A stretch of 64,000 nucleotides of DNA from Leptolyngbya sp. PCC 6406 (GTDB lineage Bacteria > Cyanobacteriota > Cyanobacteriia > Phormidesmidales > Phormidesmidaceae): contig NZ_KI913949.1 of assembly GCF_000332095.2 (NCBI RefSeq), forward strand, positions 4,301,048 through 4,365,047, in the 5' to 3' direction. Position 1 is the first letter of the stretch. Each line of letters opens with the position of its first letter. The position numbers and the translations under genes are program-made. This document shows positions 1 through 64,000 of this stretch, piece by piece. The notes beneath the pieces were generated by a model, which was not told the origin of the DNA, did not search any database, and saw only the letters and a program-made list of their open reading frames with translations.

Positions 1-19
1 CGACGATTAAAGACTCACG

Positions 20-33
20 GCGGTTAAAACCGC
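20..33. repeat. Short palindrome GCGGTTAAAACCGC, copy 1
   Basis: A 14-bp palindrome-like motif that recurs exactly at 12081-12094. Both copies lie between genes and are followed by similar pyrimidine-rich sequence. It looks like the conserved core of a dispersed repeat; function unknown. Confidence 0.5.
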
Positions 34-47
34 TGCTATATAAACGA

Positions 48-84
48 AGGCGCGATGGTCAATGACCATCGCGCCTCCTTTTTC
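48..84 (+). terminator. Intrinsic terminator for a plus-strand unit left of the window
   Basis: A perfect 14-bp inverted repeat (48-61 and 63-76) is followed by a T-run (79-83) on the plus strand. The T-run orientation fits a transcript entering from the left edge. It could also serve rpe from the other side, although the A-rich side is weaker. Confidence 0.7.
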
Positions 85-104
85 TATTCAAGTACGGAAT
101 CGCT

Positions 105-815
105 CTAGACCGCTGCTAGTTCGGGGGTGGGGCGCTTGCTGTTACGCACTCCCTCAATGGCTTGGGCGTAGTCAGGAGCCTTGAATACGGCGGAGCCAGC
201 GACGATGGCATTGGCCCCGGCTTCTAGCACCTGCCAGGTGTTGTCGGGTTTGAGGCCACCATCCACTTCAATCCAGGGATCGAGACCCCGCTCGTCGCAC
301 ATTTGGCGCAACTGACGGACTTTGGTTACTGCTGAGGGGATGAACTTCTGACCGCCGAAACCGGGGTTGACGCTCATGAGCAGGACGAGATCGCACAGTT
401 CCAAGACGTATTCAATCAGAGCAAGGGGGGTGGAGGGGTTGAGAACGACTCCGGCTTGTTTGCCCAGTTCCCGAATTTGGCCTAGGGTACGGTGCAGGTG
501 GGGGGAGGCGTTGTGTTCAGCGTGGACGGAGATAATGTCAGCCCCGGCCTTGGCAAAGTCCTCAACGTATTTTTCGGGCTCTACGATCATCAGGTGAACA
601 TCCAGTGGCTTGCGGGTGACGGGACGCAGGGCTTCCACAATCAGGGGGCCAATGGTGATGTTGGGGACAAAGCGGCCATCCATCACGTCTACATGAATCC
701 AATCAGCCCCGGCTTTATCCACAGCCCGGACTTCGTCGCCTAAGCGGCTAAAGTCGGCGGACAAAATGGAAGGAGATACGACGACGGATTTTTTTGACGG
801 GGTCTGAAGTACCAC
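105..815 (-). CDS. rpe: Ribulose-phosphate 3-epimerase
   Basis: Interconverts ribulose 5-phosphate and xylulose 5-phosphate in the Calvin-Benson cycle and oxidative pentose phosphate pathway; cytosolic TIM barrel. The 236-residue protein has the family blocks SPSILSADF (14-22), [12 protein letters not shown] (41-52) with D43, SVNPGFGGQ (148-156) and EVDGGL (183-188) with D185; D43 and D185 match the catalytic acid-base pair. Start is GTG at 815, preceded by AGGAGA at suitable spacing; no better ATG lies near. Full length for the family. The gene stands alone, with a hairpin terminator region beyond its 3' end. Confidence 0.97.
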
Positions 816-1235
816 AGACGGTTTCTCCTGAGAAAGTTTAGTAACTATCGTAACAAAAACTATAGATTCTAGAGTGTTCTAGGCTTCCGATTTTACAGGG
901 GTTCCTGGAGTTTAGACAGGGATTTTCTGGAGCTTTGGGGTTTAATGGGGACGAGACGGGGTGGGCTGGGGGGCCTCTAGGGTGGGGATTTTATGACCGC
1001 GATGGTCTCTGACCGGCCTCTGGCGATCGCAGATCCCTGTCAGCCCAGGTTGGTACAAGGTTCACTGGCTCTGTCAGGAACTGCTGATGAGCATCTGGAG
1101 CTAGGGACAATGGTTCAGAATGGAGCTTCAGCACATTTGAAAAATGCAGCTTTAGCACATTCATCACCTTTAGCACACCTTTAGCACATTCAAAGTATTC
1201 CATAACTCGACACCTGAACCGATTGAGGAGCATGG
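816..1235. other. Intergenic region between rpe and the S8 peptidase
   Basis: About 420 bases without a convincing gene. It should hold divergent promoters for rpe and the peptidase. It contains a HIP1-like GCGATCGC near 1023 and a degenerate short repeat at 1126-1195 (listed separately). Small ORFs here overlap the repeat and show no family features. Confidence 0.5.
1126..1195. repeat. Degenerate tandem repeat, unit CTTTAGCACATTCA
   Basis: Four imperfect copies of a roughly 14-bp unit occur at about 1127, 1149, 1166 and 1178, directly upstream of the S8 peptidase gene. Could be an operator array or simple slippage product; the sequence alone does not decide. Confidence 0.5.
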
Positions 1236-2909
1236 ATGGTGGATTGGACAGTCAGGGTACAGCACAGAGGCAACCGGGGTTGGGGCCTTTCAGGGGTAGT
1301 TGCGATCGCAACTACAACTACCCTTCTCACCCCCGCCATGGCCCTAGCGCTAGCGGAATCCGTTGGCCCCGCTGGGATTGATGCCCATCGCCTCCATGCC
1401 CCCCCCTATGGTGTGACTGGGGCCAAAATTGCCATTGGCCAGGTGGAAATTGGCCGTCCCAGCCAGTTTGGCCTCGACAAAGTCGCGCGCTCTAATCCCC
1501 CTGTAACCGTACAGCGGGTCTACTTTTTGGAAGACCCTGCCGACTCCAATCGCCATGTGGAGTTCCACGCCGCCGCTGTCGCCAGCGTCATGATCAGTCA
1601 AGACAAGGCTCGCCCCGGCGTGGCCCCCAATGCCCTCCTCTACGGGGCAGCGGTGGGACCAATCCGGGGACGCAGCGGTCAACCGGATGAATGTTTAGCC
1701 TCCCAGCAGGTGGCCCTCAGCAATGGCGGCGACGTGCGGGCGATTAATTTCAGCTTTGGGGAGCCTCTGAGTCGCGATCCCCGGCCCAATGCAGTGTTGG
1801 ATGGCAATGCCCTGCTCACCCAATGCGTGGACTGGTCAAGTCGGATCCACAACGTACTGTACGTGGTAGCGGGCAACCAGGGCCGGGGGGGCATTCCCAT
1901 CCCCACCGACAACTTCAACGGCATCAATGTGGCCTATTCCCGCCAGGTGGATGGACGCTACACCAAGGTGGACTTTTCCAACCTGGGCAGTGAACCGGAG
2001 GCGATATCCCCCCGATCTCCCGCCCCGGAAAGTAATGTGGGGGCACGACGATCCATCAGTCTCGTCGCCCCTGGTCACGATGTGGACAGCATTGGCCCCG
2101 ATGGCTCCCTACGGGCGGTGAGTGGCACTAGTTTTGCCGCGCCCCATGTGACCGCAACGGTGGCGCTGCTCCAAGAGTGGGGGGACCGCCAGTTTCGTAG
2201 CGGTCGCCAGGATTGGAGTTTGGATTCTCGATCGGCGATGGTGACCAAGGCGGTCTTGCTCAATGCCGCCGACAAGCTAGAGGATGCAGGGGATGGCCTG
2301 CGGCTGGGGATGAGCCGCACCCTCTACGACAAGGCCAACCAAACCTGGATAGACTCTGACGCCTATCGCGATCCAGCAATTCCGCTCCATGCTGAATTGG
2401 GTACGGGCCATTTGAATGCCTACCGGGCCGTCCTGCAACTGGATGGAGGTCAGTGGTCGCCCACAGCCCCGGTGCCGGTGCGGGGTTGGAACTATAGCTT
2501 CCTGGAGTCGCCTTTGCCCCCAGATTTGCCCCGCCAAGAGGCGGCCATCCTCTTCCAGGACTATGTGTTTGAACAGGCTCTTCAGGGTGGCAGCTACCTG
2601 GCCGCGACCCTAGCCTGGGAGCGGGTGGTGGTGCTGAATGACAGCAATCAAAATGATCGCTATGACCTTGGGGAAACCTTTAGCGATCGCGGCCTCAATA
2701 ATCTGGATTTGTACCTGATGCGGGCCGAGGATACGGAACTGTCTGACAGTGTCTGGTCCTCCGTTAGTGAGGAAGACAGTGTGGAGCACCTGTTTTTCCA
2801 AATTCCAGAAACGGGCCGCTACAAACTGCGGGTGGTCTATCGGCAACAGGTCAACGACGCCATTGCCCAGCCCTATGCCCTCGCCTGGTGGGGTATGGCA
2901 GCGCGGTAG
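1236..2909 (+). CDS. Secreted S8 (subtilisin-like) peptidase homologue, atypical Asp site
   Basis: A 557-residue protein with an N-terminal signal-like hydrophobic stretch (16-40, ending near ALALA) and a subtilase core. The catalytic His is in EFHAAAVASVM (H111) and the Ser in SGTSFAAPHV (S299). At the place of the first catalytic block (normally DTG) the protein reads IAIGQVEIG (65-73): the expected Asp aligns with Q69, with E71 two residues on. The oxyanion Asn may lie in YVVAGNQGRG (about 210-219). A C-terminal region of about 200 residues resembles the beta-sandwich extensions of secreted subtilases. GAGGAG (1225-1230) supports the ATG at 1236. Activity is uncertain because of the Asp change. 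Confidence 0.85.
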   Translation: MVDWTVRVQHRGNRGWGLSGVVAIATTTTLLTPAMALALAESVGPAGIDAHRLHAPPYGVTGAKIAIGQVEIGRPSQFGLDKVARSNPPVTVQRVYFLEDPADSNRHVEFHAAAVASVMISQDKARPGVAPNALLYGAAVGPIRGRSGQPDECLASQQVALSNGGDVRAINFSFGEPLSRDPRPNAVLDGNALLTQCVDWSSRIHNVLYVVAGNQGRGGIPIPTDNFNGINVAYSRQVDGRYTKVDFSNLGSEPEAISPRSPAPESNVGARRSISLVAPGHDVDSIGPDGSLRAVSGTSFAAPHVTATVALLQEWGDRQFRSGRQDWSLDSRSAMVTKAVLLNAADKLEDAGDGLRLGMSRTLYDKANQTWIDSDAYRDPAIPLHAELGTGHLNAYRAVLQLDGGQWSPTAPVPVRGWNYSFLESPLPPDLPRQEAAILFQDYVFEQALQGGSYLAATLAWERVVVLNDSNQNDRYDLGETFSDRGLNNLDLYLMRAEDTELSDSVWSSVSEEDSVEHLFFQIPETGRYKLRVVYRQQVNDAIAQPYALAWWGMAAR

Positions 2910-2911
2910 CA

Positions 2912-2990
2912 CTTTGCGGCGTAAATACCTTAACCGTTCTATCGGGGTACATCTCAGCCCCTCACCCTAGCCCTCTCCCAAGGGGCTACT
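2912..2990 (+). repeat. CTAGTAC-type MITE, degenerate partial copy A
   Basis: Sequence from the GCGGCGTAAATAC region through CCCCTCACCCTAGCCCTC matches the left half of the elements at 6006-6147 and 37890-38043. It begins right after the stop of the S8 peptidase gene. The right end is not recognisable. Confidence 0.6.
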
Positions 2991-3181
2991 GTGTATACAT
3001 AACTCATGGGCCTCACAGATGGGAGAGTTTCCATCCTAGTAGTCTGCTAAGCAAACTTTGAAGGGTTCCCAACTCTTCAAAACCCCAAGAATTGACTCTT
3101 CTGGCTTGAGATAACCCGGCAAAGTTCCTTTGGTGAACTACTAGTGCTGGCTGGCAGAAATTCTGTGCCCATTTCCCCTAG

Positions 3182-3269
3182 GCGTGGCATTTCTGCGGTG
3201 CATTGCGGCTAAGCAGGTGGATTCCGCATTTACAAAGGATTTTGGTGCCGCGAATGCACCCTACGTTCA
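3182..3269 (-). repeat. GTAGGGTGCATT-type dispersed repeat, long copy
   Basis: Read on the minus strand it starts CGTAGGGTGCATTCG and ends GCAATGCACCGCAGAAATGCC. The same ends, with the middle shortened, recur at 19674-19712. The ends are partly inverted relative to each other, as in other cyanobacterial dispersed repeats. Confidence 0.55.
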
Positions 3270-3427
3270 ATATCGATGGCTTTCCTGGTTCCCAGGCTCT
3301 GCCTGGGAATTCTCACCGAGGCTCTGCCTGGTCGTTATAAAACGGTAAGGAGATTCCTGCCGCCCAGTGCTAGGGGCTGTGGTCATGCCTACCCCGTAAG
3401 GGTTTTCGGGTTAATTTTCCACACGCC

Positions 3428-3904
3428 TTAGACCAACTGTTCCGTTAGGGCGGCGGCGGGAATGGGGAATGGGGGTAGGGGACAGGATTTGGGTAGGGGG
3501 GGCAGGGGGCAAGCGGTAGTCGTCTCGGGGACGCGCTTGACCACCTCCCGAAAGACGGGAGCCTCGTAGAACTGGCAGCCTTCGCAGGGGCCGCAGGGAT
3601 TGAAGGCACAGCGGAGATGGGGCGATCGCGCATTCATCTGGCAGGTGAAGTCGCCGATGATGTAGCCGATGCCCTCTACATAGTTGAGGTCGCGATCGCG
3701 CTTTAGCAATGCCCGCAGACCGCGTTCGGAGGCCACGGCCCTAGCCCGACTGAAATCCTCCGAAAGTTGCTTTTGAGCCCGCATACTAATCCAGGCCGCG
3801 ACCAGGGCAGGCAGCAGGCTGAGGCCAAAAATTAGTACAACAATCCACATCGCGGGTCCACTCAAATCATCAACCAGACCCCATGTCAGGGCCATGGCCC
3901 ACAT
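3428..3904 (-). CDS. DUF6464-type membrane protein
   Basis: A 158-residue protein with one clear N-terminal membrane segment (about 18-40) followed by a charged helical part. The conserved block is YVEGIGYIIGDFTCQMNARS and then LRCAFNPCGPCEGCQFYE, with Cys residues that could bind metal. I match this to the cyanobacterial DUF6464 family; its function is unknown. The C-terminus is Pro/Leu-rich low complexity and may be poorly conserved. It lies 150 bp downstream of aspS on the same strand; the spacer holds two copies of GTCAGGGAAAAATA. Confidence 0.75.
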   Translation of the reverse strand: MWAMALTWGLVDDLSGPAMWIVVLIFGLSLLPALVAAWISMRAQKQLSEDFSRARAVASERGLRALLKRDRDLNYVEGIGYIIGDFTCQMNARSPHLRCAFNPCGPCEGCQFYEAPVFREVVKRVPETTTACPLPPLPKSCPLPPFPIPAAALTEQLV

Positions 3905-4054
3905 TAAGGTCAGGTAGCTATCTTAGGGGCCAAGGGAGAGGGCGCGATCGCAGATCTCAGTATTTGTAGGTATTTGTAGTAAACCGACCGAGATTTCCGT
4001 GATATTTCGCAACCCTTTGTCAGGGAAAAATAGTCAGGGAAAAATACCTGACCC

Positions 4055-5851
4055 TCACTCCCCCTTCGGTTTGGGCTGATAGGTAGAGGCAACGTGAAGC
4101 TCCTTGAGCTGCTTCTTGTCCACACCAGCGGGGGCACTGGTGAGGAGACAACGGGCCTGCTGGGTCTTGGGAAATGCGATCGCATCTCGAATCGACTCTT
4201 CCCCCGCCAAAAGCATCACCAGACGATCCAACCCGTAGGCAATCCCCCCATGGGGTGGCGTGCCGTATTCAAAGGCTTCTAGCAAAAAGCCAAACTTGTC
4301 CTGGGCCTCTGCCTCCGAGAGCCCAATGGCCTCAAACACCTGGCGCTGCAACTCTGGCTGGTAGATCCGCAGGCTACCGCCCCCAATCTCGTAGCCGTTG
4401 AACACCAGATCATAGGCTTGGGCACGGGCGGTTTTCAGATCCCCTCGGTCCTCGGGGTGGGGAGCCGTGAAGGGGTGGTGCAGTGCCTCCAGCCGCTTCT
4501 CATCAGCATTCCACTCAAACATGGGGAAATCCGTCACCCACAGTAGATTGATGGCATTGGCGGGAATCAGCTCCATTTCCTTGGCGATCGCCTGCCGCAC
4601 CCGATCCAGGGTCGCGTTGACGATATCCGTTGGTCCCGCGCCGAATAGGAGCAGGTGCCCCGGTGCCGCCCCGGTGCGCTCTAGCAGCGCTTGGGTGCGC
4701 TCCTCACTGAGGTTGTCCTTAATCGCGCCGATGGTGTCAATGGTCCCCCCCTCGCGAACGCGAATATAGGCCAAGCCCTTGGCCCCCGCCTCCGTCGCGA
4801 TCTTGAACAGGTCGCCACCGGGCTTAATCCGCACATTGGAAACGACCTCATTGCCGCCAGGGATGGGCAGCACCTTCACCATCCCCCCCGCCTGCACCGC
4901 GCCGGAAAACACCTTGAAGCCAGAGTCCGCCACCAAGTCCGACACCTCCACCAGTTCCAACCCATAACGGGTGTCGGGCTTGTCGCTGCCATAGCGATCC
5001 ATGGCCTCGGCATAGGTTAGACGGGGGAAGGGTCGAGGCAGATCGATGCCCTGGACTTTTTGGAAAATATGGGCCACGAGCCGCTCATTCAGCTCTAGAA
5101 TTTCCTCCTGAGAGAGGAAGCTCATCTCCATGTCGAGCTGGGTAAACTCGGGCTGGCGATCGGCCCGCAGGTCTTCATCCCGGAAGCAGCGGGCGATCTG
5201 GTAGTAGCGATCGACCCCGGACACCATCAGCAGTTGCTTAAACAACTGGGGCGACTGGGGCAGAGCAAACCATTCCGAGGGGTTGACGCGGGAGGGTACC
5301 AGATAGTCCCGTGCCCCCTCAGGGGTAGAGCGAGTGAGAATGGGGGTTTCCACCTCCATGAACTGCTCCTCATCTTCCAGAAAGCGGCGGATGGCCTTCA
5401 TGACGCCATGGCGCACCTGAAGATTGCGGGCCATGCGATCGCGCCGCAGGTCTAGGTAACGGTACCGCAGCCGCAGTTCTTCCTTGACGGACTCTGCTTC
5501 AGCGGTGGAGACCTGGAAGGGAAGTTGCTTCCGCACCGCATTCAATAATTCAATTTGGTCCGCGTAGATCTCAACTTCCCCGGTGGGCAGCTTGGGATTC
5601 AAGGAGTCCGTGGGCCGTTGACTGACCCGCCCGGTAATCTTGACCACATACTCGTTCCGCAGTTGTTCCGCGAGACCATAGGACTCCGGGGTGCGCTCCG
5701 GGTCACTGACGATCTGCACAATGCCACTGCGATCGCGCAAATCCACAAAAATCACCCCCCCATGGTCGCGGCGGCGATCTACCCAGCCGAACAGGGTGAC
5801 GGTTGCGCCGATGTGGTCTGCCCGGAGGTGGCCGCAGTAATGGGTTCGCAT
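4055..5851 (-). CDS. aspS: Aspartyl-tRNA synthetase (bacterial type)
   Basis: Charges tRNA-Asp with aspartate. The 598-residue protein has an N-terminal OB-fold anticodon-binding domain (about 1-105), a class II catalytic core with motif 2 around [16 protein letters not shown], the bacterial GAD insertion (about 300-410) and motif 3 [16 protein letters not shown] near 540. Length is normal for the bacterial form. Whether it is discriminating or also makes Asp-tRNA-Asn cannot be told from the window; gatCAB is not here. It is the first gene of a short minus-strand pair with the DUF6464 gene. Confidence 0.97.
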
Positions 5852-6005
5852 AGCTCGCTGGTGCTGGAGGTCAGAGACGTAGATTGTTCCGAAACAGACT
5901 TGGAGATCAGCAAGTACGTTATTTTCCTGCGAGTCCCTAAGCCCTGATCAAAACCTTTTCATTATCCAGTATGACGGCAGCGAATTTTCTTCGTTCTGGC
6001 CCAGC

Positions 6006-6147
6006 CTAGTACCGGGCGGCGCAAATACTCTGACCGTTCTATCGTGGTACACCTCGGCCCCTCACCCTAGCCCTCCCTGGGAGAGGGATTTAGGGTGAGG
6101 GGCTGGGGCGACAGAATGGTAAGCCTATTTCAGCCTAGGTGTACTAG
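6006..6147. mobile_element. CTAGTAC-type MITE-like element, copy B (142 bp)
   Basis: Bounded by the inverted ends CTAGTAC (6006-6012) and GTACTAG (6141-6147). The left arm is nearly identical to copy C at 37890-38043, and both right ends are followed by the same CTTGATTC. The middle folds as CCCCTCACCCTAG against TTAGGGTGAGGGG. No coding capacity, so any transposase must act in trans. Confidence 0.7.
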
Positions 6148-6171
6148 CTTGATTCAAGTTGTCCACACACC

Positions 6172-6573
6172 CTAGGGTAGGGACTCAGTCGTGCCGTAGA
6201 GTTCTGGCATTTGGGGAGATGGGGGCAGCGTTTTGGCGTCGCGGGTTTCGATGTAGCCGGTGTAGTAGGCTCCCGACTCGATTTCTAGAGACCCGGCCAC
6301 CACGTCTCCCTCCAATCGGGCGGTGCGGCTGAGGGTGAGCTTGCCTTCGACATGGACTCGGGCTTTGAGTACGCCCTGGACAATGATGTTGGTAGCCCGC
6401 ACCTCGGGGCCTTCCACCAAGCCTGTGGCGGAAATTTCCAGGTCACCCTGGATCTCGACGGTGCCGTGGATAATGCCATCCACCCGCAGCATACCCTCAG
6501 CATGGAGGATGCCTTCAAATTCTGTCTTTTGGCTGATGTAGGTCAGCAGGGGGGCCGATTTGCGCTTGAACAT
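6172..6573 (-). CDS. Bactofilin family (polymer-forming) protein
   Basis: A 133-residue protein matching the bactofilin (DUF583) beta-helix: repeated short beta-turn units such as FEGILHAEGMLRVDGIIHG, VEIQGDLEISATG, GKLTLSRTARLEGDV and LEIESGAYYTG run through residues 18-115. Bactofilins polymerise without nucleotide and scaffold the membrane or cell wall. No membrane segment is seen; the short N-terminus MFKRK could be the membrane-contact tail. Start ATG at 6573. It stands alone between two dispersed repeats. Confidence 0.88.
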   Translation of the reverse strand: MFKRKSAPLLTYISQKTEFEGILHAEGMLRVDGIIHGTVEIQGDLEISATGLVEGPEVRATNIIVQGVLKARVHVEGKLTLSRTARLEGDVVAGSLEIESGAYYTGYIETRDAKTLPPSPQMPELYGTTESLP

Positions 6574-6619
6574 CGGTAATACAGACCTCTAAATCCCAAA
6601 ACTTCCAAAACTCAAATAG

Positions 6620-6727
6620 ATATAGCGGTTCTCCCTCGGGTGAAGGACAGGCAAGGGGCTTAAGACCCTTGTTCGCCGACGTGTCATTAAGTTGAGGCGT
6701 CCCTCATACATTAGGTAACCGCTATAT
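6620..6727. mobile_element. ATATAGCGGTT MITE-like element, copy 1 (108 bp)
   Basis: Ends are the perfect inverted repeat ATATAGCGGTT and AACCGCTATAT. The inside has a near-palindrome around AGGGGCTTAAGACCCTT and the segment GTGTCATTAAGTTGAGG, shared with copy 2 at 25577-25681. It is non-coding and has the structure of a miniature transposable element. Confidence 0.75.
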
Positions 6728-6835
6728 CACCGCAGTCTCAGCTCAGTTTTAGAAACCCTGAGCCCCAAACCTCGGATTTAATCCTCTACTGCAACCCCTG
6801 AATGAAAATTCTCTGGCACCAGCATAGAAGTGTTG

Positions 6836-6880
6836 CAGCTAAATTACTAGCCCAGATCTGAGGACAGGCGAAAGCACAAA
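6836..6880 (+). repeat. CAGCTAAA/CCCAGAT repeat, short copy 1
   Basis: Shares GCAGCTAAA and CCCAGATCTGAG with longer copies at 47955-48055 and 55462-55559. Only about 45 bases are alignable by eye here. Confidence 0.45.
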
Positions 6881-6998
6881 ATACGGTAAATATACTGATG
6901 GCTTATTCTAGGCTGCTTGGGTTGGGTGTAGCTGTGTAAGCTGGAGGGAGACTGCTAGCGAATTTCTTCCATACTGAGCATTGTCTCAGGTGCTGCCC

Positions 6999-7321
6999 AT
7001 GTCTATCGCTACCCAATCCTTGACCCTGGACGAGTTTCTGAAACTCCCTGAAACTACACCGACTTCAGAATTTATCAACGGCAAGATTTTTCAAAAACCC
7101 ATGCCCCAGAGAGAGCACAGCCGACTACAGGCAAAACTGGGGGCAGCGATTAATACGGCACTGAATTGGGGTGGTTCATCGACCCAGATGAAGAAACCGT
7201 CTTAATTATCTGGCCAGATCAACGGGTGCAACTGCTGAAGGGAAAATCCACCTTGCCGACCATCAATGGCATTGATTTAGCGCTAACCGTGGATCAGGTC
7301 ATGGGTTGGTTAACTTTCTGA
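6999..7321 (+). pseudogene. Uma2-family endonuclease, large internal deletion and frameshift
   Basis: The first part (ATG at 6999) reads as the Uma2 N-terminus: SLTLDEFLKLPETTPTSEF, NGKIFQKPMPQ and a helical stretch to INTALN. From about 7172 the typical Uma2 C-terminus continues in another frame, GWFIDPDEETVLIIWPDQ, through QVMGWLTF and a stop at 7319-7321. The roughly 80-100 codons expected between, carrying the PD-(D/E)XK-like core, are missing, so the gene is dead. Uma2 proteins occur in many copies in cyanobacteria, often as such remnants. Confidence 0.85.
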
Positions 7322-7341
7322 GAAGAGGGGGGCATTGACCC

Positions 7342-8226
7342 CTAGGAGATACTCAGCTTTTTGGGTAGCCTTACCAAACCGTTTGCGATCGCAGTTCCCA
7401 GCAGCACCAATCCACACCCCAACACCATGGAGAGGGTGATGGCTTCTCCCAGAATCAACGCTCCCCAGCCCATGGCAAAGAGGGGAATCAGATAGGCCAC
7501 CGTCAAGGTGCGCGTCGAGCCCACCTGATGAATTAGCCGAAAATACAAAATATAGGCCAGGGAGGTGGACAGGAGGGCCAACCCCAACACCGCCAAAAAG
7601 GCTCCATCCGTAGGGATTTGGACCGGGCGGGTGAAGGGCAGCAGCGGCAGCAGAAACACCGCCGCACTGAGCTGACTTCCCGTGGCAATCACCAGGGAGG
7701 GCACCCCCTGAAGATAGAGGTGGACATAGGGAGCCACGATGGCATAGAGTATCGCCGCCAGTAGCCCCGCTCCGATCGCCCAGGGTAGTCCCGGCACCCC
7801 GGCGGTATCTCCCAAGCCCACCAACACTGCTACCCCGGTGAACCCGAGGACAAGTCCTAGGATTCGTCCCAGGGTCAAGCGCTCCCCCAACCAGAGAAAC
7901 GCCACCAGCACCCCAAAGAAGGGCACTGTACCGTTGAGGATGGCGGTTGCCCCCGCTGGCAGCGACAGGGTGGTAAAGGCTAGCAGGGAAAAGGGTAGGG
8001 CGGAGTTAAACAGTCCTACCACCATCAAGGGCCGCAGGTGCGATCGCAGTTCCCCCAACAGACCCTGATGGATAAGAATCGGCAGTAATGCTGCTCCTGC
8101 CACCAGTACCCGGCACTCAATCAACCAAATCGGCCCGAACTCTGGCACCGCCACCCGCATAAAGAGAAAGGATCCCCCCCAGAGTGCCGCCAGCAAAAGT
8201 AATTCCAGAACTTGCGTGAATTTCAT
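7342..8226 (-). CDS. EamA-family (DMT superfamily) permease
   Basis: A 294-residue inner-membrane transporter with about ten hydrophobic helices and two EamA repeats. The N-terminal motif LAALWGGSFLFMRVA and the second-half block STSLAYILYFRLIHQVGSTR are typical. Substrate (amino acid, metabolite or drug) cannot be inferred. ATG at 8226 directly follows the TGA of the upstream kinase gene, leaving one base between them; an in-frame TTG at 8256 would overlap the kinase and is less likely. Translation is probably coupled to the kinase gene. Confidence 0.88.
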   Translation of the reverse strand: MKFTQVLELLLLAALWGGSFLFMRVAVPEFGPIWLIECRVLVAGAALLPILIHQGLLGELRSHLRPLMVVGLFNSALPFSLLAFTTLSLPAGATAILNGTVPFFGVLVAFLWLGERLTLGRILGLVLGFTGVAVLVGLGDTAGVPGLPWAIGAGLLAAILYAIVAPYVHLYLQGVPSLVIATGSQLSAAVFLLPLLPFTRPVQIPTDGAFLAVLGLALLSTSLAYILYFRLIHQVGSTRTLTVAYLIPLFAMGWGALILGEAITLSMVLGCGLVLLGTAIANGLVRLPKKLSIS

Positions 8227-8227
8227 C

Positions 8228-11200
8228 TCAGGGCTTTTGGCGTTGGGGGATGGCAATGCGGAATTCAGTCCCGCCCTCTACGGTGTTCGATTGGCAGATC
8301 AATTGGCCTCCATGCTTCTCGGTAATGATCTGGTAGCTGATGGAGAGGCCCATCCCAGTGCCCTTACCCACGGGTTTAGTGGTGAAGAAGGGATCAAAAA
8401 TGCGGCTGCGAATTTTGTCGGGGATCCCCAACCCATTATCTGCGATCGCAATACTGACTTGGCCATCAGCCTCCACACGGGTGCGCACCGTGATCTGAGG
8501 TTTGGCAAGGGAATGCCGCCCCATGGCATCCTCTAAGGCATCAATGGCATTGCTGAGGATGTTCATAAAGACTTGATTGAGTTGCCCTGCATAGCATTCC
8601 ACCAAGGACAGATCGCCATAGTGCTTGATCACCTGAATTTCAGGTCGATTGTGCTGGGGCTTGAGACGATTGTGCAAAATCATCAGGGTACTGTCGATGC
8701 CCTCATGGATATCAACCGCCTTCATATCCGCTTCGTCCATGCGGGAGAAGACCCGCAGCGAAGAGACAATAGTGCGAATGCGCTCCGCTCCCACCTTCAT
8801 GGAGGTCAACATTTTGGGCAAGTCTTCTGCGAGAAACTCTAACTCCAGGTCTTCGATAGCGACTTCGATATCCTCCCCTGGCTCGGGGAACTGCGCCTGG
8901 TAGAGCTGGATAACTTCCAGCAGATTTTCAGTGTATTCCTGGGCGTGGTTGAGGTTGCCATAGATAAAGTTGACGGGGTTGTTAATTTCATGGGCTACCC
9001 CCGCCACCAGTTGCCCCAGCCCCGACATCTTCTCTGCTTGAATCATCTGCACCTGGGTCCGTTGCAGTTCCTTCAGTGTGTGCTCCAACTCCGTACTCTT
9101 CTGGCGACTCTGGGCATAGAGCTCGGCCTGATCAATCGCGATCGCCAGTTGATCCCCTACTGCCGTGAGCAATTCCACCTCACTAGCGGACCAAGGCCGC
9201 ACCTGGGCTTTGTGAACACAAATAATGACACCGACCCGACCCGACTGATTCCGAATCGGCAGCAAGATTTCCGATTTGGTCTTGACCTGCTGGAGAAAGG
9301 CTCTATGAATCGGCTCCCCGTAGGTTTCGGCGTCATCAACACAGAGAACTTCTTGATTCAGCAGCAGGGTATTGATGGGGCCAATCCAAGCAGCGGGAAA
9401 GGTGCCCAGGCTGCTGGGGATTTCCGATGATCGCGCCTCCTTGATCATGTCCCAAACCGGGGGGTCGGCCTCCGGGCAGTACCAGGCAAAGGCACAGTGA
9501 TCGATCTCTAGGCGACGATGAATGGCCTGAATTGTGCTCTCGATGACGGTATCTAGATCCAGAGAATTGCGAATCTGGCTAGTAAGCTGATTGAACAGAG
9601 CTTGGCGCTCAGCGTATTCCTGAAGTTGGATCTCAGCCTGTTTGCGATCGCTAATATCCTCAGTGGTACAAAGCACCCCAATCACATTATCCTCTGCGTC
9701 TCGCAGGGGTACTTTGTTGGAGTTGAGCCAAACCTTTCGACCATCGGGATAGGTAATGCTCTCCGAAAGACCCAAGATTGACTGTCCAGAGTCTAAAATT
9801 TCGCGATCGCGCTGGCGATAGATCTCCGCCTCTGTCAGCGCCCAAGGCAGATCATAGTCAGTCTTGCCGACAATTTCTTCAGGGGAAGCTAGGTCCGACA
9901 ACGTCGCTGCTTGGGCATTACAGCCCAAGTAAACCGAGTCTTTGTCCTTCCAGAACACGTCTAGGGGAATGGTATCGAGGAGAAGTTTTAGAAACTTCTG
10001 GGAGGAACGTAACTCCTCCTCAGCTCGCTTCCGTGACGTGATATTTGTCGTTGTCCCCACCAGCCGATAAATATTGCCCGCATCATCCGCTAGGGGATTC
10101 AGAGTTGTGAACCACCAGGTTTTCTGATCATCTAGGACAACCCATTCTTCGTAGTTAACAGGATTTCTGCCCTCCACACAGCGCTGGTAGGAGACTTGAA
10201 ATTGCAGCCCTTGCCCGTCTCCAAAAATTTCTACTGGGGTTTTGCCCAGCACCTGATCTCTGGTCAAGCCAATTTCCTTTTCTGCCCCTCTATTCCAGCC
10301 GCTAAAGCGAAACTCCGATTGACCCACCACATCGACGACAAAAATACTATGCTCGGAACCATCAAAAACACTCCTCAAGAACTGTTCTTGATCGCGCAAT
10401 TTTATTTCTGATGCCTTTTGACTAGAAATATCACGGGAGATGCCTACAGTTTGAATCACCTCACCATGAGAGTCAAAGACAGCAGCTTTGTTCGTCAGAA
10501 ACAGGCGTTCTTCCCCATCGTGGCGAACAATGGATTCTTCCATCTGTAATGTATTGCCGGTGCGGAACACATAGGCATCATCCTTTATATATTGCTGAGT
10601 ATAATCTGGTTTGCTATGGGGTGCATCAATCAGCCCTAAAAGCTGATCATTAGTCATGCCATAGTAGTCACGAAAGGCTTTGTTTCCGTATAGCAATCGA
10701 GATTCTGGTCCTTTGCACAGCACCATGTCGGGAATAGTATCTAAAATCTGTTCATAGAGATTTTTCAGATCTAGATTTCTTTGCTCAGCCTGTTTGCGAT
10801 CGCTAATATCTGTAGTGTAGGCAATTATGCCGATCACATTACCGTTATCATCCTTTTCTAGAGAAAGAGACAGTAACACATCCAATCTATAACCAGCCTT
10901 GTGTAGATTGGTGGTCTCAATTTCTAATTGACCGTGTTGTTGTAGAGGCAGAAAAATGTCATTTAAGAGATAGTCATCCCAGCCTTCCGGGTATAGGAAA
11001 CGACCATTCTGACCAATGACCTCTTCAGCGGTGTAGCCATAGAGAGCCGTAGCTCCTTTGCTCCAACTGGTGATCACTCCCTCAAGACTGGTAGACACAA
11101 TCGCGCCTTGAACTTGATCTAGCAACTGAGCTTGCTTCCGTAGCGCCGTTTCTGTGGCGATATGGTCAGTTGCGTCTTGAACAGTGCAATAGATGAACCC

Positions 11201-11950
11201 CGTTTCTAGATCAGGGGCACATTTCCAAGAGAAGCAGCGATAGGAACCATCTTTGCAGCGGTAGCGATTTTCAAAGGAGATCACTTTGTGACCTTCTGAT
11301 AGCTTGCGAGATTCCACAAGGGTGGCAGGGTAATCTTCGGGGTGAACAAAGCTGAGAAAAGGAACTGCTAACAGTTCTGCCTGGGTGTAGCCCAGCACTT
11401 GTTCAAAGGTAGGGTTAACCCGTTTGAAATAACCATCCAATCCGGCAATGCAGAGCATATCCACTGCTAGGTTAAAGAACCCATCGACGGTGGCGGTGCG
11501 TTGAGTTACCTCAGTTTCTAGGGCAGCATTGGCTGTCACTAGAGCCAGTTCAGCCTGCTTGCGGGCCGTAATCACCTCAGTGAAGATGACAATGCCGCCA
11601 ATGTCGCCAGAGGGTTCATGCCAGGGACGAACTTCCCAGCGCAGCCAATCTACGGTGCCATCAGAGCGAGGAAAGGAATCTTCGTCACAACTCTCCACGG
11701 ATCCTTGCAGGCAGCGCTGGTGAATCGCTTTCCAATCGTCCCCAATCTCTGGGAAAACCTCGTAGTGGGACTGGCCGATAATATCGCAGTCCTCCAATCC
11801 ATAATCCTCCAGCCAGCGGCGACTGGCCATGACATAGCGCATCGCCCGATCAAAAAGTGCGATCGCGGCGGGCGTGTGTTCCAGGAGCATCTGGAGATAG
11901 TGCCCATGACTGCCGGGGCCGACAGCGACGGAAGATGCAAGAGGATCCAT
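8228..11950 (-). CDS. Soluble multi-PAS/GAF sensor histidine kinase
   Basis: From ATG at 11950 the protein is 1,240 residues. No membrane segment is seen, so it should sense cytosolic signals. At least five PAS modules follow one another in the first 780 residues, several ending in the PAC-like signature ITxRKxAE or DISDRKQAE; a GAF domain follows (about 790-945), then a coiled linker and the kinase core. The H-box is [14 protein letters not shown] with H near 987; N-box [12 protein letters not shown]1 ADNGLGIP; G2 [11 protein letters not shown]. There is no receiver domain, and no response regulator gene is adjacent. Upstream in-frame codons to 12262 have no family support and overlap a divergent gene. 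Confidence 0.9.
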
Positions 11951-12287
11951 AACGCTTTGTAAAGTAGCTATCTGAATTAGAATTCCCAGAGATAAATCAA
12001 CACCCTCTACGGGTATTGACGAATCAGGAAAAATGGTTGATTCTACGCAGGATACATTTCCGCTCGGAATTGGGGGATTAGCGGTTAAAACCGCGCCTAC
12101 ACAGCTCCTAGCGCAGCTATACTCGGAGGGTTTTATACCAAGTCCAGCACCAAGTCCAGCTCGAAATCTGGAATTTTCCCACCGGGAACACTCCACTTCT
12201 GGACTTGGGCAAGGTTTATATACGAATCCGCATTTAGAGCAAGATGGGTTTGCCCAGAACAATCCGTCTACCGAGGAGCGGGATGCT
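11951..12287. other. Divergent promoter region, kinase and lipoprotein
   Basis: About 340 bases. Contains the palindrome GCGGTTAAAACCGC (12081-12094) and two direct copies of CCAAGTCCAGC near 12139-12160, facing an inverted CTGGACTTGG near 12202. No gene is supported although reading frames are open on both strands. Confidence 0.5.
12081..12094. repeat. Short palindrome GCGGTTAAAACCGC, copy 2
   Basis: Exact second copy of the motif at 20-33, preceded by GGATTA and followed by GCCTACACAG. Probably the remnant of a dispersed cyanobacterial repeat. Confidence 0.5.
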
Positions 12288-12950
12288 ATGGTTTCTAGAC
12301 TTCAATATCAATCCCTGACCACCGCAGTAGTGCTGAGTGCGATCGCACTTTCGAGTTGCGATGGTCAGGGACCGACCCCCAGTGCTACCACCCCGGCAAT
12401 TCCCGAAACGCCTGCCCAGATTGCCCGAGACCCGAATGGACCGCCCCTGACCGGACTGCTGGCAGAATGTGCCGCCGTACAGAGCATCCTCAATGGGGAG
12501 TTTAACCATGGCTTTGGGGCTCACCTCACCGCCACTGCGAGCCAGGTCAAAGGGGACGACTCTGCGCTAAGCGTGGGGCTCACCGCCGATGCTGCCGTAG
12601 GGGGTATGGCCACTGCCCTGACCAAGGCTCAGGCCACCGTCACCAGTTTGACCGCCGTAGATCTCAGCGATGTTCAACTGCTGAGCTATCGGGATGCCTA
12701 CCGGCAAGAGTTACAGGAGATGCTGGCCGAGATGGAGTCTGCTCAGACCTTTTACGCCCAGCTAAAAGCCGCAACCGATGCGGCCAATCCCACCGGGGAA
12801 CAGACCACCGTTCTAGACTCCGGGCCAACCCAAACGATGGCCCTAGCAGAACGTCTAAAGGCTCACAACCAAGCCCTCGAAAAAATCGACGATGATATTT
12901 TCAATTACTGCTTGGAGGCAGAGCTAGACGCTGAGTTTCCAGAGAATTGA
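12288..12950 (+). CDS. Putative lipoprotein of unknown function
   Basis: A 220-residue predicted lipoprotein. A signal helix TTAVVLSAIALSSC ends in a lipobox with C24, followed by a Pro/Thr-rich linker and an alpha-helical, Ala/Gln/Glu-rich body (about 55-215). GAGGAG at 12274-12279 sets the ATG at 12288; the reading frame stays open further upstream but without start signals. I do not recognise the family. It may be a periplasmic or thylakoid-lumen lipoprotein. It is divergent from the sensor kinase, with no clear functional link. Confidence 0.75.
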   Translation: MVSRLQYQSLTTAVVLSAIALSSCDGQGPTPSATTPAIPETPAQIARDPNGPPLTGLLAECAAVQSILNGEFNHGFGAHLTATASQVKGDDSALSVGLTADAAVGGMATALTKAQATVTSLTAVDLSDVQLLSYRDAYRQELQEMLAEMESAQTFYAQLKAATDAANPTGEQTTVLDSGPTQTMALAERLKAHNQALEKIDDDIFNYCLEAELDAEFPEN

Positions 12951-13036
12951 TACCGCGATCCTGTACGATTCCCGAAAACCCCAGGACTTGAAAACATCCC
13001 CACAGGAATGTCAATTCCCTATCCCTACGCCCCCGG

Positions 13037-13645
13037 CTAACCCACCAAAACCCGAGCCTTCAGGTCCGCTAAGAAATTGCCTAGCAGCAGCTTGCCAGCG
13101 GTGGTCAAGACACTCTCCGGGTGAAATTGCACCCCTTGAATGTGGGGATAGTCGCGATGACGGACCCCCATGATCGGGCCATCCTCCACCCAAGCCGTTA
13201 TCTCTAAGACCTCAGGGCAGGTTGCGGGGTCAATCACCAGACTATGGTAGCGAGTGGCCTGAAAAGGCACATCCAGCCCTCGAAAAACCCCGACTTGGTG
13301 GTGGTGAATGAGGGACGTTTTGCCATGCATAAGCGTGGGGGCCGAGATGATCTGCCCGCCAAAAACTTGGCCAATACTCTGGTGCCCTAGACACACGCCT
13401 AGGATGGGGATCGTCGGCCCCAGGCGACGAATCAGGTCTAGAGAAATACCGGCATCCTCAGGACGACCCGGCCCTGGGGAAATAACGATACCCTCTGGAA
13501 CCAGTGCCGCCACCTGATCTACCGTGATTTGATCATTGCGGTACACCTGGATTTCCTGGGCTACAGGGTAGGTTTGCCCCAACTCCCCCAAGTATTGCAC
13601 CAGGTTGTAGGTAAAGCTGTCGTAGTTGTCAATAACAACAATCAT
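13037..13645 (-). CDS. trpG: Anthranilate/aminodeoxychorismate synthase component II (glutaminase)
   Basis: Class I glutamine amidotransferase of 202 residues that supplies ammonia for anthranilate (tryptophan) and probably p-aminobenzoate (folate) synthesis. Oxyanion block SPGPGRPEDAG (56-66), nucleophile in GVCLGHQSIG (C85) and the His-Glu pair in QFHPES. Start ATG at 13645 begins MIVVIDNYDSFTYN, the usual N-terminus; it sits right after a GCGATCGC octamer. In other cyanobacteria I would expect it next to dgkA and ybeY; here about 6 kb of accessory DNA separates them. Confidence 0.95.
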   Translation of the reverse strand: MIVVIDNYDSFTYNLVQYLGELGQTYPVAQEIQVYRNDQITVDQVAALVPEGIVISPGPGRPEDAGISLDLIRRLGPTIPILGVCLGHQSIGQVFGGQIISAPTLMHGKTSLIHHHQVGVFRGLDVPFQATRYHSLVIDPATCPEVLEITAWVEDGPIMGVRHRDYPHIQGVQFHPESVLTTAGKLLLGNFLADLKARVLVG

Positions 13646-13901
13646 CGCGATCGCACCAAATAGTAATAGTGACAATAGTGACAGGAATAGAGGCTGCTAT
13701 GTTGCGCTTGGATGCAACTCGAAAGCAAGATCGGCACAATTAAGCATTACCAGACAAGTGGCTTTAACCGTCCGCTGCATTTGAATTGTTATGCCGTCGG
13801 AATCACCAAAAGTGTCAAGCAACTTGGAGTGTTCTCGCTTCGGGAATCACTTCACCTTCTGCCTGCCAAGCTTCCAGGTACTTTTTATTTTCTTTCAAGT
13901 C
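13646..13901. other. Gene-free junction between trpG and the accessory insertion
   Basis: Holds an attC-like 51-bp sequence (13744-13794). It also holds, on the minus strand, a short open fragment ending at 13815 (KYLEAWQAEGEVIPEA followed by a stop) whose 5' part is cut by the MITE that begins at 13902. Likely debris from a lost small gene. Confidence 0.45.
13744..13794. other. attC-like recombination site (tentative)
   Basis: GCATTAC at the left and GTTATGC at the right are inverted (six of seven positions), and the inner parts CAAGTGGC and GCATTTG pair further. This resembles the R''-L''...L'-R' layout of integron cassette attC sites of about 50-60 bp. On the minus strand it lies about 20 bases after the stop of the small gene fragment, the usual place for an attC. 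The core boxes deviate from GTTRRRY by one base, so this is only a candidate. Confidence 0.3.
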
Positions 13902-13974
13902 GTAGGGTGGGCATTGCCCACCGCTCAAACTCGCTCCCCCACCTCCAACCCCCTCCCCGAACACTCAACATTAC
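13902..13974 (+). mobile_element. GTAGGGTGGGCA MITE-like repeat, left half (interrupted copy)
   Basis: Matches the first 73 or so bases of the intact copy at 19415-19586. It breaks at AACATTAC (13967-13974), where the ISL3-family element was inserted; the rest resumes at 15376. Confidence 0.85.
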
Positions 13975-15375
13975 GGCTCTTCCGGTCTGGCTATGGTGTT
14001 TCAAAAGGAAATACCCACGGCAACAAAGCTCTTAACTTGAAATTGTCAAAATTGCCAAAGCCATAACCTAATCTCTTGATCAACTTAAGCTTGTTATTTA
14101 TTCCCTCCACAACCCCATTAGTTATTCTCAGTTCAAAGTATGATGTCACCTCATCAAACCATCGTTTAATCGTGCCACAACTCTGATTGAAAAATGTCGA
14201 TGAATCCGCCATCCAGTCCAGTAACTTTAACGTCCCTTCTGCCCAATTCTCGAAGGATTCAAAGATTTCTCTGAACTCTTCTTTCAATCGATGCATCGTT
14301 GCTAATTTAGGGGATACTTCGCTCACTTCTATGAGCTTCTTCTTCTGTTTCTCATTCAAATTCCCTTCGTTCTTTAGTAACGCATACTTACTGCCATTAA
14401 GACCCTCTATGACGCGCTCCCTCTCAGCCTTTTTTGCGATCTTCTTGGCCGCTCTCTTCTCCGCTTTCCGTTCGTTATCTAACTCCTCATTGACGAGTTT
14501 GGTGACATGGAATCTATCCGCGACAATGGTCGCATTCGGCATCATCTCTTTTACCAAACTTTGGTAGGGCTTCCACAGGTCTATGCTCACCCCTTCAATC
14601 CCCTCAAGCACCTCTGGTCCCCATTGGCTAAGGACTTGGCGCAATCCCTCTTGTGTTCGTGAGGGTAGAAGGGTGATCGGCTGGTGCGTCTCTAGGTTCA
14701 CTAGCACCCCATAATAGTTACCCTGACCTTTGACGACCGCTATCTCGTCTATCCCGAGATATCTAATCGGTTCTGGGCTCTCGGGTAAATACGCCTTTCC
14801 GGCATCCTTTATCATCGTCTCAATCTGCTCGTCACTCAGCCCTGTCCGAGCCGCCACACTGTGAATGCTACTCCCTAACACTTGGCCGACAATCTGCTTC
14901 GCTAGCCGCTGCGTATACAACCGCCTTTTCTTAACAAAGGCCAGTTCTTCGCTAAACACTTGTCCACATTCCTGGCACCAAAACTGGCGGCGATTGACTC
15001 GCAACACTACGGGCTGTTGATTCCACGGCAAATCCTCAATGTTATACCGATGATTCTCATGCAAATGACGACTTCGCTTCCCACACCGGGGACACTCTGC
15101 ATCTCGGCGGGTGGGGCTAATTACAAAAAATAGCCCCACCCCATCTATCATTGTCATATCCTCTACTTTTGTCTCAGGAAGACCCAGTAGCTCTGTCAAT
15201 TGCCTCGCGTCAGATTCTGTGATCATGGCGCTCACCCATATATGGCGACTTTCTCTCACCCTTTAATTCTAGCCAATCCCTTGTATATCAAACACTTCAC
15301 GCCTTTCTAGCGTTTATTTCTCCCTCCATTTCCCCTGCTCAGTAGCCCTTTGTCCATAGCCAGACCGGAAGAGCC
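13975..15375 (-). mobile_element. ISL3-family insertion sequence, complete (1,401 bp)
   Basis: Perfect 22-bp terminal inverted repeats at 13975-13996 and 15354-15375 (outer part GGCTCTTCCGGTCTGGCTAT). Flanked by the 8-bp direct duplication AACATTAC at 13967-13974 and 15376-15383, and the unduplicated target exists in the intact repeat copy near 19480. One transposase gene fills the element. Intact ends, duplication and open frame point to recent insertion and possible activity. The 8-bp duplication is the size known for ISL3. Confidence 0.95.
13991..15226 (-). CDS. ISL3-family transposase
   Basis: A 411-residue DDE transposase. N-terminal zinc-ribbon with CPRCGKRSRH and FWCQECGQVF, then a helix-turn-helix segment around HSVAARTGLSDEQIETMI. 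The RNase H-like core has D in RYLGIDEIAVVKG, D in NATIVADRFHV and E in TNGVVEGINNKLKLIKR. The start is taken at ATG 15226 (MITESDARQL); an in-frame GTG at 15259 is possible. The stop codon lies inside the left terminal inverted repeat. The frame is intact. Confidence 0.93.
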   Translation of the reverse strand: MITESDARQLTELLGLPETKVEDMTMIDGVGLFFVISPTRRDAECPRCGKRSRHLHENHRYNIEDLPWNQQPVVLRVNRRQFWCQECGQVFSEELAFVKKRRLYTQRLAKQIVGQVLGSSIHSVAARTGLSDEQIETMIKDAGKAYLPESPEPIRYLGIDEIAVVKGQGNYYGVLVNLETHQPITLLPSRTQEGLRQVLSQWGPEVLEGIEGVSIDLWKPYQSLVKEMMPNATIVADRFHVTKLVNEELDNERKAEKRAAKKIAKKAERERVIEGLNGSKYALLKNEGNLNEKQKKKLIEVSEVSPKLATMHRLKEEFREIFESFENWAEGTLKLLDWMADSSTFFNQSCGTIKRWFDEVTSYFELRITNGVVEGINNKLKLIKRLGYGFGNFDNFKLRALLPWVFPFETP

Positions 15376-15485
15376 AACATTACTCACATCCCCAAAAGGC
15401 ATATTGGCTTTGGTGGTAGCCCTGGCATAGCGTCAACGTCGTACATTCTCCGACCCAGGGATGGTGGGCCATGCCCACCCTACAA
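15376..15485 (+). mobile_element. GTAGGGTGGGCA MITE-like repeat, right half (interrupted copy)
   Basis: Continues the element split by the ISL3 insertion: ACTCACATCCCCAAAAGG through TGGGCCATGCCCACCCTAC. Its outer end is the inverse of the left end at 13902. With the left half it makes one element of about 175-180 bp, like that at 19415-19586. Confidence 0.85.
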
Positions 15486-15734
15486 AGAGCTATTTTAGCT
15501 TCAGAAGAGGTTTTTACCGAATTAAGTGTGAAGTTTCCGGCAGAATTCGGAATTTCTTTGATAGAAAAGATGCAGCCCTAGCCTTGGCGTTTACCCAATG
15601 ACTGACCCTGCATCATTGACTGCTGGTGCGATTCTCCTGCGGAGACATTGCATGAACGCCATCCTGACTGTCTAAAAGTTCATCGAATCCAGATCGGCTA
15701 CACTACCCCTAAATTGCTGCTCCAAAATAAATCA
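15486..15734. other. Upstream region of the NACHT gene
   Basis: About 250 bases between the split repeat and the chosen NACHT start. The NACHT frame is open from a TTG at 15648, but codons before 15735 look non-conserved. No strong ribosome-binding site precedes the ATG. Presumably contains the NACHT promoter. Confidence 0.4.
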
Positions 15735-18700
15735 ATGGTGAAACAACTCTGGCGCGATGTCTGGCGAGGTTTGAATACGCCAATTTCCTGGGAGCATACG
15801 GTTAAGGGAAGTGTGGATAGCCTGAAGGCGATCGCCGACTTGGCAAAAGCGATTCAGGACAATAAAACCGCCCAAGAACTGGCACCCCTGGTCAACCATT
15901 TTTCATCGTTGCTGGATGTGTTGAGTTCACCCTTGGGGCAGGTAGCGACGGCGGCTTTGCCGTTTGTGCCGTTGGCGACGGGGTTGCTGAAATACGTTGT
16001 GGAGACAACGCGGCAGGAGCCGTCGTTGGAGGTGGGGGTGGCGATCGCCGCCCAGACTGCCTACCTGAAAAGTGTCCAGGTTTTTCTAGAGCAGCATCCA
16101 GAGCTGGTGCAGCGGTTGTCTGACCAGCCTGCGTCGGCAGCGTTGACAAACCAGATTCACCAGTTGGGCGAAACGCTGGAGCTAGACGGCAAAGCAGTGG
16201 AGCTAACCGAGCAGGAAGCCCGAAAGACGCTGATTTGTTTCCATGAGTCGCAACTGGCGCAGATTTTTAATGGGCTGCTGAGCCAGCGGTTGCAGGAGGC
16301 AGGATTGTCGCCGGAAGAGGGCGATCGCACCACGGAACGAATTGCCCGCAGCACCCACCGCTACCTAAAGGAGATTGTGGCGGAGGTGCGCGACCAAGTG
16401 AAGCGGCTGGCAGCGGTCTATGGGGAGGGTTGGTTTCAAGACCAGGAACGCTATGCCAGTGTCGATCGCTACCTAGATGAGGTGATTGCCCGCAAACCCC
16501 AGGAGACGGTGTTTGACGAGCCGTTCACCTTTGCCGATTTGTATGTGCCGCTGCAAGTGCGACCCGTTGATAGGGAAGGTCAGGTGGATTACAGGGCTAC
16601 ACCCCAAAACATTGAAACCTGGGCGGAAACGCTGTTGCAGGATGCCCAGAAACAGGGGCAGGTGTTGTTTATTCAGGGTGGTCCTGGACGGGGCAAGAGC
16701 GTGTTTTGTCGGATGTTTGCTGACAAGGTGCGGCGCGAGTGGTCGCCGATCTGGATTCCCCTGTTGATTCGGCTGCGCGATGTCCAAAATTTTGCTCAGG
16801 ATTTTGACAAAACCCTGGAGGATGCCATTGCCACCGATTTCACCAAAGATGCGGGCTGGTTGACCGATCGCAATACGCGCTTTCTGTTCTTTTTGGATGG
16901 CTTTGATGAACTGTTGCTGGAACGGGGCACCACGGATGGACTCAAGCAATTTTTAGAACAGGTGGGCTTGTTTCAAAAACGCTGTGCCGACATTAGCGAA
17001 CGGGGACACCGGGTGCTGATTACTGGCAGACCCCTAGCGCTGTATGGCGTGGAACGGCTGATGCCCCTGAATCTGGAGCGGGTCGAGATTGCGCCGATGG
17101 CGGCGGAGATTCAGCAGCAGTGGTTGCTGAAGTGGGCAACGCTGGCGGGCAGCGAGAAAACGCAGCAATTTCAGGCATTTTTGCAGAATCAACAGTGCCC
17201 GGAGCAGGTCAAAACCCTGGCAAGGGAACCCCTGCTGCTTTACCTGCTGGCGGCGCTGCACCGCGATGACAAACTCCAGGAATCTCAGCTCACTGGCGAT
17301 GACCCGGTCGCCGTGCGGATTCAGATTTACGAGGCGGCGCTGGAATGGGTGTTGACCAAGCAGCGCAGTGAAAATGGGGCTGATCTCAACCCTAAAATTA
17401 CCGGACTTGACCCGGAAGACCTGCGCAGCATTTTGGCGGAGGCGGGGTTGTGTGTGGTGCAGTCGGGGGGCGAATCTGCCGCCATTGCCCTGATTGAAGA
17501 ACGGCTGAAGGAAGATGAGGGCGCAAAACAACTATTGGCCCAGGCCAAGCAAAACGCTGAGCAAAACCCCCTCAAGAATGCCCTGGCGGCGTTTTATCTG
17601 AAATCGACGGAGGGCAGCGAGAACCAGATCGAGTTTTTTCACAAGAGTTTTGGTGAGTTTTTGTGTGCCGAGCGGATGGTTGAATCGCTAGTACGCTGGA
17701 CGAAAAGAGAGGACAGTCGGGGTAAACCCTATCTCGTTCGTGAAGAGATGCTGTGCCGGGAAATCTACGATCTGTTTGGCTTTGGCGCTTTGACCCAGGA
17801 AATTGTGGAATACCTGATCGGCTTGCTGAAAAAAGCCAAGCCAGATTGGGGGGAACTGTTCAAACGGCTGGAGGGTTTTTATCTGGACTGGGGCGATGGC
17901 AGGTTTATCGATGCGACGGAAGAAACCCTGCCCCAACGCAAAGCTCGCCAACTGCAAAAGTATCAGGCTGACATTGGCCAGCGCCAGGTAGACATTTCTA
18001 CGGGGTTGAATGTGCTGATTTTGCTGCTGGAAATTCATCGGTATGCTCAGTCGGTGCAAGCGCTAAAAGCGGCTATCCATTTCTATCCCTGCGGTCAACC
18101 GGATACGGAGGGTCATGACCGTATGCGCTGGCTCCGCATGATTCATTACAGCGATTGTTTGCAACTGGGCACCTTTAACCAAAGCGTAGGCAAATTTCTC
18201 AGCCGCGCCTACCTCAGCAGCGCCTACCTCAACAGCGCCAACCTCAGCAGCGCCGTCCTCAGCAGCGCCGTCCTCAGCAGCGCCGACCTCCGCAACGCCA
18301 ACCTCAGCAGCGCCGTCCTCAGCCGCGCCAACCTCAGCAACGCCTTCCTCATCAGCGCCGACCTCAGCCGCGCCGTCCTCAGCCGCGCCGACCTCAGCAA
18401 CGCCTTCCTCATCAGCGCCGACCTCAACAGCGCCGACCTCAGCCGCGCCGACCTCAGCAACGCCTTCCTCATCAGCGCCGACCTCAACAGCGCCAACCTC
18501 AGCAGCGCCAACCTCAGCAGCGCCAACCTCAGCCGCGCCAACCTCAGCCGCGCCAACCTCAGCAGCACCGACCTCAGCAGCGCCTACCTCAGCAGCGCCT
18601 ACCTCAGCAGCGCCAACCTCAGCAGCGCCGACCTCAGCAGCGCCGACCTCAGCAGCGCCAACCTCAGCAACGCCAACCTCAGCAGCGCCAACTTGAATGA

Positions 18701-19274
18701 AATTCGGTGGGATGGAGCCACCCATTGGGCAGGTGCCCAGGGGCTACATGCAGCGCTCAACGTGCCCGAATCGTTGGCTCAAACTCCCCGGTTCAAGGCG
18801 GCGGTGGTTTTGAGCCAGGGGATAGATGGGGTCAAGCAGGGCAACGTGTTGGCGGCAATTCAGGCTTACCAGGAGGCTCAAACCATCGACACGGGCTTAG
18901 AAATTGATGCCTGGATTTGGGCTTTACTCTGCCGATTGGGGAGTTTGCATAACCAGTCAGCAGCCGTGTTATTTGCAGGTGACAACGCTGTGGCGTTGAG
19001 TGACTGGGCACGCTATCGAGAAACCCGTGGGATTGCCAGAGCCTTAACCGATGATTTAGCCGGGGCTTTAGAAGATTTTCAGGTAGTCGTGGCAGCGATT
19101 GAAGCCAAAAAGTACTATCGAGGTGAGAAAGATAAGCAGCAACGGCAGGAATGGTTGAAAGCGTTGCAACTGGGACAGAATCCATTCACGCCAGAGGTAT
19201 TGGAGGCGTTGAGGAAAAAAGCGGGACTTGGAAACGATGGGGCCGCGAATGAGGCAGTGGAGGAGAACGGATGA
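15735..19274 (+). CDS. NACHT NTPase with pentapeptide repeats (NLR-like)
   Basis: A 1,179-residue protein from ATG 15735. Order: N-terminal helical region (1-300) with a long hydrophobic stretch around SPLGQVATAALPFVPLATGL; NACHT P-loop NTPase with Walker A GGPGRGKS (315-322), Walker B FLFFLDGFDEL (385-395) and sensor-like VLITGRP; a helical winged-helix/NACHT-associated part with HKSFGEFLCAERMV; 33 pentapeptides A(D/N/V/Y)LSx (about 822-987); and a C-terminal TPR-like domain ending ENPFTP-type (QNPFTPEVLEAL). This is the STAND/NLR plan: sensor, switch and N-terminal effector. Bacterial NACHT proteins include anti-phage proteins, so a defence role is plausible but not shown. It lies alone in an insertion between dgkA and trpG. 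Confidence 0.88.
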   Translation: MVKQLWRDVWRGLNTPISWEHTVKGSVDSLKAIADLAKAIQDNKTAQELAPLVNHFSSLLDVLSSPLGQVATAALPFVPLATGLLKYVVETTRQEPSLEVGVAIAAQTAYLKSVQVFLEQHPELVQRLSDQPASAALTNQIHQLGETLELDGKAVELTEQEARKTLICFHESQLAQIFNGLLSQRLQEAGLSPEEGDRTTERIARSTHRYLKEIVAEVRDQVKRLAAVYGEGWFQDQERYASVDRYLDEVIARKPQETVFDEPFTFADLYVPLQVRPVDREGQVDYRATPQNIETWAETLLQDAQKQGQVLFIQGGPGRGKSVFCRMFADKVRREWSPIWIPLLIRLRDVQNFAQDFDKTLEDAIATDFTKDAGWLTDRNTRFLFFLDGFDELLLERGTTDGLKQFLEQVGLFQKRCADISERGHRVLITGRPLALYGVERLMPLNLERVEIAPMAAEIQQQWLLKWATLAGSEKTQQFQAFLQNQQCPEQVKTLAREPLLLYLLAALHRDDKLQESQLTGDDPVAVRIQIYEAALEWVLTKQRSENGADLNPKITGLDPEDLRSILAEAGLCVVQSGGESAAIALIEERLKEDEGAKQLLAQAKQNAEQNPLKNALAAFYLKSTEGSENQIEFFHKSFGEFLCAERMVESLVRWTKREDSRGKPYLVREEMLCREIYDLFGFGALTQEIVEYLIGLLKKAKPDWGELFKRLEGFYLDWGDGRFIDATEETLPQRKARQLQKYQADIGQRQVDISTGLNVLILLLEIHRYAQSVQALKAAIHFYPCGQPDTEGHDRMRWLRMIHYSDCLQLGTFNQSVGKFLSRAYLSSAYLNSANLSSAVLSSAVLSSADLRNANLSSAVLSRANLSNAFLISADLSRAVLSRADLSNAFLISADLNSADLSRADLSNAFLISADLNSANLSSANLSSANLSRANLSRANLSSTDLSSAYLSSAYLSSANLSSADLSSADLSSANLSNANLSSANLNEIRWDGATHWAGAQGLHAALNVPESLAQTPRFKAAVVLSQGIDGVKQGNVLAAIQAYQEAQTIDTGLEIDAWIWALLCRLGSLHNQSAAVLFAGDNAVALSDWARYRETRGIARALTDDLAGALEDFQVVVAAIEAKKYYRGEKDKQQRQEWLKALQLGQNPFTPEVLEALRKKAGLGNDGAANEAVEENG
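18196..18690 (+). repeat. 15-bp coding tandem repeat array (33 units) in the NACHT gene
   Basis: Units close to AGCAGCGCCNACCTC encode SSA(N/D/V/Y)L. The third positions are almost invariant. A larger unit encoding DLSNAFLISADL recurs three times (near 18325-18362, 18385-18422 and 18445-18482). Near-identity at synonymous sites means recent expansion or homogenisation. It predicts a right-handed quadrilateral beta-helix in the protein. Confidence 0.9.
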
Positions 19275-19414
19275 AGCGGATGGGGCTTAGGTTTTGAGGG
19301 TTTTAATGGGTTGATGGGGCGATTCTCTGCGAGACGGCAACGGCGATCTCACGCTTTCAAACCAAGTTAAGTCAAAGAATAGGGGGATAAGGGACGTGCG
19401 TCTAAATAAAGTCG

Positions 19415-19586
19415 TAGGGTGGGCAATGCCCACCGCTCAAACTCGCTCCCCCACCTCCAACCCCCTCCCCGAACACTCAACATTACTCACATCCCCAAAA
19501 GGCATATTGGCTTTGGTGGTAGCCCTCGCATAGCGTCAACATCGTACATTCTCCGACCCAGGGATGGTGGGCCATGCCCACCCTAC
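19415..19586 (+). mobile_element. GTAGGGTGGGCA MITE-like repeat, intact copy
   Basis: Ends GTAGGGTGGGCAATGCCCA and TGGGCCATGCCCACCCTAC are inverted with few mismatches; total about 172 bp. Nearly identical to the copy broken by the ISL3 element, in the same orientation, so the NACHT gene sits between direct repeats. No open frame. Confidence 0.85.
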
Positions 19587-19673
19587 AAAGAGCTTGTCCA
19601 ACAAGGGTTACAGATTACTGAGGAGAAGGCTTGCTCAGTCAGGGTGGCCGAAACGATGATTAACGCCCAGTTG

Positions 19674-19712
19674 CGTAGGGTGCATTAGCGAAGCAATGCA
19701 CCGCAGAGATGC
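19674..19712 (+). repeat. GTAGGGTGCATT-type dispersed repeat, short copy
   Basis: CGTAGGGTGCATTAGCGAAG followed by CAATGCACCGCAGAGATGCC. Same ends as the longer minus-strand copy at 3182-3269, with the centre replaced. Folds on itself. Confidence 0.55.
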
Positions 19713-19746
19713 CCCACCCAGAATAGCCATACCCTAAATTTCACCA

Positions 19747-19772
19747 TTGACAGAGCACTAGTGCTCTGTCAA
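19747..19772. repeat. 26-bp palindrome TTGACAGAGCAC-TA-GTGCTCTGTCAA
   Basis: Two perfect 12-base arms around TA. This sequence is like joined inverted ends of a transposable element (head-to-head termini) but no transposase is present. It lies about 90 bp from the dgkA stop. Confidence 0.55.
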
Positions 19773-19817
19773 TTAATGATTGACGAGTGACCGAAATCCT
19801 GGCGTTTAGTTGGGGGT

Positions 19818-19849
19818 AAATTTTGAGGGTCTTCGACCCGTCAAAATTT
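19818..19849 (-). terminator. Probable terminator of the prfB-ybeY-dgkA unit
   Basis: AAATTTTGAGGGTC pairs with GACCCGTCAAAATTT around a TTC loop with a single bulge. It starts 13 bases beyond the dgkA stop. The U-tract on the minus strand is weak, being mostly within the stem. Confidence 0.5.
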
Positions 19850-19862
19850 TCCTGGCGGAACA

Positions 19863-20318
19863 CTAAGCCGAGTAAATCAATTGATACAGGGGTGGCACCA
19901 ACAGACAGACCGCCACCCACACCGCCACCAGTGCCGAAATTAATACCGCCGCAGCGGCACAGTCCTTCGCAATTTTGGCGAGTTCATGATAGGTCTGCTG
20001 CACCGTCAGGTCCACCACCGCCTCTAGGGCCGTGTTGATCAACTCTAGCGTGAGCACCCCGCCACAGGTGAGACCCAATACAGCGATTTGTACAGCAGGC
20101 AGAGCCAGCCCCAAACCTAGGGCAAGGACAATCACCCCCATAGCAGTATGAATACGAAAGTTGCGCTGGGTCCGTAGGGCATAGGCGATGCCTTGACCCG
20201 CATAGCGGAAGCTCACCCAGAGATTGGTCGCGACTTGCCATGCGTAGCGGCGGTCAGCGGTGGGGCTCCCGGTAGTGGATGGGGCGGGAGACTGGGGGAC
20301 ATGGGGAGAGGGAGGCAT
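19863..20318 (-). CDS. dgkA: Diacylglycerol/undecaprenol kinase
   Basis: Small integral-membrane lipid kinase (151 residues) of the DgkA family. Three membrane helices (about 50-75, 78-98, 122-147) and the conserved acidic block ELINTALEAVVDL (about 88-100), with the segment SFRYAGQGIAYALRTQRNFRIH before the first helix. In cyanobacteria it probably recycles undecaprenol or phosphorylates diacylglycerol. It is 122 bp downstream of ybeY on the same strand, matching a common cyanobacterial order. The first 30 residues are Pro/Ser-rich and variable. Confidence 0.92.
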   Translation of the reverse strand: MPPSPHVPQSPAPSTTGSPTADRRYAWQVATNLWVSFRYAGQGIAYALRTQRNFRIHTAMGVIVLALGLGLALPAVQIAVLGLTCGGVLTLELINTALEAVVDLTVQQTYHELAKIAKDCAAAAVLISALVAVWVAVCLLVPPLYQLIYSA

Positions 20319-20440
20319 AGACCTAAGACACTTTTATTCCAGGAACCCCAGAGACAGGGAGTTAGGGATGTCCCTGGGGTAATAGCAGGAGACCTGTGGG
20401 AGAGGGACTCTGAAGATCTACCACAGATGCTTTCGCTACT

Positions 20441-20983
20441 TTACCCTGCCTCCTGAACATAGGCTGAGGCAGTTAAGCCAAAACCCAGGGGACTGAGGAG
20501 TAACTGCTGCTGCTGCCACATGTGATGGAGTTGGGGTTCATCGGGATGATCCCACCCCAGTAGATGCAAAAATCCATGGGCCACCAACCACACAATTTCC
20601 TCCTGGAGGGTGTGGCCATGAAGTACTTGCTGGCGCTGGGCCGTCTCTAGGGAGAGCACAATATCCCCTAGGTAGAGCGCATCCTGGGCCAAAAGTTCGG
20701 CGGGGAGGGCCATGCCCGTTTCTAAGGCGGCGAAAGCCAGCACATCCGTAGGCCGATCCTGTTGGCGATAGTCGCGATTCAGCGTCTGGATTGCCTCGTC
20801 CGTAGTGATCTGGAGGGTCAGCTCGTAGCACCCAATGGGAGACAGGCTCACGTCCAGGATCTCTAGCCACTGGGTTAACCAGGGTTCCCAGTCCCAGACG
20901 GGGGCGATTGCATCTAGTTCCCCCAGGGCATCGCCCTGAAGCATGACCTCGATCTGGGGCCGACGGACTGTGGGTATCGACAT
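20441..20983 (-). CDS. ybeY: Endoribonuclease YbeY (rRNA maturation factor)
   Basis: A 180-residue UPF0054 zinc metalloprotein involved in 16S rRNA 3' maturation and 70S ribosome quality control. The zinc motif HGFLHLLGWDH gives ligands H136, H140 and H146; the earlier conserved block DRPTDVLAFA is at 77-86. ATG at 20983 follows a GCGATCGC octamer. It lies 13 bases downstream of the DUF3285 gene and is probably cotranscribed with prfB. Confidence 0.95.
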   Translation of the reverse strand: MSIPTVRRPQIEVMLQGDALGELDAIAPVWDWEPWLTQWLEILDVSLSPIGCYELTLQITTDEAIQTLNRDYRQQDRPTDVLAFAALETGMALPAELLAQDALYLGDIVLSLETAQRQQVLHGHTLQEEIVWLVAHGFLHLLGWDHPDEPQLHHMWQQQQLLLSPLGFGLTASAYVQEAG

Positions 20984-20996
20984 TGCGATCGCGACT

Positions 20997-21215
20997 CTAA
21001 TGGGTCAGGTAAGCTAACCCCACCAAGAGCCCGAGGAGCCCCACACTGGTGAGGCCAAAGTGAAATAGGGATTTGCCCCCTTTCCGCACCATATTTCTCA
21101 TAGCCAGCTTGACGTAACTGGGGGGTGGTTCGCTGGGGGCCGTGGGGGCAGCCTCAGCGACCGCTACGGGGGGTTCAGGATTGGAATTGGCAGCAGGATC
21201 AGTCATGGTCATCAC
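20997..21215 (-). CDS. DUF3285 family small membrane protein
   Basis: A 72-residue protein: a Pro/Ala-rich N-terminus (1-32), then the conserved SYVKLAMRNMVRKGGKSLFHF and one membrane helix to the C-terminus. This fits cyanobacterial DUF3285; function unknown. It lies between prfB and ybeY, as in many cyanobacteria. The start at 21215 gives MMTMTD; the ATG two codons later (21209) is an alternative. Confidence 0.85.
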   Translation of the reverse strand: MMTMTDPAANSNPEPPVAVAEAAPTAPSEPPPSYVKLAMRNMVRKGGKSLFHFGLTSVGLLGLLVGLAYLTH

Positions 21216-21325
21216 AGTAACAATCGGGATGGGGATGTAGGAGACAGAGAACAGTAGCTTTGAATTGATCCCCTAGGGGCGCGGACACTGCGCCCCATGC
21301 AGAGAGAAACAGGCCACAGAAATCC

Positions 21326-22448
21326 CTAGACGGTTTCAACGGTGGCCATTTGGGTGCCCTGGCGCAGGTACGCCTGGATGAAGGGCTCTAACTCACCATC
21401 CATCACCGTATCAATGGCGGTGGTCTCCTCATTGGTGCGGAGATCCTTCACCATCTGGTACGGGTGAAACACATAGTTGCGAATCTGGTTGCCCCAGGCC
21501 GCTTCTACCATGTCGCCTCGGATTTCCGCGATCGCTTGAGCCTTTTGTTCCTGGGCGATTACCATCAGCCGAGCCGTCAGCAGGGCCATGGCCTTTTCCC
21601 GGTTTTGGAGTTGCGATCGCTCCTGGGTACAGCGCACAGAGATACCCGTAGGTAGGTGGGTAATACGGACCGCCGTTTCCACCTTATTGACATTCTGCCC
21701 CCCCGCCCCGCCAGAGCGGGAGGTTTTGATCTCCAGATCCTTATCAGGGATATCCAGAGTCACCGTCCGATCCAGAATTGGCATGACCTCGACCCCAGCA
21801 AAGCTAGTCTGGCGCTTGCCATTGGAATTAAAGGGAGAAATCCGCACCAAGCGATGGGTGCCCTTCTCTGCCTTCAGGTAGCCAAAGGCATAGCGGCCTT
21901 GGATTTCCAGAGTGACGGATTTAAGTCCCGCCTCTTCCCCCTCAGAGAGTTCGACTAAGTACACCTGGTAGCCCTGGCGTTCCCCCCAGCGGGTGTACAT
22001 GCGTAGTAGCATTTCCGCCCAGTCTTGGGCATCGGTGCCACCCGCCCCAGCATTGATGGAGAGGACTGCGCCATTTTTGTCGTAGGGGCCAGAGAGGAGC
22101 TGTTGCAATTCCCACTGGTCGAGGGCACGGTCCAGATCGCTGAGGGAGGTTTGGGCTTCGGCCAAGAGCGCCTCATCAGCATCCTCATCCAGCAGTTCTA
22201 GGACGGCCTCAGCATCTTCAAGCTGCCCCCACCACTGTTGTATCTGACTGAGTTGGGCCTTGTAGTCATTCAAAGACTGCATAATCCCCTGGGCCTGGGT
22301 GGGGTCATCCCACAACTCCGGCTGGGCCGCTTGCTGCTCTAGGTCGTGGATCTGGGCCTCAATGGCAGGAACGTCAAAGATAGTCCTGGGCAGAACCCAG
22401 GCGTTGGGACAGGGCAACAATATCGCGCTTGAGATCGGTCGTTTCCAT
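21326..22448 (-). CDS. prfB: Peptide chain release factor 2, programmed +1 frameshift
   Basis: RF2 terminates translation at UGA/UAA. It is made from two frames. ORF1 starts at ATG 22448 and runs 24 codons to an in-frame TGA (22376-22374). The slip site reads TAT CTT TGA C with AGGA just upstream, as in the classic prfB autoregulatory site. After the +1 shift at CTT, translation continues DVPAIEAQ from 22375 to 21326 for a 373-residue product. Domain signs: SPF recognition motif in [13 protein letters not shown] in [11 protein letters not shown]. The second-frame ORF could be mistaken for the whole gene with an upstream start, but that would lack the real N-terminus. Confidence 0.95.
22373..22389 (-). 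promoter_or_regulatory. prfB recoding site
   Basis: Minus-strand AGGACTATCTTTGAC: a Shine-Dalgarno-like AGGA three bases before CTT TGA C. Low RF2 lets the ribosome pause at UGA and slip +1, giving feedback control of RF2 level. Mechanism is known from other bacteria; the site here is read directly. Confidence 0.92.
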
Positions 22449-22842
22449 TATGGTCATGGTCCTCCTCGGAACAGCCATTTGCTCAAATGACGTGAACACA
22501 ACTGAGGTGTCAAGGTCTCTTTCACTGTAGAACAAACTGTAAAGCACCTGAAGATCACCAGATCGCCCTAGGGGCAGATTCCGGCCTGGAGAGATCCGGA
22601 TAGAGGGAGTGGAAGCGGAATAAGCAAGAATACGCAGAGCGTCTGGAGGTATTGCGATCGCTGAAATCCTTGCTGGGCGGGCTTAAAGGACAGTTCATCC
22701 CCCAAGCCTCGGTGTATCTACGGAGGCTTGGGGGGCTACCCTCCCGGACTCCCGTAAAACAACGATGGTGACCACCGGGTTAGGGCTCGACAATGGAACC
22801 AACTTCTTGGAACATGCTGCTCTAACGCAAGGTACCCCCCCT
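22449..22842. other. Divergent region between prfB and sigF
   Basis: About 390 bases. Contains a perfect 12-bp hairpin (22699-22734) ahead of sigF. An open stretch without start codon (about 22604-22753) has protein-like composition but no family match. Promoters for prfB and sigF should lie here. Confidence 0.5.
22699..22734 (+). promoter_or_regulatory. Hairpin in the sigF leader
   Basis: CCCCCAAGCCTC pairs perfectly with GAGGCTTGGGGG over a 12-base loop, 109 bases before the chosen sigF start. No U-run follows, so not a normal terminator. May be a leader structure or a protein-binding palindrome. Confidence 0.45.
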
Positions 22843-23631
22843 ATGGCTACCCAGACCTCCTCTATGATCCGCTCCCAAGGAATGGAACTGCTCATGGCTT
22901 ACAAGCAAGAGCCCACCATTTCCCTACGCAACCGTCTGGTGCGTCTCAATGCAGGATTAGTCCGTAAGATTGCTCACCGCATCAGCCACCAATGTTCGGA
23001 GCCCTACGAGGATCTAGAGCAAATCGGTTATTTGGGCCTCATTCGGGCCATTGAACGCTTTAACCCCGGACAAGGCTGCGCCTTTAGCTCCTTTGCTGTG
23101 CCCTACATTCGGGGGGAGATGCTGCACTTTTTGCGCGATCGCGGTACCTCCGTCAAGATTCCTCGCCGTTGGCAGGATCTGCAAAAAGAAGCGCAAAAGC
23201 GACAAGGCGAACTGATTCGTGAACTGGGTCGCCAGCCTAACGACCACGAGATGGCCGATGCCCTAGCGGTATCTGTCGAAGAATGGCGCGAGGTAAAGCT
23301 AGCCAACAAAAACCGGATGCCCCTGAGCCTAGATGCCACCGTCTGCCACCAAGTAGACTCCAGCATCACCCTCGGCGACACCCTCCCCGACACCTATTAC
23401 CAATGGATGCAGGGTCTAGAAGAGGATCGCCAACAACTCCAGCGGGCCATGGGGCAGCTTGAGGAGAAAACTCGCTCCGCCATCGAATTTGTCTTTTTCA
23501 AAGGGCTATCCCGCAAGGAAGTTGCTGAGCGCATTGGCGTCAGCCCCATGACAGTGACCCGCCGCATTCAGCGTGGGATTGACGAAATGGTCACCTTTCT
23601 CCACCCCCAAGCCTTTCAAACCGAGCCGTAG
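22843..23631 (+). CDS. sigF: Group 3 RNA polymerase sigma factor (SigF type)
   Basis: A 262-residue alternative sigma factor resembling cyanobacterial SigF and Bacillus SigB/SigF. Region 2 is RNRLVRLNAGLVRKIAHR through DLEQIGYLGLIRAIERF and AVPYIRGEMLHFLRDR; region 3 follows IPRRWQDLQKEA; region 4 has the helix-turn-helix GLSRKEVAERIGVSPMTVTRR. Start chosen at ATG 22843 (MATQTSS, AAGG upstream) because the earlier GTG/ATG codons from 22765 add unconserved residues. In other cyanobacteria SigF controls pilus/motility and stress genes. A strong terminator follows. Confidence 0.9.
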   Translation: MATQTSSMIRSQGMELLMAYKQEPTISLRNRLVRLNAGLVRKIAHRISHQCSEPYEDLEQIGYLGLIRAIERFNPGQGCAFSSFAVPYIRGEMLHFLRDRGTSVKIPRRWQDLQKEAQKRQGELIRELGRQPNDHEMADALAVSVEEWREVKLANKNRMPLSLDATVCHQVDSSITLGDTLPDTYYQWMQGLEEDRQQLQRAMGQLEEKTRSAIEFVFFKGLSRKEVAERIGVSPMTVTRRIQRGIDEMVTFLHPQAFQTEP

Positions 23632-23756
23632 CCAGCCGAGTTTTGGCTAACCAAGCGGGCTCGCCCATCCAGCCCACTGCCGCTAGAACTCGCTTAAACA
23701 CGCCTTTTCTGCTTCATCAGGGTGCATCGTTCCAAAGTTATTTTTGAGAGTAAGCG

Positions 23757-23788
23757 AAACCACGGGAAGTCATCCCGTGGTTTTTTTT
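23757..23788 (+). terminator. Intrinsic terminator after sigF
   Basis: Eleven-bp stem AAACCACGGGA / TCCCGTGGTTT with a 5-base loop, overlapping an 8-T run (23781-23788) on the plus strand. Confidence 0.93.
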
Positions 23789-23913
23789 GCGTTAATTAGA
23801 GAGGGTTGCTAGAGACATTGGAAAATTGGGGACGGGAAATCTACGGCATCATCGCCAGTCTGCCCAGCCCTACCGTAAAATTCCGACAGCGAACTTCTAA
23901 GGTATTGGGCGCT

Positions 23914-25467
23914 ATGGCCACGGATATCTCGCTTTCGACAGCGGATCAGCAGGCGGCAGAATTTCAGCGACTCCAGGAGCATCTCTGCGCCCTGTGGCGT
24001 CCCTCGAATGAGTTCGACGAGCGCCACCGCCATGTCTTGGTGGTCCCTTCCCTGAGCTTGGACCAGGCCGAGCTGCAAAAAATTGCCGGGGTCCACTACT
24101 ACGAAGAACGGCTGCTGTATTCCCTGATTCGTCTGCGAAATCCGCGCACGCGCTTGGTGTATGTCACTTCCCAGCCCCTACACCCCAGCATTGTGGACTA
24201 TTACCTGGAACTGCTGCCGGGGATTCCCAGTTCCCATGCCCGTGAGCGTCTTACCTTTTTTGCGGCCTATGATGGCTCCCAAAAACCCCTGACCCAGAAG
24301 CTACTGGAACGGCCCCGCCTGTTGAACAAAATTCGGGCCAGCTTGGATCTTCAGTCGGCCTACATAGTGTGCTTCAACTCCACCCCCCTAGAGCGGGATC
24401 TGGCCCTGAATCTGGGGATTCCTCTCTTGGCCCTAGATCCAGCTCTGTTGCACTGGGGGACCAAAAGCGGCAGCCGCCAGATCTTCGCGGAATGTGGTGT
24501 GCCCCACCCAGATGGCACCGAACTGGTGAAGACGGCACCGGAATTGGCCGCCGTCGCCGCCGATCTCTGGGAACGGCACCCAGATTTACAGCGGATGGTA
24601 ATCAAGCTCGATCAGGGGTTTTCGGGAGAGGGGAATGCCTTGCTGGATCTGCGATCGCTATCCCCTATGGCACCGGGCAACACGACCCATCGCCAACGCA
24701 GCAACCGTCTCCAAGCTGCCTTTAGGGATCTACGCTTCCAATGTGAAACCGAAACTTGGTCCCACTTTGAGCACAAGATTCACCAACTGGGGGCAATTGC
24801 AGAGGTGTTTATCGAAGGGGAACACAAAGAATCCCCTAGTGTGCAGGGACGCATTACTCCCTTAAGGGAGGTGGAAGTTTTGTCCACCCACGACCAAATT
24901 TTGGGCGGTCCCGATGGGCAGATTTTTCTAGGCTGTTCCTTTCCTGCCCAGGAAGACTATCGGCTACAAATTCAGGCTATGGGGCAGGCCGTGGGGGAGA
25001 ACCTAGCCGCCAAAGGGGCTTTGGAGCGCTACGGCGTGGACTTTATCACCGTGCATCGTCCCCATAGCACCCCTAGCTGGACGATCCATGCCATTGAAAT
25101 CAACCTGCGCAAGGGGGGGACGACTCATCCCTTCATGGCGTTACAACTCTTGACGGAGGGGAAATATAGCCCCCAAGACGGTCTGTTCTACACCCGCAAG
25201 GGGCAGGCAAAGTTTTACCGCGCCTCCGATAATTTACAGAAGGCCCAGTACCGGGGGCTTCTACCCAGCGATCTGATGGATATTATTGTCAGCAAACGTC
25301 TGCATTTCAACAGCGTCGAGGGGACGGGGGCGGCTTTTCATCTCATGGGCTGTCTGTCGGAATATGGCAAGCTGGGCCTCACCAGTATTGGCAATACCCC
25401 TGAACAGGCGGAGGAAATCTACCAGCGCGTTGTGGCAGCTCTGGATCAAGCCACCCCATTTGATTAG
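23914..25467 (+). CDS. ATP-grasp protein (PGM1-related peptide ligase-like)
   Basis: A 517-residue protein conserved in cyanobacteria and annotated in relatives as carboxylate-amine/peptide ligase PGM1-related. N-terminal part has HVLVVPSLSLDQAEL and YYEERLLYSLIRLRNPRT; then an ATP-grasp-like half with GTKSGSRQIFAECGVPHPDGT (split: GTKSGSRQIF, PHPDGTEL), RMVIKLDQGFSGEGN and EINLRKGGTTHPFMALQLL, consistent with ATP and metal binding. Substrate unknown. ATG at 23914 begins MATDISLS and fits related N-termini; an in-frame TTG at 23806 lies too close to the sigF terminator. Single gene. Confidence 0.82.
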   Translation: MATDISLSTADQQAAEFQRLQEHLCALWRPSNEFDERHRHVLVVPSLSLDQAELQKIAGVHYYEERLLYSLIRLRNPRTRLVYVTSQPLHPSIVDYYLELLPGIPSSHARERLTFFAAYDGSQKPLTQKLLERPRLLNKIRASLDLQSAYIVCFNSTPLERDLALNLGIPLLALDPALLHWGTKSGSRQIFAECGVPHPDGTELVKTAPELAAVAADLWERHPDLQRMVIKLDQGFSGEGNALLDLRSLSPMAPGNTTHRQRSNRLQAAFRDLRFQCETETWSHFEHKIHQLGAIAEVFIEGEHKESPSVQGRITPLREVEVLSTHDQILGGPDGQIFLGCSFPAQEDYRLQIQAMGQAVGENLAAKGALERYGVDFITVHRPHSTPSWTIHAIEINLRKGGTTHPFMALQLLTEGKYSPQDGLFYTRKGQAKFYRASDNLQKAQYRGLLPSDLMDIIVSKRLHFNSVEGTGAAFHLMGCLSEYGKLGLTSIGNTPEQAEEIYQRVVAALDQATPFD

Positions 25468-25470
25468 GGG

Positions 25471-25510
25471 CTCCGCCCTCTGATTCAGGACTCCGCCCTC
25501 TGATTCAGGA
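25471..25510. repeat. Perfect 2 x 20-bp tandem repeat
   Basis: CTCCGCCCTCTGATTCAGGA occurs twice without a gap (25471-25490, 25491-25510), just after the ATP-grasp gene stop. A recent duplication. Confidence 0.85.
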
Positions 25511-25576
25511 CTGCCAATGCGCATCTGTGCTGCCCATAGGCGATGGTCTTTGACCAGCGACTGGCCATCGCAACCC

Positions 25577-25681
25577 TAGCGGTTCTCACTCGGGTTAAGT
25601 ACAGACAAGGGGCTTAAGCCCCTTGTTTGCCAAAGTGTCATTAAGTTGAGGTGTGCCTCATACATTAGGGAACCGCTATAT
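25577..25681. mobile_element. ATATAGCGGTT MITE-like element, copy 2 (about 105 bp)
   Basis: Ends TAGCGGTT and AACCGCTATA inverted; inside is the perfect palindrome CAAGGGGCTTAAGCCCCTTG and the shared GTGTCATTAAGTTGAGG. Close relative of 6620-6727. Its right end is only 13 bases from the petM stop codon, so petM mRNA may end in it. Confidence 0.75.
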
Positions 25682-25694
25682 CCCCGAGGGCGAT

Positions 25695-25799
25695 CTACTC
25701 TTCGCCCCCTTGCAGGCGCAGCATCAAAAAGCCAACGCCTAGACCCACTAGGGTTAAGGAGAAGATCAGAATCGAGATATTCAAAATTTCGCCGCCCAT
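25695..25799 (-). CDS. petM: Cytochrome b6f complex subunit VII, PetM
   Basis: A 34-residue single-span protein: MGGEILNISILIF, hydrophobic core to about residue 27, then LRLQGGEE. The N-terminal GGEI/LN and C-terminal KLQGGE-type tail match PetM, the small peripheral subunit that stabilises the cytochrome b6f dimer in the thylakoid membrane. TAGGAG lies about 12 bases before the ATG at 25799. Distinct from PetG, PetL and PetN by the acidic GGE tail. Monocistronic here, divergent from the recombinase gene. Confidence 0.85.
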   Translation of the reverse strand: MGGEILNISILIFSLTLVGLGVGFLMLRLQGGEE

Positions 25800-25928
25800 G
25801 GTCTGTAAAACTCCTACGCGCTTGTTCAGCCGTTTGAATAGCCATTTGAATGGCTAATGAAAAATTGCGTACTCTACGCACAGGTTATTTTACAGTTCTA
25901 CGGGTTCTCCCCACACCTTTGAGTATCT

Positions 25929-27095
25929 ATGGCCGCATCCCACCCCCTTGATGAGCAGATTCAAAAGGTCAATGGACGTTTGAAGGCAGCGCGCCTGGGG
26001 TTAGCCCTAGAGCGCCGGGGAGAAACCTTAGTCCTGCGGGGAACACTGCCTCCGCGCCCTGGAAGCAGTCGCCTGCGGCCCCACCAACAGCGCCTACCTC
26101 TGGGCTTACCCGCCACCAAGGCAGGTCTAAAGCAGGGGGAGCAGGAGGCTAAGGTCATCGCGGCCCGCCTGATTGAAAAAACCTTTGACTGGCGCAAGTA
26201 CCTGCTGTTACCGGGTCAGGTCTTGGCCTCCGATGATATAGCGACCCAAATTAGGGCCTTTGAGCGCCATTACATCGCCCAACGACAGGCGATCCCCGGC
26301 CAGTCTTCAGCCTCGATCAAAACCACCTGGGACAAAGCCTATGCCCCCTACCTGCGGAAGCTCCAGGCTACCTGCGATCGCAGTGCCAGCCTCAGCCTAG
26401 CGGAGGCTATTCTCACCACCGTCAGGGATATTCCCCCCCATTCCCGCAGCCGCCAAGTTTGCTGCACCGCCCTGGATGGATTGGCTCAGTTTTTGCAGAT
26501 TGACTTGCCCCCTGACTTCAAAACGCTGGCGGGAAGCTATGGCAGTCATCGCACCCAACAGCGGAAATTACCTGGGGATGATCTGATCCTGGAATGCTTT
26601 GACACCATTCCCAACCCCGCTTGGCAGTTTGTATACGGCATCATGGCCGCCTATGGTCTGCGGAACCACGAGGTTTTTTTCTGTGACTATAGTGCCCTGC
26701 GCCAGGGAGATCCGGAAGCCCCGATAGAAGTTCTGGCCACGACCAAGACGGGAGCCCATGATGTATGGCCCTTTCCCCCCGCTTGGGTCGATCGGTTGGC
26801 ATTGCGCCAGGTTAACCTGCCCCAGATCCAGACGGATTTGGGGAAAACGACGCTCCAGCGCATTGGTCAACAAGTGACGCTGCAATTTCGCCGCTATGGC
26901 ATTCCCTTTTCCCCCTACGATCTGCGCCACGCTTGGGCAGTGCGCACAATTTTGATGGGCCTGCCGGACACGGTGGCGGCGCGAATGATGGGCCACTCCG
27001 TCGCTATCCACAATCGCACCTACCACCGCTGGATTACTCGTCGCGATCAGCAGCAGGCGGTACGGGCGGCCCTATCCCATAACTCCCGTTCTTAA
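25929..27095 (+). CDS. Tyrosine recombinase-like (phage integrase family) protein
   Basis: A 388-residue protein with an N-terminal DNA-binding/SAM-like region (about 75-195) and a C-terminal catalytic domain. Catalytic set: R245 (YGLRNHEV), K273 (TTKTGAHD), box II PYDLRHAW with R333, H356 (MMGHS) and Y365 (RTYHRW). The usual first His of box II is Tyr here (Y330). Such single integrase-like genes occur at stable sites in cyanobacteria, so it need not mark a mobile island; I see no att repeats or prophage genes. Role in chromosome resolution is possible but unproven. Confidence 0.82.
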   Translation: MAASHPLDEQIQKVNGRLKAARLGLALERRGETLVLRGTLPPRPGSSRLRPHQQRLPLGLPATKAGLKQGEQEAKVIAARLIEKTFDWRKYLLLPGQVLASDDIATQIRAFERHYIAQRQAIPGQSSASIKTTWDKAYAPYLRKLQATCDRSASLSLAEAILTTVRDIPPHSRSRQVCCTALDGLAQFLQIDLPPDFKTLAGSYGSHRTQQRKLPGDDLILECFDTIPNPAWQFVYGIMAAYGLRNHEVFFCDYSALRQGDPEAPIEVLATTKTGAHDVWPFPPAWVDRLALRQVNLPQIQTDLGKTTLQRIGQQVTLQFRRYGIPFSPYDLRHAWAVRTILMGLPDTVAARMMGHSVAIHNRTYHRWITRRDQQQAVRAALSHNSRS

Positions 27096-27221
27096 GGGCG
27101 TGAAATTAAGACGACATCCCAACACCCCATCACGGGTCACCCGGCGACAGCAGGGCGGGTTTTGAGCCTCCCATCCCAGATGCCCCGACAAATACGAGCC
27201 AAAACCGCCCCTACGGGATTT

Positions 27222-27261
27222 ACCCCAACACCCCAATACCCCAACACCCCAACACCCCAAT
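27222..27261. repeat. 8-bp tandem repeat ACCCCAA(C/T) x5
   Basis: Five consecutive units. The minus strand has five runs of four G spaced by four bases, which could form a G-quadruplex. It sits 49 bases upstream of the lipase gene; a similar stretch occurs near 27117-27127. Confidence 0.8.
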
Positions 27262-27309
27262 ACCCATCACCTAGGATTTATTGATGAACCGCTCCCCAGG
27301 ACTGCCCCA

Positions 27310-27903
27310 ATGACCACAGCTCAAAACCCAGTTCGGAATCCAGTACTGCTAATCCACGGCATTGGGGATACCCAGCGCGTGTTCGACCCCATGACGACCT
27401 ATTTGCGCGATCGCGGTTGGTCGGTCCACCGTCTAGATCTCGTCCCCAACAAGGGCGAACTGGGGCTGGATCAATTAGCGCTCCAACTTTGTGACTACGT
27501 TAATGCCCACCTAGCGGATCGTCCCTTTGATCTACTGGGGTTTAGCATGGGGGGCATCGTCAGCCGCTATTATGTGCAGCGCCTAGGGGGGCTGCTCAAG
27601 GTGCAGCGATTCATTACCCTATCGGCTCCCCACAACGGTACCGTGATGGGATATTTTCGGGGCCGACCAGGGGTAGTACAAATGCGTCCCGGTAGTGCGT
27701 TCCTTCGAGATCTCAACAGCACCCTGGAGGATCTGGAGCAGGTACAGTTCACCTCCCTCTGGACTCCCTACGATCTGATGATTCTGCCCGCCCACAGTTC
27801 CCGACTACCTGTGGGCACCATGGGGCAAATTCCCGCCTTGGCCCATCCCCTAATGCTGCGCGATCGCCGTTGTCTGGAAGCGGTAGCCACTGCCCTCTCT
27901 TAG
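27310..27903 (+). CDS. Alpha/beta hydrolase, triacylglycerol lipase-like
   Basis: A 197-residue hydrolase of the lipase/esterase class. Oxyanion segment PVLLIHGIGDT (11-21), nucleophile elbow LLGFSMGGIVSRYY with S79, and SAPHNGT after it, as in LipA/PGAP1-like lipases. The catalytic Asp is probably in PYDLMILP and the His in PALAHPLML near the end. No signal peptide seen, so intracellular. Short but complete relative to cyanobacterial homologues. Substrate unknown. Confidence 0.85.
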   Translation: MTTAQNPVRNPVLLIHGIGDTQRVFDPMTTYLRDRGWSVHRLDLVPNKGELGLDQLALQLCDYVNAHLADRPFDLLGFSMGGIVSRYYVQRLGGLLKVQRFITLSAPHNGTVMGYFRGRPGVVQMRPGSAFLRDLNSTLEDLEQVQFTSLWTPYDLMILPAHSSRLPVGTMGQIPALAHPLMLRDRRCLEAVATALS

Positions 27904-27963
27904 GCATCTTGACTGACCGTGGACAGACGGGACGGTATCCCACGTTAGTTTGCTCTCTACTCC

Positions 27964-28593
27964 TTAACCAATGGCTTGGGGTTCTTTGCCATAGGCTTGC
28001 CAAGCCAAGTCAATCAAACCATTCATGACAGCTACAGCTAATACGGAATTACCCTTGCGGCCATCGATGCGGATATGGGGAATGATGCAGTCCCGTAGAC
28101 GAATCTTGAGAATATCGGCATCGAGAAATCCGGCGGGGGTGGCGATCACAAGGGCGGGACGAACCTGCCCCGCTTCGATTAGGTCTACCAGGGTCTCCAG
28201 AGCGGTTTGAGATTCCCCAATGACGAAAATGCCTTCGGGATAGCGTTGGGCTAAGGTTTCAATGCCCCAGGCGGTTTTAGTTTTACCCTTTTGGGGCCGG
28301 GTGAGGGCGTCCATACTGCAATAAACAGGGTTGGCAAAGGTTCTTTGGATCTGGGGAGCAACACCAACCTGCACCATGGGCATGTCTACGATAATGGTGG
28401 TGCGGGCGGCAAGGGCGGCTGCACCAGATTGCAGCGCCTGCTTGGAAAAGCGAATCAGGGAGGCATATTCAAAGTCTGCGGTTGCGTATATCACCCGCCG
28501 TACCAGCTCATATTCGGAGGGTGTGAAGGGATGATCACCGATTTCTCGATCGATAATCCTGAGACTTTGAGCATCGCTTACGTGCCATTCCAT
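27964..28593 (-). CDS. cobH: Precorrin-8X methylmutase (CobH/CbiC)
   Basis: Moves a methyl group from C-11 to C-12 of precorrin-8X to make hydrogenobyrinate (cobalamin pathway). The 209-residue protein carries family blocks VRRVIYATADFEYASLIRFS, TTIIVDMPMVQVGV, ALVIATPAGFLDA and the conserved IRIDGRKGNSVLAVAVMNGL near the C-terminus; the catalytic His is not confidently placed. Start ATG at 28593. Other cob genes are not in the window. Confidence 0.93.
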   Translation of the reverse strand: MEWHVSDAQSLRIIDREIGDHPFTPSEYELVRRVIYATADFEYASLIRFSKQALQSGAAALAARTTIIVDMPMVQVGVAPQIQRTFANPVYCSMDALTRPQKGKTKTAWGIETLAQRYPEGIFVIGESQTALETLVDLIEAGQVRPALVIATPAGFLDADILKIRLRDCIIPHIRIDGRKGNSVLAVAVMNGLIDLAWQAYGKEPQAIG

Positions 28594-28806
28594 CGGATGC
28601 CTACTGTACCTACTGTGCTACGGCGGAGCTGAGATGCCCTTCTGGTATTCACAGTATACGTTTCAATTCACTTGGGAAGAGCCCTGGAATTGGGCAGCTT
28701 CTGGTTTAAGGCGCGGTGGATTTTGGCCGGGATGGTATCGTTTGCCATCACATCTGCTGAGCCGCCTAGGGTACGGTAGCCAGTGATGTATGCAGAGGGT
28801 TGACCC

Positions 28807-29967
28807 GTGCAGGATTTGAAAATCGTTGTGATTGGTGCGGGCATCGGCGGATTGACAGCAGGCATTGCTTTGACTCAGGCGGGGTTTGAGGTAGAGATCT
28901 ACGATCGCGTCCGGGAGTTACGGCCCGTAGGGGCTGGAATTTCTCTGTGGTCGAACGGCGTCAAGGTTTTAAATCGGTTGGGGCTGGGGCAACGGATGGC
29001 GGCCATTGGGGGGCAGATGAATCGCATGGCCTACCGAGACAAAACGGGTACGCTATTGAACGACATTGATCTGCTGCCCTTGATGGAAAAGGTGGAACAG
29101 CGCCCCTATCCCGTGGCTCGGGCCGATCTCCAAGCCATGCTGCTGGACGCTTTCCCTGGGGAAGTGCACCTGAATCACCGCTGTATTGAGGTTGAGCAAA
29201 CTGGGGACGGCGTGACAGCGGTGTTTGAGAATGGTCATCGGGCTACGGGGGATCTGCTGGTGGCCGCAGATGGGGTGCGATCGCAGATCCGAGAACAAGT
29301 GCTGGGATACCAGGTTGAGCCCCAGTATGGGGGCTACGTCAACTGGAATGGCTTAGTGGCCACCAGCGAAGATCTGGCCCCAAGGGACTGCTGGGTGATC
29401 TATGTGGGGGATCATCAACGAGCCTCTTTAATGCCGGTGGGGGGGGATCGCTTTTACTTCTTTTTTGATATCCCCCTACCCAAGGGCACCCCAGCGGAGC
29501 CGGAACAGTATCGGGCCGTGCTGTCAGAGCATTTTCAAGGATGGGCAGAACCCGTACAGCGGCTGATCGAGCGCATGGATCCGACCACTGTAGCCCGTCC
29601 CGAGATCCATGATGTTGGCCCTATTGATCGCTTGGTGCGTGGGCGCGTCGTGCTATTGGGGGATGCCGCCCATGCCACCTGTCCTGATCTGGGGCAGGGG
29701 GGCTGTCAGGCCATGGAAGATGGCTTGGTGCTGGCCCAGTATCTCATGACCACCAATATGGGGTTGGCCTACGCCTTGGGCCGCTATGAGGGAGAGCGCA
29801 AGGAGCGCACCAGTGCGGTCGTAACTAAAGCCCGAAAACGGGCCGAGATGATCCACGGCAAGGATCCAGCGGTCACAGAAAAGTGGTATCGGCAATTGGC
29901 GACGGAATCGCCGACGGATGTGACAGATGCGATCGCACAGATAATCTTGGCGGGACCGCTAAGTTAG
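28807..29967 (+). CDS. FAD-dependent monooxygenase (HpxO/zeaxanthin epoxidase-like)
   Basis: A 386-residue group A flavoprotein hydroxylase. Rossmann GxGxxG in VVIGAGIGGLTAG (about 7-19), DG motif LVAADGVRSQIR, and the GD motif RVVLLGDAAHATCPDLGQGG, which binds FAD/NADPH. Overall closest in feel to HpxO-type FAD-dependent urate hydroxylases as annotated in cyanobacteria; hydroxylation of urate or another aromatic is possible. No purine-catabolism genes adjacent, so substrate is open. Start is GTG at 28807 (VQDLKIVVIG); divergent from cobH. Confidence 0.85.
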   Translation: MQDLKIVVIGAGIGGLTAGIALTQAGFEVEIYDRVRELRPVGAGISLWSNGVKVLNRLGLGQRMAAIGGQMNRMAYRDKTGTLLNDIDLLPLMEKVEQRPYPVARADLQAMLLDAFPGEVHLNHRCIEVEQTGDGVTAVFENGHRATGDLLVAADGVRSQIREQVLGYQVEPQYGGYVNWNGLVATSEDLAPRDCWVIYVGDHQRASLMPVGGDRFYFFFDIPLPKGTPAEPEQYRAVLSEHFQGWAEPVQRLIERMDPTTVARPEIHDVGPIDRLVRGRVVLLGDAAHATCPDLGQGGCQAMEDGLVLAQYLMTTNMGLAYALGRYEGERKERTSAVVTKARKRAEMIHGKDPAVTEKWYRQLATESPTDVTDAIAQIILAGPLS

Positions 29968-29993
29968 GGAGCAGATTGACCGCCAGATTGACC

Positions 29994-30962
29994 TCAATAA
30001 TCCAATTCTTCTTCGTACTCAGTAACTTTTTTCTTTTGGGGAATATTCACCGGGGGGGCCTGATAGGGTTCAGCCCCCTCAGTCCACACATCTTCAGTCA
30101 CGTCTTGATACTGAGCGTCATAGGGAGGTGCAGGGGGCTCAGTCCAATTTTCTTCCGGGGGAGTGGGCTCCTCTAGATAGGCCATTTCGGCCCGTTGGCG
30201 CTGGAGGGGCTCTACGGGGACGGGTTCAGGTTTACCCCAATCGTCTTCGCTCCAGCGTTCCTCCACCACAGGGGCGCGTTGACCCATTTGGGCGGGTCTT
30301 TGGACCTCGCGGATGGGCTCCACCGGCACCTGGACCCCAGAGGGGAGCTGATTAGCGGTAGATACGGGCATGATGTACTCGCTGCCATCGTCACGCTCCC
30401 AGGGAGCACGGCCAATACCAAGGCGTTCTAGAATGCCGACGCTCAACTGCACTAACTTCTCTTCCGCCCCCTCAAAGACGATCAGTCGATCGGGGCCGCT
30501 GCTGACGATTTCATCCACCGGTAGCTCATAGGTACTGATTACCTGATCGGGGATCTGGGCCAGACCAAAGGAGGCGATCACAATGGACTCCAGTTTGCCC
30601 GTGATCACGTCAAATTTAAAATCCCGGACCCGCCCTAGCATCTCCCCAGATTCCGTGATGACCTCAGAGTTCGTGAGCTTACTGTAGGGGGCAAGACTAA
30701 CGTTGTCCTCCAGAGCGGTGTCATCATCCACCAAGATCACGTCGCCGATCTGGCGAATGCTGCTCAAGAGCATGGTCTGCTCGGTCCCCGTCATCACCCC
30801 CGGTAGGATCGTGTCCCGCAGCCCCAAGGCCACAATTTCCCCCCGATCGACATCCACCCAAACTTGGCTAACGACCCCGAGGCGCTTTCCAGTGCTGCGG
30901 GTGATTACCTGGGTGCCCAAAAAATCGGAGCGTTGACGAAATTGATCGTAGGAGGAGGTCAT
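29994..30962 (-). CDS. PRC-barrel domain protein
   Basis: A 322-residue protein with two PRC-barrel domains: FLGTQVITRSTGKRLGVVSQ and VDVDRGEIVALGLRD first (about 10-85), then NSEVITESGEMLGRVRDFKF (about 95-165), followed by a disordered Pro/Glu-rich C-terminus to YEEELDY. PRC barrels bind RNA or protein; in ribosome maturation (RimM) and photosynthetic reaction centres they act in assembly. Start chosen at ATG 30962 (MTSSYDQFRQ); the frame is open to 31085. It follows smc on the same strand with under 140 bases between, suggesting cotranscription. Confidence 0.85.
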   Translation of the reverse strand: MTSSYDQFRQRSDFLGTQVITRSTGKRLGVVSQVWVDVDRGEIVALGLRDTILPGVMTGTEQTMLLSSIRQIGDVILVDDDTALEDNVSLAPYSKLTNSEVITESGEMLGRVRDFKFDVITGKLESIVIASFGLAQIPDQVISTYELPVDEIVSSGPDRLIVFEGAEEKLVQLSVGILERLGIGRAPWERDDGSEYIMPVSTANQLPSGVQVPVEPIREVQRPAQMGQRAPVVEERWSEDDWGKPEPVPVEPLQRQRAEMAYLEEPTPPEENWTEPPAPPYDAQYQDVTEDVWTEGAEPYQAPPVNIPQKKKVTEYEEELDY

Positions 30963-31092
30963 GGCCCGGTCCAAAAAAATCAGCAATGGAGCTGTGGGGA
31001 TTGGGAATTGTTTGAGAACGCCGCGAATCCAAGGAATGATTCTACCGAAGAACTCCGATCCTAACAGATCAATATAGCCCGACATGACAGCC

Positions 31093-34000
31093 TTACATGG
31101 AGGCGCTTTGGGGTTCTAAGGTAATGCCCAAGACCTGGGTGTAGGCTCCTCGGGCTTGGGTAACGCCGATGGTGCGCTGGGCGGCCTCGATCATCGGTCG
31201 CCGCAAACTGACCACAATGAACTGTGCCTGCTGGGCTTGGTGCTTAATCATTTTCGACAGGCGCTCTACGTTGGCCCCGTCTAGGAACATGTCTACCTCG
31301 TCAAAGGCATAGAAGGGGGAAGGGCGATAGCGCTGAAGGGCAAAGATGAAGCTGAGGGCGGTGAGGGATTTTTCGCCTCCGGACATGGAGGCAAGGCGGC
31401 GTACAGGTTTGCCCTTGGGGTGAGCGACGAGGTTTAAGCCGCCGTTGAAGGGATCCTGAGGATCGTCGAGCTGGAGATAGCCGTCGCCATCGGAAAGTTG
31501 GGCAAAGATGGCCTTAAAGTTTTCATTGACTGCCTCGAAGGATTCCTGGAAGGCGGTGCGACGCAGGGTGGTGAAGTTTTCAATCCGCAGTAGCAATTCG
31601 GTGCGTTCCTCCTCAAGGGTGGAAAGTTTCTGGGAAAGTTCTTCGAGCCGTTCCTGAGTGCGGTTGTATTCCTCTAGGGCCAGCATGTTGACCGGCTCCA
31701 GGGCCTCTAGGCGGCGCTGGAGCGATCGCAGTTGCTGTCGTACCCCCTCTAGGTCTACATCGTCGGGGATGTCCGGTCGGGGATCCGGCAGGTCTGCGGA
31801 CTGGGTGGACAGATCCGCCTCCAGGGTGAGCAGATGCTGCCGCTGCTCTGTGACAGTTTCCAGGGCTTTTTGCCGTTGCCAGGTAAGTTGCTGGTGCTGG
31901 GTTTGCTGCTCTCGCAGGTGATGCTCGACGCGATCTCGCTCCGTTTTCTCCGCCGCGAGGGTTTGATCCAGGGCCGTTAGGGCGCTGCGGGTTTGGGCAA
32001 TATGGGTAGCCAGCCCAGTTCGCTGCTGGTGTAGGGCGTGGCGCTGGGCTTCCTGCTGCCCCTGGCGTTGCTGGTGGGTAGCAATGTCGCTCTGACCCCG
32101 CTGAATATCGGTTTCCAGTCGTTCTCGGCGGGACTGCACCTCTTGGAGGCGACGCTCCGCCGCTTGGAGAGTAGCTTGGCGATCGTTGAGGTCCGTTTCC
32201 AGAGACTGCACCGCCTGCTGAGCCTGCTGCCATTCACTATGAGTCTGGGACTGCTCTAATTCCGCCAGGGCCGCCCGCTGGGTCTGGAGATCCGCTTCTT
32301 GGGTCGGGAGGGCAGCAGCCAATTCCGCAAGGCGGGTTTGGGCCGTGGTGAGTTCCTGCTGGTATTGAGCCAATCGGGTTTCTCCCTGGGCGCGCTGGAC
32401 CTGGAGTTGGCGCTGTTGGCGCTGTTGTTGCTCCCCCTGGAGTTGGCGTTCCCGGTGCTGCTGACGAGCTTCGATCAGGGCTTGTCCCGTCTCCTTCACC
32501 GTGGCAGTGGCAGTAGCGATACGCTGTTCACAGCGGGTCAGAATTTGATCCAGTTCCCCCAACCGCTGCCGCAGGGCGATGGCCTCCTCCGATTCCCCCG
32601 CCTCCATAGTGCCGAAGTGAAGGCTACCCCGGTGCTTGCTCATGCTGCCCCCAGTCATGGCCCCACTGGTTTCCAGTAGCTCTCCCTCTAGGGTGACCAT
32701 CCGCATTTGGCCTAGATGCGATCGCGCCGCCGCCAGGGTTTCAAAGACCGCCGTGCCGCCAAAGACAAAGGCAAAGACCCGCCGATAGCGATCCTCACAG
32801 TCGATCAGGTCCACCGCATAGCCCACCAGACCATCAGGACGCTTCCACTCCGGAATGGGGGTGAACTGAGGCACCCGCACCTTGTTCAAGGGTAGGAAGG
32901 TAGCCCGCCCCGCCTGCCGCCGCTTCAATAAATCAATGCCCTGGGAAGCTACTCGATCGTCCTCAACCACCAAATAGCCCAGCCGCCCCCCCGCCGCAAT
33001 TTCCAAAGCCCGTTGAAAACGGGGATCTACCCGTCCTAATTGAGCTACAAGGCCACAAATGCCTGATAGGCCACTGTCCAAGAGAACTTGGGTGGCCTGG
33101 GTGCCTTGGCTTTCCCGCAGGGCTTGGGTCTGGGCTTCTAAGCGATCCAGTTGCCGCTGCTTGTCCCGCTGCTCCTGGGTTAGGCGCTGATGGGTCTCCC
33201 GTTGGAGCTGCAATTCCGCTTCCGCCTGGGCCACGACTTGGGCTAGTTCCTGGATCCGGACCTCGGTAGCAGCGGGATCTGCCTCAGCGGTATTTTCTGG
33301 GTTGAGGGGAGCCATTTCGGCAGTTAGAGTCTGGAGGGATGTCTGTAGTTCTTGAATTTGCTGGGTGAGTTGGCTGACCCGCTCCTGAAGACGAACCTGC
33401 TCCGTTCGCTGGGGTTCCAAGGTAGTGAGGAGAGCTTCGATCTGGCGACGGCGGCGGGTTTGTTCCTCGACCCAAGCTTGGGAGGCACTAGCAATTTCGC
33501 TGGTGGCATTACGCTTTTCCGTCAGAGCCATCTGGGCCGCTGTCTGGGCTTGCCGCAGGGCCACCAGTTCTCCCTGGGTCAACACGGTCAGTTCTTCCGT
33601 CAGAAGGGCCAGGGTTTGACGTTGCTCTTGCAATGTGATCTGGGCCTGTCGCAACTGGGCTGCTGTGGCCTGTTGTTCCCCCGTAAGAGTTTGCACCTGG
33701 CGATCCAGTTGGCGCAGTTCTGCCTCTTGGGTGGCGACCTGGGATTGTAGGGCTAGATGCTCATCTTCCCCCAGGGCCTTGACCCGAGCATTGAGGCTAT
33801 CAAGGCTTTGGCGGCTGGCTTCCAGGGTGGCGGTGAGGGTTTGAATCTCCTGCTCTAGGGTGGCAGCAGTTTGGGTTTCCCGTTGGATCTGCTGACCTAC
33901 CGCCTCCACTTGGCGCTGCTGGGCCTGCCAGATTCGCACCGCTTCCCATTGGGTCCGAAGGTGAAATTCTTCCTTGAGGCGTTGGTATTTTTCTGCCTTG

Positions 34001-34845
34001 AGACGATCCTGAGCGAGGCGATCGCGTTGGACAATCAGCTCCTTTTCCACAATGCGAAAGCGTTCTTCCCGTTCTCGAACGACCTCTAACTTTTCCCGAG
34101 CCTGGTTGATTTTGCGGTCAAAGGAGGCCACCCCAGCCATTTCATCAATAATTTCTCGCCGCTCTCGCGAGTTCATGGAGATGATGCTGGTTACGTCTCC
34201 CTGGAGTACGACGTTGTAGCCTTCGGGGTAAATGCGAAAGCGCTGGAGCTGTTCGTGCAGTTCCGTTAGAGTGCAGGGTTCACTATTGATGTAATAGTTG
34301 GAGGTATAGGTGCCCTGACTGGTGACTCGCAGTCGCCGGGTGACGCGCCACTCCCGAGGGGTGGTGGGCAAAGCGACCACCTTGGGATCACCACTGTCCT
34401 GGGTATTACTCGGGAAAGACGGAGCAGAACTGCGATGGCCCCCTTGGGCAGATCCCTGACCATCATGCTTTTCGGATGCAGCCCCATTCCCATCACCTCC
34501 ATTGCCATCAGCATCAACAGACCCCAAAGACTCCGCTGATGGCTCTGCTTCATCCTCATTGATCAGCAATTCCGGGGGGACATCGCTGATGTCAAAGGTG
34601 ACGGTGACCAGAGCTTCGGCGGTGGAGCGACGACCGATGTGGCTCTGGTTGACGAGGTCCGGCAGGCGATCGGCCCGCATTCCCTTAGAACTAGCCAGTC
34701 CTAGGGCAAACAGTAGGGCATCCAGAATGTTGGACTTCCCCGAGCCATTCGGCCCGGAAATCACAGTAAACCCATGCAGTAGAGGCACTTCTGCCGTACC
34801 GCCAAAGGATTTGAAGTGGGACAGCTCAACGCACTTGATATGCAC
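31093..34845 (-). CDS. smc: Chromosome segregation protein SMC
   Basis: A 1,250-residue condensin ATPase. Walker A GPNGSGKSNILDALLF (31-46), long coiled coils either side of a hinge (about 560-690, including GICGLVAQLGRVD), ABC signature LSGGEKSLTALS and Walker B FYAFDEVDMFLD near the C-terminus. The head has an unusual insertion at about 97-160, rich in Asp/Glu/Gly/Ser, between DVPPELLIN and EWRVTRRLRV; other cyanobacterial SMCs have a shorter link there. It organises the chromosome with ScpA/ScpB, not in this window. A PRC-barrel gene follows. Confidence 0.96.
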   Translation of the reverse strand: MHIKCVELSHFKSFGGTAEVPLLHGFTVISGPNGSGKSNILDALLFALGLASSKGMRADRLPDLVNQSHIGRRSTAEALVTVTFDISDVPPELLINEDEAEPSAESLGSVDADGNGGDGNGAASEKHDGQGSAQGGHRSSAPSFPSNTQDSGDPKVVALPTTPREWRVTRRLRVTSQGTYTSNYYINSEPCTLTELHEQLQRFRIYPEGYNVVLQGDVTSIISMNSRERREIIDEMAGVASFDRKINQAREKLEVVREREERFRIVEKELIVQRDRLAQDRLKAEKYQRLKEEFHLRTQWEAVRIWQAQQRQVEAVGQQIQRETQTAATLEQEIQTLTATLEASRQSLDSLNARVKALGEDEHLALQSQVATQEAELRQLDRQVQTLTGEQQATAAQLRQAQITLQEQRQTLALLTEELTVLTQGELVALRQAQTAAQMALTEKRNATSEIASASQAWVEEQTRRRRQIEALLTTLEPQRTEQVRLQERVSQLTQQIQELQTSLQTLTAEMAPLNPENTAEADPAATEVRIQELAQVVAQAEAELQLQRETHQRLTQEQRDKQRQLDRLEAQTQALRESQGTQATQVLLDSGLSGICGLVAQLGRVDPRFQRALEIAAGGRLGYLVVEDDRVASQGIDLLKRRQAGRATFLPLNKVRVPQFTPIPEWKRPDGLVGYAVDLIDCEDRYRRVFAFVFGGTAVFETLAAARSHLGQMRMVTLEGELLETSGAMTGGSMSKHRGSLHFGTMEAGESEEAIALRQRLGELDQILTRCEQRIATATATVKETGQALIEARQQHRERQLQGEQQQRQQRQLQVQRAQGETRLAQYQQELTTAQTRLAELAAALPTQEADLQTQRAALAELEQSQTHSEWQQAQQAVQSLETDLNDRQATLQAAERRLQEVQSRRERLETDIQRGQSDIATHQQRQGQQEAQRHALHQQRTGLATHIAQTRSALTALDQTLAAEKTERDRVEHHLREQQTQHQQLTWQRQKALETVTEQRQHLLTLEADLSTQSADLPDPRPDIPDDVDLEGVRQQLRSLQRRLEALEPVNMLALEEYNRTQERLEELSQKLSTLEEERTELLLRIENFTTLRRTAFQESFEAVNENFKAIFAQLSDGDGYLQLDDPQDPFNGGLNLVAHPKGKPVRRLASMSGGEKSLTALSFIFALQRYRPSPFYAFDEVDMFLDGANVERLSKMIKHQAQQAQFIVVSLRRPMIEAAQRTIGVTQARGAYTQVLGITLEPQSASM

Positions 34846-35109
34846 AGATTAGGGGTGCCCCAGGACACAAAACGCATGTACTACAAAGGGTATCACTAAT
34901 TTTTCGATTCCTCCAAGGAAATACACTGGAGAAGAGATTTAAATCTCACACCCTTGGCCCAAAAGCATCGCCTCAGTGTACTCACAGGTGGGGTGAAATG
35001 CTACTGGATGAAGGTGTTTCAGTTAAATTTCGGTATTAAATCGGTATTAGATCCGAGACGCAACCAAGTGTACGTCAGCGAAAACAATGCCTTTTGCCTA
35101 ATCTAGAGG

Positions 35110-35556
35110 ATGATTAATGTTGTGATATCTCCCGCCGCCAATCTCTCCCAACCCATTATTCTGGGCTTTGATCCAGGACGGCAAAAATGCGGCATGGCGG
35201 TTATGGGCCTAGACCGGATTGTGCGCCATCAGGCGGTGGTGCCTTCGCCAGAAGCCCTAGAGACCATTGCGGTCCTGCGGCGAGACTATCCCATTTCCCT
35301 GATTGTGATGGGGGATCAGACGACGGCGGTGGAGTGGAAAACGCGCCTGGGTACCCTGGAGGAGCCCCTGAGAGTGATATTGGTGGATGAGCGCTACACC
35401 AGTCTGGAGGCCCGCGATCGCTATTGGCAGATGTACCCCCCTCAGGGCTGGCGTCGCTTGCTACCCCAGGGACTACGGACCCCACCCCGCCCCGTTGACG
35501 ACATTGTGGCCATCTTACTGATCGAGCGCTATCTGAAGCGGCTGACGGGAACCTGA
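35110..35556 (+). CDS. YqgF/RuvX-like RNase H-fold nuclease
   Basis: A 148-residue protein with an RNase H-like fold. The first strand ILGFDPGRQKCGMAVMG carries the first catalytic Asp, LIVMGDQTT follows, and the block ILVDERYTSLEARDRY carries the Glu of DERxT. The C-terminal Asp lies in PVDDIVAILLIERYL. This matches the cyanobacterial YqgF-related group (pre-16S rRNA processing nuclease or resolvase-like) rather than a canonical 138-residue YqgF. Divergent from smc. Upstream are two overlapping ATCGGTATTA direct repeats (near 35039). Confidence 0.82.
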   Translation: MINVVISPAANLSQPIILGFDPGRQKCGMAVMGLDRIVRHQAVVPSPEALETIAVLRRDYPISLIVMGDQTTAVEWKTRLGTLEEPLRVILVDERYTSLEARDRYWQMYPPQGWRRLLPQGLRTPPRPVDDIVAILLIERYLKRLTGT

Positions 35557-35644
35557 GGCCGTTTCTCCTAAAGTCCTACAAAGTCAAAGTCCTAAACTCC
35601 CCCGTGGGTTCCGCTGCGCTACACCCACGCTACGAAGAGATTAC

Positions 35645-36661
35645 CTAACCAGAGGCCAAACATTCCTGCACAGCGGTGCGAATGAAGGCTTCATCGGTGG
35701 GGTTTTGGTAGGGATTTCCCGCTCGGTGACCCCAAATGGAGGGAATGGGGCGGTAGGTGGCATGGGGAATCTGGGCGGCTTCGGCAGCGCAGTCGGCGGG
35801 GGTAAAATATAAATCCGTTGCGGCGGGCATGACCCAAGTCTGGGCCTGAATAGAGTGCAGTGCCCGATCATAGTCCCCCTGGTAGCAGGGGTTCTGGCCC
35901 AAATCGCAGTACAGCCAAGTATCAATCATAGCCAACAGGTTATGGGGATCCCGCCTCCGGTAGCTAGCTTCCCAGGCCCGCAGCAGGTAGTCCTCTAAAT
36001 CCTTGTAGCCCAGGGACAGATATAGTCGCTCCCGGTAGTAGGGCTGGGAGGCGGCCCAACTAGCGTAGATGCGGGCAAAGGCACGAAAGCCGCGATCGGG
36101 CACCGATTCAAAGCGCCGCCCATTCCAGGCTGGGTCGGCGGTCAGGGCCGTGCGTAGGCTTTGGAGAAAAATGCTGTTGTGTTCGGTGGTGCGGGCGGTG
36201 CCGCAGAGGGCCACGATGCGATCTACCCGATCGGGGTGCAGGGCTCCCCAGTGGTATGCCTGCTGGGCTCCCATAGACCAGCCATACACTAGGGCAAGAC
36301 GTTCAATCCCAAACACCTCCCGCAGTAAGGCATCCTGAGCCCGCACATTATCCCAGTGGGTAAACCAGAAGCCATCCTCCACCAGCCCACAGTCCTCGTC
36401 ATTACTGGGAGAACTGGATAGCCCGTTGCCGAACATGTTGGGAATGACGATAAACCACTGGCTGGGATCCAAAATTCGCCCAGGACCAATCAGCCAGTCA
36501 ATGTCGCTGTGCTGGGCTCCGTAGGAGGTGGGGTAGAGAATGACGTTAGCACCGTCTGGGGCCAGTTCCCCATAGGTCTGATACACTACCCGTGCTTCTG
36601 GCAGCACTAGGCCACATTGCAGAGCAAAATCCTTCAGGAGGAAGGTTTGAGCCATGGCCAT
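35645..36661 (-). CDS. MetX-like alpha/beta hydrolase
   Basis: A 338-residue protein of the homoserine O-acetyltransferase/alpha-beta hydrolase group: N-terminal YQTYGELAPDGANVILYPTSYGAQHSD, nucleophile elbow LVYGWSMGAQQAYHW, and C-terminal IWGHRAGNP with the catalytic His, after an Asp in ATDLYFTP. It lacks the neighbours of a methionine operon, and cyanobacterial members of this group are usually annotated only as alpha/beta fold hydrolases, so acyltransferase activity is not assumed. Two start options: 36661 (MAMAQTF) or the ATG two codons later. Confidence 0.85.
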   Translation of the reverse strand: MAMAQTFLLKDFALQCGLVLPEARVVYQTYGELAPDGANVILYPTSYGAQHSDIDWLIGPGRILDPSQWFIVIPNMFGNGLSSSPSNDEDCGLVEDGFWFTHWDNVRAQDALLREVFGIERLALVYGWSMGAQQAYHWGALHPDRVDRIVALCGTARTTEHNSIFLQSLRTALTADPAWNGRRFESVPDRGFRAFARIYASWAASQPYYRERLYLSLGYKDLEDYLLRAWEASYRRRDPHNLLAMIDTWLYCDLGQNPCYQGDYDRALHSIQAQTWVMPAATDLYFTPADCAAEAAQIPHATYRPIPSIWGHRAGNPYQNPTDEAFIRTAVQECLASG

Positions 36662-36704
36662 AACCTAGTACCGCAAGCAACAGGATGAGATCTCGTCTGA
36701 TGAC

Positions 36705-37169
36705 CTAGGACGAGGTAGTTTGAGCCGCTAGTAATTCCTTCAGTTTGGCCAGATCCTGAGCCCAACGGGGATCGGGTTGGGCAACCTCTGCATCCCCCAA
36801 GGATCCCTTACCACCACTACCCTTGCTAGCTCCACTGCCACTGCCTCCCTTCCCTTTGCGTCGGGCTGGGGTGACCGTTGCTGTCGGAGCGCTTTCGCCA
36901 GCCTCTTCCTTTGTCTTGCTGCGGGGCAATGCCTTTTCTACCTTGAGTTCACTTTCTTCTAGGCTAAAGCCGTTGAATTTTTCAACGATGACATCAGCCT
37001 GCTCATCCGTTTTAACGGTAACGAACCCAAAACCGCGACATTTGCCCGTTTTGCGATCGGAAATTAGCTTGACGGAAATAATTTCCTCTGTATGCTCCGA
37101 GAAAACGGATTCCAAAGATTCCCGTTCAATTTCCTTTGGGAGATTGCCAACATAAATCCGTACAGACAT
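36705..37169 (-). CDS. RRM-type RNA-binding protein (cyanobacterial Rbp)
   Basis: A 154-residue protein with one RRM. RNP2 is IYVGNLP (5-11) and RNP1 CRGFGFVTV (about 43-51); a Lys/Gly/Ser-rich linker (95-125) leads to a conserved tail DPRWAQDLAKLKELLAAQ. Cyanobacterial Rbp proteins bind mRNAs, some coding for photosynthetic proteins, and can be cold-induced. The 5' leader has a 7-bp hairpin ATTAAAC/GTTTAAT at 37200-37217, 31 bases from the ATG. Monocistronic. Confidence 0.93.
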   Translation of the reverse strand: MSVRIYVGNLPKEIERESLESVFSEHTEEIISVKLISDRKTGKCRGFGFVTVKTDEQADVIVEKFNGFSLEESELKVEKALPRSKTKEEAGESAPTATVTPARRKGKGGSGSGASKGSGGKGSLGDAEVAQPDPRWAQDLAKLKELLAAQTTSS

Positions 37170-37616
37170 AACTAGATACCTCTAACTAACTAGTGGTGTA
37201 TTAAACGTCGGTTTAATCTTTCAAAAACCAGATTGGAGTTAACAAGCCCTGGCCCATGGGTTGAAGATTCATGTCCTACCGAAAAGGGCATATTCACAAC
37301 AATCTAGTCAATCTGCGTGATGGGGGTTACTGGGGGACAACCGCGCCCATAGACTCAGCTCCGAAATGTAGACCCTATAAATAGACATGCTTTTTATAGG
37401 GTTATGGGCTGGTGCCAAGAATACGCCCCTTAGTCTGCTGCGCTTAGGTTCAATCTAAAATTGGAACCATTCATTAAATTAACACGTACGCTCCAACCCA
37501 ATCGGGATTCGGGGGAAATTCTCCATCATGACTACCGCTCGTGCCCCTAACCCTTGACAATACCCCCTTTCCCCTGAGTAGGGATCGTTGACAGTATTAA
37601 TGGGAGATTGGAATGA
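37170..37616. other. Leader and upstream region of the RRM gene
   Basis: Contains a 7-bp hairpin at 37200-37217 and a 9-bp hairpin CCCTATAAA/TTTATAGGG at 37373-37401. No small gene is supported; the open frame on the minus strand at 37479-37751 overlaps the candidate RNA gene and has no family features. Confidence 0.5.
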
Positions 37617-37763
37617 CCATAAAAAACCAGCCAACCCTGGGGTTGACTGGCACAACTTGCTGTGTTGAGAGTAGGAGAACCGGATACCTAATACCCTTGA
37701 GGGCCGAGTGACTGAACTGAACCTGCTGTTGTCAGCCACGTTTAGGCGCACTGGAACTTCTTG
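37617..37763 (-). ncRNA. Candidate small RNA with promoter and terminator
   Basis: On the minus strand a -35 (TTGCAG) and -10 (TACAAT) 17 bases apart predict a start near 37763. The roughly 147-nt transcript includes an unpaired GTCACTCGG segment near the middle and ends in a GC-rich hairpin (37627-37650) followed by a T-run (37621-37626). No reading frame has a ribosome-binding site. It may be a Yfr2-type (Cyano-1) RNA, abundant in cyanobacteria, but I name the family only tentatively. Confidence 0.6.
37621..37650 (-). terminator. Terminator of the candidate small RNA
   Basis: CCAGCCAACCC pairs with GGGTTGACTGG with one mismatch; minus-strand T6 follows at 37626-37621. Confidence 0.85.
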
Positions 37764-37769
37764 TAAAGG

Positions 37770-37798
37770 ATTGTAACGCAGCCGCCCAGAAACTGCAA
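37770..37798 (-). promoter_or_regulatory. Sigma-70-type promoter of the candidate small RNA
   Basis: TTGCAG (37798-37793) and TACAAT (37775-37770) with exactly 17 bases between, close to TTGACA/TATAAT. Confidence 0.6.
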
Positions 37799-37889
37799 TG
37801 TTTCTTTACCTGATGCCTGTACCTAGGGACTGGGGACAATCAAAGCCAGATTCCTGGTTGTGGGACGGTTACAGTCCCTAGTACTGGCC

Positions 37890-38043
37890 CTAGTACTGGG
37901 CGGCGCAAATACTCTGACCGTTTCATCGTGGTACACCTCGGCCCCTCACCCTAACCCTCTCCCACGGGGAGAGGGGACCGGAAAATGTTGAGCTGTTGAG
38001 CTGGCGTGACAATAGTAGACTGATTTACGCCCTGCGGTACTAG
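37890..38043. mobile_element. CTAGTAC-type MITE-like element, copy C (154 bp)
   Basis: Left end CTAGTACTGGGCGGCGCAAA; right end, inverted, CTAGTACCGCAGGGCGTAAA, giving imperfect 20-bp terminal repeats. Left arm nearly identical to copy B (6006-6147) and related to 2912-2990. The left flank also carries a duplicated CCCTAGTACTGG. Followed, like copy B, by CTTGATTC. Confidence 0.75.
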
Positions 38044-38240
38044 CTTGATTCCGTAGAGCGGGCGTGGTCATGCCGGCCCCGCAAGTTTCCTCGTTGGACA
38101 TCAACGTCAGCCGAGACAATATTGGCTCCGAGGAATTCAGGAGTTAGGGGCCAGAATTCAGTACTCTCCTGGCTCCTAACTCCTACCCACGAGATTTGTC
38201 TCGCTTTGAGTTGATACCCTCCGCCTTAATTCCCTAGGCC

Positions 38241-40865
38241 CTAGCCTCCTCGGAGCAGAATGAGAAGTCCCCAGGTGCAACTGGTGAGGCCGATGACTAC
38301 GGACCAGATGGGATGGTTGGACCGTACCGCAGGCTTTCCAGGACGAATGAAACGATCTACATCTAGCCAGGGATCTGCCCCTCGACGCAGCCAGCCCGAT
38401 GCAGTGACGACCTGCCCCACGAGGCCGCTGGGGTGGCCGGGGTGGATAAGGAGGTTGCCGAAGGCCCCGAGGCTGGACAAAAAGTGTACCTTGATCATGC
38501 CTTGAGGGGTCTGGAGCCAAAAATCTTGGCAGAGCCAGTTGGCCATGCCAAGACGGCCTAGGAGCTTGCCCTGGAGCTGGATGGGAATACTGTCTGTGGG
38601 TAGGGCCATGGGGTTTTTGAGCGGTTGGTCAAGGGGGACGTTCTTGAGGCTGCTGGCGGGGGTAATGTCGGGAAAATATCGGTTGAGGCGCAGAAAAATA
38701 CCGATGCCCAGCCCCAAGTACAGGCTGCCCACCAGAATGCTGCGATCGCCGTAAAACCAGCTAATCTGCCAGACTCCAAGGGGATTCACTAATCCCCCCA
38801 CAAACCATAGAACCAAGGCCATCGTGGCTCCGATCAGTGGTCCCAGGTAGGGGCTGATTTGCAGCAGAAAGGGGAGCCAATAGGTCATGAAGTCTGACCG
38901 CGATCGCAGTTGTCGTTTAATAGGGCTATTGACCAAGGGCATCTCCGGTTCTAGCCCCCATTGACGGGCATAGCGGCTGAGGGTGACGATGCGATCGCCT
39001 AGGGGAGGATGGGCGCTGTTGAGGGCGAGCCAGTGGCGGTAGGAATTTTGCCAATCCCACCCCAACACCTGGGGGAGATTGGTATGGGGATACAGGCTAC
39101 CTGGGGTAAGGCCATGGCGGTACCCCAGGGGAGTAAGGATATCTACGCTTTCTACGAGGGGAGAGGTGTGTCCCACCGTGGCCATTGCTTCAGCCGTACC
39201 TACGGCCATTTTGACTAAGGCGCGTACTAGCGCGTTGGGATTGCCAGTCCATTCCACGGCCAGTCGATCGCTGCTGGTAACCCGAAGGCGGACCAGCGCC
39301 AAGGACGGTTTTCGCAGTAGCCAGTAGAGGCCGTAGGCTAGGGCAGAGAGTCCCGCCGCTGCGACTCGCAAGGGTTGAAAGGATTGGCGATCACCCCAGA
39401 TACTGAGTTGCCAATAGGCTTGGTATACCCCCTGCAAGATCAGCCCCAAGAGGGACATCAGGGGTAGGGTCCACTGAACCATATGGGCGAGTTCTTGGCC
39501 GTAGAGGGTGGCGAGTTCTGCGTCCTCTAGACGGTTGAGTAGTCCTTGGCTGACCACAATACGAGTGTTTCTCGGTAACCAACCATAGCTAAAGATCAGG
39601 GGCGTCTCTAGGGGCAGCGATCGCAGATTGGGCAAAACCCATCCCCGCTGTTGACAAATCCGCCGCATGAGGCGAACCGCCTCTGGGTGGCTCTCCTTGA
39701 GGGATTGGGTGGACAGATGGGTTTGGCCATAGACCCGTGCCAGGATCCAGTCCAGAATCCAGGGAGCAGCCAGGAGTAGGGCTCCTAGAACCACTGCGAG
39801 ACTGGGCGTATGATTCCGATAGATCCAGAACTCCATACGGGGCATGGGAAATAGCCAGTCTAGAAGGCGCAGCAGGCTGTTGGTCAGCTCTAAACCCCGG
39901 TACAGTAGCCAGCGCACTAGCACAAAGGTCAGGAGCAATGTCGCCGCTTGGGCCAGCCATAATACCCAGGGTTGGGTGGGCTGGTTCAGGGACCGCAATG
40001 TTTCTAGGCGTTCGGCGTTGCCCAGTTGCCAGGGTAGGCTGTCTGTCTTGACTGTTACTACTGCCGTTGGGGCTAGACTCTCCGGCACCGATGCCCTAGG
40101 GGCAGGGGCAGAGCGGGTGTTTCCCCTATCTTCCCTGGCTTCAGTGTCCCTAGAGCCAGGGCTACCCAGAGCCCGATCGGCGGTAGGGGCTGGGAGCCGT
40201 TCATCCCCTTGATTCAAGGTTTGGTAATGGAACAGGGAAGCCCCTATCGGGGCAGTTTCGGGGGGTGGGAGATGGGTCTCTGAGTCCCCGTCCGTGCCTA
40301 GGGCTGATGGTGCAGGATCTACGGTGGATGGCGGCTGTTGTGGAGGTAGGGAAACGGGGCCTGAGCTAGCCACATCAGGCGTCTCTGGGGCGACTATCTC
40401 GGATGTAAGGGGTGTGAATCCAGGGGTCTGGGACGGGATGGGGGTCGGTGTCAGGGGGCGAAAGCCTGTGGCATCGGCGGTCTTCCCATCGTTAGTTGCC
40501 GGGGCCGGAGGAGTCTCTGTCAGGGGTCGGAATCCACTGGCCTCGGTGGTGGGGACACCGGCGGATTTCGGTGTGGGCAGCGATGCCAGTTCCGCTAATA
40601 GTTTCTCTGCCCATTGACGCACCTGGGGTTGTTTATTCTGACGGAGTTCTTGGCAACGTGCGATCGCAGTAGTTATGTCCCCCAGTCCCAAATGGGCACG
40701 CACTAGAGCCATTTCCGCCTTGAGGCGTTGGGGAGTGGAGGCGTTGCCGTGGTGAGGCAGGGGGGAAAGAATTGCGATCGCGGCGGCGTAGTCTTGCCGC
40801 TTCAGGGCTGTTAACCCTGACTGGAGGAGGACTTCAGGAGAGGAGGAAGGAGGGGGGGAGGCCAT
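38241..40865 (-). CDS. Degenerate M48-family metallopeptidase homologue with TPR-like N-terminus
   Basis: An 874-residue membrane protein: N-terminal TPR-like helices (about 10-95), a Pro/Thr-rich linker (96-275), membrane helices (about 300-325, 345-375 and more later) and an M48/HtpX-like domain. The zinc motif HExxH reads QELAH (Q457-H461; Gln codon CAA) and the downstream Glu-Ala-Asp zinc motif reads SSD in VTSSDRLAVEWTGNP. Two of three zinc ligands are therefore absent, and peptidase activity is unlikely. HPPLGDR further on is retained. Function may be scaffolding in the thylakoid or plasma membrane. Confidence 0.82.
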   Translation of the reverse strand: MASPPPSSSPEVLLQSGLTALKRQDYAAAIAILSPLPHHGNASTPQRLKAEMALVRAHLGLGDITTAIARCQELRQNKQPQVRQWAEKLLAELASLPTPKSAGVPTTEASGFRPLTETPPAPATNDGKTADATGFRPLTPTPIPSQTPGFTPLTSEIVAPETPDVASSGPVSLPPQQPPSTVDPAPSALGTDGDSETHLPPPETAPIGASLFHYQTLNQGDERLPAPTADRALGSPGSRDTEAREDRGNTRSAPAPRASVPESLAPTAVVTVKTDSLPWQLGNAERLETLRSLNQPTQPWVLWLAQAATLLLTFVLVRWLLYRGLELTNSLLRLLDWLFPMPRMEFWIYRNHTPSLAVVLGALLLAAPWILDWILARVYGQTHLSTQSLKESHPEAVRLMRRICQQRGWVLPNLRSLPLETPLIFSYGWLPRNTRIVVSQGLLNRLEDAELATLYGQELAHMVQWTLPLMSLLGLILQGVYQAYWQLSIWGDRQSFQPLRVAAAGLSALAYGLYWLLRKPSLALVRLRVTSSDRLAVEWTGNPNALVRALVKMAVGTAEAMATVGHTSPLVESVDILTPLGYRHGLTPGSLYPHTNLPQVLGWDWQNSYRHWLALNSAHPPLGDRIVTLSRYARQWGLEPEMPLVNSPIKRQLRSRSDFMTYWLPFLLQISPYLGPLIGATMALVLWFVGGLVNPLGVWQISWFYGDRSILVGSLYLGLGIGIFLRLNRYFPDITPASSLKNVPLDQPLKNPMALPTDSIPIQLQGKLLGRLGMANWLCQDFWLQTPQGMIKVHFLSSLGAFGNLLIHPGHPSGLVGQVVTASGWLRRGADPWLDVDRFIRPGKPAVRSNHPIWSVVIGLTSCTWGLLILLRGG

Positions 40866-41151
40866 GAACCTTTATCGGCAACGCTGAACCTACAGGGTAC
40901 GCAAATTCATTCCTCTTGCGATCATCCCCATGGTACTTGGTGAAATTCCTGGCTCTGGACCTTAAAACCCCTTGTGATGGGATCCATCTCAGGGGAGGGA
41001 ATTGATCCAAGCACGTAGGGATCGGCGGGTGAGAAAGTTGACGGAGGACGAACTGCATCTGCGAGTTATCCCGGCACGCAGGGACCGGGGCACCGCCTAC
41101 ACTAAATAAAGCAATGTAACGGCATTCCAGTTCCAGTCTGAGCACACCACC

Positions 41152-41910
41152 ATGACGGTCCTCATCTTGGCAGGGGTTAGTTTTCTGGCCTGGTTCCTCA
41201 GTATGTTAGCGGGGGGCGGTAGCCCCATTGTCTTAATTCCCGTCATCACGCTGTTGCTGGGATCCCAGGCCGTCGCCCCGGTGATTACCACCGGGCTGCT
41301 GGTGGGCAATACCCAGCGCAGTCTGTTCTTCTGGCGAGATATTGACTGGCAGGTCACGGCTTGGTACGCTCCCGGCGCGATCGCAGGAGCCCTGTTGGGA
41401 GCCTATGCCTTTACCCATATTCATTTGGAGTGGCTTCAGGGGTTTCTGGCCTTGGCGTTGCTGTTGATGGTGGCGAATTTTTGGCTCAACCGTTGGCTTA
41501 GTCGTCAACTCTGGCAGGTGTCTATCCAGGCTTGGCATTTTCTGCCCTACGCCTTTTTGAATGCGATCGCATCTGCCCTCGTAGGCAGCACCGGACCGAT
41601 CATGAATCCCCTCTACCTGGGCTACGGCCTGGAAAAGGAGGCTATGATCGCCACCAAGTCCGCCAACAAAGCCTTTCTCCATCTGGTTAAACTCTTGAGT
41701 TACCTGACCCTTGGGGTACTAGATACCTCCCACCTCGGGTATGGGCTGGTAATCGGCCTAGCCGCCATCCCAGCCAACTGGCTTGGCAAACAGGTGCTGG
41801 CCCGCATGAGCAATGACCAGTTCCGTCAAGCGGTCTTTACCTTCATCGCCGTCAGTGGGGTATTGATGCTGTGGCAGCAGCGCACCTGGATCCCAGCCTG
41901 GGGCGTTTAA
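41152..41910 (+). CDS. TSUP-family permease (TauE/SafE-like)
   Basis: A 252-residue inner-membrane protein with about eight hydrophobic helices and the TSUP pattern AGVSFLAWFLSMLAGGGSP near the N-terminus, GAIAGALLGAYAF, and FLNAIASALVGSTGPIMNP in the second half. The family exports sulfite/sulfonates or related anions; substrate here is unknown. Start ATG at 41152. Its 3' end abuts (4-base overlap) the convergent UPF0175 gene. Confidence 0.88.
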   Translation: MTVLILAGVSFLAWFLSMLAGGGSPIVLIPVITLLLGSQAVAPVITTGLLVGNTQRSLFFWRDIDWQVTAWYAPGAIAGALLGAYAFTHIHLEWLQGFLALALLLMVANFWLNRWLSRQLWQVSIQAWHFLPYAFLNAIASALVGSTGPIMNPLYLGYGLEKEAMIATKSANKAFLHLVKLLSYLTLGVLDTSHLGYGLVIGLAAIPANWLGKQVLARMSNDQFRQAVFTFIAVSGVLMLWQQRTWIPAWGV

Positions 41911-42116
41911 TCATAGCAGGGTGGCTCAGCCTGCTCTTGCGCTAGAAAGGGGTAGGTCTGCCAGCGGGAGTCAAACCCCAGCAGTTGGCCCACCTTCCCA
42001 GCGCCAATGTTGCCTTTGCAGTAGGCTTCGATCGCCAGTAGTTCCAGAAATCGACGGGTCAGGGTTTCTCGGTTCTCGGCGAGATGGATAGCAATGCGAT
42101 TCTCACTCCACAGCAC
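41907..42116 (-). CDS. UPF0175-family antitoxin-like protein, N-terminally altered
   Basis: A 69-residue protein with the UPF0175 core ETLTRRFLELLAIEAY, GNIGAGKVGQLLGFDSRWQTY. Compared with the second copy (42867-43131), the normal start MKITLDIPDRIAIHL is replaced by MLWSENRIAIHL, so the N-terminal beta-strand is lost. The GTG start at 42116 has AGGA about ten bases upstream and follows the DUF4926 stop by 8 bases, so it may still be translated. UPF0175 proteins are usually paired with a DUF3368 PIN toxin, absent here. Confidence 0.65.
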   Translation of the reverse strand: MLWSENRIAIHLAENRETLTRRFLELLAIEAYCKGNIGAGKVGQLLGFDSRWQTYPFLAQEQAEPPCYD

Positions 42117-42124
42117 GTAACGTC

Positions 42125-42385
42125 CTACCCGATCGCCTCTAGGCGCGATCGCACCGTCAGAATTTCGTGGGATTTCAGGGGGGCGACGGCAGATTTAGGC
42201 ACCGTCACGACATCAATAGACTCCCCTAGGGCATTAAACACTTCAAGGATGCAACCCTCTTCGCTATCGTCTGGGGCGGGAACGGTATCGACAAAGGTGG
42301 CAATATCCCCCTGTCTCAGGTTGTACTCAAGGAAGTCTCGGTTGAGTGAAACGCGACTATACAATGGCACTTCAGGATCTTTCAT
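42125..42385 (-). CDS. DUF4926 domain protein
   Basis: An 86-residue protein matching DUF4926: VPLYSRVSLNRDFLEYNLRQGDIATFVD, EEGCILEVFNALGESIDVVTV (split: EEGCILEVFNALG, ESIDVVTVPKS). ATG at 42385 overlaps the TGA of the DUF6883 gene (ATGA), so translation is coupled. These two families co-occur in cyanobacterial genomes and behave like a two-gene toxin-antitoxin-type module, though which part is toxic is not established. Confidence 0.8.
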   Translation of the reverse strand: MKDPEVPLYSRVSLNRDFLEYNLRQGDIATFVDTVPAPDDSEEGCILEVFNALGESIDVVTVPKSAVAPLKSHEILTVRSRLEAIG

Positions 42386-42702
42386 CGTTTTGGCTTGAGC
42401 GTGACGAACTGGATAACGCCGTCCTTGGCACGTTTTATCCACACTGTAACAACAAGCAGAGTGCCTTTGGGGCCAAGGATTGGGCCTTCAACCAAGTAGT
42501 AGGTTCCATATTTATCTTGGCGATCTGAAACCGCATCATGGGCCTGAATTAAGCTGAAAATGGCTTGTTTAAGCTGATCAGGATTATTCTGGGTGAAGCC
42601 AGCTCGGGCAAGAAATTTAGATTTATCGTCTTCTGGACGTAGAACTAACAGGTATTGAGTCAGCTTGGCATCGGGAATGATGATGGTGCCTTGCAGTTTC
42701 AT
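42382..42702 (-). CDS. DUF6883 domain protein
   Basis: A 106-residue protein with AKLTQYLLVLRPEDDKSKFL and ARAGFTQNNPDQLKQAIFSL, typical of DUF6883. It is the first gene of the coupled pair with DUF4926 (4-base ATGA overlap). I expect it to be the partner of DUF4926 in a small selfish or defence-like module; function is not known. Confidence 0.78.
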   Translation of the reverse strand: MKLQGTIIIPDAKLTQYLLVLRPEDDKSKFLARAGFTQNNPDQLKQAIFSLIQAHDAVSDRQDKYGTYYLVEGPILGPKGTLLVVTVWIKRAKDGVIQFVTLKPKR

Positions 42703-42866
42703 CCTATTTTTGTCCTTGCGGCCAAACCGTACTCTCTTCCCCTACCGCCAAGCATATCGCTCACATGTTTGGCGCTGCTGTAAGCGAATATCATCCCGGC
42801 GATCGCTCAGCCAATCCATAAACCGCTTCCAATTTTTGAACAGCGCTATTGGAAACAACGCGCATT
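42703..42866 (-). pseudogene. DUF3368-like start fused to unrelated tail (fragment)
   Basis: Directly after the second UPF0175 copy, the minus strand begins MRVVSNSA, the characteristic start of DUF3368 PIN-type toxins, but goes out of frame at once. A different frame then reads FKNWKRFMDWLSDRRDDI to a stop near 42743. This looks like the eroded toxin partner of UPF0175. Confidence 0.45.
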
Positions 42867-43131
42867 TTAGGACAGCAGGGTATCTAGGGTCTTTTGATCC
42901 TGCTTGAGGTCAGCCTTGCTGGAAGGTGGTTCAGCCTGTTCTTGCTCTAGAAAGTGATAGGTCTGCCAGCGGGAGTCAAAGCCCAGAAGTTGCCCCACTT
43001 CCCCAGCGCCAATGTTGCCTTTACGATAGGCTTCGATCGCCAGTAGTTCCAGAAACCGGCGGGTCAGGGTTTCTGGAACTACTGGCGAGATGGATGGCAA
43101 TGCGATCGGGGATATCCAGGGTAATTTTCAT
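42867..43131 (-). pseudogene. UPF0175-family antitoxin, frameshifted second copy
   Basis: ATG at 43131 opens MKITLDIPDRIAIHLA, the intact UPF0175 N-terminus. It then shifts frame by one base within a 21-bp inverted repeat; the core ETLTRRFLELLAIEAYRKGN through SRWQTYHFL continues in the other frame to 42867. DNA identity with 41920-42098 shows the two genes are duplicates. The disrupted segment is the exact reverse complement of sequence 10 bases away (see findings). Confidence 0.85.
43037..43088. repeat. 21-bp perfect inverted repeat inside the UPF0175 pseudogene
   Basis: Arms 43037-43057 and 43068-43088 around a 10-base loop. The intact paralogue near 42080 lacks the second arm, having GAGAACCGAGAAACC instead, so the palindrome is newly made. 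Confidence 0.93.
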
Positions 43132-43379
43132 GGCATTGTTCGGCTCTGTCCATCCCTAGGGTACTGGGGTAGCGAGAGCCTGGGTAACGGCGACGGGGTC
43201 TTGGTGGTTATCAGTTTGCCCAATAAACCATTCTTGAGTGACGGGGGATTGGCGGCGGGTTCCGGGCGCTGCGGGGTGGTTTGGTGAATCACATAGATGG
43301 TGTTGCCATCGCCGGAGACAATGGCACTCCCCACCGCACTCTCTTGAATTTGGATGCCGCGATCCACCTGGTCAACCAT
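43128..43379 (-). pseudogene. N-terminal fragment of a GDGNTI-type effector/NLR-like protein
   Basis: Starts MVDQVDRGIQIQESAVGSAI then SGDGNTIYVIHQT, a segment seen at the start of cyanobacterial signalling or conflict proteins (NACHT, NB-ARC, caspase-like). It then runs into Pro/Ser-rich non-conserved sequence and stops after 83 residues. Best read as a truncated gene; no downstream domains remain. Confidence 0.5.
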
Positions 43380-43612
43380 AGCCCCAATGCCCTTTCCCCT
43401 CAGGCTTCACCCTTTGATAGCACACCCTGACTACCGGGGTGGTTTTTGGACCATCCTATTTCCTAGTGCCACCACGCTCGTTAGTCAGGGTTCGGGTGAT
43501 TACGGTGGGGGCTTGTTCAATTTAATGAGTTTAATGAGTCAGTTGGCAGAAGATTTTGGTCTCTCCCAGCGCTAGACTTGATTCCTAGAGTAGTTGCTTT
43601 CCCGATGCCTCT

Positions 43613-43879
43613 ATGCAAATCGTCCTCCCGCCTGAACTAGAGCAACTCATCCAACAGCAACTTGCTGCTGGCAAATACCAATCCGCCCTAGAGGTGATCA
43701 CAGCGGGCATACACCTGCTTGAGCAGCAAGACGACATTTATCAAGGACGACTCTCCGAACTCCAGCAAGATGCCCAGATCGGCTGGGAAGCAGCCCAGTG
43801 CGGCGACCTTGTCGAAGGCTCTGTTGCTATGGCCCGGATTCGAGAAAATCTGCGATCTCGCTACGCCTCCGCCGAATAA
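43613..43879 (+). CDS. ParD-type antitoxin
   Basis: An 88-residue ribbon-helix-helix antitoxin: MQIVLPPELEQLIQQQLAAG (strand and first helix), YQSALEVITAGIHLLEQQD (second helix) and an acidic C-terminal toxin-binding tail. It should bind its own promoter and neutralise the ParE toxin. Stop TAA overlaps the toxin ATG (TAATG), so the pair is translationally coupled. Confidence 0.88.
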   Translation: MQIVLPPELEQLIQQQLAAGKYQSALEVITAGIHLLEQQDDIYQGRLSELQQDAQIGWEAAQCGDLVEGSVAMARIRENLRSRYASAE

Positions 43880-44187
43880 TGCCCCCTCAGTTTTACCTCA
43901 CTCAGCCCGCCATTCAAGACATCGAGGCCATTGCAGACTATATCTCTGGCCAGACTGGCCTCCAGCAAGCCGAGCGCTTCCTCTCAAAGCTCGATGCCAA
44001 ATTCGCCAGAATCACCCAATTCCCTAATCTGGGGCGACCACGCGACGAAATTCTGCCAGAGCTTCGCAGCCTTGCCTTAGAGAGCTACCTGATTCTCTAT
44101 ATCGCAACCGAATCTAGAGTAGACATCTTGCGAGTGGTTAGTGGTTACCGCGACCTGACGAGTTTGTTCATAGACGATGACGAGTAA
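43879..44187 (+). CDS. ParE/RelE-superfamily toxin
   Basis: A 102-residue protein of the ParE fold: YLTQPAIQDIEAIADYIS, AERFLSKLDAKFARITQFPNLGRPRDEI, LRSLALESYLILYIA and DILRVVSGYRDL. ParE toxins poison gyrase. ATG at 43879 overlaps the ParD stop by one base; longer in-frame versions (from 43798) overlap the antitoxin and are unlikely. Intact with its antitoxin. Confidence 0.88.
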   Translation: MPPQFYLTQPAIQDIEAIADYISGQTGLQQAERFLSKLDAKFARITQFPNLGRPRDEILPELRSLALESYLILYIATESRVDILRVVSGYRDLTSLFIDDDE

Positions 44188-44494
44188 TCGATTTGAGGTT
44201 CTGTCTTGATTCTAGGAGGCAGAGTCTCCCACAGAGTGTCCAGGCGGAGTCTGGGCACTAGAAGGTGTGGCAGTATTGACAAAGGGATCATTGGTCATGG
44301 TCAAAAATACTGAGGATTTGCCTAAATTGTAGGCTGGGGGGCTAAACGTGACCCAGATTCTGGTGAGGTTGACCTCCCAGCAGACCCTCTGGAACTGCCC
44401 GTGCCCCCCAATCTGGATCAACTGTTCCCTTGCTGTATCCTCAGCAGCAATTGCCTCCCTTAAACTAGAGTCAAGTCCAGTTGAGAATTGCCGG
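44188..44494. other. Spacer between ParDE and DUF2281/MazF modules
   Basis: About 300 bases. No supported gene. A minus-strand 28-codon frame (MTNDPFVNTA, stop near 44217) lacks family features. Confidence 0.4.
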
Positions 44495-44785
44495 ATGCAA
44501 AGTGCCATTAGTCTTGAACAAGCTGTCCTCGACAATCTACGTCAGTTGCCACCTGAGAAACAGCAACAAGTTTTAGATTTCGCCGAATTTTTAAGGCAAA
44601 AAAATGCGGCCTTACCAACAATGCCATCCCTACAGCACCTTGCTAGCTTGCCCTTGTCCAAACGACATCAGCTATTAGAACCCTTCATCACCGACACCGC
44701 CACAGACTTCAAGACCGATCCTGAACTGACCGAGTTCTCAGTGCTCGATACCGAAGACTGGAAGTTTCCCGATGACGAACCCTAG
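44495..44785 (+). CDS. DUF2281-type antitoxin
   Basis: A 96-residue protein: SLEQAVLDNLRQLPPEKQQQ and VLDFAEFLRQK, the DUF2281 helix pair, then a longer acidic tail (DTATDFKTDPELTEF, WKFPDDEP) that probably wraps the toxin. ATG at 44495 is chosen because upstream codons are not conserved. Overlaps mazF by 14 bases, so it is the antitoxin of that pair. Confidence 0.8.
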   Translation: MQSAISLEQAVLDNLRQLPPEKQQQVLDFAEFLRQKNAALPTMPSLQHLASLPLSKRHQLLEPFITDTATDFKTDPELTEFSVLDTEDWKFPDDEP

Positions 44786-45131
44786 GCGTGGCGATATCTG
44801 GCTGGTAGACCTCGACCCCACCCGTGGCCAAGAAATTCGGAAGACGCGGCCCGTCGTGGTGATCAGCACAGATATTTTTGCTCCCATTCCCCTTCGCATT
44901 GTCATTCCCATCACCACCTGGCAAGATAAATTCGATCGCCGTCCCTTCATGGTCAAATTACCCGCCACGGAAAACAATGGGCTAGCCAAGGACTCTGCCG
45001 CCAACGTCTTACAGGTCCGCAGCCTCTCCACCCAGCGTTTTACCCAACGACTGGGAAAACTGGAGCCAGACCTGATTCAGGAAATTCTTGCCGGGTTGTT
45101 GATCTGTGTTGATTACGAAGGGAATCCTTAG
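44772..45131 (+). CDS. MazF/PemK-family endoribonuclease toxin
   Basis: A 119-residue toxin that cleaves mRNA. PRRGDIWLVDLDPTRGQEIRKTRPVVVIS (split: RRGDIWLVDLDPTRGQE, KTRPVVVIS) is the hallmark N-terminus with the catalytic Arg region; PITTWQDKF and AANVLQVRSLSTQRF follow. Intact and overlapping its DUF2281 antitoxin by 14 bases. Its 3' flank carries a 210-bp MITE 36 bases beyond the stop. Confidence 0.93.
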   Translation: MTNPRRGDIWLVDLDPTRGQEIRKTRPVVVISTDIFAPIPLRIVIPITTWQDKFDRRPFMVKLPATENNGLAKDSAANVLQVRSLSTQRFTQRLGKLEPDLIQEILAGLLICVDYEGNP

Positions 45132-45166
45132 ATTGCCCCCGTTGCCAGTCCGAGATCGTCTCCTCA

Positions 45167-45376
45167 CACGACTTGGAAGGTTATGTCTTGAAACAAGCTG
45201 AAAAGCTTGCTACGTCGTTGTCTCCATACAAACATCCAGTTCCCTGAGCGGAGTCGAAGGGAACGGCCAGAACCCGGTGGTGTGGCTGGCTTTCTCCCTT
45301 CGGGAGACGCTGCGCGAACGACTCCGCTCAGCCAGCGGTCAACGGGCTCGATTTCTCCGTAACCTTCCAAGTCGTG
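45167..45376. mobile_element. 210-bp MITE-like element with 6-bp target duplication
   Basis: Terminal inverted repeats CACGACTTGGAAGGTTATG (45167-45185) and CGTAACCTTCCAAGTCGTG (45358-45376), 18 of 19 pairs. Flanked by TCCTCA on both sides (45161-45166 and 45377-45382). Inside is a GAGCGGAGTCGAAGGGAAC / ACTCCGCTCAGC inverted segment, a common cyanobacterial repeat. No gene. Removal of the element and one duplication joins two sides cleanly. Confidence 0.82.
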
Positions 45377-45480
45377 TCCTCACCCTCAACCATCACCGCT
45401 ACGCCGCAGAAGTCACCCAGGACCGGAGCTTTCATCACCCGTTAGAAGACCAGTACTGCAAATTGACTGGCAGTCTTGTC

Positions 45481-46767
45481 TTAATCAGACTGGCGACTGC
45501 TATGCTCTGTTTCTGCCTGGAGCAGCGTTTCCACCAGTGCATAGAGTTCTTCATCGTTGCGCCCCGTCAGACAGCGATCCTTGAGGTCAATTAACCCCTG
45601 GGCTAGAGACTCTGCCCGTTTTTTGTAGTCCCGATGCCCAGTTAGTAAATCCAGAAAGGCATTGAGTTCAATCGCGTCGCGGCTGGCATCATCTGCCATG
45701 GGGGACTGAAAGGCCACAGATTCTAGGTTGGACTTCAGCAAAAAAATTAGGGCATTGCTCAAGGTCTGGAGCTGGGTTTGGAGTTGGCGCGTATCCAGAT
45801 CTAGGGGCTCAAAGCCCACCGATCCTTCAAGTCGGAGTTCCACCATCGGTTCCTGGTCAGGGTTGAGGGTGCCCTGTGCGATCGCAGTCTCTACAGTTGC
45901 GATCGCGGCAGCCTGCAAATCCTCCAAGCTCTCCTGACCTCGGGTTTCCAGAGTCAGACGGACAATCTCCCGCTGGCGATAGTCCCGCTTCAATTCAGCC
46001 GTTACCCCCGTCGGGGTCAGGGACACCAAATAGGCCCCCCGAGCATAGCCACTTTCCTCCACATTATTGGCCTCCAGAGATCCTGGATTAAAGACCCAAT
46101 CGTCCACACTGTAGTTTTTGTGAATGTGCCCCAGCGCCAGATAATCCACCCCCACCTGCCGCAGCGGCAATAGATCCTTGTAGCGCAGGGCTCCACTGTA
46201 GCGGGCAATTTGCCCCTCCAGGCCATGGTGAAACATCAGCACCGTGGGACCATCCTGGGGTGGCAGCATCTCCAGTTCAGCAGCAATTTTTTGAATCGCC
46301 TGGGGAGCCGTCGCCCCATACCACTGGGAGCCCAGCACCCGAATCCCACAGGGCAAATCGATATAGCCTCCCCGATGGGCTGCTTCATCCCAAGGACTAT
46401 AGAACGGTTCCCCCGCCCCCTCATTTCCCGGCTCCAGTAAGATCAGGAGCCCCCACTGAGCCAGATACTTGAGCCAACTCGTGGTCGTCCCGTAGGGTCG
46501 GTTGTCATGGTTACCCTCAATGGCTAGGACGGGGATCCCCGCAGTTTTCAAGCGTTGCAGACACAGTTGGGCCTGATTGAGAATGGCGGGCTGAATGGTG
46601 CGATGCTCGAACAAATCCCCACAGATCAGGACAAAGTCCACCTGCTCCTGAACTGCGTATCGCTGGAACACATCCTCCAGCGCGAAAAAAAAGTCTTTGG
46701 TGCGGGCGGGACTACCGTAGCGATCGAACCCGAGGTGAATGTCAGCAATATGGAGAAAACGAGCCAT
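45481..46767 (-). CDS. sbcD: SbcD/Mre11-type DNA repair exonuclease
   Basis: A 428-residue calcineurin-like phosphoesterase of the Mre11/SbcD group. Metal-binding motifs in order: LHIADIHLG (about 5-13), LICGDLFEHR, AIEGNHDNRP, LMFHHGLEGQ and ALGHIHKN. A C-terminal Mre11-like capping region follows. It should pair with an SbcC/Rad50 ATPase, not in this window. ATG at 46767 (MARFLHIAD) chosen; a GTG one codon earlier is possible. It begins 25 bases after prfA and is probably cotranscribed. Confidence 0.9.
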   Translation of the reverse strand: MARFLHIADIHLGFDRYGSPARTKDFFFALEDVFQRYAVQEQVDFVLICGDLFEHRTIQPAILNQAQLCLQRLKTAGIPVLAIEGNHDNRPYGTTTSWLKYLAQWGLLILLEPGNEGAGEPFYSPWDEAAHRGGYIDLPCGIRVLGSQWYGATAPQAIQKIAAELEMLPPQDGPTVLMFHHGLEGQIARYSGALRYKDLLPLRQVGVDYLALGHIHKNYSVDDWVFNPGSLEANNVEESGYARGAYLVSLTPTGVTAELKRDYRQREIVRLTLETRGQESLEDLQAAAIATVETAIAQGTLNPDQEPMVELRLEGSVGFEPLDLDTRQLQTQLQTLSNALIFLLKSNLESVAFQSPMADDASRDAIELNAFLDLLTGHRDYKKRAESLAQGLIDLKDRCLTGRNDEELYALVETLLQAETEHSSRQSD

Positions 46768-46792
46768 CACGCAATCCTTATGGGCTACCGCC

Positions 46793-47893
46793 TTAGACTG
46801 CCGTGGTGGAGGTAGCGAGAGATTCTAAACGGTCCTGCTGGTCCTGGGAAATGCAGGACTGCACCATCTCCTCAATCCCCCCTTCCAGCACTGGAGACAG
46901 GGTGAAGTTCTGGCCCAGACGGTGATCCGTGACGCGATTGTCCTTGTAGTTATAGGTGCGGATTTTTTCTGAACGGGCTCCGGTACCCACCTGAGAACGG
47001 CGATCGGAGGTGATGGCCTCCTGTTGCTCCCTCAGTTTCAGGTCATAGAGCTTAGCCCGCAGAATCTGCATGGCCCGTTCCCGGTTTTTGAGTTGCGATC
47101 GCTCCTCGGTGCAAAAAACCCGAATCCCCGTCGGTTTATGGAAAAGGTCCACCGCCGTTTCCACCTTATTGACGTTTTGTCCGCCCGCCCCGCCGGATCG
47201 GGCCGTCGTCATTTCAATATCCTTGGCGTCAATGTGAATCTCTACATCATCCACCTCCGGCATGATGGCCACCGTCGCCGTAGAGGTATGGACTCGTCCC
47301 CCCGCCTCAGTCACCGGAACTCGCTGGACCCGATGAACACCCGCCTCGTATTTGAGCTTGCTGTAGACCCGATCCCCTTGAATCTCTAGGATGGTTTCCT
47401 TGAAGCCCCCAGCATCCGCTAGGGATTCACTCACCAGCTTGACTCGCCACCCCTGGCCTTCGGCATAGCGGGAATACATCCGCATCAGATCCCCTGCCCA
47501 GATGCTAGCCTCATCGCCGCCAGCCCCCGCCCGGATCTCCAGCATGATGTTCTTGTCATCATTAGGATCACGGGGTAGCAGTAGCACCTTGAGTTTCCGC
47601 TCCAGCTCCGCCTCCTGCTGCTCCAAATCCGCTACTTCCTGGGCTGCCATTTCTCGCAGATCTGGATCCGAAGCCGATTCCCGATAGATCTCACGGGCTC
47701 CCACTAGCTCCTCTTGAACCTGCTTCCACTCGTCATAGGTGGTGACAGTTTCTTCCAGGGAAGATCGGAGTTTGGCAATGTGCTGAAACTCATTAGGATC
47801 CTGAGCCACATCGGGATCGGCCAAACGTCGCGTCAACTCATGAAACGTTTGGTTGACGGAATTCAGTTTGTCCAGAAGATAGGATTCAGCCAT
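46793..47893 (-). CDS. prfA: Peptide chain release factor 1
   Basis: A 366-residue RF1 that reads UAA and UAG. Recognition motif [12 protein letters not shown] (PVT instead of the more common PAT) and peptidyl-hydrolase motif [19 protein letters not shown] at 47893 ([10 protein letters not shown]) chosen over upstream in-frame start. Downstream of rpmE on the same strand, as in other cyanobacterial r-protein clusters; no frameshift site is needed here, unlike prfB. Confidence 0.96.
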
Positions 47894-47954
47894 GGACCTA
47901 ACGGTGGAAAGGAGCAAAAAAATTAGCGATACCGGAATTCCGGCGAGAACTTGC

Positions 47955-48055
47955 CAGCTAAACGCCTATCCCAGATCTGAGTAGAAGACCAAGCGTGAAG
48001 CAGCTAGCCCAACACTTTTTGTCCCACCCAGGGGGATGATTGTTTTAGATGGATG
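47955..48055 (+). repeat. CAGCTAAA/CCCAGAT repeat, copy 2
   Basis: Shares CAGCTAAA, CCCAGATCTGAG, AGACCAAGCGTGAA and CCACCCAGGG...ATGATTG with 55462-55559 over about 100 bases. Lies between rpmE and prfA. Confidence 0.65.
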
Positions 48056-48064
48056 GCTCTAAAG

Positions 48065-48307
48065 CTAACCCTTCGCCTCTTCACCAGAGGACTGATTTGG
48101 ATCGGCCATACCGTACTTCCGCAGGAAGCGTTCAACCCGACCTTCCGTGTCGATAATCTTCTGAGTGCCAGTGTAGAAAGGATGATTGCCAGACCACACA
48201 TCCACACTCAGTTCGGGCTTGGTAGAGCCCACAGTCATGATTAGTTTGCCGTCGCAGTAAACCTTGGCTTCGGGATACCACTCGGGATGAATATCGGCTT
48301 TAGGCAT
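48065..48307 (-). CDS. rpmE: Ribosomal protein bL31
   Basis: An 80-residue L31: MPKADIHPEWYPEAKVYCDG, VGSTKPELSVDVWSGNHPFYTG, RVERFLRKYG. Only one of the usual four zinc-binding Cys remains (C18 region YCDG; the CxxC pair is WSGN), so this is the zinc-independent C-minus form. ATG at 48307. A leader hairpin precedes it (48329-48356). Confidence 0.95.
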   Translation of the reverse strand: MPKADIHPEWYPEAKVYCDGKLIMTVGSTKPELSVDVWSGNHPFYTGTQKIIDTEGRVERFLRKYGMADPNQSSGEEAKG

Positions 48308-48328
48308 GAACTTTCTCCAGATAACGTC

Positions 48329-48356
48329 AGATAACCCCAAACTAGGGGAGTTATCT
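48329..48356 (-). promoter_or_regulatory. Hairpin in the rpmE leader
   Basis: AGATAACCCC pairs with GGGGAGTTATCT with a small internal bulge, between rpsI stop and rpmE start. GATAAC is repeated again at 48320-48325. Possible autoregulatory r-protein leader. Confidence 0.4.
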
Positions 48357-48450
48357 CACTTCACAAATTCACAAATTAATAAATCCTACGGGAATCCTGA
48401 TCCCAGAACCATCGTTCCAAGGCTCAGCCCATAGTGAAGGGATAAACCCG

Positions 48451-48864
48451 TTACCGTTTCGAGAACTGGGGAGCTTTCCGAGCTTTCTTCAAGCCGTACT
48501 TCTTCCGTTCCTTACAGCGGGGATCACGGGTAAGGTAACCCTCAATCTTAAGGGGCTTGCGATTGTCAGGATCCAACTGACACAGCGCCCGAGCCACACC
48601 CATCCGAATGGCATCAGCATGACCCGTCAGGCCACCGCCCCGCACATTCACCAGGATGTCGTAGTCATTCTCCAGACCCAGGGTTTCCAGGGGCGCTTTG
48701 GCGGAGGACAGATAGAAGGGGTTGTATTGCAAGTGCAAATCCCCAGGCCCCCCATTGATCACCAATTGACCGTCACCAGGAACAAGACGTACCTGGGCTA
48801 CGGCTGACTTACGGCGACCCGTTCCCCAGTAAACGACGCGATCGTTGTTATCCGTTGCTTGCAT
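48451..48864 (-). CDS. rpsI: Ribosomal protein uS9
   Basis: A 137-residue S9 with [20 protein letters not shown] near the start, [20 protein letters not shown] in the middle and the conserved Lys/Arg tail ending in FSKR, which contacts P-site tRNA. Two bases after rplM; cotranscribed as in nearly all bacteria. Confidence 0.97.
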
Positions 48865-48866
48865 GA

Positions 48867-49319
48867 TTAATTACCTCCGGGAGTCGTATTGATAACAAGG
48901 GTTTCAGGATTTTGGGCCTGGTGGGGATGGTCAGCGCCGGGATAGACCTTCAGCTTGGTAAAGAGCTTGCGCCCTAGGGAATTCTTGGGCAACATGCCCT
49001 TCACCGCCTGCTCAATGATGCGCTCAGGAATGCGGCTCTGGAGTTGGGCGAAGGTTTCTGTCTTCATTCCGCCTGGGCGACCGGAGTGACGGCGATACAG
49101 CTTTTGTGCCGGTTTGCGACCCGTGACAGTCACCTTGTCGGCGTTGATTACAATCACGAAATCTCCCGTATCCATATTAGGCGTGAAGATCGGCTTGTTT
49201 TTGCCCCGGAGCACCTTAGCCACTTCACTGGCCAGCCGACCGAGGCGCTGATCCGCCGCATCAACGACGTGCCACTTGCGCTCAATGGCGTCTACTGGGG
49301 GTACATAGGTCTTGGTCAT
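48867..49319 (-). CDS. rplM: Ribosomal protein uL13
   Basis: A 150-residue L13: [52 protein letters not shown] and [13 protein letters not shown]. First of the rplM-rpsI pair downstream of truA. Confidence 0.97.
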
Positions 49320-49411
49320 GGTGTTTCCTATCGGTTGATTAGGGCTCAGCGGTCAAACTTTTAGCGTTTAGGGGGTGGGTCGGAATCCGCCGGAAGCGGT
49401 CTGAACCCGTT

Positions 49412-50293
49412 TCAAACCGCCATGAAAGCGGGGGGAGTCGCTAGGTGGGGTTGAGGTTGGGTATCAAACCACACTGATGGCGGAAAGGGGGGTGGGTCAT
49501 AGCCGACCCGCAGCAGACACAGGCCATTGGCGGGGGCGGCATACTTGACGCGATCGCGCTGGCCCGTTCGCCAAAGATGGGTAAACTCCTCTACGCTCAG
49601 AATTCCCCGACCCACCTGAACCACTAGTCCCACTACCAGTCGCACCATACCGTAGAGAAACCCTGCCGCTTGCATTTCCACTAGCAAAAAAGGATCCCGA
49701 CGGTAGCAGGTGGCCTCCTGAAGATCTACCCAAGAATGGGGTCGCTTCGATCCGGCCCGCTGAAATGCCGCTAAATCGTGGTGTCCCACGAGGGCTCCCA
49801 GAGCAGAACCAATAGCGCTGTCATCCAGCCCTTGATAGTAATAGTGCCAAGCAAAGGGACGGACAAACAAATTGGGCAGGGCATCGGTGTAGAGGGTGTA
49901 GCGATAGCGTCGCCACTGGGCCGAAAACTGGGCATGCCAGTCTTCCGGTACTTGGGTTGCTGCCCTTACAACAATGTCCTGCGGTAGGCGAGGATTGAGA
50001 ATGGCGCGCCAGCGATGGGCCGGGATACAGGCAGGGGCATCAAAATGAGCCATCTGCGCCGCAGCATGAACTCCCGCATCCGTGCGCCCAGCACCGTGGA
50101 GTGTTACAGGATGACCTAGAACAGATCCAATAGCTTGCTCGATTTCCCCCTGGACGGTACGGCCCTGGGCTTGGCGTTGCCAGCCATGAAACTGGGTGCC
50201 CACATACTGAATTACCAAGGCAATGCGCTGGTAATTCAGGCTATCTGACCCTGTTTTTGACTGGAGCTGATCCGGTAGGGAAGGAGCGGCCAT
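49412..50293 (-). CDS. truA: tRNA pseudouridine synthase A
   Basis: Makes pseudouridine at positions 38-40 of tRNA anticodon arms. The 293-residue protein has YVGTQFHGWQRQAQGRTVQG, catalytic Asp D72 in GAGRTDAGVHA, and FLYGMVRLVVGLVVQVG. Placed between rplQ and rplM, its usual place in cyanobacterial r-protein clusters. ATG at 50293. Confidence 0.96.
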   Translation of the reverse strand: MAAPSLPDQLQSKTGSDSLNYQRIALVIQYVGTQFHGWQRQAQGRTVQGEIEQAIGSVLGHPVTLHGAGRTDAGVHAAAQMAHFDAPACIPAHRWRAILNPRLPQDIVVRAATQVPEDWHAQFSAQWRRYRYTLYTDALPNLFVRPFAWHYYYQGLDDSAIGSALGALVGHHDLAAFQRAGSKRPHSWVDLQEATCYRRDPFLLVEMQAAGFLYGMVRLVVGLVVQVGRGILSVEEFTHLWRTGQRDRVKYAAPANGLCLLRVGYDPPPFPPSVWFDTQPQPHLATPPAFMAV

Positions 50294-50307
50294 CGCGATT
50301 TAGAATC

Positions 50308-50658
50308 CTAGGTCAACTCAATGATGGCCATTTCCGCATTGTCTCCCCGGCGGTTGACGGTGCGAAAAATACGGGTGTAACCCCCCTCGCGATCGCCGTA
50401 GCGATCAGACACATTTTCAAACAAGGCATGGACTAGTTTTTTGTCATAGACATAGCCCAAAGCCTGACGGCGAGCGGCCAAAGAACCATCCTTGGCTAAG
50501 GTGATAATCCGTTCTGCTTCAGAACGGACTGCCTTAGCCCGTACCTTTGTCGTAGTAATCCGCCCGTGGCGAATCAATTCCGTAGTCAGCGCCCGCAATA
50601 AAGCCCGACGCTGATCCGCAGGCTTACCCAGCTTGGGTACGCGGCGACCGTGACGCAT
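50308..50658 (-). CDS. rplQ: Ribosomal protein bL17
   Basis: A 116-residue L17: [67 protein letters not shown] precedes the ATG. A terminator-like hairpin separates it from rpoA (50689-50714). Confidence 0.97.
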
Positions 50659-50688
50659 GATAACTCCCCCAAAAGTGCAATAGACAAC

Positions 50689-50714
50689 AAAAATCCGAAG
50701 CCATTAGCTTCGGA
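50689..50714 (-). terminator. Terminator/attenuator-like hairpin between rpoA and rplQ
   Basis: Minus strand TCCGAAGC-TAATG-GCTTCGGA followed by five T (50693-50689). Just upstream is the 22-bp palindrome CTCCCCAGGATATCCTGGGG (50720-50741). In mid-operon this suggests partial termination or processing rather than an operon end. Confidence 0.7.
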
Positions 50715-50752
50715 TAGGGCTCCCCAGGATATCCTGGGGAGTCGGCATACCC

Positions 50753-51700
50753 CTAGGACGGCTTGGCCGAATTCTCGCTGGCCAGGGTGATGCCTAAACG
50801 GTCCTGGAGCGCTTCGATCACCTCTTCAGCCGATTTTTGGCCAAAGTTCTTGATCTCCAAGAGATCCTCCTGGGTGTAGTCCAGCAGATCGGAAACCGAG
50901 TTGATCTGAGCCCGCTTCAGGCAGTTATAGGCTCTCACTGAGAGCTGTAATTCCTCAATCGGAATCTGGTTGGCGGGATCCTCATCGCGGGAGGCATCGT
51001 CCTGCTTGGGTTCCAGGGTGACATCCTTGAGGGGATTGAACAATCCAACTAGGATGGAAGCAGCCTCGCTCATGGCTTGCTGGGGGGTGATGCTGCCGTT
51101 GGTCCAGACATCTAACAGAAGCCGATCTCTCTGGAGAGACCCATCCATCATCACCTCTTCGACGGTGTAGTTCACCTTGCGTACAGGCATGAAGATGGCA
51201 TCAATTTGCATAAAATCCAAAGCTGCCGTTTCATCTCGACCTCGGGTTACTGCCCGATAGCCTTGACCCTGTTCAACTCGAAACTCTATTTCCAGCGTAT
51301 AGCCTTCTGCTACGGAGGCAATATACTGCTCGGGGTCAATCACTTCCACTTCCGAAGGAAGCTCAAAATGACCGGCGGTAACCTTAGTTGGTCCCTGAAT
51401 GATCATGCGACCAATTTGGGGTTGACTAGAGTAACTTTTGAGAACAACTTCCTTCATGTTCAACAGAATGTCTAGGACGTCCTCTCGAACTCCTGGAACC
51501 GTTGAAAATTCGTGGGTTGCACCCGCAATGCGAACCGCCGTAATGGCAGACCCGTAGAGATTAGACAACAAGACCCGCCGGAGGGCGTTGCCTACGGTTA
51601 TACCTTGGCTCCGCTCTAGGGGCTCGATGACAAATCGACTGTAATAGCTCTGGTCATCAGCAATGGATGACTCGACGCATTCAACCTGAAACTGAGCCAC
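50753..51700 (-). CDS. rpoA: RNA polymerase alpha subunit
   Basis: A 315-residue alpha: N-terminal dimerisation domain with RFVIEPLERSQGITVGNALRR and VREDVLDILLNMK, an acidic linker (about 225-245) and the DNA-binding CTD with RAYNCLKRAQINSVSDLLDY and EIKNFGQKSAEEVIEAL. Downstream of rpsK. Confidence 0.98.
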   Translation of the reverse strand: MAQFQVECVESSIADDQSYYSRFVIEPLERSQGITVGNALRRVLLSNLYGSAITAVRIAGATHEFSTVPGVREDVLDILLNMKEVVLKSYSSQPQIGRMIIQGPTKVTAGHFELPSEVEVIDPEQYIASVAEGYTLEIEFRVEQGQGYRAVTRGRDETAALDFMQIDAIFMPVRKVNYTVEEVMMDGSLQRDRLLLDVWTNGSITPQQAMSEAASILVGLFNPLKDVTLEPKQDDASRDEDPANQIPIEELQLSVRAYNCLKRAQINSVSDLLDYTQEDLLEIKNFGQKSAEEVIEALQDRLGITLASENSAKPS

Positions 51701-51741
51701 AACGGAACCTCCCTAGCCTCATCATCATCAGAAAAAATACT

Positions 51742-52134
51742 CTATACCCGTCGCCGCTTGGGGGGACGACAACCGTTATGGGGAATGGGGGTCACGTCAC
51801 GAATGAGTGTGATCTCCAAGCCCGATCCTTGAAGTGCCCGAATGGCGGTTTCTCGACCCGCACCAGGTCCGCTTACCATGACTTCAATTTGGCGCATCCC
51901 CTGATCCATAGCCCGACGGGCAGCGCTATCGGCAGCAGTTTGGGCTGCAAAGGGAGTACCTTTCTTGGCCCCTTTGAATCCGCTGGCTCCTGCCGACGAC
52001 CAAGAAATGGTCTCTCCATTCGTGTCCGTAATGGTCACGATGGTGTTGTTAAAGGTGGACTGAATGTGTGCCACACCGCTGGGCACGTTCTTTTTCGACT
52101 TGCGACTGCTGGATTTCCGAGTTGGTTTCGCCAT
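51742..52134 (-). CDS. rpsK: Ribosomal protein uS11
   Basis: A 130-residue S11: [59 protein letters not shown] and [10 protein letters not shown] at the end. Complete. Confidence 0.98.
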
Positions 52135-52254
52135 GACTGCCGGATTGCTGTGCTGAAAATTGTCAATACCTGGAGCTTATCCAGGTGAACGCTATCGGTA
52201 TCACCCTGTAATTGCACAGGACGCTGACATAAAATGCCAGTGCCAGCCCACAAC

Positions 52255-52635
52255 TTACTTCTTGGGTGCTTTCTTCTTCCCTGCCACTGTACGCTTGCCT
52301 CCCTTGCGAGTCCGGGCATTGGTGCGGGTACGCTGTCCTCGGACGGGCAACCCAGCCCGGTGTCGCCGACCCCGGTAGCTGCCGATGTCCATCAGCCGCT
52401 TGATATTCAGACCTTCCCAACGCCGGAGGTCGCCTTCGACTTGATAATCGTTTTCGACGGCTCCCCGTAGGCTGGCTACATCTGAGTCACTTAACTCACG
52501 AACCCGGATATCAGGATTGACACCCGTCTTACGCAAGATTTCCTTAGATCGAGACAGACCAATTCCATAGATATAGGTCAGCCCAATTTCAACCCGCTTA
52601 TCTCTGGGCAGGTCAACGCCAGCAATCCGTGCCAC
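52255..52635 (-). CDS. rpsM: Ribosomal protein uS13
   Basis: A 126-residue S13: [53 protein letters not shown]. The leader between rpmJ and rpsM has a TCTACAAAG/CTTTGTAGA inverted repeat (52711-52752). Confidence 0.98.
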
Positions 52636-52778
52636 AGCTCTATTTCTCCCCTAAATCTCAATTCGTGCTGAGCTCCAGCACGCCTAGTGAAACTGAATAC
52701 CGAATCATTTCTACAAAGATGGTGATTGCTTCAAGGCGACTTCTTTGTAGACCTCAAAGCGTTCACGGCTAACAGATG

Positions 52779-52892
52779 TTAGCCTTGGCGCTGCTTATGC
52801 TTAGGATTAGCGCAGATCACCATGACCCGTCCTTTGCGACGGATAACGCGACATTTGTCGCACATTCTTTTAACAGATGCTCGGACTTTCAT
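52779..52892 (-). CDS. rpmJ: Ribosomal protein bL36
   Basis: A 37-residue L36: [20 protein letters not shown], then [13 protein letters not shown]. Cys11, Cys14, Cys27 and His32 form the zinc site. First gene of the alpha-type r-protein run. A promoter (52928-52957) lies upstream and psb27 precedes it on the same strand. Confidence 0.96.
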
Positions 52893-52927
52893 GTCCCCAG
52901 AAGGTTGCACTCCACTACAGAATTGCA

Positions 52928-52957
52928 ATCCTAGCAAAGTTGGGTGGTCCGAGTCAA
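52928..52957 (-). promoter_or_regulatory. Predicted promoter of the rpmJ-rpsM-rpsK-rpoA unit
   Basis: TTGACT (52957-52952) and TAGGAT (52933-52928) with 18 bases between, 36 bases upstream of rpmJ. Confidence 0.5.
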
Positions 52958-52988
52958 ATAATATTTATTTTTCGCTATTGGGGTTGGT

Positions 52989-53046
52989 ATGGGGGCCGGA
53001 GTCAGGGCTGAGGCAGATGGGTGGGACGGCTGACTCCGGCCCCCAT
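52989..53046 (-). terminator. Strong hairpin after psb27
   Basis: Perfect 16-bp arms ATGGGGGCCGGAGTCA (52989-53004) and TGACTCCGGCCCCCAT (53031-53046), 26-base loop, 3 bases beyond the psb27 stop. No T-run follows, so it may stabilise the 3' end rather than terminate. Confidence 0.5.
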
Positions 53047-53049
53047 CTC

Positions 53050-53460
53050 CTAGGCTCCTCGTCTCAAGGCAGATTCGACTTGTTTGAACTCCTGAGCTAG
53101 ACGCTGCTTGAGTTTTTCGGGAAAGGGACGGTTGGGATAGGAACTGTAGTGACCTGCGATCGCATTCAGAGCCGTAGTGACAGTGGTGAAGGAACTGAGG
53201 CCCGACACCGCCGCATCACGACGATAGCGGGAAGCAAAGTCATTGATGATGGCTCGGGTCTCGGCTTGGACCTCGGTTTTGTTGGGAGCATCATCGGGGA
53301 GATTAATAGCTGTCCGCAGACCCTCAATCAGCGTCAAGGTGTCTTGAGAATAGTTTCCGGTAATTTGGCCGCTAACCCCGGAACTGCTGCACCCAGAGAG
53401 GCCGAGCACAGCGACCAAGGCTAGGGCAACGATACGAGCAAAAACTTGTTTCATATTCAT
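53050..53460 (-). CDS. psb27: Photosystem II assembly/repair lipoprotein Psb27
   Basis: A 136-residue lumenal lipoprotein that binds CP43 in PSII assembly and repair intermediates. Signal helix with lipobox VLGLSGC (C24), then the four-helix domain containing SQDTLTLIEGLRTAINLPDD, AIINDFASRYRRDAAVSGL, FTTVTTALNAIAGHYSSYPN and KLKQRLAQEFKQVESAL. Full length. Two close ATG codons at the start. Confidence 0.95.
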   Translation of the reverse strand: MNMKQVFARIVALALVAVLGLSGCSSSGVSGQITGNYSQDTLTLIEGLRTAINLPDDAPNKTEVQAETRAIINDFASRYRRDAAVSGLSSFTTVTTALNAIAGHYSSYPNRPFPEKLKQRLAQEFKQVESALRRGA

Positions 53461-53591
53461 AACGACGTTGATAGATAGGTTAAATGCGGATTAGAGCAAG
53501 GTGCGATAGAGCAAAGCCAAAACGCTTTCCGAGTCTCTTAGTAATATTACCGTGCCAGGGGATCCGGTCCCCTCAGCTAGGCGGGCCAGCG

Positions 53592-55394
53592 CTAGGCAGG
53601 ATAAATCCGAAGGCGGCGGTTGGGCTCGTCTCCAAAGCTGAGGGATTTGAGGCGATAGTGTTCCGCCAGTTCGTGCTGCATCTTTCGAATTCGGGCAGAC
53701 CGGGGCAAGAGTTCCACCGGTTGCCCCTTGGGGATGACAATTTGTTCCACTGCTAGCCGTGCTTCCTCTAGCGCTTCCAGCTCATCGGCATCTCCCTTGG
53801 GGCTGAATAGCTCTAGGTTGACCCCTGGCTGGATTGTTCCCTCTTCCAGATCCAAGAGGCGTTGGAGCGATCGCACAAGCTGGGGCATGCTATTAGACTT
53901 CACCGTGTGAATGGGAATGTGGCGGGCCTTGGCGACGTGACGTAATTTGACATGGTTTTTGACATGGGATCGTAGGGCTAACACCGCATCTGCCATTTCT
54001 AAATCTTTGGTCAAGAGCACAGGCAATTGCAAGGTACGAATCACCTGATCCAGTTGATGGCGACTCAGCCCGTAGGGATAGATTCGGAGAATGTCCTCAC
54101 CATTGGGGCCGACGGGGGCATCCTCCGGCAGTAGCGTGGCGATCTGGGCAGGGGATGAGGCTAGGGGTGGGGCTCCGATGGTGTCTTCCAATAGGGAAGC
54201 AAAGGTCTGCTGTTCGGGGGATAAGGCCGGAGCAGCCAAGGAGGCTGGAGGCGGAAGGGGTGTCATTCGTCCCGCTGCCCGCCAGCCGCTCGGACTCAGG
54301 CGTTCGGCCCGAGGAACTAACGTAGGCTGGGAGCCATCGGGCAGTTCATGGGTAATGGTGACCCGCCCATTTTCGGCAGTTTCCCTGACCTGGGCAGCGG
54401 GGGGACGCCCCCGGAGGAGGTTGTCCACGGTGTTCGCGACCTCTTCGTGGATCACCCAACGTTGCCGCTCTAGCATTTCTACGGCGATATCAAAGGTGGG
54501 GGGCGCTTTGCGTTCTAGAACACTCTTTTGGCTACCACGACGACGGGCCTCGTCGTCCCCCAGGGTGACAGACTGGATGCCCCCAACTAGATCTGAGAGG
54601 GTGGGGTTTTTAATCAGGTTCTCCAAACGGTTACCATGGGCGGTCCCCACCAGTTGTACCCCCCGCTCAGCAATGGTGCGGGCCGCTGTGGCCTCTAACT
54701 CGGTGCCAATCTCATCGATCACAATCACTTCGGGCATGTGGTTTTCCACGGCTTCGATCATGACTTGGTGCTGCAATTCTGGCTGAGCAACCTGCATCCG
54801 ACGGGCACGTCCAATGGCGGGATGGGGAATGTCTCCATCTCCGGCAATTTCGTTGGAGGTGTCGATGATCACCACTCGCTTTTGCAGGTCATCTGCTAAA
54901 ACCCGCGCAATTTCTCGCAGGGCGGTGGTTTTGCCCACGCCGGGGCGTCCCAACATGAGGATCGAGCCGCCGGTTTCAATTAGATCGCGGATCATGCCAA
55001 TGGTGCCAAATACCGCTCGCCCTACCCGGCAGGTGAGGCCGATGATGTCACCAGAGCGGTTACGGATGGCACTGATGCGGTGCAGGGTTTGCTCAATGCC
55101 TGCCCGATTGTCGCCACCGAAGTAGCCGACCCGTTCAATACAGTGCTGTAATGTCTCCTGGGAGACCACAGATTCCCCCAGGTACTCAGCTCCGTTGGGA
55201 AAACGGGCTTCGGGTCGCCGTCCTAAATCCAGCACGACTTCAATGAGCTGATCTCGGTGGGGATGGACCTCTAGTTGCGATCGCAATAGGTTAGGCAAAA
55301 TTGCCAGCAACTGTACCATGTCCTCTCCTGGAGCCGGGGTAGCAGCGGCATCGTCTGAGGAGGGGGAAACGGGAATGGAATCGGGATTGACCAT
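53592..55394 (-). CDS. Ycf45-like AAA ATPase with R3H domain
   Basis: A 600-residue protein: SpoIIIAA/Ycf45-type ATPase with Walker [10 protein letters not shown] (149-157), conserved [20 protein letters not shown], Walker B VIVIDEIG; a linker rich in Pro (about 370-420); a small domain; and a C-terminal R3H single-stranded nucleic acid-binding module (about 540-600) ending in [17 protein letters not shown]. Conserved in cyanobacteria and as plastid ycf45 in algae. Precise role unknown. Upstream of psb27 on the same strand. Confidence 0.88.
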
Positions 55395-55461
55395 AACCTC
55401 AGGGGTAGAACAGACTCACGGGGCCAGGAAACGCTCGGACCAGTTCACCTTGAGAGTTTTT

Positions 55462-55559
55462 CAGCTAAATACTTACTCCCAGATTTGAGCAGAGACCCCA
55501 GCGTGAATTCGTCAGAGTGACGCCTGTAGGCCAACCCAGGGAATGATTGGTTAGATGGA
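55462..55559 (+). repeat. CAGCTAAA/CCCAGAT repeat, copy 3
   Basis: About 98 bases matching 47955-48055: CAGCTAAA, CTCCCAGATTTGAG, AGCGTGAA, AACCCAGGGAATGATTG. Lies between ldpA stop and the Ycf45-like gene. Confidence 0.65.
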
Positions 55560-55576
55560 AGACTCCCAGGAAGATT

Positions 55577-56950
55577 TCAGGGGGGCAAGGTTGGGGCTCG
55601 GGGGTATTGCTCTGAACGGCGGCGGGGGCGAGATCCGGAGGAATCTGGGGGCATCTCTTCCCATTCCTGGGGTTGCAAAGGAGCTGATGCTAGCGTCTTT
55701 AAGGGTGCCACTAGACATCTAGCTTGGCGCACTGATTGCGTGAGCAAGTCCGGCATCTGCTCTAACATCTGCGGCTCTACAGAGTACTCTACAGAGCATG
55801 GCGAAATTCCTAGAATATTTTGGCCTAAGCCTGTTAGGTCTATATCCCCGGCACCGCTAGAGCTAAGGCTACGAGTTCCAGCCTCTAGCTGATTTAATAA
55901 GGGCGTCAACAACTGGCGAGCATAGCCGCCGTAGGCAACACCACCAAAGCTGGGGCAGGGTAAAGATCCTAGCTGCTGGGATGCGGTGCGCCAACCCAGC
56001 ATCCGTAGTTTAGCGACTGTCTGAGCATTGGTCCCCCCCGCCAACTGCACATAGCCCGGTGGCCCCTGATCCAACATCTGCTGACCATAGCGTAAGGCCG
56101 CGTGGGTTGTACCCACCCCAATATCACCACTCATGGGACGTCCGTCCGCTTGCCATAGCAGCGGGATAGATAAGGGTTCTAGCCAGCGATACAGCGTCCA
56201 GAGATAATCAACAACCCCAGGACCATAGGGGCAACTAATGGACAGCAGTTTGAGAGAGCCCGTATGGGGACGAATAATCTGCCACAGCTTTCGAAACTGT
56301 TCGGCGTGGCCGACCTGGGTGTGAATCTCAACCGCATCTACTGCCGACAACAGTTGAGCGGCCATGTCGCCCAAGGATACTCGAAAGGCTCGGGTGGTAA
56401 TGTTCTGGGGAGGGCAGACGGGGAGACAACGTCCGCAACCGTAGCAGCTACTCTCCCTGACCCCACCTACTCCGACCCAGGGCGTTACGTGTATAGCCGC
56501 CGTTGGACAAATGGCCTCGCAGGGACGCGGGCAGGTGGGCGGACAGTGGGTGGCATCAAAGGTTGCCTTACGGAAATGGGGATCATCCCCATCGCTTAAG
56601 CTCACCATCAGCCAGGGGCTATGATCTTGGTCCTGGTTTGGTGATTCCGACTGCCCCGCCAGCGAACCGGGCCAACTGACGGTGAGAGGGTCGGTGAAAG
56701 GGGTTTGAGGATTTTCTAATAGGGGAAAGGCTGAATCAAGCGGGGAGAGCGTACGGGCAACCTGAAGTGCCTCCCGTACTACCGCCAGCACTGAGGGATC
56801 CGGCGCGACATCAATACAGTCTGCCCCCGCAAGGGCGTAGGCCAATGCCAGACTGCGGATGGCAGGAAGATCCTGATAGCTGGCCCCGCAAATGAGCTTG
56901 AACCAGCGGCCTTCCTTTAAGGAGTTCAAGGGATGATGATGCTCACTCAC
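55577..56950 (-). CDS. ldpA: Light-dependent period protein LdpA-like Fe-S protein
   Basis: A 457-residue protein with two 4Fe-4S motifs: C136, C140, C144, C148 in CPPTCPRPCEAICP and C169, C172, C175, C179 in CYGCGRCLPVCP. N-terminal SLKEGRWFKLICGASYQDLP and ALAGADCIDVAPDP are typical. In Synechococcus LdpA adjusts the circadian period by sensing redox state. Here it lies just downstream of ndhN (47 bases), a conserved cyanobacterial pair next to rplC. Confidence 0.9.
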   Translation of the reverse strand: MSEHHHPLNSLKEGRWFKLICGASYQDLPAIRSLALAYALAGADCIDVAPDPSVLAVVREALQVARTLSPLDSAFPLLENPQTPFTDPLTVSWPGSLAGQSESPNQDQDHSPWLMVSLSDGDDPHFRKATFDATHCPPTCPRPCEAICPTAAIHVTPWVGVGGVRESSCYGCGRCLPVCPPQNITTRAFRVSLGDMAAQLLSAVDAVEIHTQVGHAEQFRKLWQIIRPHTGSLKLLSISCPYGPGVVDYLWTLYRWLEPLSIPLLWQADGRPMSGDIGVGTTHAALRYGQQMLDQGPPGYVQLAGGTNAQTVAKLRMLGWRTASQQLGSLPCPSFGGVAYGGYARQLLTPLLNQLEAGTRSLSSSGAGDIDLTGLGQNILGISPCSVEYSVEPQMLEQMPDLLTQSVRQARCLVAPLKTLASAPLQPQEWEEMPPDSSGSRPRRRSEQYPRAPTLPP

Positions 56951-56997
56951 CCCTTTATGCTAGTATCTTCCACAAAATTTGACGAGGTTTAGGCAGC

Positions 56998-57471
56998 CTA
57001 ACTCGCGATCGCATGGGGTAAAGGCTGCCAGCTAAAGACGCGATCGCCCCCAACCTCCAGCACCACCTTAAGTTGAGGAATTTGCTGAGGCAGCATAGCC
57101 AGGTAACCTAACTCTTGCTGAGAGAGGATATGGCCCTCCAGCAGCCACAGCACTAAGCCCTTAGCGTTAGCCCCCAGGGACTCCATGCGGTAGGTCACCA
57201 GAGGAGGCACAAAGTAGGTATGGCCAACCGCTGCCGATTGCCCCACGGTTTTCTTACCCAAGTGGGCAGGTCGCACACCATGAACATCCGTTAAATAGGC
57301 CGATAGATCCCCCAAACCTCGGGCAGTCAGGTTCAGGGTTTCATACCCCGCTGCCCGTAGTCGCCGCTGGTATCGCCCCTCAAACCCGCCCTCCAGAGGA
57401 GCAAGCACCGCTAGAGCACCAGCAGCCTCTAGATCCCGAACAAATTTCTTCCCAATGATTACTAGAGCCAT
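56998..57471 (-). CDS. ndhN: NDH-1 subunit N
   Basis: A 157-residue peripheral-arm subunit specific to cyanobacterial/plastid NDH-1, used in respiration and cyclic electron flow around PSI. MALVIIGKKFVRDLEAAGAL, YQRRLRAAGYETLNLTARGL, HTYFVPPLVTYRMESL and a C-terminal LPHAI region identify it. ATG at 57471 chosen; nine extra codons upstream are not conserved. Confidence 0.95.
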   Translation of the reverse strand: MALVIIGKKFVRDLEAAGALAVLAPLEGGFEGRYQRRLRAAGYETLNLTARGLGDLSAYLTDVHGVRPAHLGKKTVGQSAAVGHTYFVPPLVTYRMESLGANAKGLVLWLLEGHILSQQELGYLAMLPQQIPQLKVVLEVGGDRVFSWQPLPHAIAS

Positions 57472-57912
57472 GGCTGCTCCATCTAGACAAATCCCCAAAA
57501 CTTTCCCATAAAGATTCTACATTGGGAACGGGGGGAAGTTGGAAGTGGGGAGGCGTCCTCAATCATCTCCACAAAAAGCTAGACATTCTCCGGCAGACTG
57601 TGTAAGATGTTTAATTGTCGCCGAAAACAGAAACTGGTGATTCATCTCACCAAGTCTGGGCGACAGATAATGCCTCTTATGGCTTTCAATGCCAAAGAAA
57701 CGACAGGGACTTAACTCTAACGGGTGGTTCCCAAGTTCCAACGGGATGGAGTTTTGCTGAGGCGGAGTCAGGGTTAGAAACATGAGGCTTGGCAATTGCC
57801 AGCCAACTGTTTTCATGGGCTGAATGATTGTATTTAAGGATCAATCATTTAGTTTGGTTTGCTGTCCTATGCAGCTCAATCTTGTCGTGCGCAACAACGG
57901 GGAAGGGTAGCC
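57472..57912. other. Divergent leader region between ndhN and rplC
   Basis: About 440 bases. Contains GGCTTGGCAATTGCCAGCC (near-palindrome, 57786-57804) and the hairpin AATGATTG/CAATCATT (57823-57849) in the rplC leader. Such structures may serve r-protein autoregulation. No gene was found. Confidence 0.5.
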
Positions 57913-58551
57913 GTGTCAGTTGGGATTCTCGGTACAAAGCTGGGTATGACCCAGATTTTTGATGAGGAAGGGAATGCAATTCCTGTCACGGTGATCCAGG
58001 CAGGTCCCTGTGTAGTCACTCAGATTAAAACAGTGCAAACCGATGGCTACACCGCCATCCAAGTCGCCTACGGCAACGTGGCTGAAAAAGCGTTAAATAA
58101 GCCTGAACTGGGCCATTTAGCGAAGGCTGGCTCCACACCGATGCGCCATCTTAAGGAGTATCACGTAGATAGTCCTGATGCCTTTGAACTGGGGCAAGCC
58201 ATTACGGCGGAACAGTTCGAGGCAGGACAACTGGTAGACGTCAGCGGCACCAGTATTGGTAAGGGGTTTGCCGGGTATCAGAAACGTCATAATTTCAGCC
58301 GAGGCCCCATGGCCCACGGTTCTAAAAACCATCGCCAACCCGGTTCTATTGGAGCCGGTACTACCCCTGGTCGGGTATATCCCGGCAAGCATATGGCAGG
58401 GCGTTTGGGCGGCGAAAAAGTTACCACCCGCAAGATCACCGTGGTGCGTGTGGATAGCGATCGCAACCTGCTGGTGGTCAAAGGTACGGTTCCCGGTAAA
58501 GCCGGAACCCTCCTAAGCATTGCCCCCGCCAACCTAGTGGGCAAGAAATAG
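57913..58551 (+). CDS. rplC: Ribosomal protein uL3
   Basis: A 212-residue L3: [63 protein letters not shown] at 57913 is the start, with GGAAGGG before it; the frame is open upstream from 57859 but those codons are not L3-like. First gene of the S10-type operon. Confidence 0.97.
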
Positions 58552-58606
58552 CAACCGCCGCTGTTGCAGACGCAAGACGGGCCAACGCATTTAGAGAGAC
58601 AGAGTC

Positions 58607-59239
58607 ATGGTTGAGTGTGTTATTCGAGATTGGCAGGGCGGCGAGGTTGGCACCACCTCCTTGGAGCTGAAGACAGCCAAACCTGAAAATGCAGCCCACA
58701 TCGTCCACCGAGCCTTGGTGCGTCAGATGAACAACGCCCGTCAGGGCACCCTGTCCAGCAAAACTCGGGCCGAGGTTCGAGGAGGTGGACGCAAGCCTTG
58801 GCGACAAAAAGGGACCGGGCGTGCCCGAGCAGGTTCCAATCGCTCACCTCTTTGGAAAGGTGGCGGTGTCACCTTTGGTCCTAAGCCCCGTGATTTCAGC
58901 GTCAAGATGAACCGCAAGGAACGTCGGCTGGCATTACGGACCGCTCTTCTGGGACGGGCTGAAGACATGGTTGTCGTTCAGGAATTTTCTGAGCAGCTTC
59001 CTCGCCCGAAAACTAGAGAACTCGTTAGCGCCCTAGGCCGCTGGGGGGTGTCCAGCGATCAGAAGGTACTGCTAATCGTGACAGAGCGGGATGAAATGGT
59101 GCAGTTGTCTGCTCGTAACCTCTGCAACGTCAAGCTCATCTCCGCTACCAACCTAAACGTGTACGACTTGCTGGCAACGGATCGCCTCGTGGTAACGGCA
59201 ACGGCACTGGAGAAAATTCAGGAGGTTTATGGTGACTAA
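58607..59239 (+). CDS. rplD: Ribosomal protein uL4
   Basis: A 210-residue L4: [58 protein letters not shown]. Overlaps rplW by 11 bases. Confidence 0.97.
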
Positions 59240-59537
59240 TACAACTGATATTGCCAAATTGGCCGATATCATCCGTCGCCCCATCGTGACCGAAAAAGCC
59301 ACCCTAATGCTGGAGAACAACCAGTACGTTTTTGAAGTCACCGCCAAGGCCCGGAAACCAGAGATCAAGGCCGCGATTGAAGGGCTGTTTGAAGTCAAAG
59401 TCACTGGCATCAGCACCATGAACCAGCCTCGCAAGCGGCGGCGCATTGGTCGCTCCGAGGGCTATCGATCCACCTACAAGCGGGCGGTAGTCACCCTAGC
59501 ACAAGGCGATTCCATTCCTCTCTTCCCTGACCTGTAG
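59229..59537 (+). CDS. rplW: Ribosomal protein uL23
   Basis: A 102-residue L23: [40 protein letters not shown], and a basic tail [15 protein letters not shown] lies inside the end of rplD before the ATG. Confidence 0.97.
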
Positions 59538-59596
59538 TGCCGTCTACAGCGACTTCGATTCCAGCAACCGGCGCAGTTTATTGAGTGAGTTGACCC

Positions 59597-60460
59597 ATGG
59601 GCATCCGATCCTATCGGCCATATACCCCCAGTACCCGCGAACGGACAGTCTCAACATTTAGTGAGATTACCCGCAGCGAACCTGAAAAATCACTAACGAT
59701 TTCGGTGAGCCGTCCCAAAGGACGGAATAACCGAGGGGTAATTACCTGCCGTCACCGGGGCGGTGGCCATAAACGGCTCTATCGCATCATCGATTTTCGC
59801 CGCAACAAGTACAACGTTCCGGCCAAAGTCGCTGCCATTGAGTACGACCCCAACCGTAATGCTCGTATTGCCCTCCTGCACTACCAGGACGGAGAAAAGC
59901 GTTACATTCTTCACCCCCACAACCTAGCGGTAGGCACCACAATTATTGCTGGGCCTGATTCTCCCCTTGAGGTGGGCAATGCCCTCCCCCTCTACAAGAT
60001 TCCCTTAGGAACTCTGGTTCACAATGTGGAGCTACAGCCCGGTAAAGGGGGACAAATCGTCCGAGCCGCTGGCACCTCCGCCCAAGTGGTGGCTAAAGAG
60101 GGAGACTATGTCACCCTCAAACTGCCCTCCACAGAAGTACGAATGGTCCGGCGGGAGTGTTACGCCACCCTCGGGCAAGTGGGCAACATCGACGCCCGCA
60201 ATATCACGCTAGGTAAGGCGGGGCGTAAGCGCTGGCAGGGCCGTCGTCCCGAAGTTCGAGGCAGTGTCATGAACCCTGTAGACCACCCCCATGGGGGTGG
60301 TGAAGGTCGAGCACCCATTGGCCGAAGTGGTCCGGTTACCCCCTGGGGTAAACCTGCCCTAGGCTACAAGACCCGCAAGAAGAAAAAAGCCAGTAGCGCC
60401 CTCATCGTGCGGCGACGGCGGCGGGTTTCTAAGCGGGGTCGGGGCGGTCGTAACGCTTAG
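59597..60460 (+). CDS. rplB: Ribosomal protein uL2
   Basis: A 287-residue L2: [39 protein letters not shown], and the peptidyl-transferase loop [18 protein letters not shown] with the conserved His. Basic C-terminus. Confidence 0.98.
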
Positions 60461-60499
60461 GTCAATCACCATTAAAACTGCAAGGGTAAGAAAAGGGCT

Positions 60500-60778
60500 A
60501 TGTCTCGTTCGCTGAAAAAAGGACCATTCGTTGCCGATCATCTAATGCGTAAGGTAGAAACCCTGAACGCCAAAGGTGAAAAGCAAGTCATCAAGACTTG
60601 GTCACGGGCCTCCACCGTGTTGCCCCAAATGATTGGTCACACCATTGCCGTCCACAACGGTCGTCAACATGTGCCGGTCTATGTCACAGAGCAAATGGTG
60701 GGCCATAAGCTAGGCGAGTTTGCACCGACTCGCACCTTCCGGGGTCACTCTAAAAGTGACAAAAAAGCACGTCGATAG
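60500..60778 (+). CDS. rpsS: Ribosomal protein uS19
   Basis: A 92-residue S19: [56 protein letters not shown]. Three bases before the possible GTG start of rplV. Confidence 0.98.
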
Positions 60779-60796
60779 TTAGTGAGTCAAAGTCCA

Positions 60797-61165
60797 ATGG
60801 CTGTTGGTACTACGCCTGTTCAGGTCAAAGCGATCGCTCGCTACATCCGCATGTCGCCCCACAAGGTGCGTCGGGTACTTGACCAAATCCGAGGGGTTTC
60901 CTATCGAGAAGCCCTCATCATGCTGGAATTCATGCCCTACCGGGCCTGTGATCCTGTGCTCAAGGTCTTACGCTCCGCTGTGGCAAACGCCGAGAACAAC
61001 AATGGATTGGAGCCCGCTGACCTAGTTGTTAGCGAAGCCTACGCCGATGCCGGACCGGTCTTGCGCCGTTTCCGTCCCCGAGCCCAAGGACGGGCCTTCC
61101 AGATCCGCAAGCCTACTTGCCATATCACGATCGCGGTAGCGCCCAGCGAATCTGAAAACGGCTAG
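60797..61165 (+). CDS. rplV: Ribosomal protein uL22
   Basis: A 122-residue L22: [63 protein letters not shown] at 60797 fits related N-termini; a GTG at 60782 would add five residues. Confidence 0.96.
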
Positions 61166-61228
61166 GACTACCCTCCCGTCACCGTCCAACTTTATCCATT
61201 CAAACTGTCATCGTCAGAGGAACTACGC

Positions 61229-61960
61229 GTGGGACAGAAGATTCATCCAACTGGCTTTCGCCTCGGGGTTATTCAGGAACACCGTTCCCGTTGGTATGCC
61301 GATGGACAACGGTACCCTGAGCTACTGCAAGAGGACTATCGAATCCGTCAGTACGTCGAGAAGAATCTGAGCAACGCTGGGATCTCCGACGTTCGTATTG
61401 AGCGCAAAGCTGAGCAAATCGACCTAGAAGTTCGCACAGCTCGCCCTGGGGTGGTTGTGGGCCGAGGCGGCAGCGGCATTGAAGCTCTACGGGTAGGGCT
61501 TCAGCAGGTTCTGCAGGATTCCAGTCGGCAAATCCGCATCAATGTGGTTGAGGTGACTCGGGTTGATGCCGACGCCCCCTTGGTTGCCGAATATATCGTG
61601 CAGCAGCTAGAACGACGGGTGGCCTTCCGTCGAGTAGTGCGTCAAACTCTACAGCGCTCTCAGAGAGCCGGGGTAGAAGGCATCAAAATTCAGGTCAGCG
61701 GGCGCTTGAATGGGGCTGAAATTGCCCGAACCGAGTGGACTCGCGAAGGGCGAGTTCCGCTTCATACCCTCCGGGCAGATGTGGATTATTCCTATCGCAC
61801 AGCCCAAACGACCTATGGCGTTTTAGGGGTGAAGGTATGGATCTTCCGGGGCGAGATCATCCCAGGCCAAGAAAGTCAGGCTCCGGCTGGTGCAGATCAG
61901 CCCAGGCGGCGACAGCCCAAGCGGCGACAGCAGTTTGAAGATCGCTCGAATGAGTCGTAA
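61229..61960 (+). CDS. rpsC: Ribosomal protein uS3
   Basis: A 243-residue S3: [22 protein letters not shown] motif [34 protein letters not shown]. Start is GTG at 61229. The Arg/Gln-rich tail [11 protein letters not shown] is normal for cyanobacterial S3. Confidence 0.97.
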
Positions 61961-62034
61961 GACCCTTTGAGGACCGTTTTGGGAGTCGTTCTTTCGTTTC
62001 TACAGCAGCGTTACGGGCAACAAGAGTAAAAGCC

Positions 62035-62454
62035 ATGCTAAGTCCTAGAAGAACAAAATTTCGGAAGCAGCACCGGGGCCGAATGCGCGGAATGGCGCAG
62101 CGAGGCAGCACCCTCAATTTTGGGGATTTTGCGCTTCAGGCTACGGAGCCCTCATGGCTGACCTCTCGACAAATTGAGGCGGCACGACGAGCGATGACTC
62201 GCTATGTTCGTCGGGGCGGCAAAATCTGGATTCGTGTTTTTCCAGACAAGCCCGTAACCATGCGGCCAGCAGAAACCCGAATGGGTTCTGGTAAGGGAAA
62301 TCCTGAGTTTTGGGTGGCGGTGGTGAAGCCTGGTCGAATTATTTTTGAAATTGCTGGGGTTCCTGAAGAAACGGCGCGAGAAGCCATGCGACTTGCAGCC
62401 TTTAAACTCCCCTTCAAAACCAAAGTTATTGCCCGTCAATCGGAGGAATCCTAA
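62035..62454 (+). CDS. rplP: Ribosomal protein uL16
   Basis: A 139-residue L16: [59 protein letters not shown]. Complete; 3 bases before rpmC. Confidence 0.98.
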
Positions 62455-62457
62455 GCC

Positions 62458-62724
62458 ATGGCTTTATCCAAAATGGATGACATTCGTCAACTCAGTGACC
62501 AAGAAGTGGTTGATGAGATTGCGGCAACGAGACGGCGGCTGTTTGATTTGCGTTTTCAAAAGGGCATTCGTCAGCTCAAAACGGGTTTCCACCAATTCAA
62601 GCAAGAGCGCCATCGACTTGCCCAGTTGATGACCCTCCAGCGGCAACGACAACTAGCGACAACGGCAGAGACAAATAATGTTTCGACAGTGGCAGCGGAT
62701 ACTGCTGAAGTCCAACAGGCATAG
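62458..62724 (+). CDS. rpmC: Ribosomal protein uL29
   Basis: An 88-residue L29: MDDIRQLSDQEVVDEIAATR, RRLFDLRFQKGIRQLKTGFH. The tail beyond residue 60 (Gln/Thr/Ala-rich) is longer than in most bacteria. Confidence 0.95.
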   Translation: MALSKMDDIRQLSDQEVVDEIAATRRRLFDLRFQKGIRQLKTGFHQFKQERHRLAQLMTLQRQRQLATTAETNNVSTVAADTAEVQQA

Positions 62725-62738
62725 GAATAAGGTGAGAT

Positions 62739-62990
62739 ATGGCGGTAAAAGAACGGATCGGGTTGGTCGTCAGCGATAAGATGCAAAAAACGGTGGTTGT
62801 CGCTGTGGAAAACCGAGTTCCCCATCCTAAGTACGGCAAGATTGTGGTGCAGACGAAGCGATATAAGGCCCATGATGAGGAAAATTCCTGTCAGGTCGGC
62901 GATCGGGTCCGCATTCGAGAAACTCGCCCCCTCAGTCGCACTAAGCGGTGGGTGATTGCCGATGTACTCGATCGGGCATCCCAGGTCTAA
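62739..62990 (+). CDS. rpsQ: Ribosomal protein uS17
   Basis: An 83-residue S17: [60 protein letters not shown]. Complete. Confidence 0.97.
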
Positions 62991-63008
62991 GTTAGGAAGG
63001 TAAAAGCG

Positions 63009-63374
63009 GTGATTCAGCAAGAAACCTATCTCAATGTGGCCGACAACAGTGGTGCCCGTAAGCTTCTATGCATTCGGGTGCTGGGTGGCAACCGCCGCTA
63101 TGCCGGTGTCGGTGATGTGGTAATCGCAGTAGTCAAAGACGCGATTCCCAACATGGCAGTAAAAAAGTCCGACGTGGTGCGGGCAGTCATTGTCCGGACT
63201 AAAAAAGGGCTACGGCGCAGTAGCGGTATGAGTATTCGCTTTGACGATAATGCCGCCGTCCTCATCAACAATGATGGTAACCCTCGGGGAACTCGGGTCT
63301 TCGGCCCCGTCGCTCGGGAACTGCGCGATAAAAGCTTTACCAAGATCGTTTCGTTAGCGCCGGAGGTGCTGTGA
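63009..63374 (+). CDS. rplN: Ribosomal protein uL14
   Basis: A 121-residue L14: [63 protein letters not shown] start. Stop TGA overlaps the rplX ATG. Confidence 0.98.
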
Positions 63375-63721
63375 TGCCCAAACGCGGAAGTGCGCCTGTG
63401 CGCCATACAATCCACGTCAAAAAGGGGGATACGGTCCAGGTCATTACGGGCCGGGACAAGGGTAAGGTTGGCGAGGTGATGAGTGTCATCACTAAAACTA
63501 GCAAGGTAATAGTGAAGGGCGTCAACATTCGGACCCGCCATGTCAAACCTAAGCAAGAAGAGGAGTCTGGACAAATTGTGACGGAGGAGTTTCCTATCCA
63601 CAGCTCCAACGTTATGCTCTACTCCGAAAAACAGAAGGTAGCCAGCCGGGTCTGTCATACCTTTACGGAGGACGGGCGAAAGGTACGCATGTTGAAGAAA
63701 ACTGGCGAGATCATCGATTGA
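63374..63721 (+). CDS. rplX: Ribosomal protein uL24
   Basis: A 115-residue L24: [20 protein letters not shown] (KOW motif), [23 protein letters not shown] at 63374 within TGATG overlap; a GTG one codon earlier is also possible. Confidence 0.96.
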
Positions 63722-63811
63722 GCCCCATTTCTATCAACAGCTTGGGTGTAGAGAGGTTGATTTTTGATAGCGTTCCTGACCAAGCCCAGGAACATCGCGA
63801 GGACATCTGCT

Positions 63812-64000
63812 ATGGCTGAACAACTCAAAACGTTTTATATCGACAAGGTTGTCCCGAAACTGATGGAGCAATTTGGCTATGCCAATAACCATCAGGTTCC
63901 CAAGCTGGTCAAGGTGACCGTAAATCGGGGCCTAGGGGAAGCATCTCAAAATGCGAAGGCACTGGAGTCTTCCCTTGGGGAAATCGCTCTGATCACTGGG
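63812..64000 (+). CDS. rplE: Ribosomal protein uL5 (5' part, cut by window edge)
   Basis: First 63 residues of L5: [40 protein letters not shown]. About two thirds of the gene lies beyond the window. rpsH and the rest of the spc genes are expected to follow. Confidence 0.96.

Follow-up and report, generated by a model that had tools for sequence, protein, structure and literature searches.

A small RNA gene of Leptolyngbya sp. PCC 6406 with a core complementary to psaL is probably an orthologue of PsrR1

What is encoded in the interval between an M48-family peptidase gene and the gene of an RRM RNA-binding protein in Leptolyngbya sp. PCC 6406? A preliminary description of the window (the whole 64-kb stretch of DNA that was analysed) had placed there an orphan small RNA bracketed by a promoter and a terminator of its own, and had likened it to Yfr2-type RNAs. 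We found that the interval holds a free-standing small-RNA gene on the minus strand, with its promoter at 37798-37770 and a predicted RNA at about 37763-37620. From sequence comparison we conclude, with a probability of roughly 0.87, that this element is an orthologue of PsrR1 and specifies a small RNA, about 144 nt long, that acts in trans. PsrR1 (also called SyR1) is a known cyanobacterial regulatory RNA that shuts off photosystem genes under strong light; it is a well-studied tie between light sensing and the translation of photosystem genes, described mainly in Synechocystis. The features of the locus, in the direction of transcription and with their basis in brackets, are as follows.

38241-40865, minus strand: M48-family peptidase gene, upstream neighbour (Pfam; in 30 of 30 loci)
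37793-37798, minus strand: -35 element TTGCAG (sequence; TTGC aligned in 30 of 30 loci)
37760-37777, minus strand: HLR1-like RpaB box GTTACAATCCTTTACAAG over the -10 element and the predicted start (one mismatch to KTTACAWWNNKTTACAWW; conserved)
37770-37775, minus strand: -10 element TACAAT after a 17-nt spacer (sequence; TTAC/TACA-type stretch conserved in relatives)
37620-37763, minus strand: predicted small RNA, about 144 nt (promoter, terminator, conservation)
37686-37747, minus strand: 5' folded domain, two hairpins inside a closing stem (consensus fold of 11 sequences, single folds)
37657-37681, minus strand: nearly invariant core GGTTCTCCTACTCTCAACACAGCAA, predicted target-binding region (21-mer identity; complementarity to the psaL and psbV leaders)
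37669-37681, minus strand: block A GGUUCUCCUACUC, predicted to pair with the Shine-Dalgarno region (GAGTAGGAGA of psaL)
37658-37667, minus strand: block B CAACACAGCA, predicted to pair with TGCTGTG(TTG) farther upstream in the psaL and psbV leaders
37620-37651, minus strand: intrinsic terminator with an 11-pair stem (37651-37626), a 4-nt loop and T6 (terminator scan; compensatory stem changes)
36705-37169, minus strand: gene of an RRM RNA-binding protein with a C-terminal PDPRWA motif (Rbp3/RbpG class), downstream neighbour (Pfam RRM_1)

Both ends of the RNA are predicted, the start being set 7 nt after the -10 element. The 17-bp promoter spacing reported earlier holds on the minus strand, from TTGCAG (37798-37793) to TACAAT (37775-37770). 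The word 'near-consensus' was too strong, since 8 of the 12 hexamer positions match the sigma-70 consensus and the promoter scanner does not list the site; we call a promoter here because its TTGC is conserved in 30/30 loci, not because of the consensus match. The strong terminator was confirmed as the 11-pair stem at 37651-37626 followed by T6. The terminator scan over 2.5 kb returned six listings against 2.8 expected, two of which are the stem of the element, the longest found, and this stem carries compensatory changes across the aligned sequences. These signals delimit a predicted free-standing RNA with an intrinsic terminator and a PsrR1-like size (about 144 nt predicted, PsrR1 being about 130 nt). 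Of the earlier 'about 147 nt without a gene', the absence of a conserved gene stands and the length is corrected to about 144 nt, itself a prediction. A 90-aa ORF that runs over the element (37751-37479) was rejected as coding: read in the frame that the core sets, it meets stops in 8 of 11 relatives and is open in three.

The closing stem of the 5' domain is formed by GCCUAA (37747-37742) and UUAGGU (37691-37686), and the domain includes GTCACTCGG (37712-37704), the string that had been likened to Yfr2-type RNAs and taken as single-stranded. It is not wholly so: its TCAC is base-paired to GTGA/GTGG, and the stem so formed is kept in all 11 aligned sequences, the one of the window included, and also appears in single folds. 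The RNA as a whole folds modestly better than shuffles (z of -1.86 and -1.74); without the terminator, z is -0.07. A Yfr2 (Cyano-1, Rfam RF01701, likewise a small cyanobacterial RNA) identity, suggested by that string, is refuted at the level of covariance models. No Rfam family attains its cut-off in the whole 64-kb window and nothing touches the element at E values up to 10, which is the outcome of the Rfam/Infernal check that had been proposed for it. In addition, the one Cyano-1 match of the genome lies at another place (C1:3414976-3415045, 42.1 bits for a cut-off of 41) and part of GTCACTCGG belongs to a conserved stem; we give this identity practically no credence. A mir-1544 match at 37819-37887 (E 0.026) was dismissed as an inverted repeat, its score of 24 standing against a cut-off of 46. 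This place, just upstream of the promoter, contains an imperfect inverted repeat GTACCTAGGGACTG...CAGTCCCTAGTACTGG and then another copy of CTAGTACTGG.

How far does the RNA extend among cyanobacteria? A DNA search gave single matches in 33 of 59 genomes, its own included: 32 of the 36 genomes of the window's family (f1; no match in G006, G009, G019 and G023) and 1 of the 23 others (G052, of family f18). The 21-mer TCTCCTACTCTCAACACAGCA, directly before the terminator, is identical in 29/29 fetched f1 loci and shows three differences in the f18 locus; pairwise, the window RNA strongly resembles the f18 RNA (0 of 1000 shuffles as good). Other families have cores such as TTYTCCTCCCAACACAGCAAG. 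A first model, R1, was set aside for its implausible automatic fold. Model R2 was made of 24 rows from the 30 aligned loci, with L016, L017, L027 and L028 (misaligned terminators) and L022 and L026 excluded; in the phylum it matches 75 of the 386 genomes, including relatives beyond family f1. Ten of these genomes lie outside the class and are probably noise, as both of the two inspected were (L069, L070). Among 16 weak R2 places that were inspected, core, promoter and terminator were found together in nine; L064, L068-L071 and L073 were discarded as noise. Model R3, with 29 rows picked to spread over families and containing neither Synechocystis nor family f27, has matches in 155 of the class's 388 genomes, a single one in 146 and two or three in the other 9; at least one of the 155 is false: the match in G451 (25.3 bits) falls on a coding-like place (L095) that R2 also matches. 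A lack of conservation outside the strain had been named beforehand as one outcome that would refute the proposed RNA. Relatives were found in many cyanobacterial families, and this conservation far beyond the strain supports an orphan small RNA that has a promoter and a terminator of its own.

We analysed the promoter for a site of the response regulator RpaB. In the source of the HLR1 consensus KTTACAWWNNKTTACAWW, a box over the start (-38 to +23) is in the repressing position and high light releases the genes concerned (PMC13421787). The promoter of the element is the sole place in 64 kb with an HLR1 site of at most one mismatch; when two mismatches are allowed the count is two sites against 0.45 expected, a number that 10 of 100 shuffles reach. 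A best site with at most three mismatches is present in 21/30 loci of the DNA search (2.7% of shuffles), in 19 of the 22 other-family loci used out of 26 (5.9% of shuffles) and in 19 of the 20 f27 loci used out of 23 (12.1% of shuffles). Relative to the predicted start, the 18-bp box would thus occupy the repressing position, as is characteristic of PsrR1.

We take the PsrR1 gene of Synechocystis to lie in the fabX-hoxH spacer. In Synechocystis-type genomes, the spacer between a ketoacyl-synthase gene (Pfam) and hoxH (PF00374) holds an RNA in G122, G431 and G455, while G070 and G126, of the Synechocystis genus, have a PsrR1 relative elsewhere, not beside hoxH. The G122 spacer RNA measures 138 nt from the -10 element to the end of the T-run, or 131 nt if it starts 7 nt downstream. 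The stretch ATTGAGTTCTCCT of the Synechocystis RNA lies opposite AGGAGAA(C/T)TCAAT, which forms the ribosome-binding site of psaL. For G122 the duplex spans 21 nt, made up of 18 Watson-Crick pairs, a single G-U pair and two mismatches, and its last position is the first base of the second codon. Published descriptions give 131 nt for PsrR1, with a start at 1671919 in Synechocystis sp. PCC 6803 (PMC6202907), 131 nt for a high-light-induced homologue in Synechococcus elongatus (557130-557000 in PCC 7942; PMC6091082), and a psaL pairing of 22 nt with two mismatches that reaches the start codon and one further nucleotide (PMC10989914). We read the spacer RNA as PsrR1 because its predicted length of 131 nt and its psaL pairing fit these descriptions.

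Relatives of the Synechocystis spacer RNA occur in 23 of the 50 genomes of its family, f27. Compared pairwise, the window RNA is not significantly similar to the Synechocystis RNA (57/1000 shuffles as good) and weakly similar to the f32 RNA (41/1000) and to the f27 member L175 (16/1000). Run on 70 kb of f27 loci, R3 gives 20 matches, 15 of them on the PsrR1 site (15/23 loci), with low scores (15.5 bits at best); on the hoxH regions it matches weakly in L121 and L125 (9.2 bits, E 0.28, the best in 59 kb) and has no match in L122. Homology between the window RNA and Synechocystis PsrR1 therefore rests on intermediates and is supported, on comparison of the sequences, stepwise via f32 and f27. 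R2 reaches family f32 at E values of 1.5e-7 to 6.6e-6. The f32 RNA has in common with the Synechocystis RNA a stretch of 18-19 nt, TTGACATTGAGTT(T)CTCCT (0/1000 shuffles as good), and with the window type the CAGCAAG-plus-terminator end. Could the element instead be a high-light small RNA of separate origin, driven by an HLR1 promoter, whose fit to the ribosome-binding site of psaL arose by convergence? The direct likeness to Synechocystis PsrR1 is indeed short (GTTCTCCTA) and by itself not significant, as noted, but f32 joins both ends, the f27 members L175-L177 retain TTCTCCTACAACAGC, and the promoter layout and the position of the core before the terminator are identical. Such convergence appears very unlikely to us.

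An orthologous PsrR1 would share with its Synechocystis counterpart the general build: a small RNA with a terminator, an HLR1-type box over the promoter and start, and, immediately before the terminator, an anti-Shine-Dalgarno core complementary to the ribosome-binding region of psaL. The two differ in the core itself (GGTTCTCCTACTCTCAACACAGCAA in the element, ATTGAGTTCTCCTA in Synechocystis), in the pairing with psaL, which involves two blocks here and one 22-nt stretch over the start codon in Synechocystis, and in location, the element being placed between the M48 peptidase and rbp3-class genes whereas Synechocystis PsrR1 is beside hoxH.

The psaL gene of the window's genome (C1:4258775-4259206) has the leader ACTGCTGTGCTTCATTTGTGTGAGTAGGAGACCTACGATACATG, in which TGCTGTG is complementary to block B (CACAGCA) and GAGTAGGAGA to block A (TCTCCTACTC); the sequence thus presents the complementarity to the psaL ribosome-binding region that marks PsrR1. 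We computed duplex energies, which disregard target accessibility, between the core and 487 ORFs. With -40.1 kcal/mol, psaL ranks first (mean -21.5, sd 4.0). It is followed by a WecG-type glycosyltransferase (-34.9), no photosynthesis gene, by psbV (-34.8) and by a phycobilisome linker. The genome has 16 phycobilisome-domain matches. The ORFs were drawn from twenty 20-kb stretches, 16 phycobilisome loci, the psaL locus and the window, giving 507 entries of which 487 are unique, as some loci overlap; the psaL and phycobilisome loci were picked on purpose, and psbV came from the unselected stretches. Ten of the 507 entries match both blocks exactly over 6+6 nt or more, the longest match being in psbV (9+10) and the second longest in psaL (10+7), the next totalling 13. 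In the psbV leader (L272:18711-19223, minus strand), a perfect hairpin, GATAGC GA GCTATC, separates the two complementary blocks and could join them.

Is the psaL site retained where the RNA is? Both blocks are present, in the right order, in the psaL leaders of 12 of 15 family genomes having the RNA; the site is absent in G008 and G018, and in G012 it is visible by eye and failed the rule of the script. Where the DNA search had given no RNA match, none of the 13 leaders that could be read carries it. This control comprised 14 genomes, three of them of family f1 (G006, G009, G019), and the sole script pass among them, G048, was an artefact (misplaced leader, over 3 kb). Together with G005, whose gene is a long PsaL fusion, these three and the 15 make up the 19 family genomes with psaL loci. 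Moreover, RNAs and psaL leaders of the same genome pair better than re-paired ones: none of 5000 permutations was as good for 38 genomes, a comparison that relatedness helps, and 25 of 20000 were as good with one genome per family in 15 families. Re-pairing kept 38 of 44 genomes, no psaL start being found in G407, G165, G393 and G445 and no RNA locus being available for G007 and G015; G318, from the same set of 30 genomes as those four, was left out as a fusion. The script took an internal start codon of psaL in some genomes, with the leader still within the scored stretch. Own pairing is clear in f1, f27, f32 and f26, weak in f18 and f19, and was not seen in nine of the 15 families, so either psaL is not a target in all relatives or its site was missed. 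In family f26 (G254), the RNA stretch CATGTGTTCTTCC (L038) matches the psaL leader GGAGAAGAACACATG (L248) over the start codon, and the two sequences would represent a lineage-specific joint change of both partners. A second PsaL domain lies outside the window inside a 532-aa open frame (G000:C1:1535905-1536327), and many relatives have similar frames of about 480-600 aa that contain a PsaL domain.

From these features we infer that the RNA is expressed, repressed by RpaB and active in the control of its targets. At low light, RpaB bound to the HLR1 box over the -10 element and the start would keep the RNA off; at high light RpaB would leave and the RNA would be made. The core would then stop translation of psaL, the gene of photosystem I subunit XI, by pairing with its leader at the ribosome-binding site, with block A on the Shine-Dalgarno stretch and block B on a site about 10-15 nt farther upstream. 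A second target is likely to be psbV.

The RNA is located between the M48 peptidase gene and the RRM gene in 30/30 loci (29 of f1, one of f18). In other families 17 of 26 loci have the RRM neighbour, and in f27 none of 23; the loci span about 1.5 kb per side, which makes the misses soft. A PDPRWA string, allowing one substitution and any frame of the locus, is present in 30/30 and 17/26 loci, respectively. This motif is a mark of the type II Rbps, to which Rbp3 belongs (PMC9333190). Photosynthesis mRNAs are bound or supported by Rbp3 and by RbpG, its homologue in Anabaena (PMC11500504). Such a neighbour raises the question of whether the element is chiefly the leader of the rbp3-class mRNA, its terminator being promoter-proximal and read-through feeding the gene. 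An arrangement of this kind, the actuaton, in which a small-RNA cassette is fused to a downstream gene, is described for Synechocystis (PMC5386190). The two were compared by gene order: actuatons have the small RNA directly upstream of a gene on the same strand, and here the rbp3-class gene is the next one downstream, on the same strand, and adjoins the RNA at the frequencies just given. However, the terminator is strong and conserved, about 450 nt separate it from the gene, none of the 23 f27 loci has the RRM neighbour, and the most conserved part of the element, its core, is complementary to psaL in trans. We therefore consider a leader unlikely.

For a PsrR1 orthologue, the adjacency to the rbp3-class gene suggests a functional tie of the RNA to Rbp3-class proteins. 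In the examined literature that names both PsrR1 and Rbp3, Rbp3 does not come up in connection with such a linkage. The two-block pairing, psbV as a candidate target and the linkage to an Rbp3-class gene are apparently new, the novelty of the linkage and of psbV targeting being claimed only tentatively. Tentatively, and with the odds somewhat against it, PsrR1 in this lineage, perhaps ancestrally, might act on psaL and psbV in a two-handed manner, block A covering the Shine-Dalgarno stretch and block B serving as an upstream clamp, and might form a conserved pair with the Rbp3-class gene, RNA and protein acting on the same messages; the Synechocystis RNA would then be derived, having lost block B and the linkage. 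If the two-handed reading is true, subunits of photosystem I and photosystem II would come under one high-light RNA. If the paired-gene reading is true, the RNA would silence shared messages whose translation or localisation the Rbp3-class protein serves. With a wide aligned set of RNAs and their own psaL sites, the target pairing of PsrR1 and its evolution become testable.

A different small RNA of Synechocystis, on the dnaG side (L062, L078-L082), gave a weak R2 match (22.9 bits) and was rejected as PsrR1. This candidate (L103:8289-8381, minus strand, and the same L062 and L078-L082) is conserved in 5/5 genomes of the Synechocystis genus and sits between an S1-domain gene and dnaG (Pfam). 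It has two GTTACAA repeats in its promoter region, a ATTTCCTCA..CAACAACAACATTT core and a terminator.
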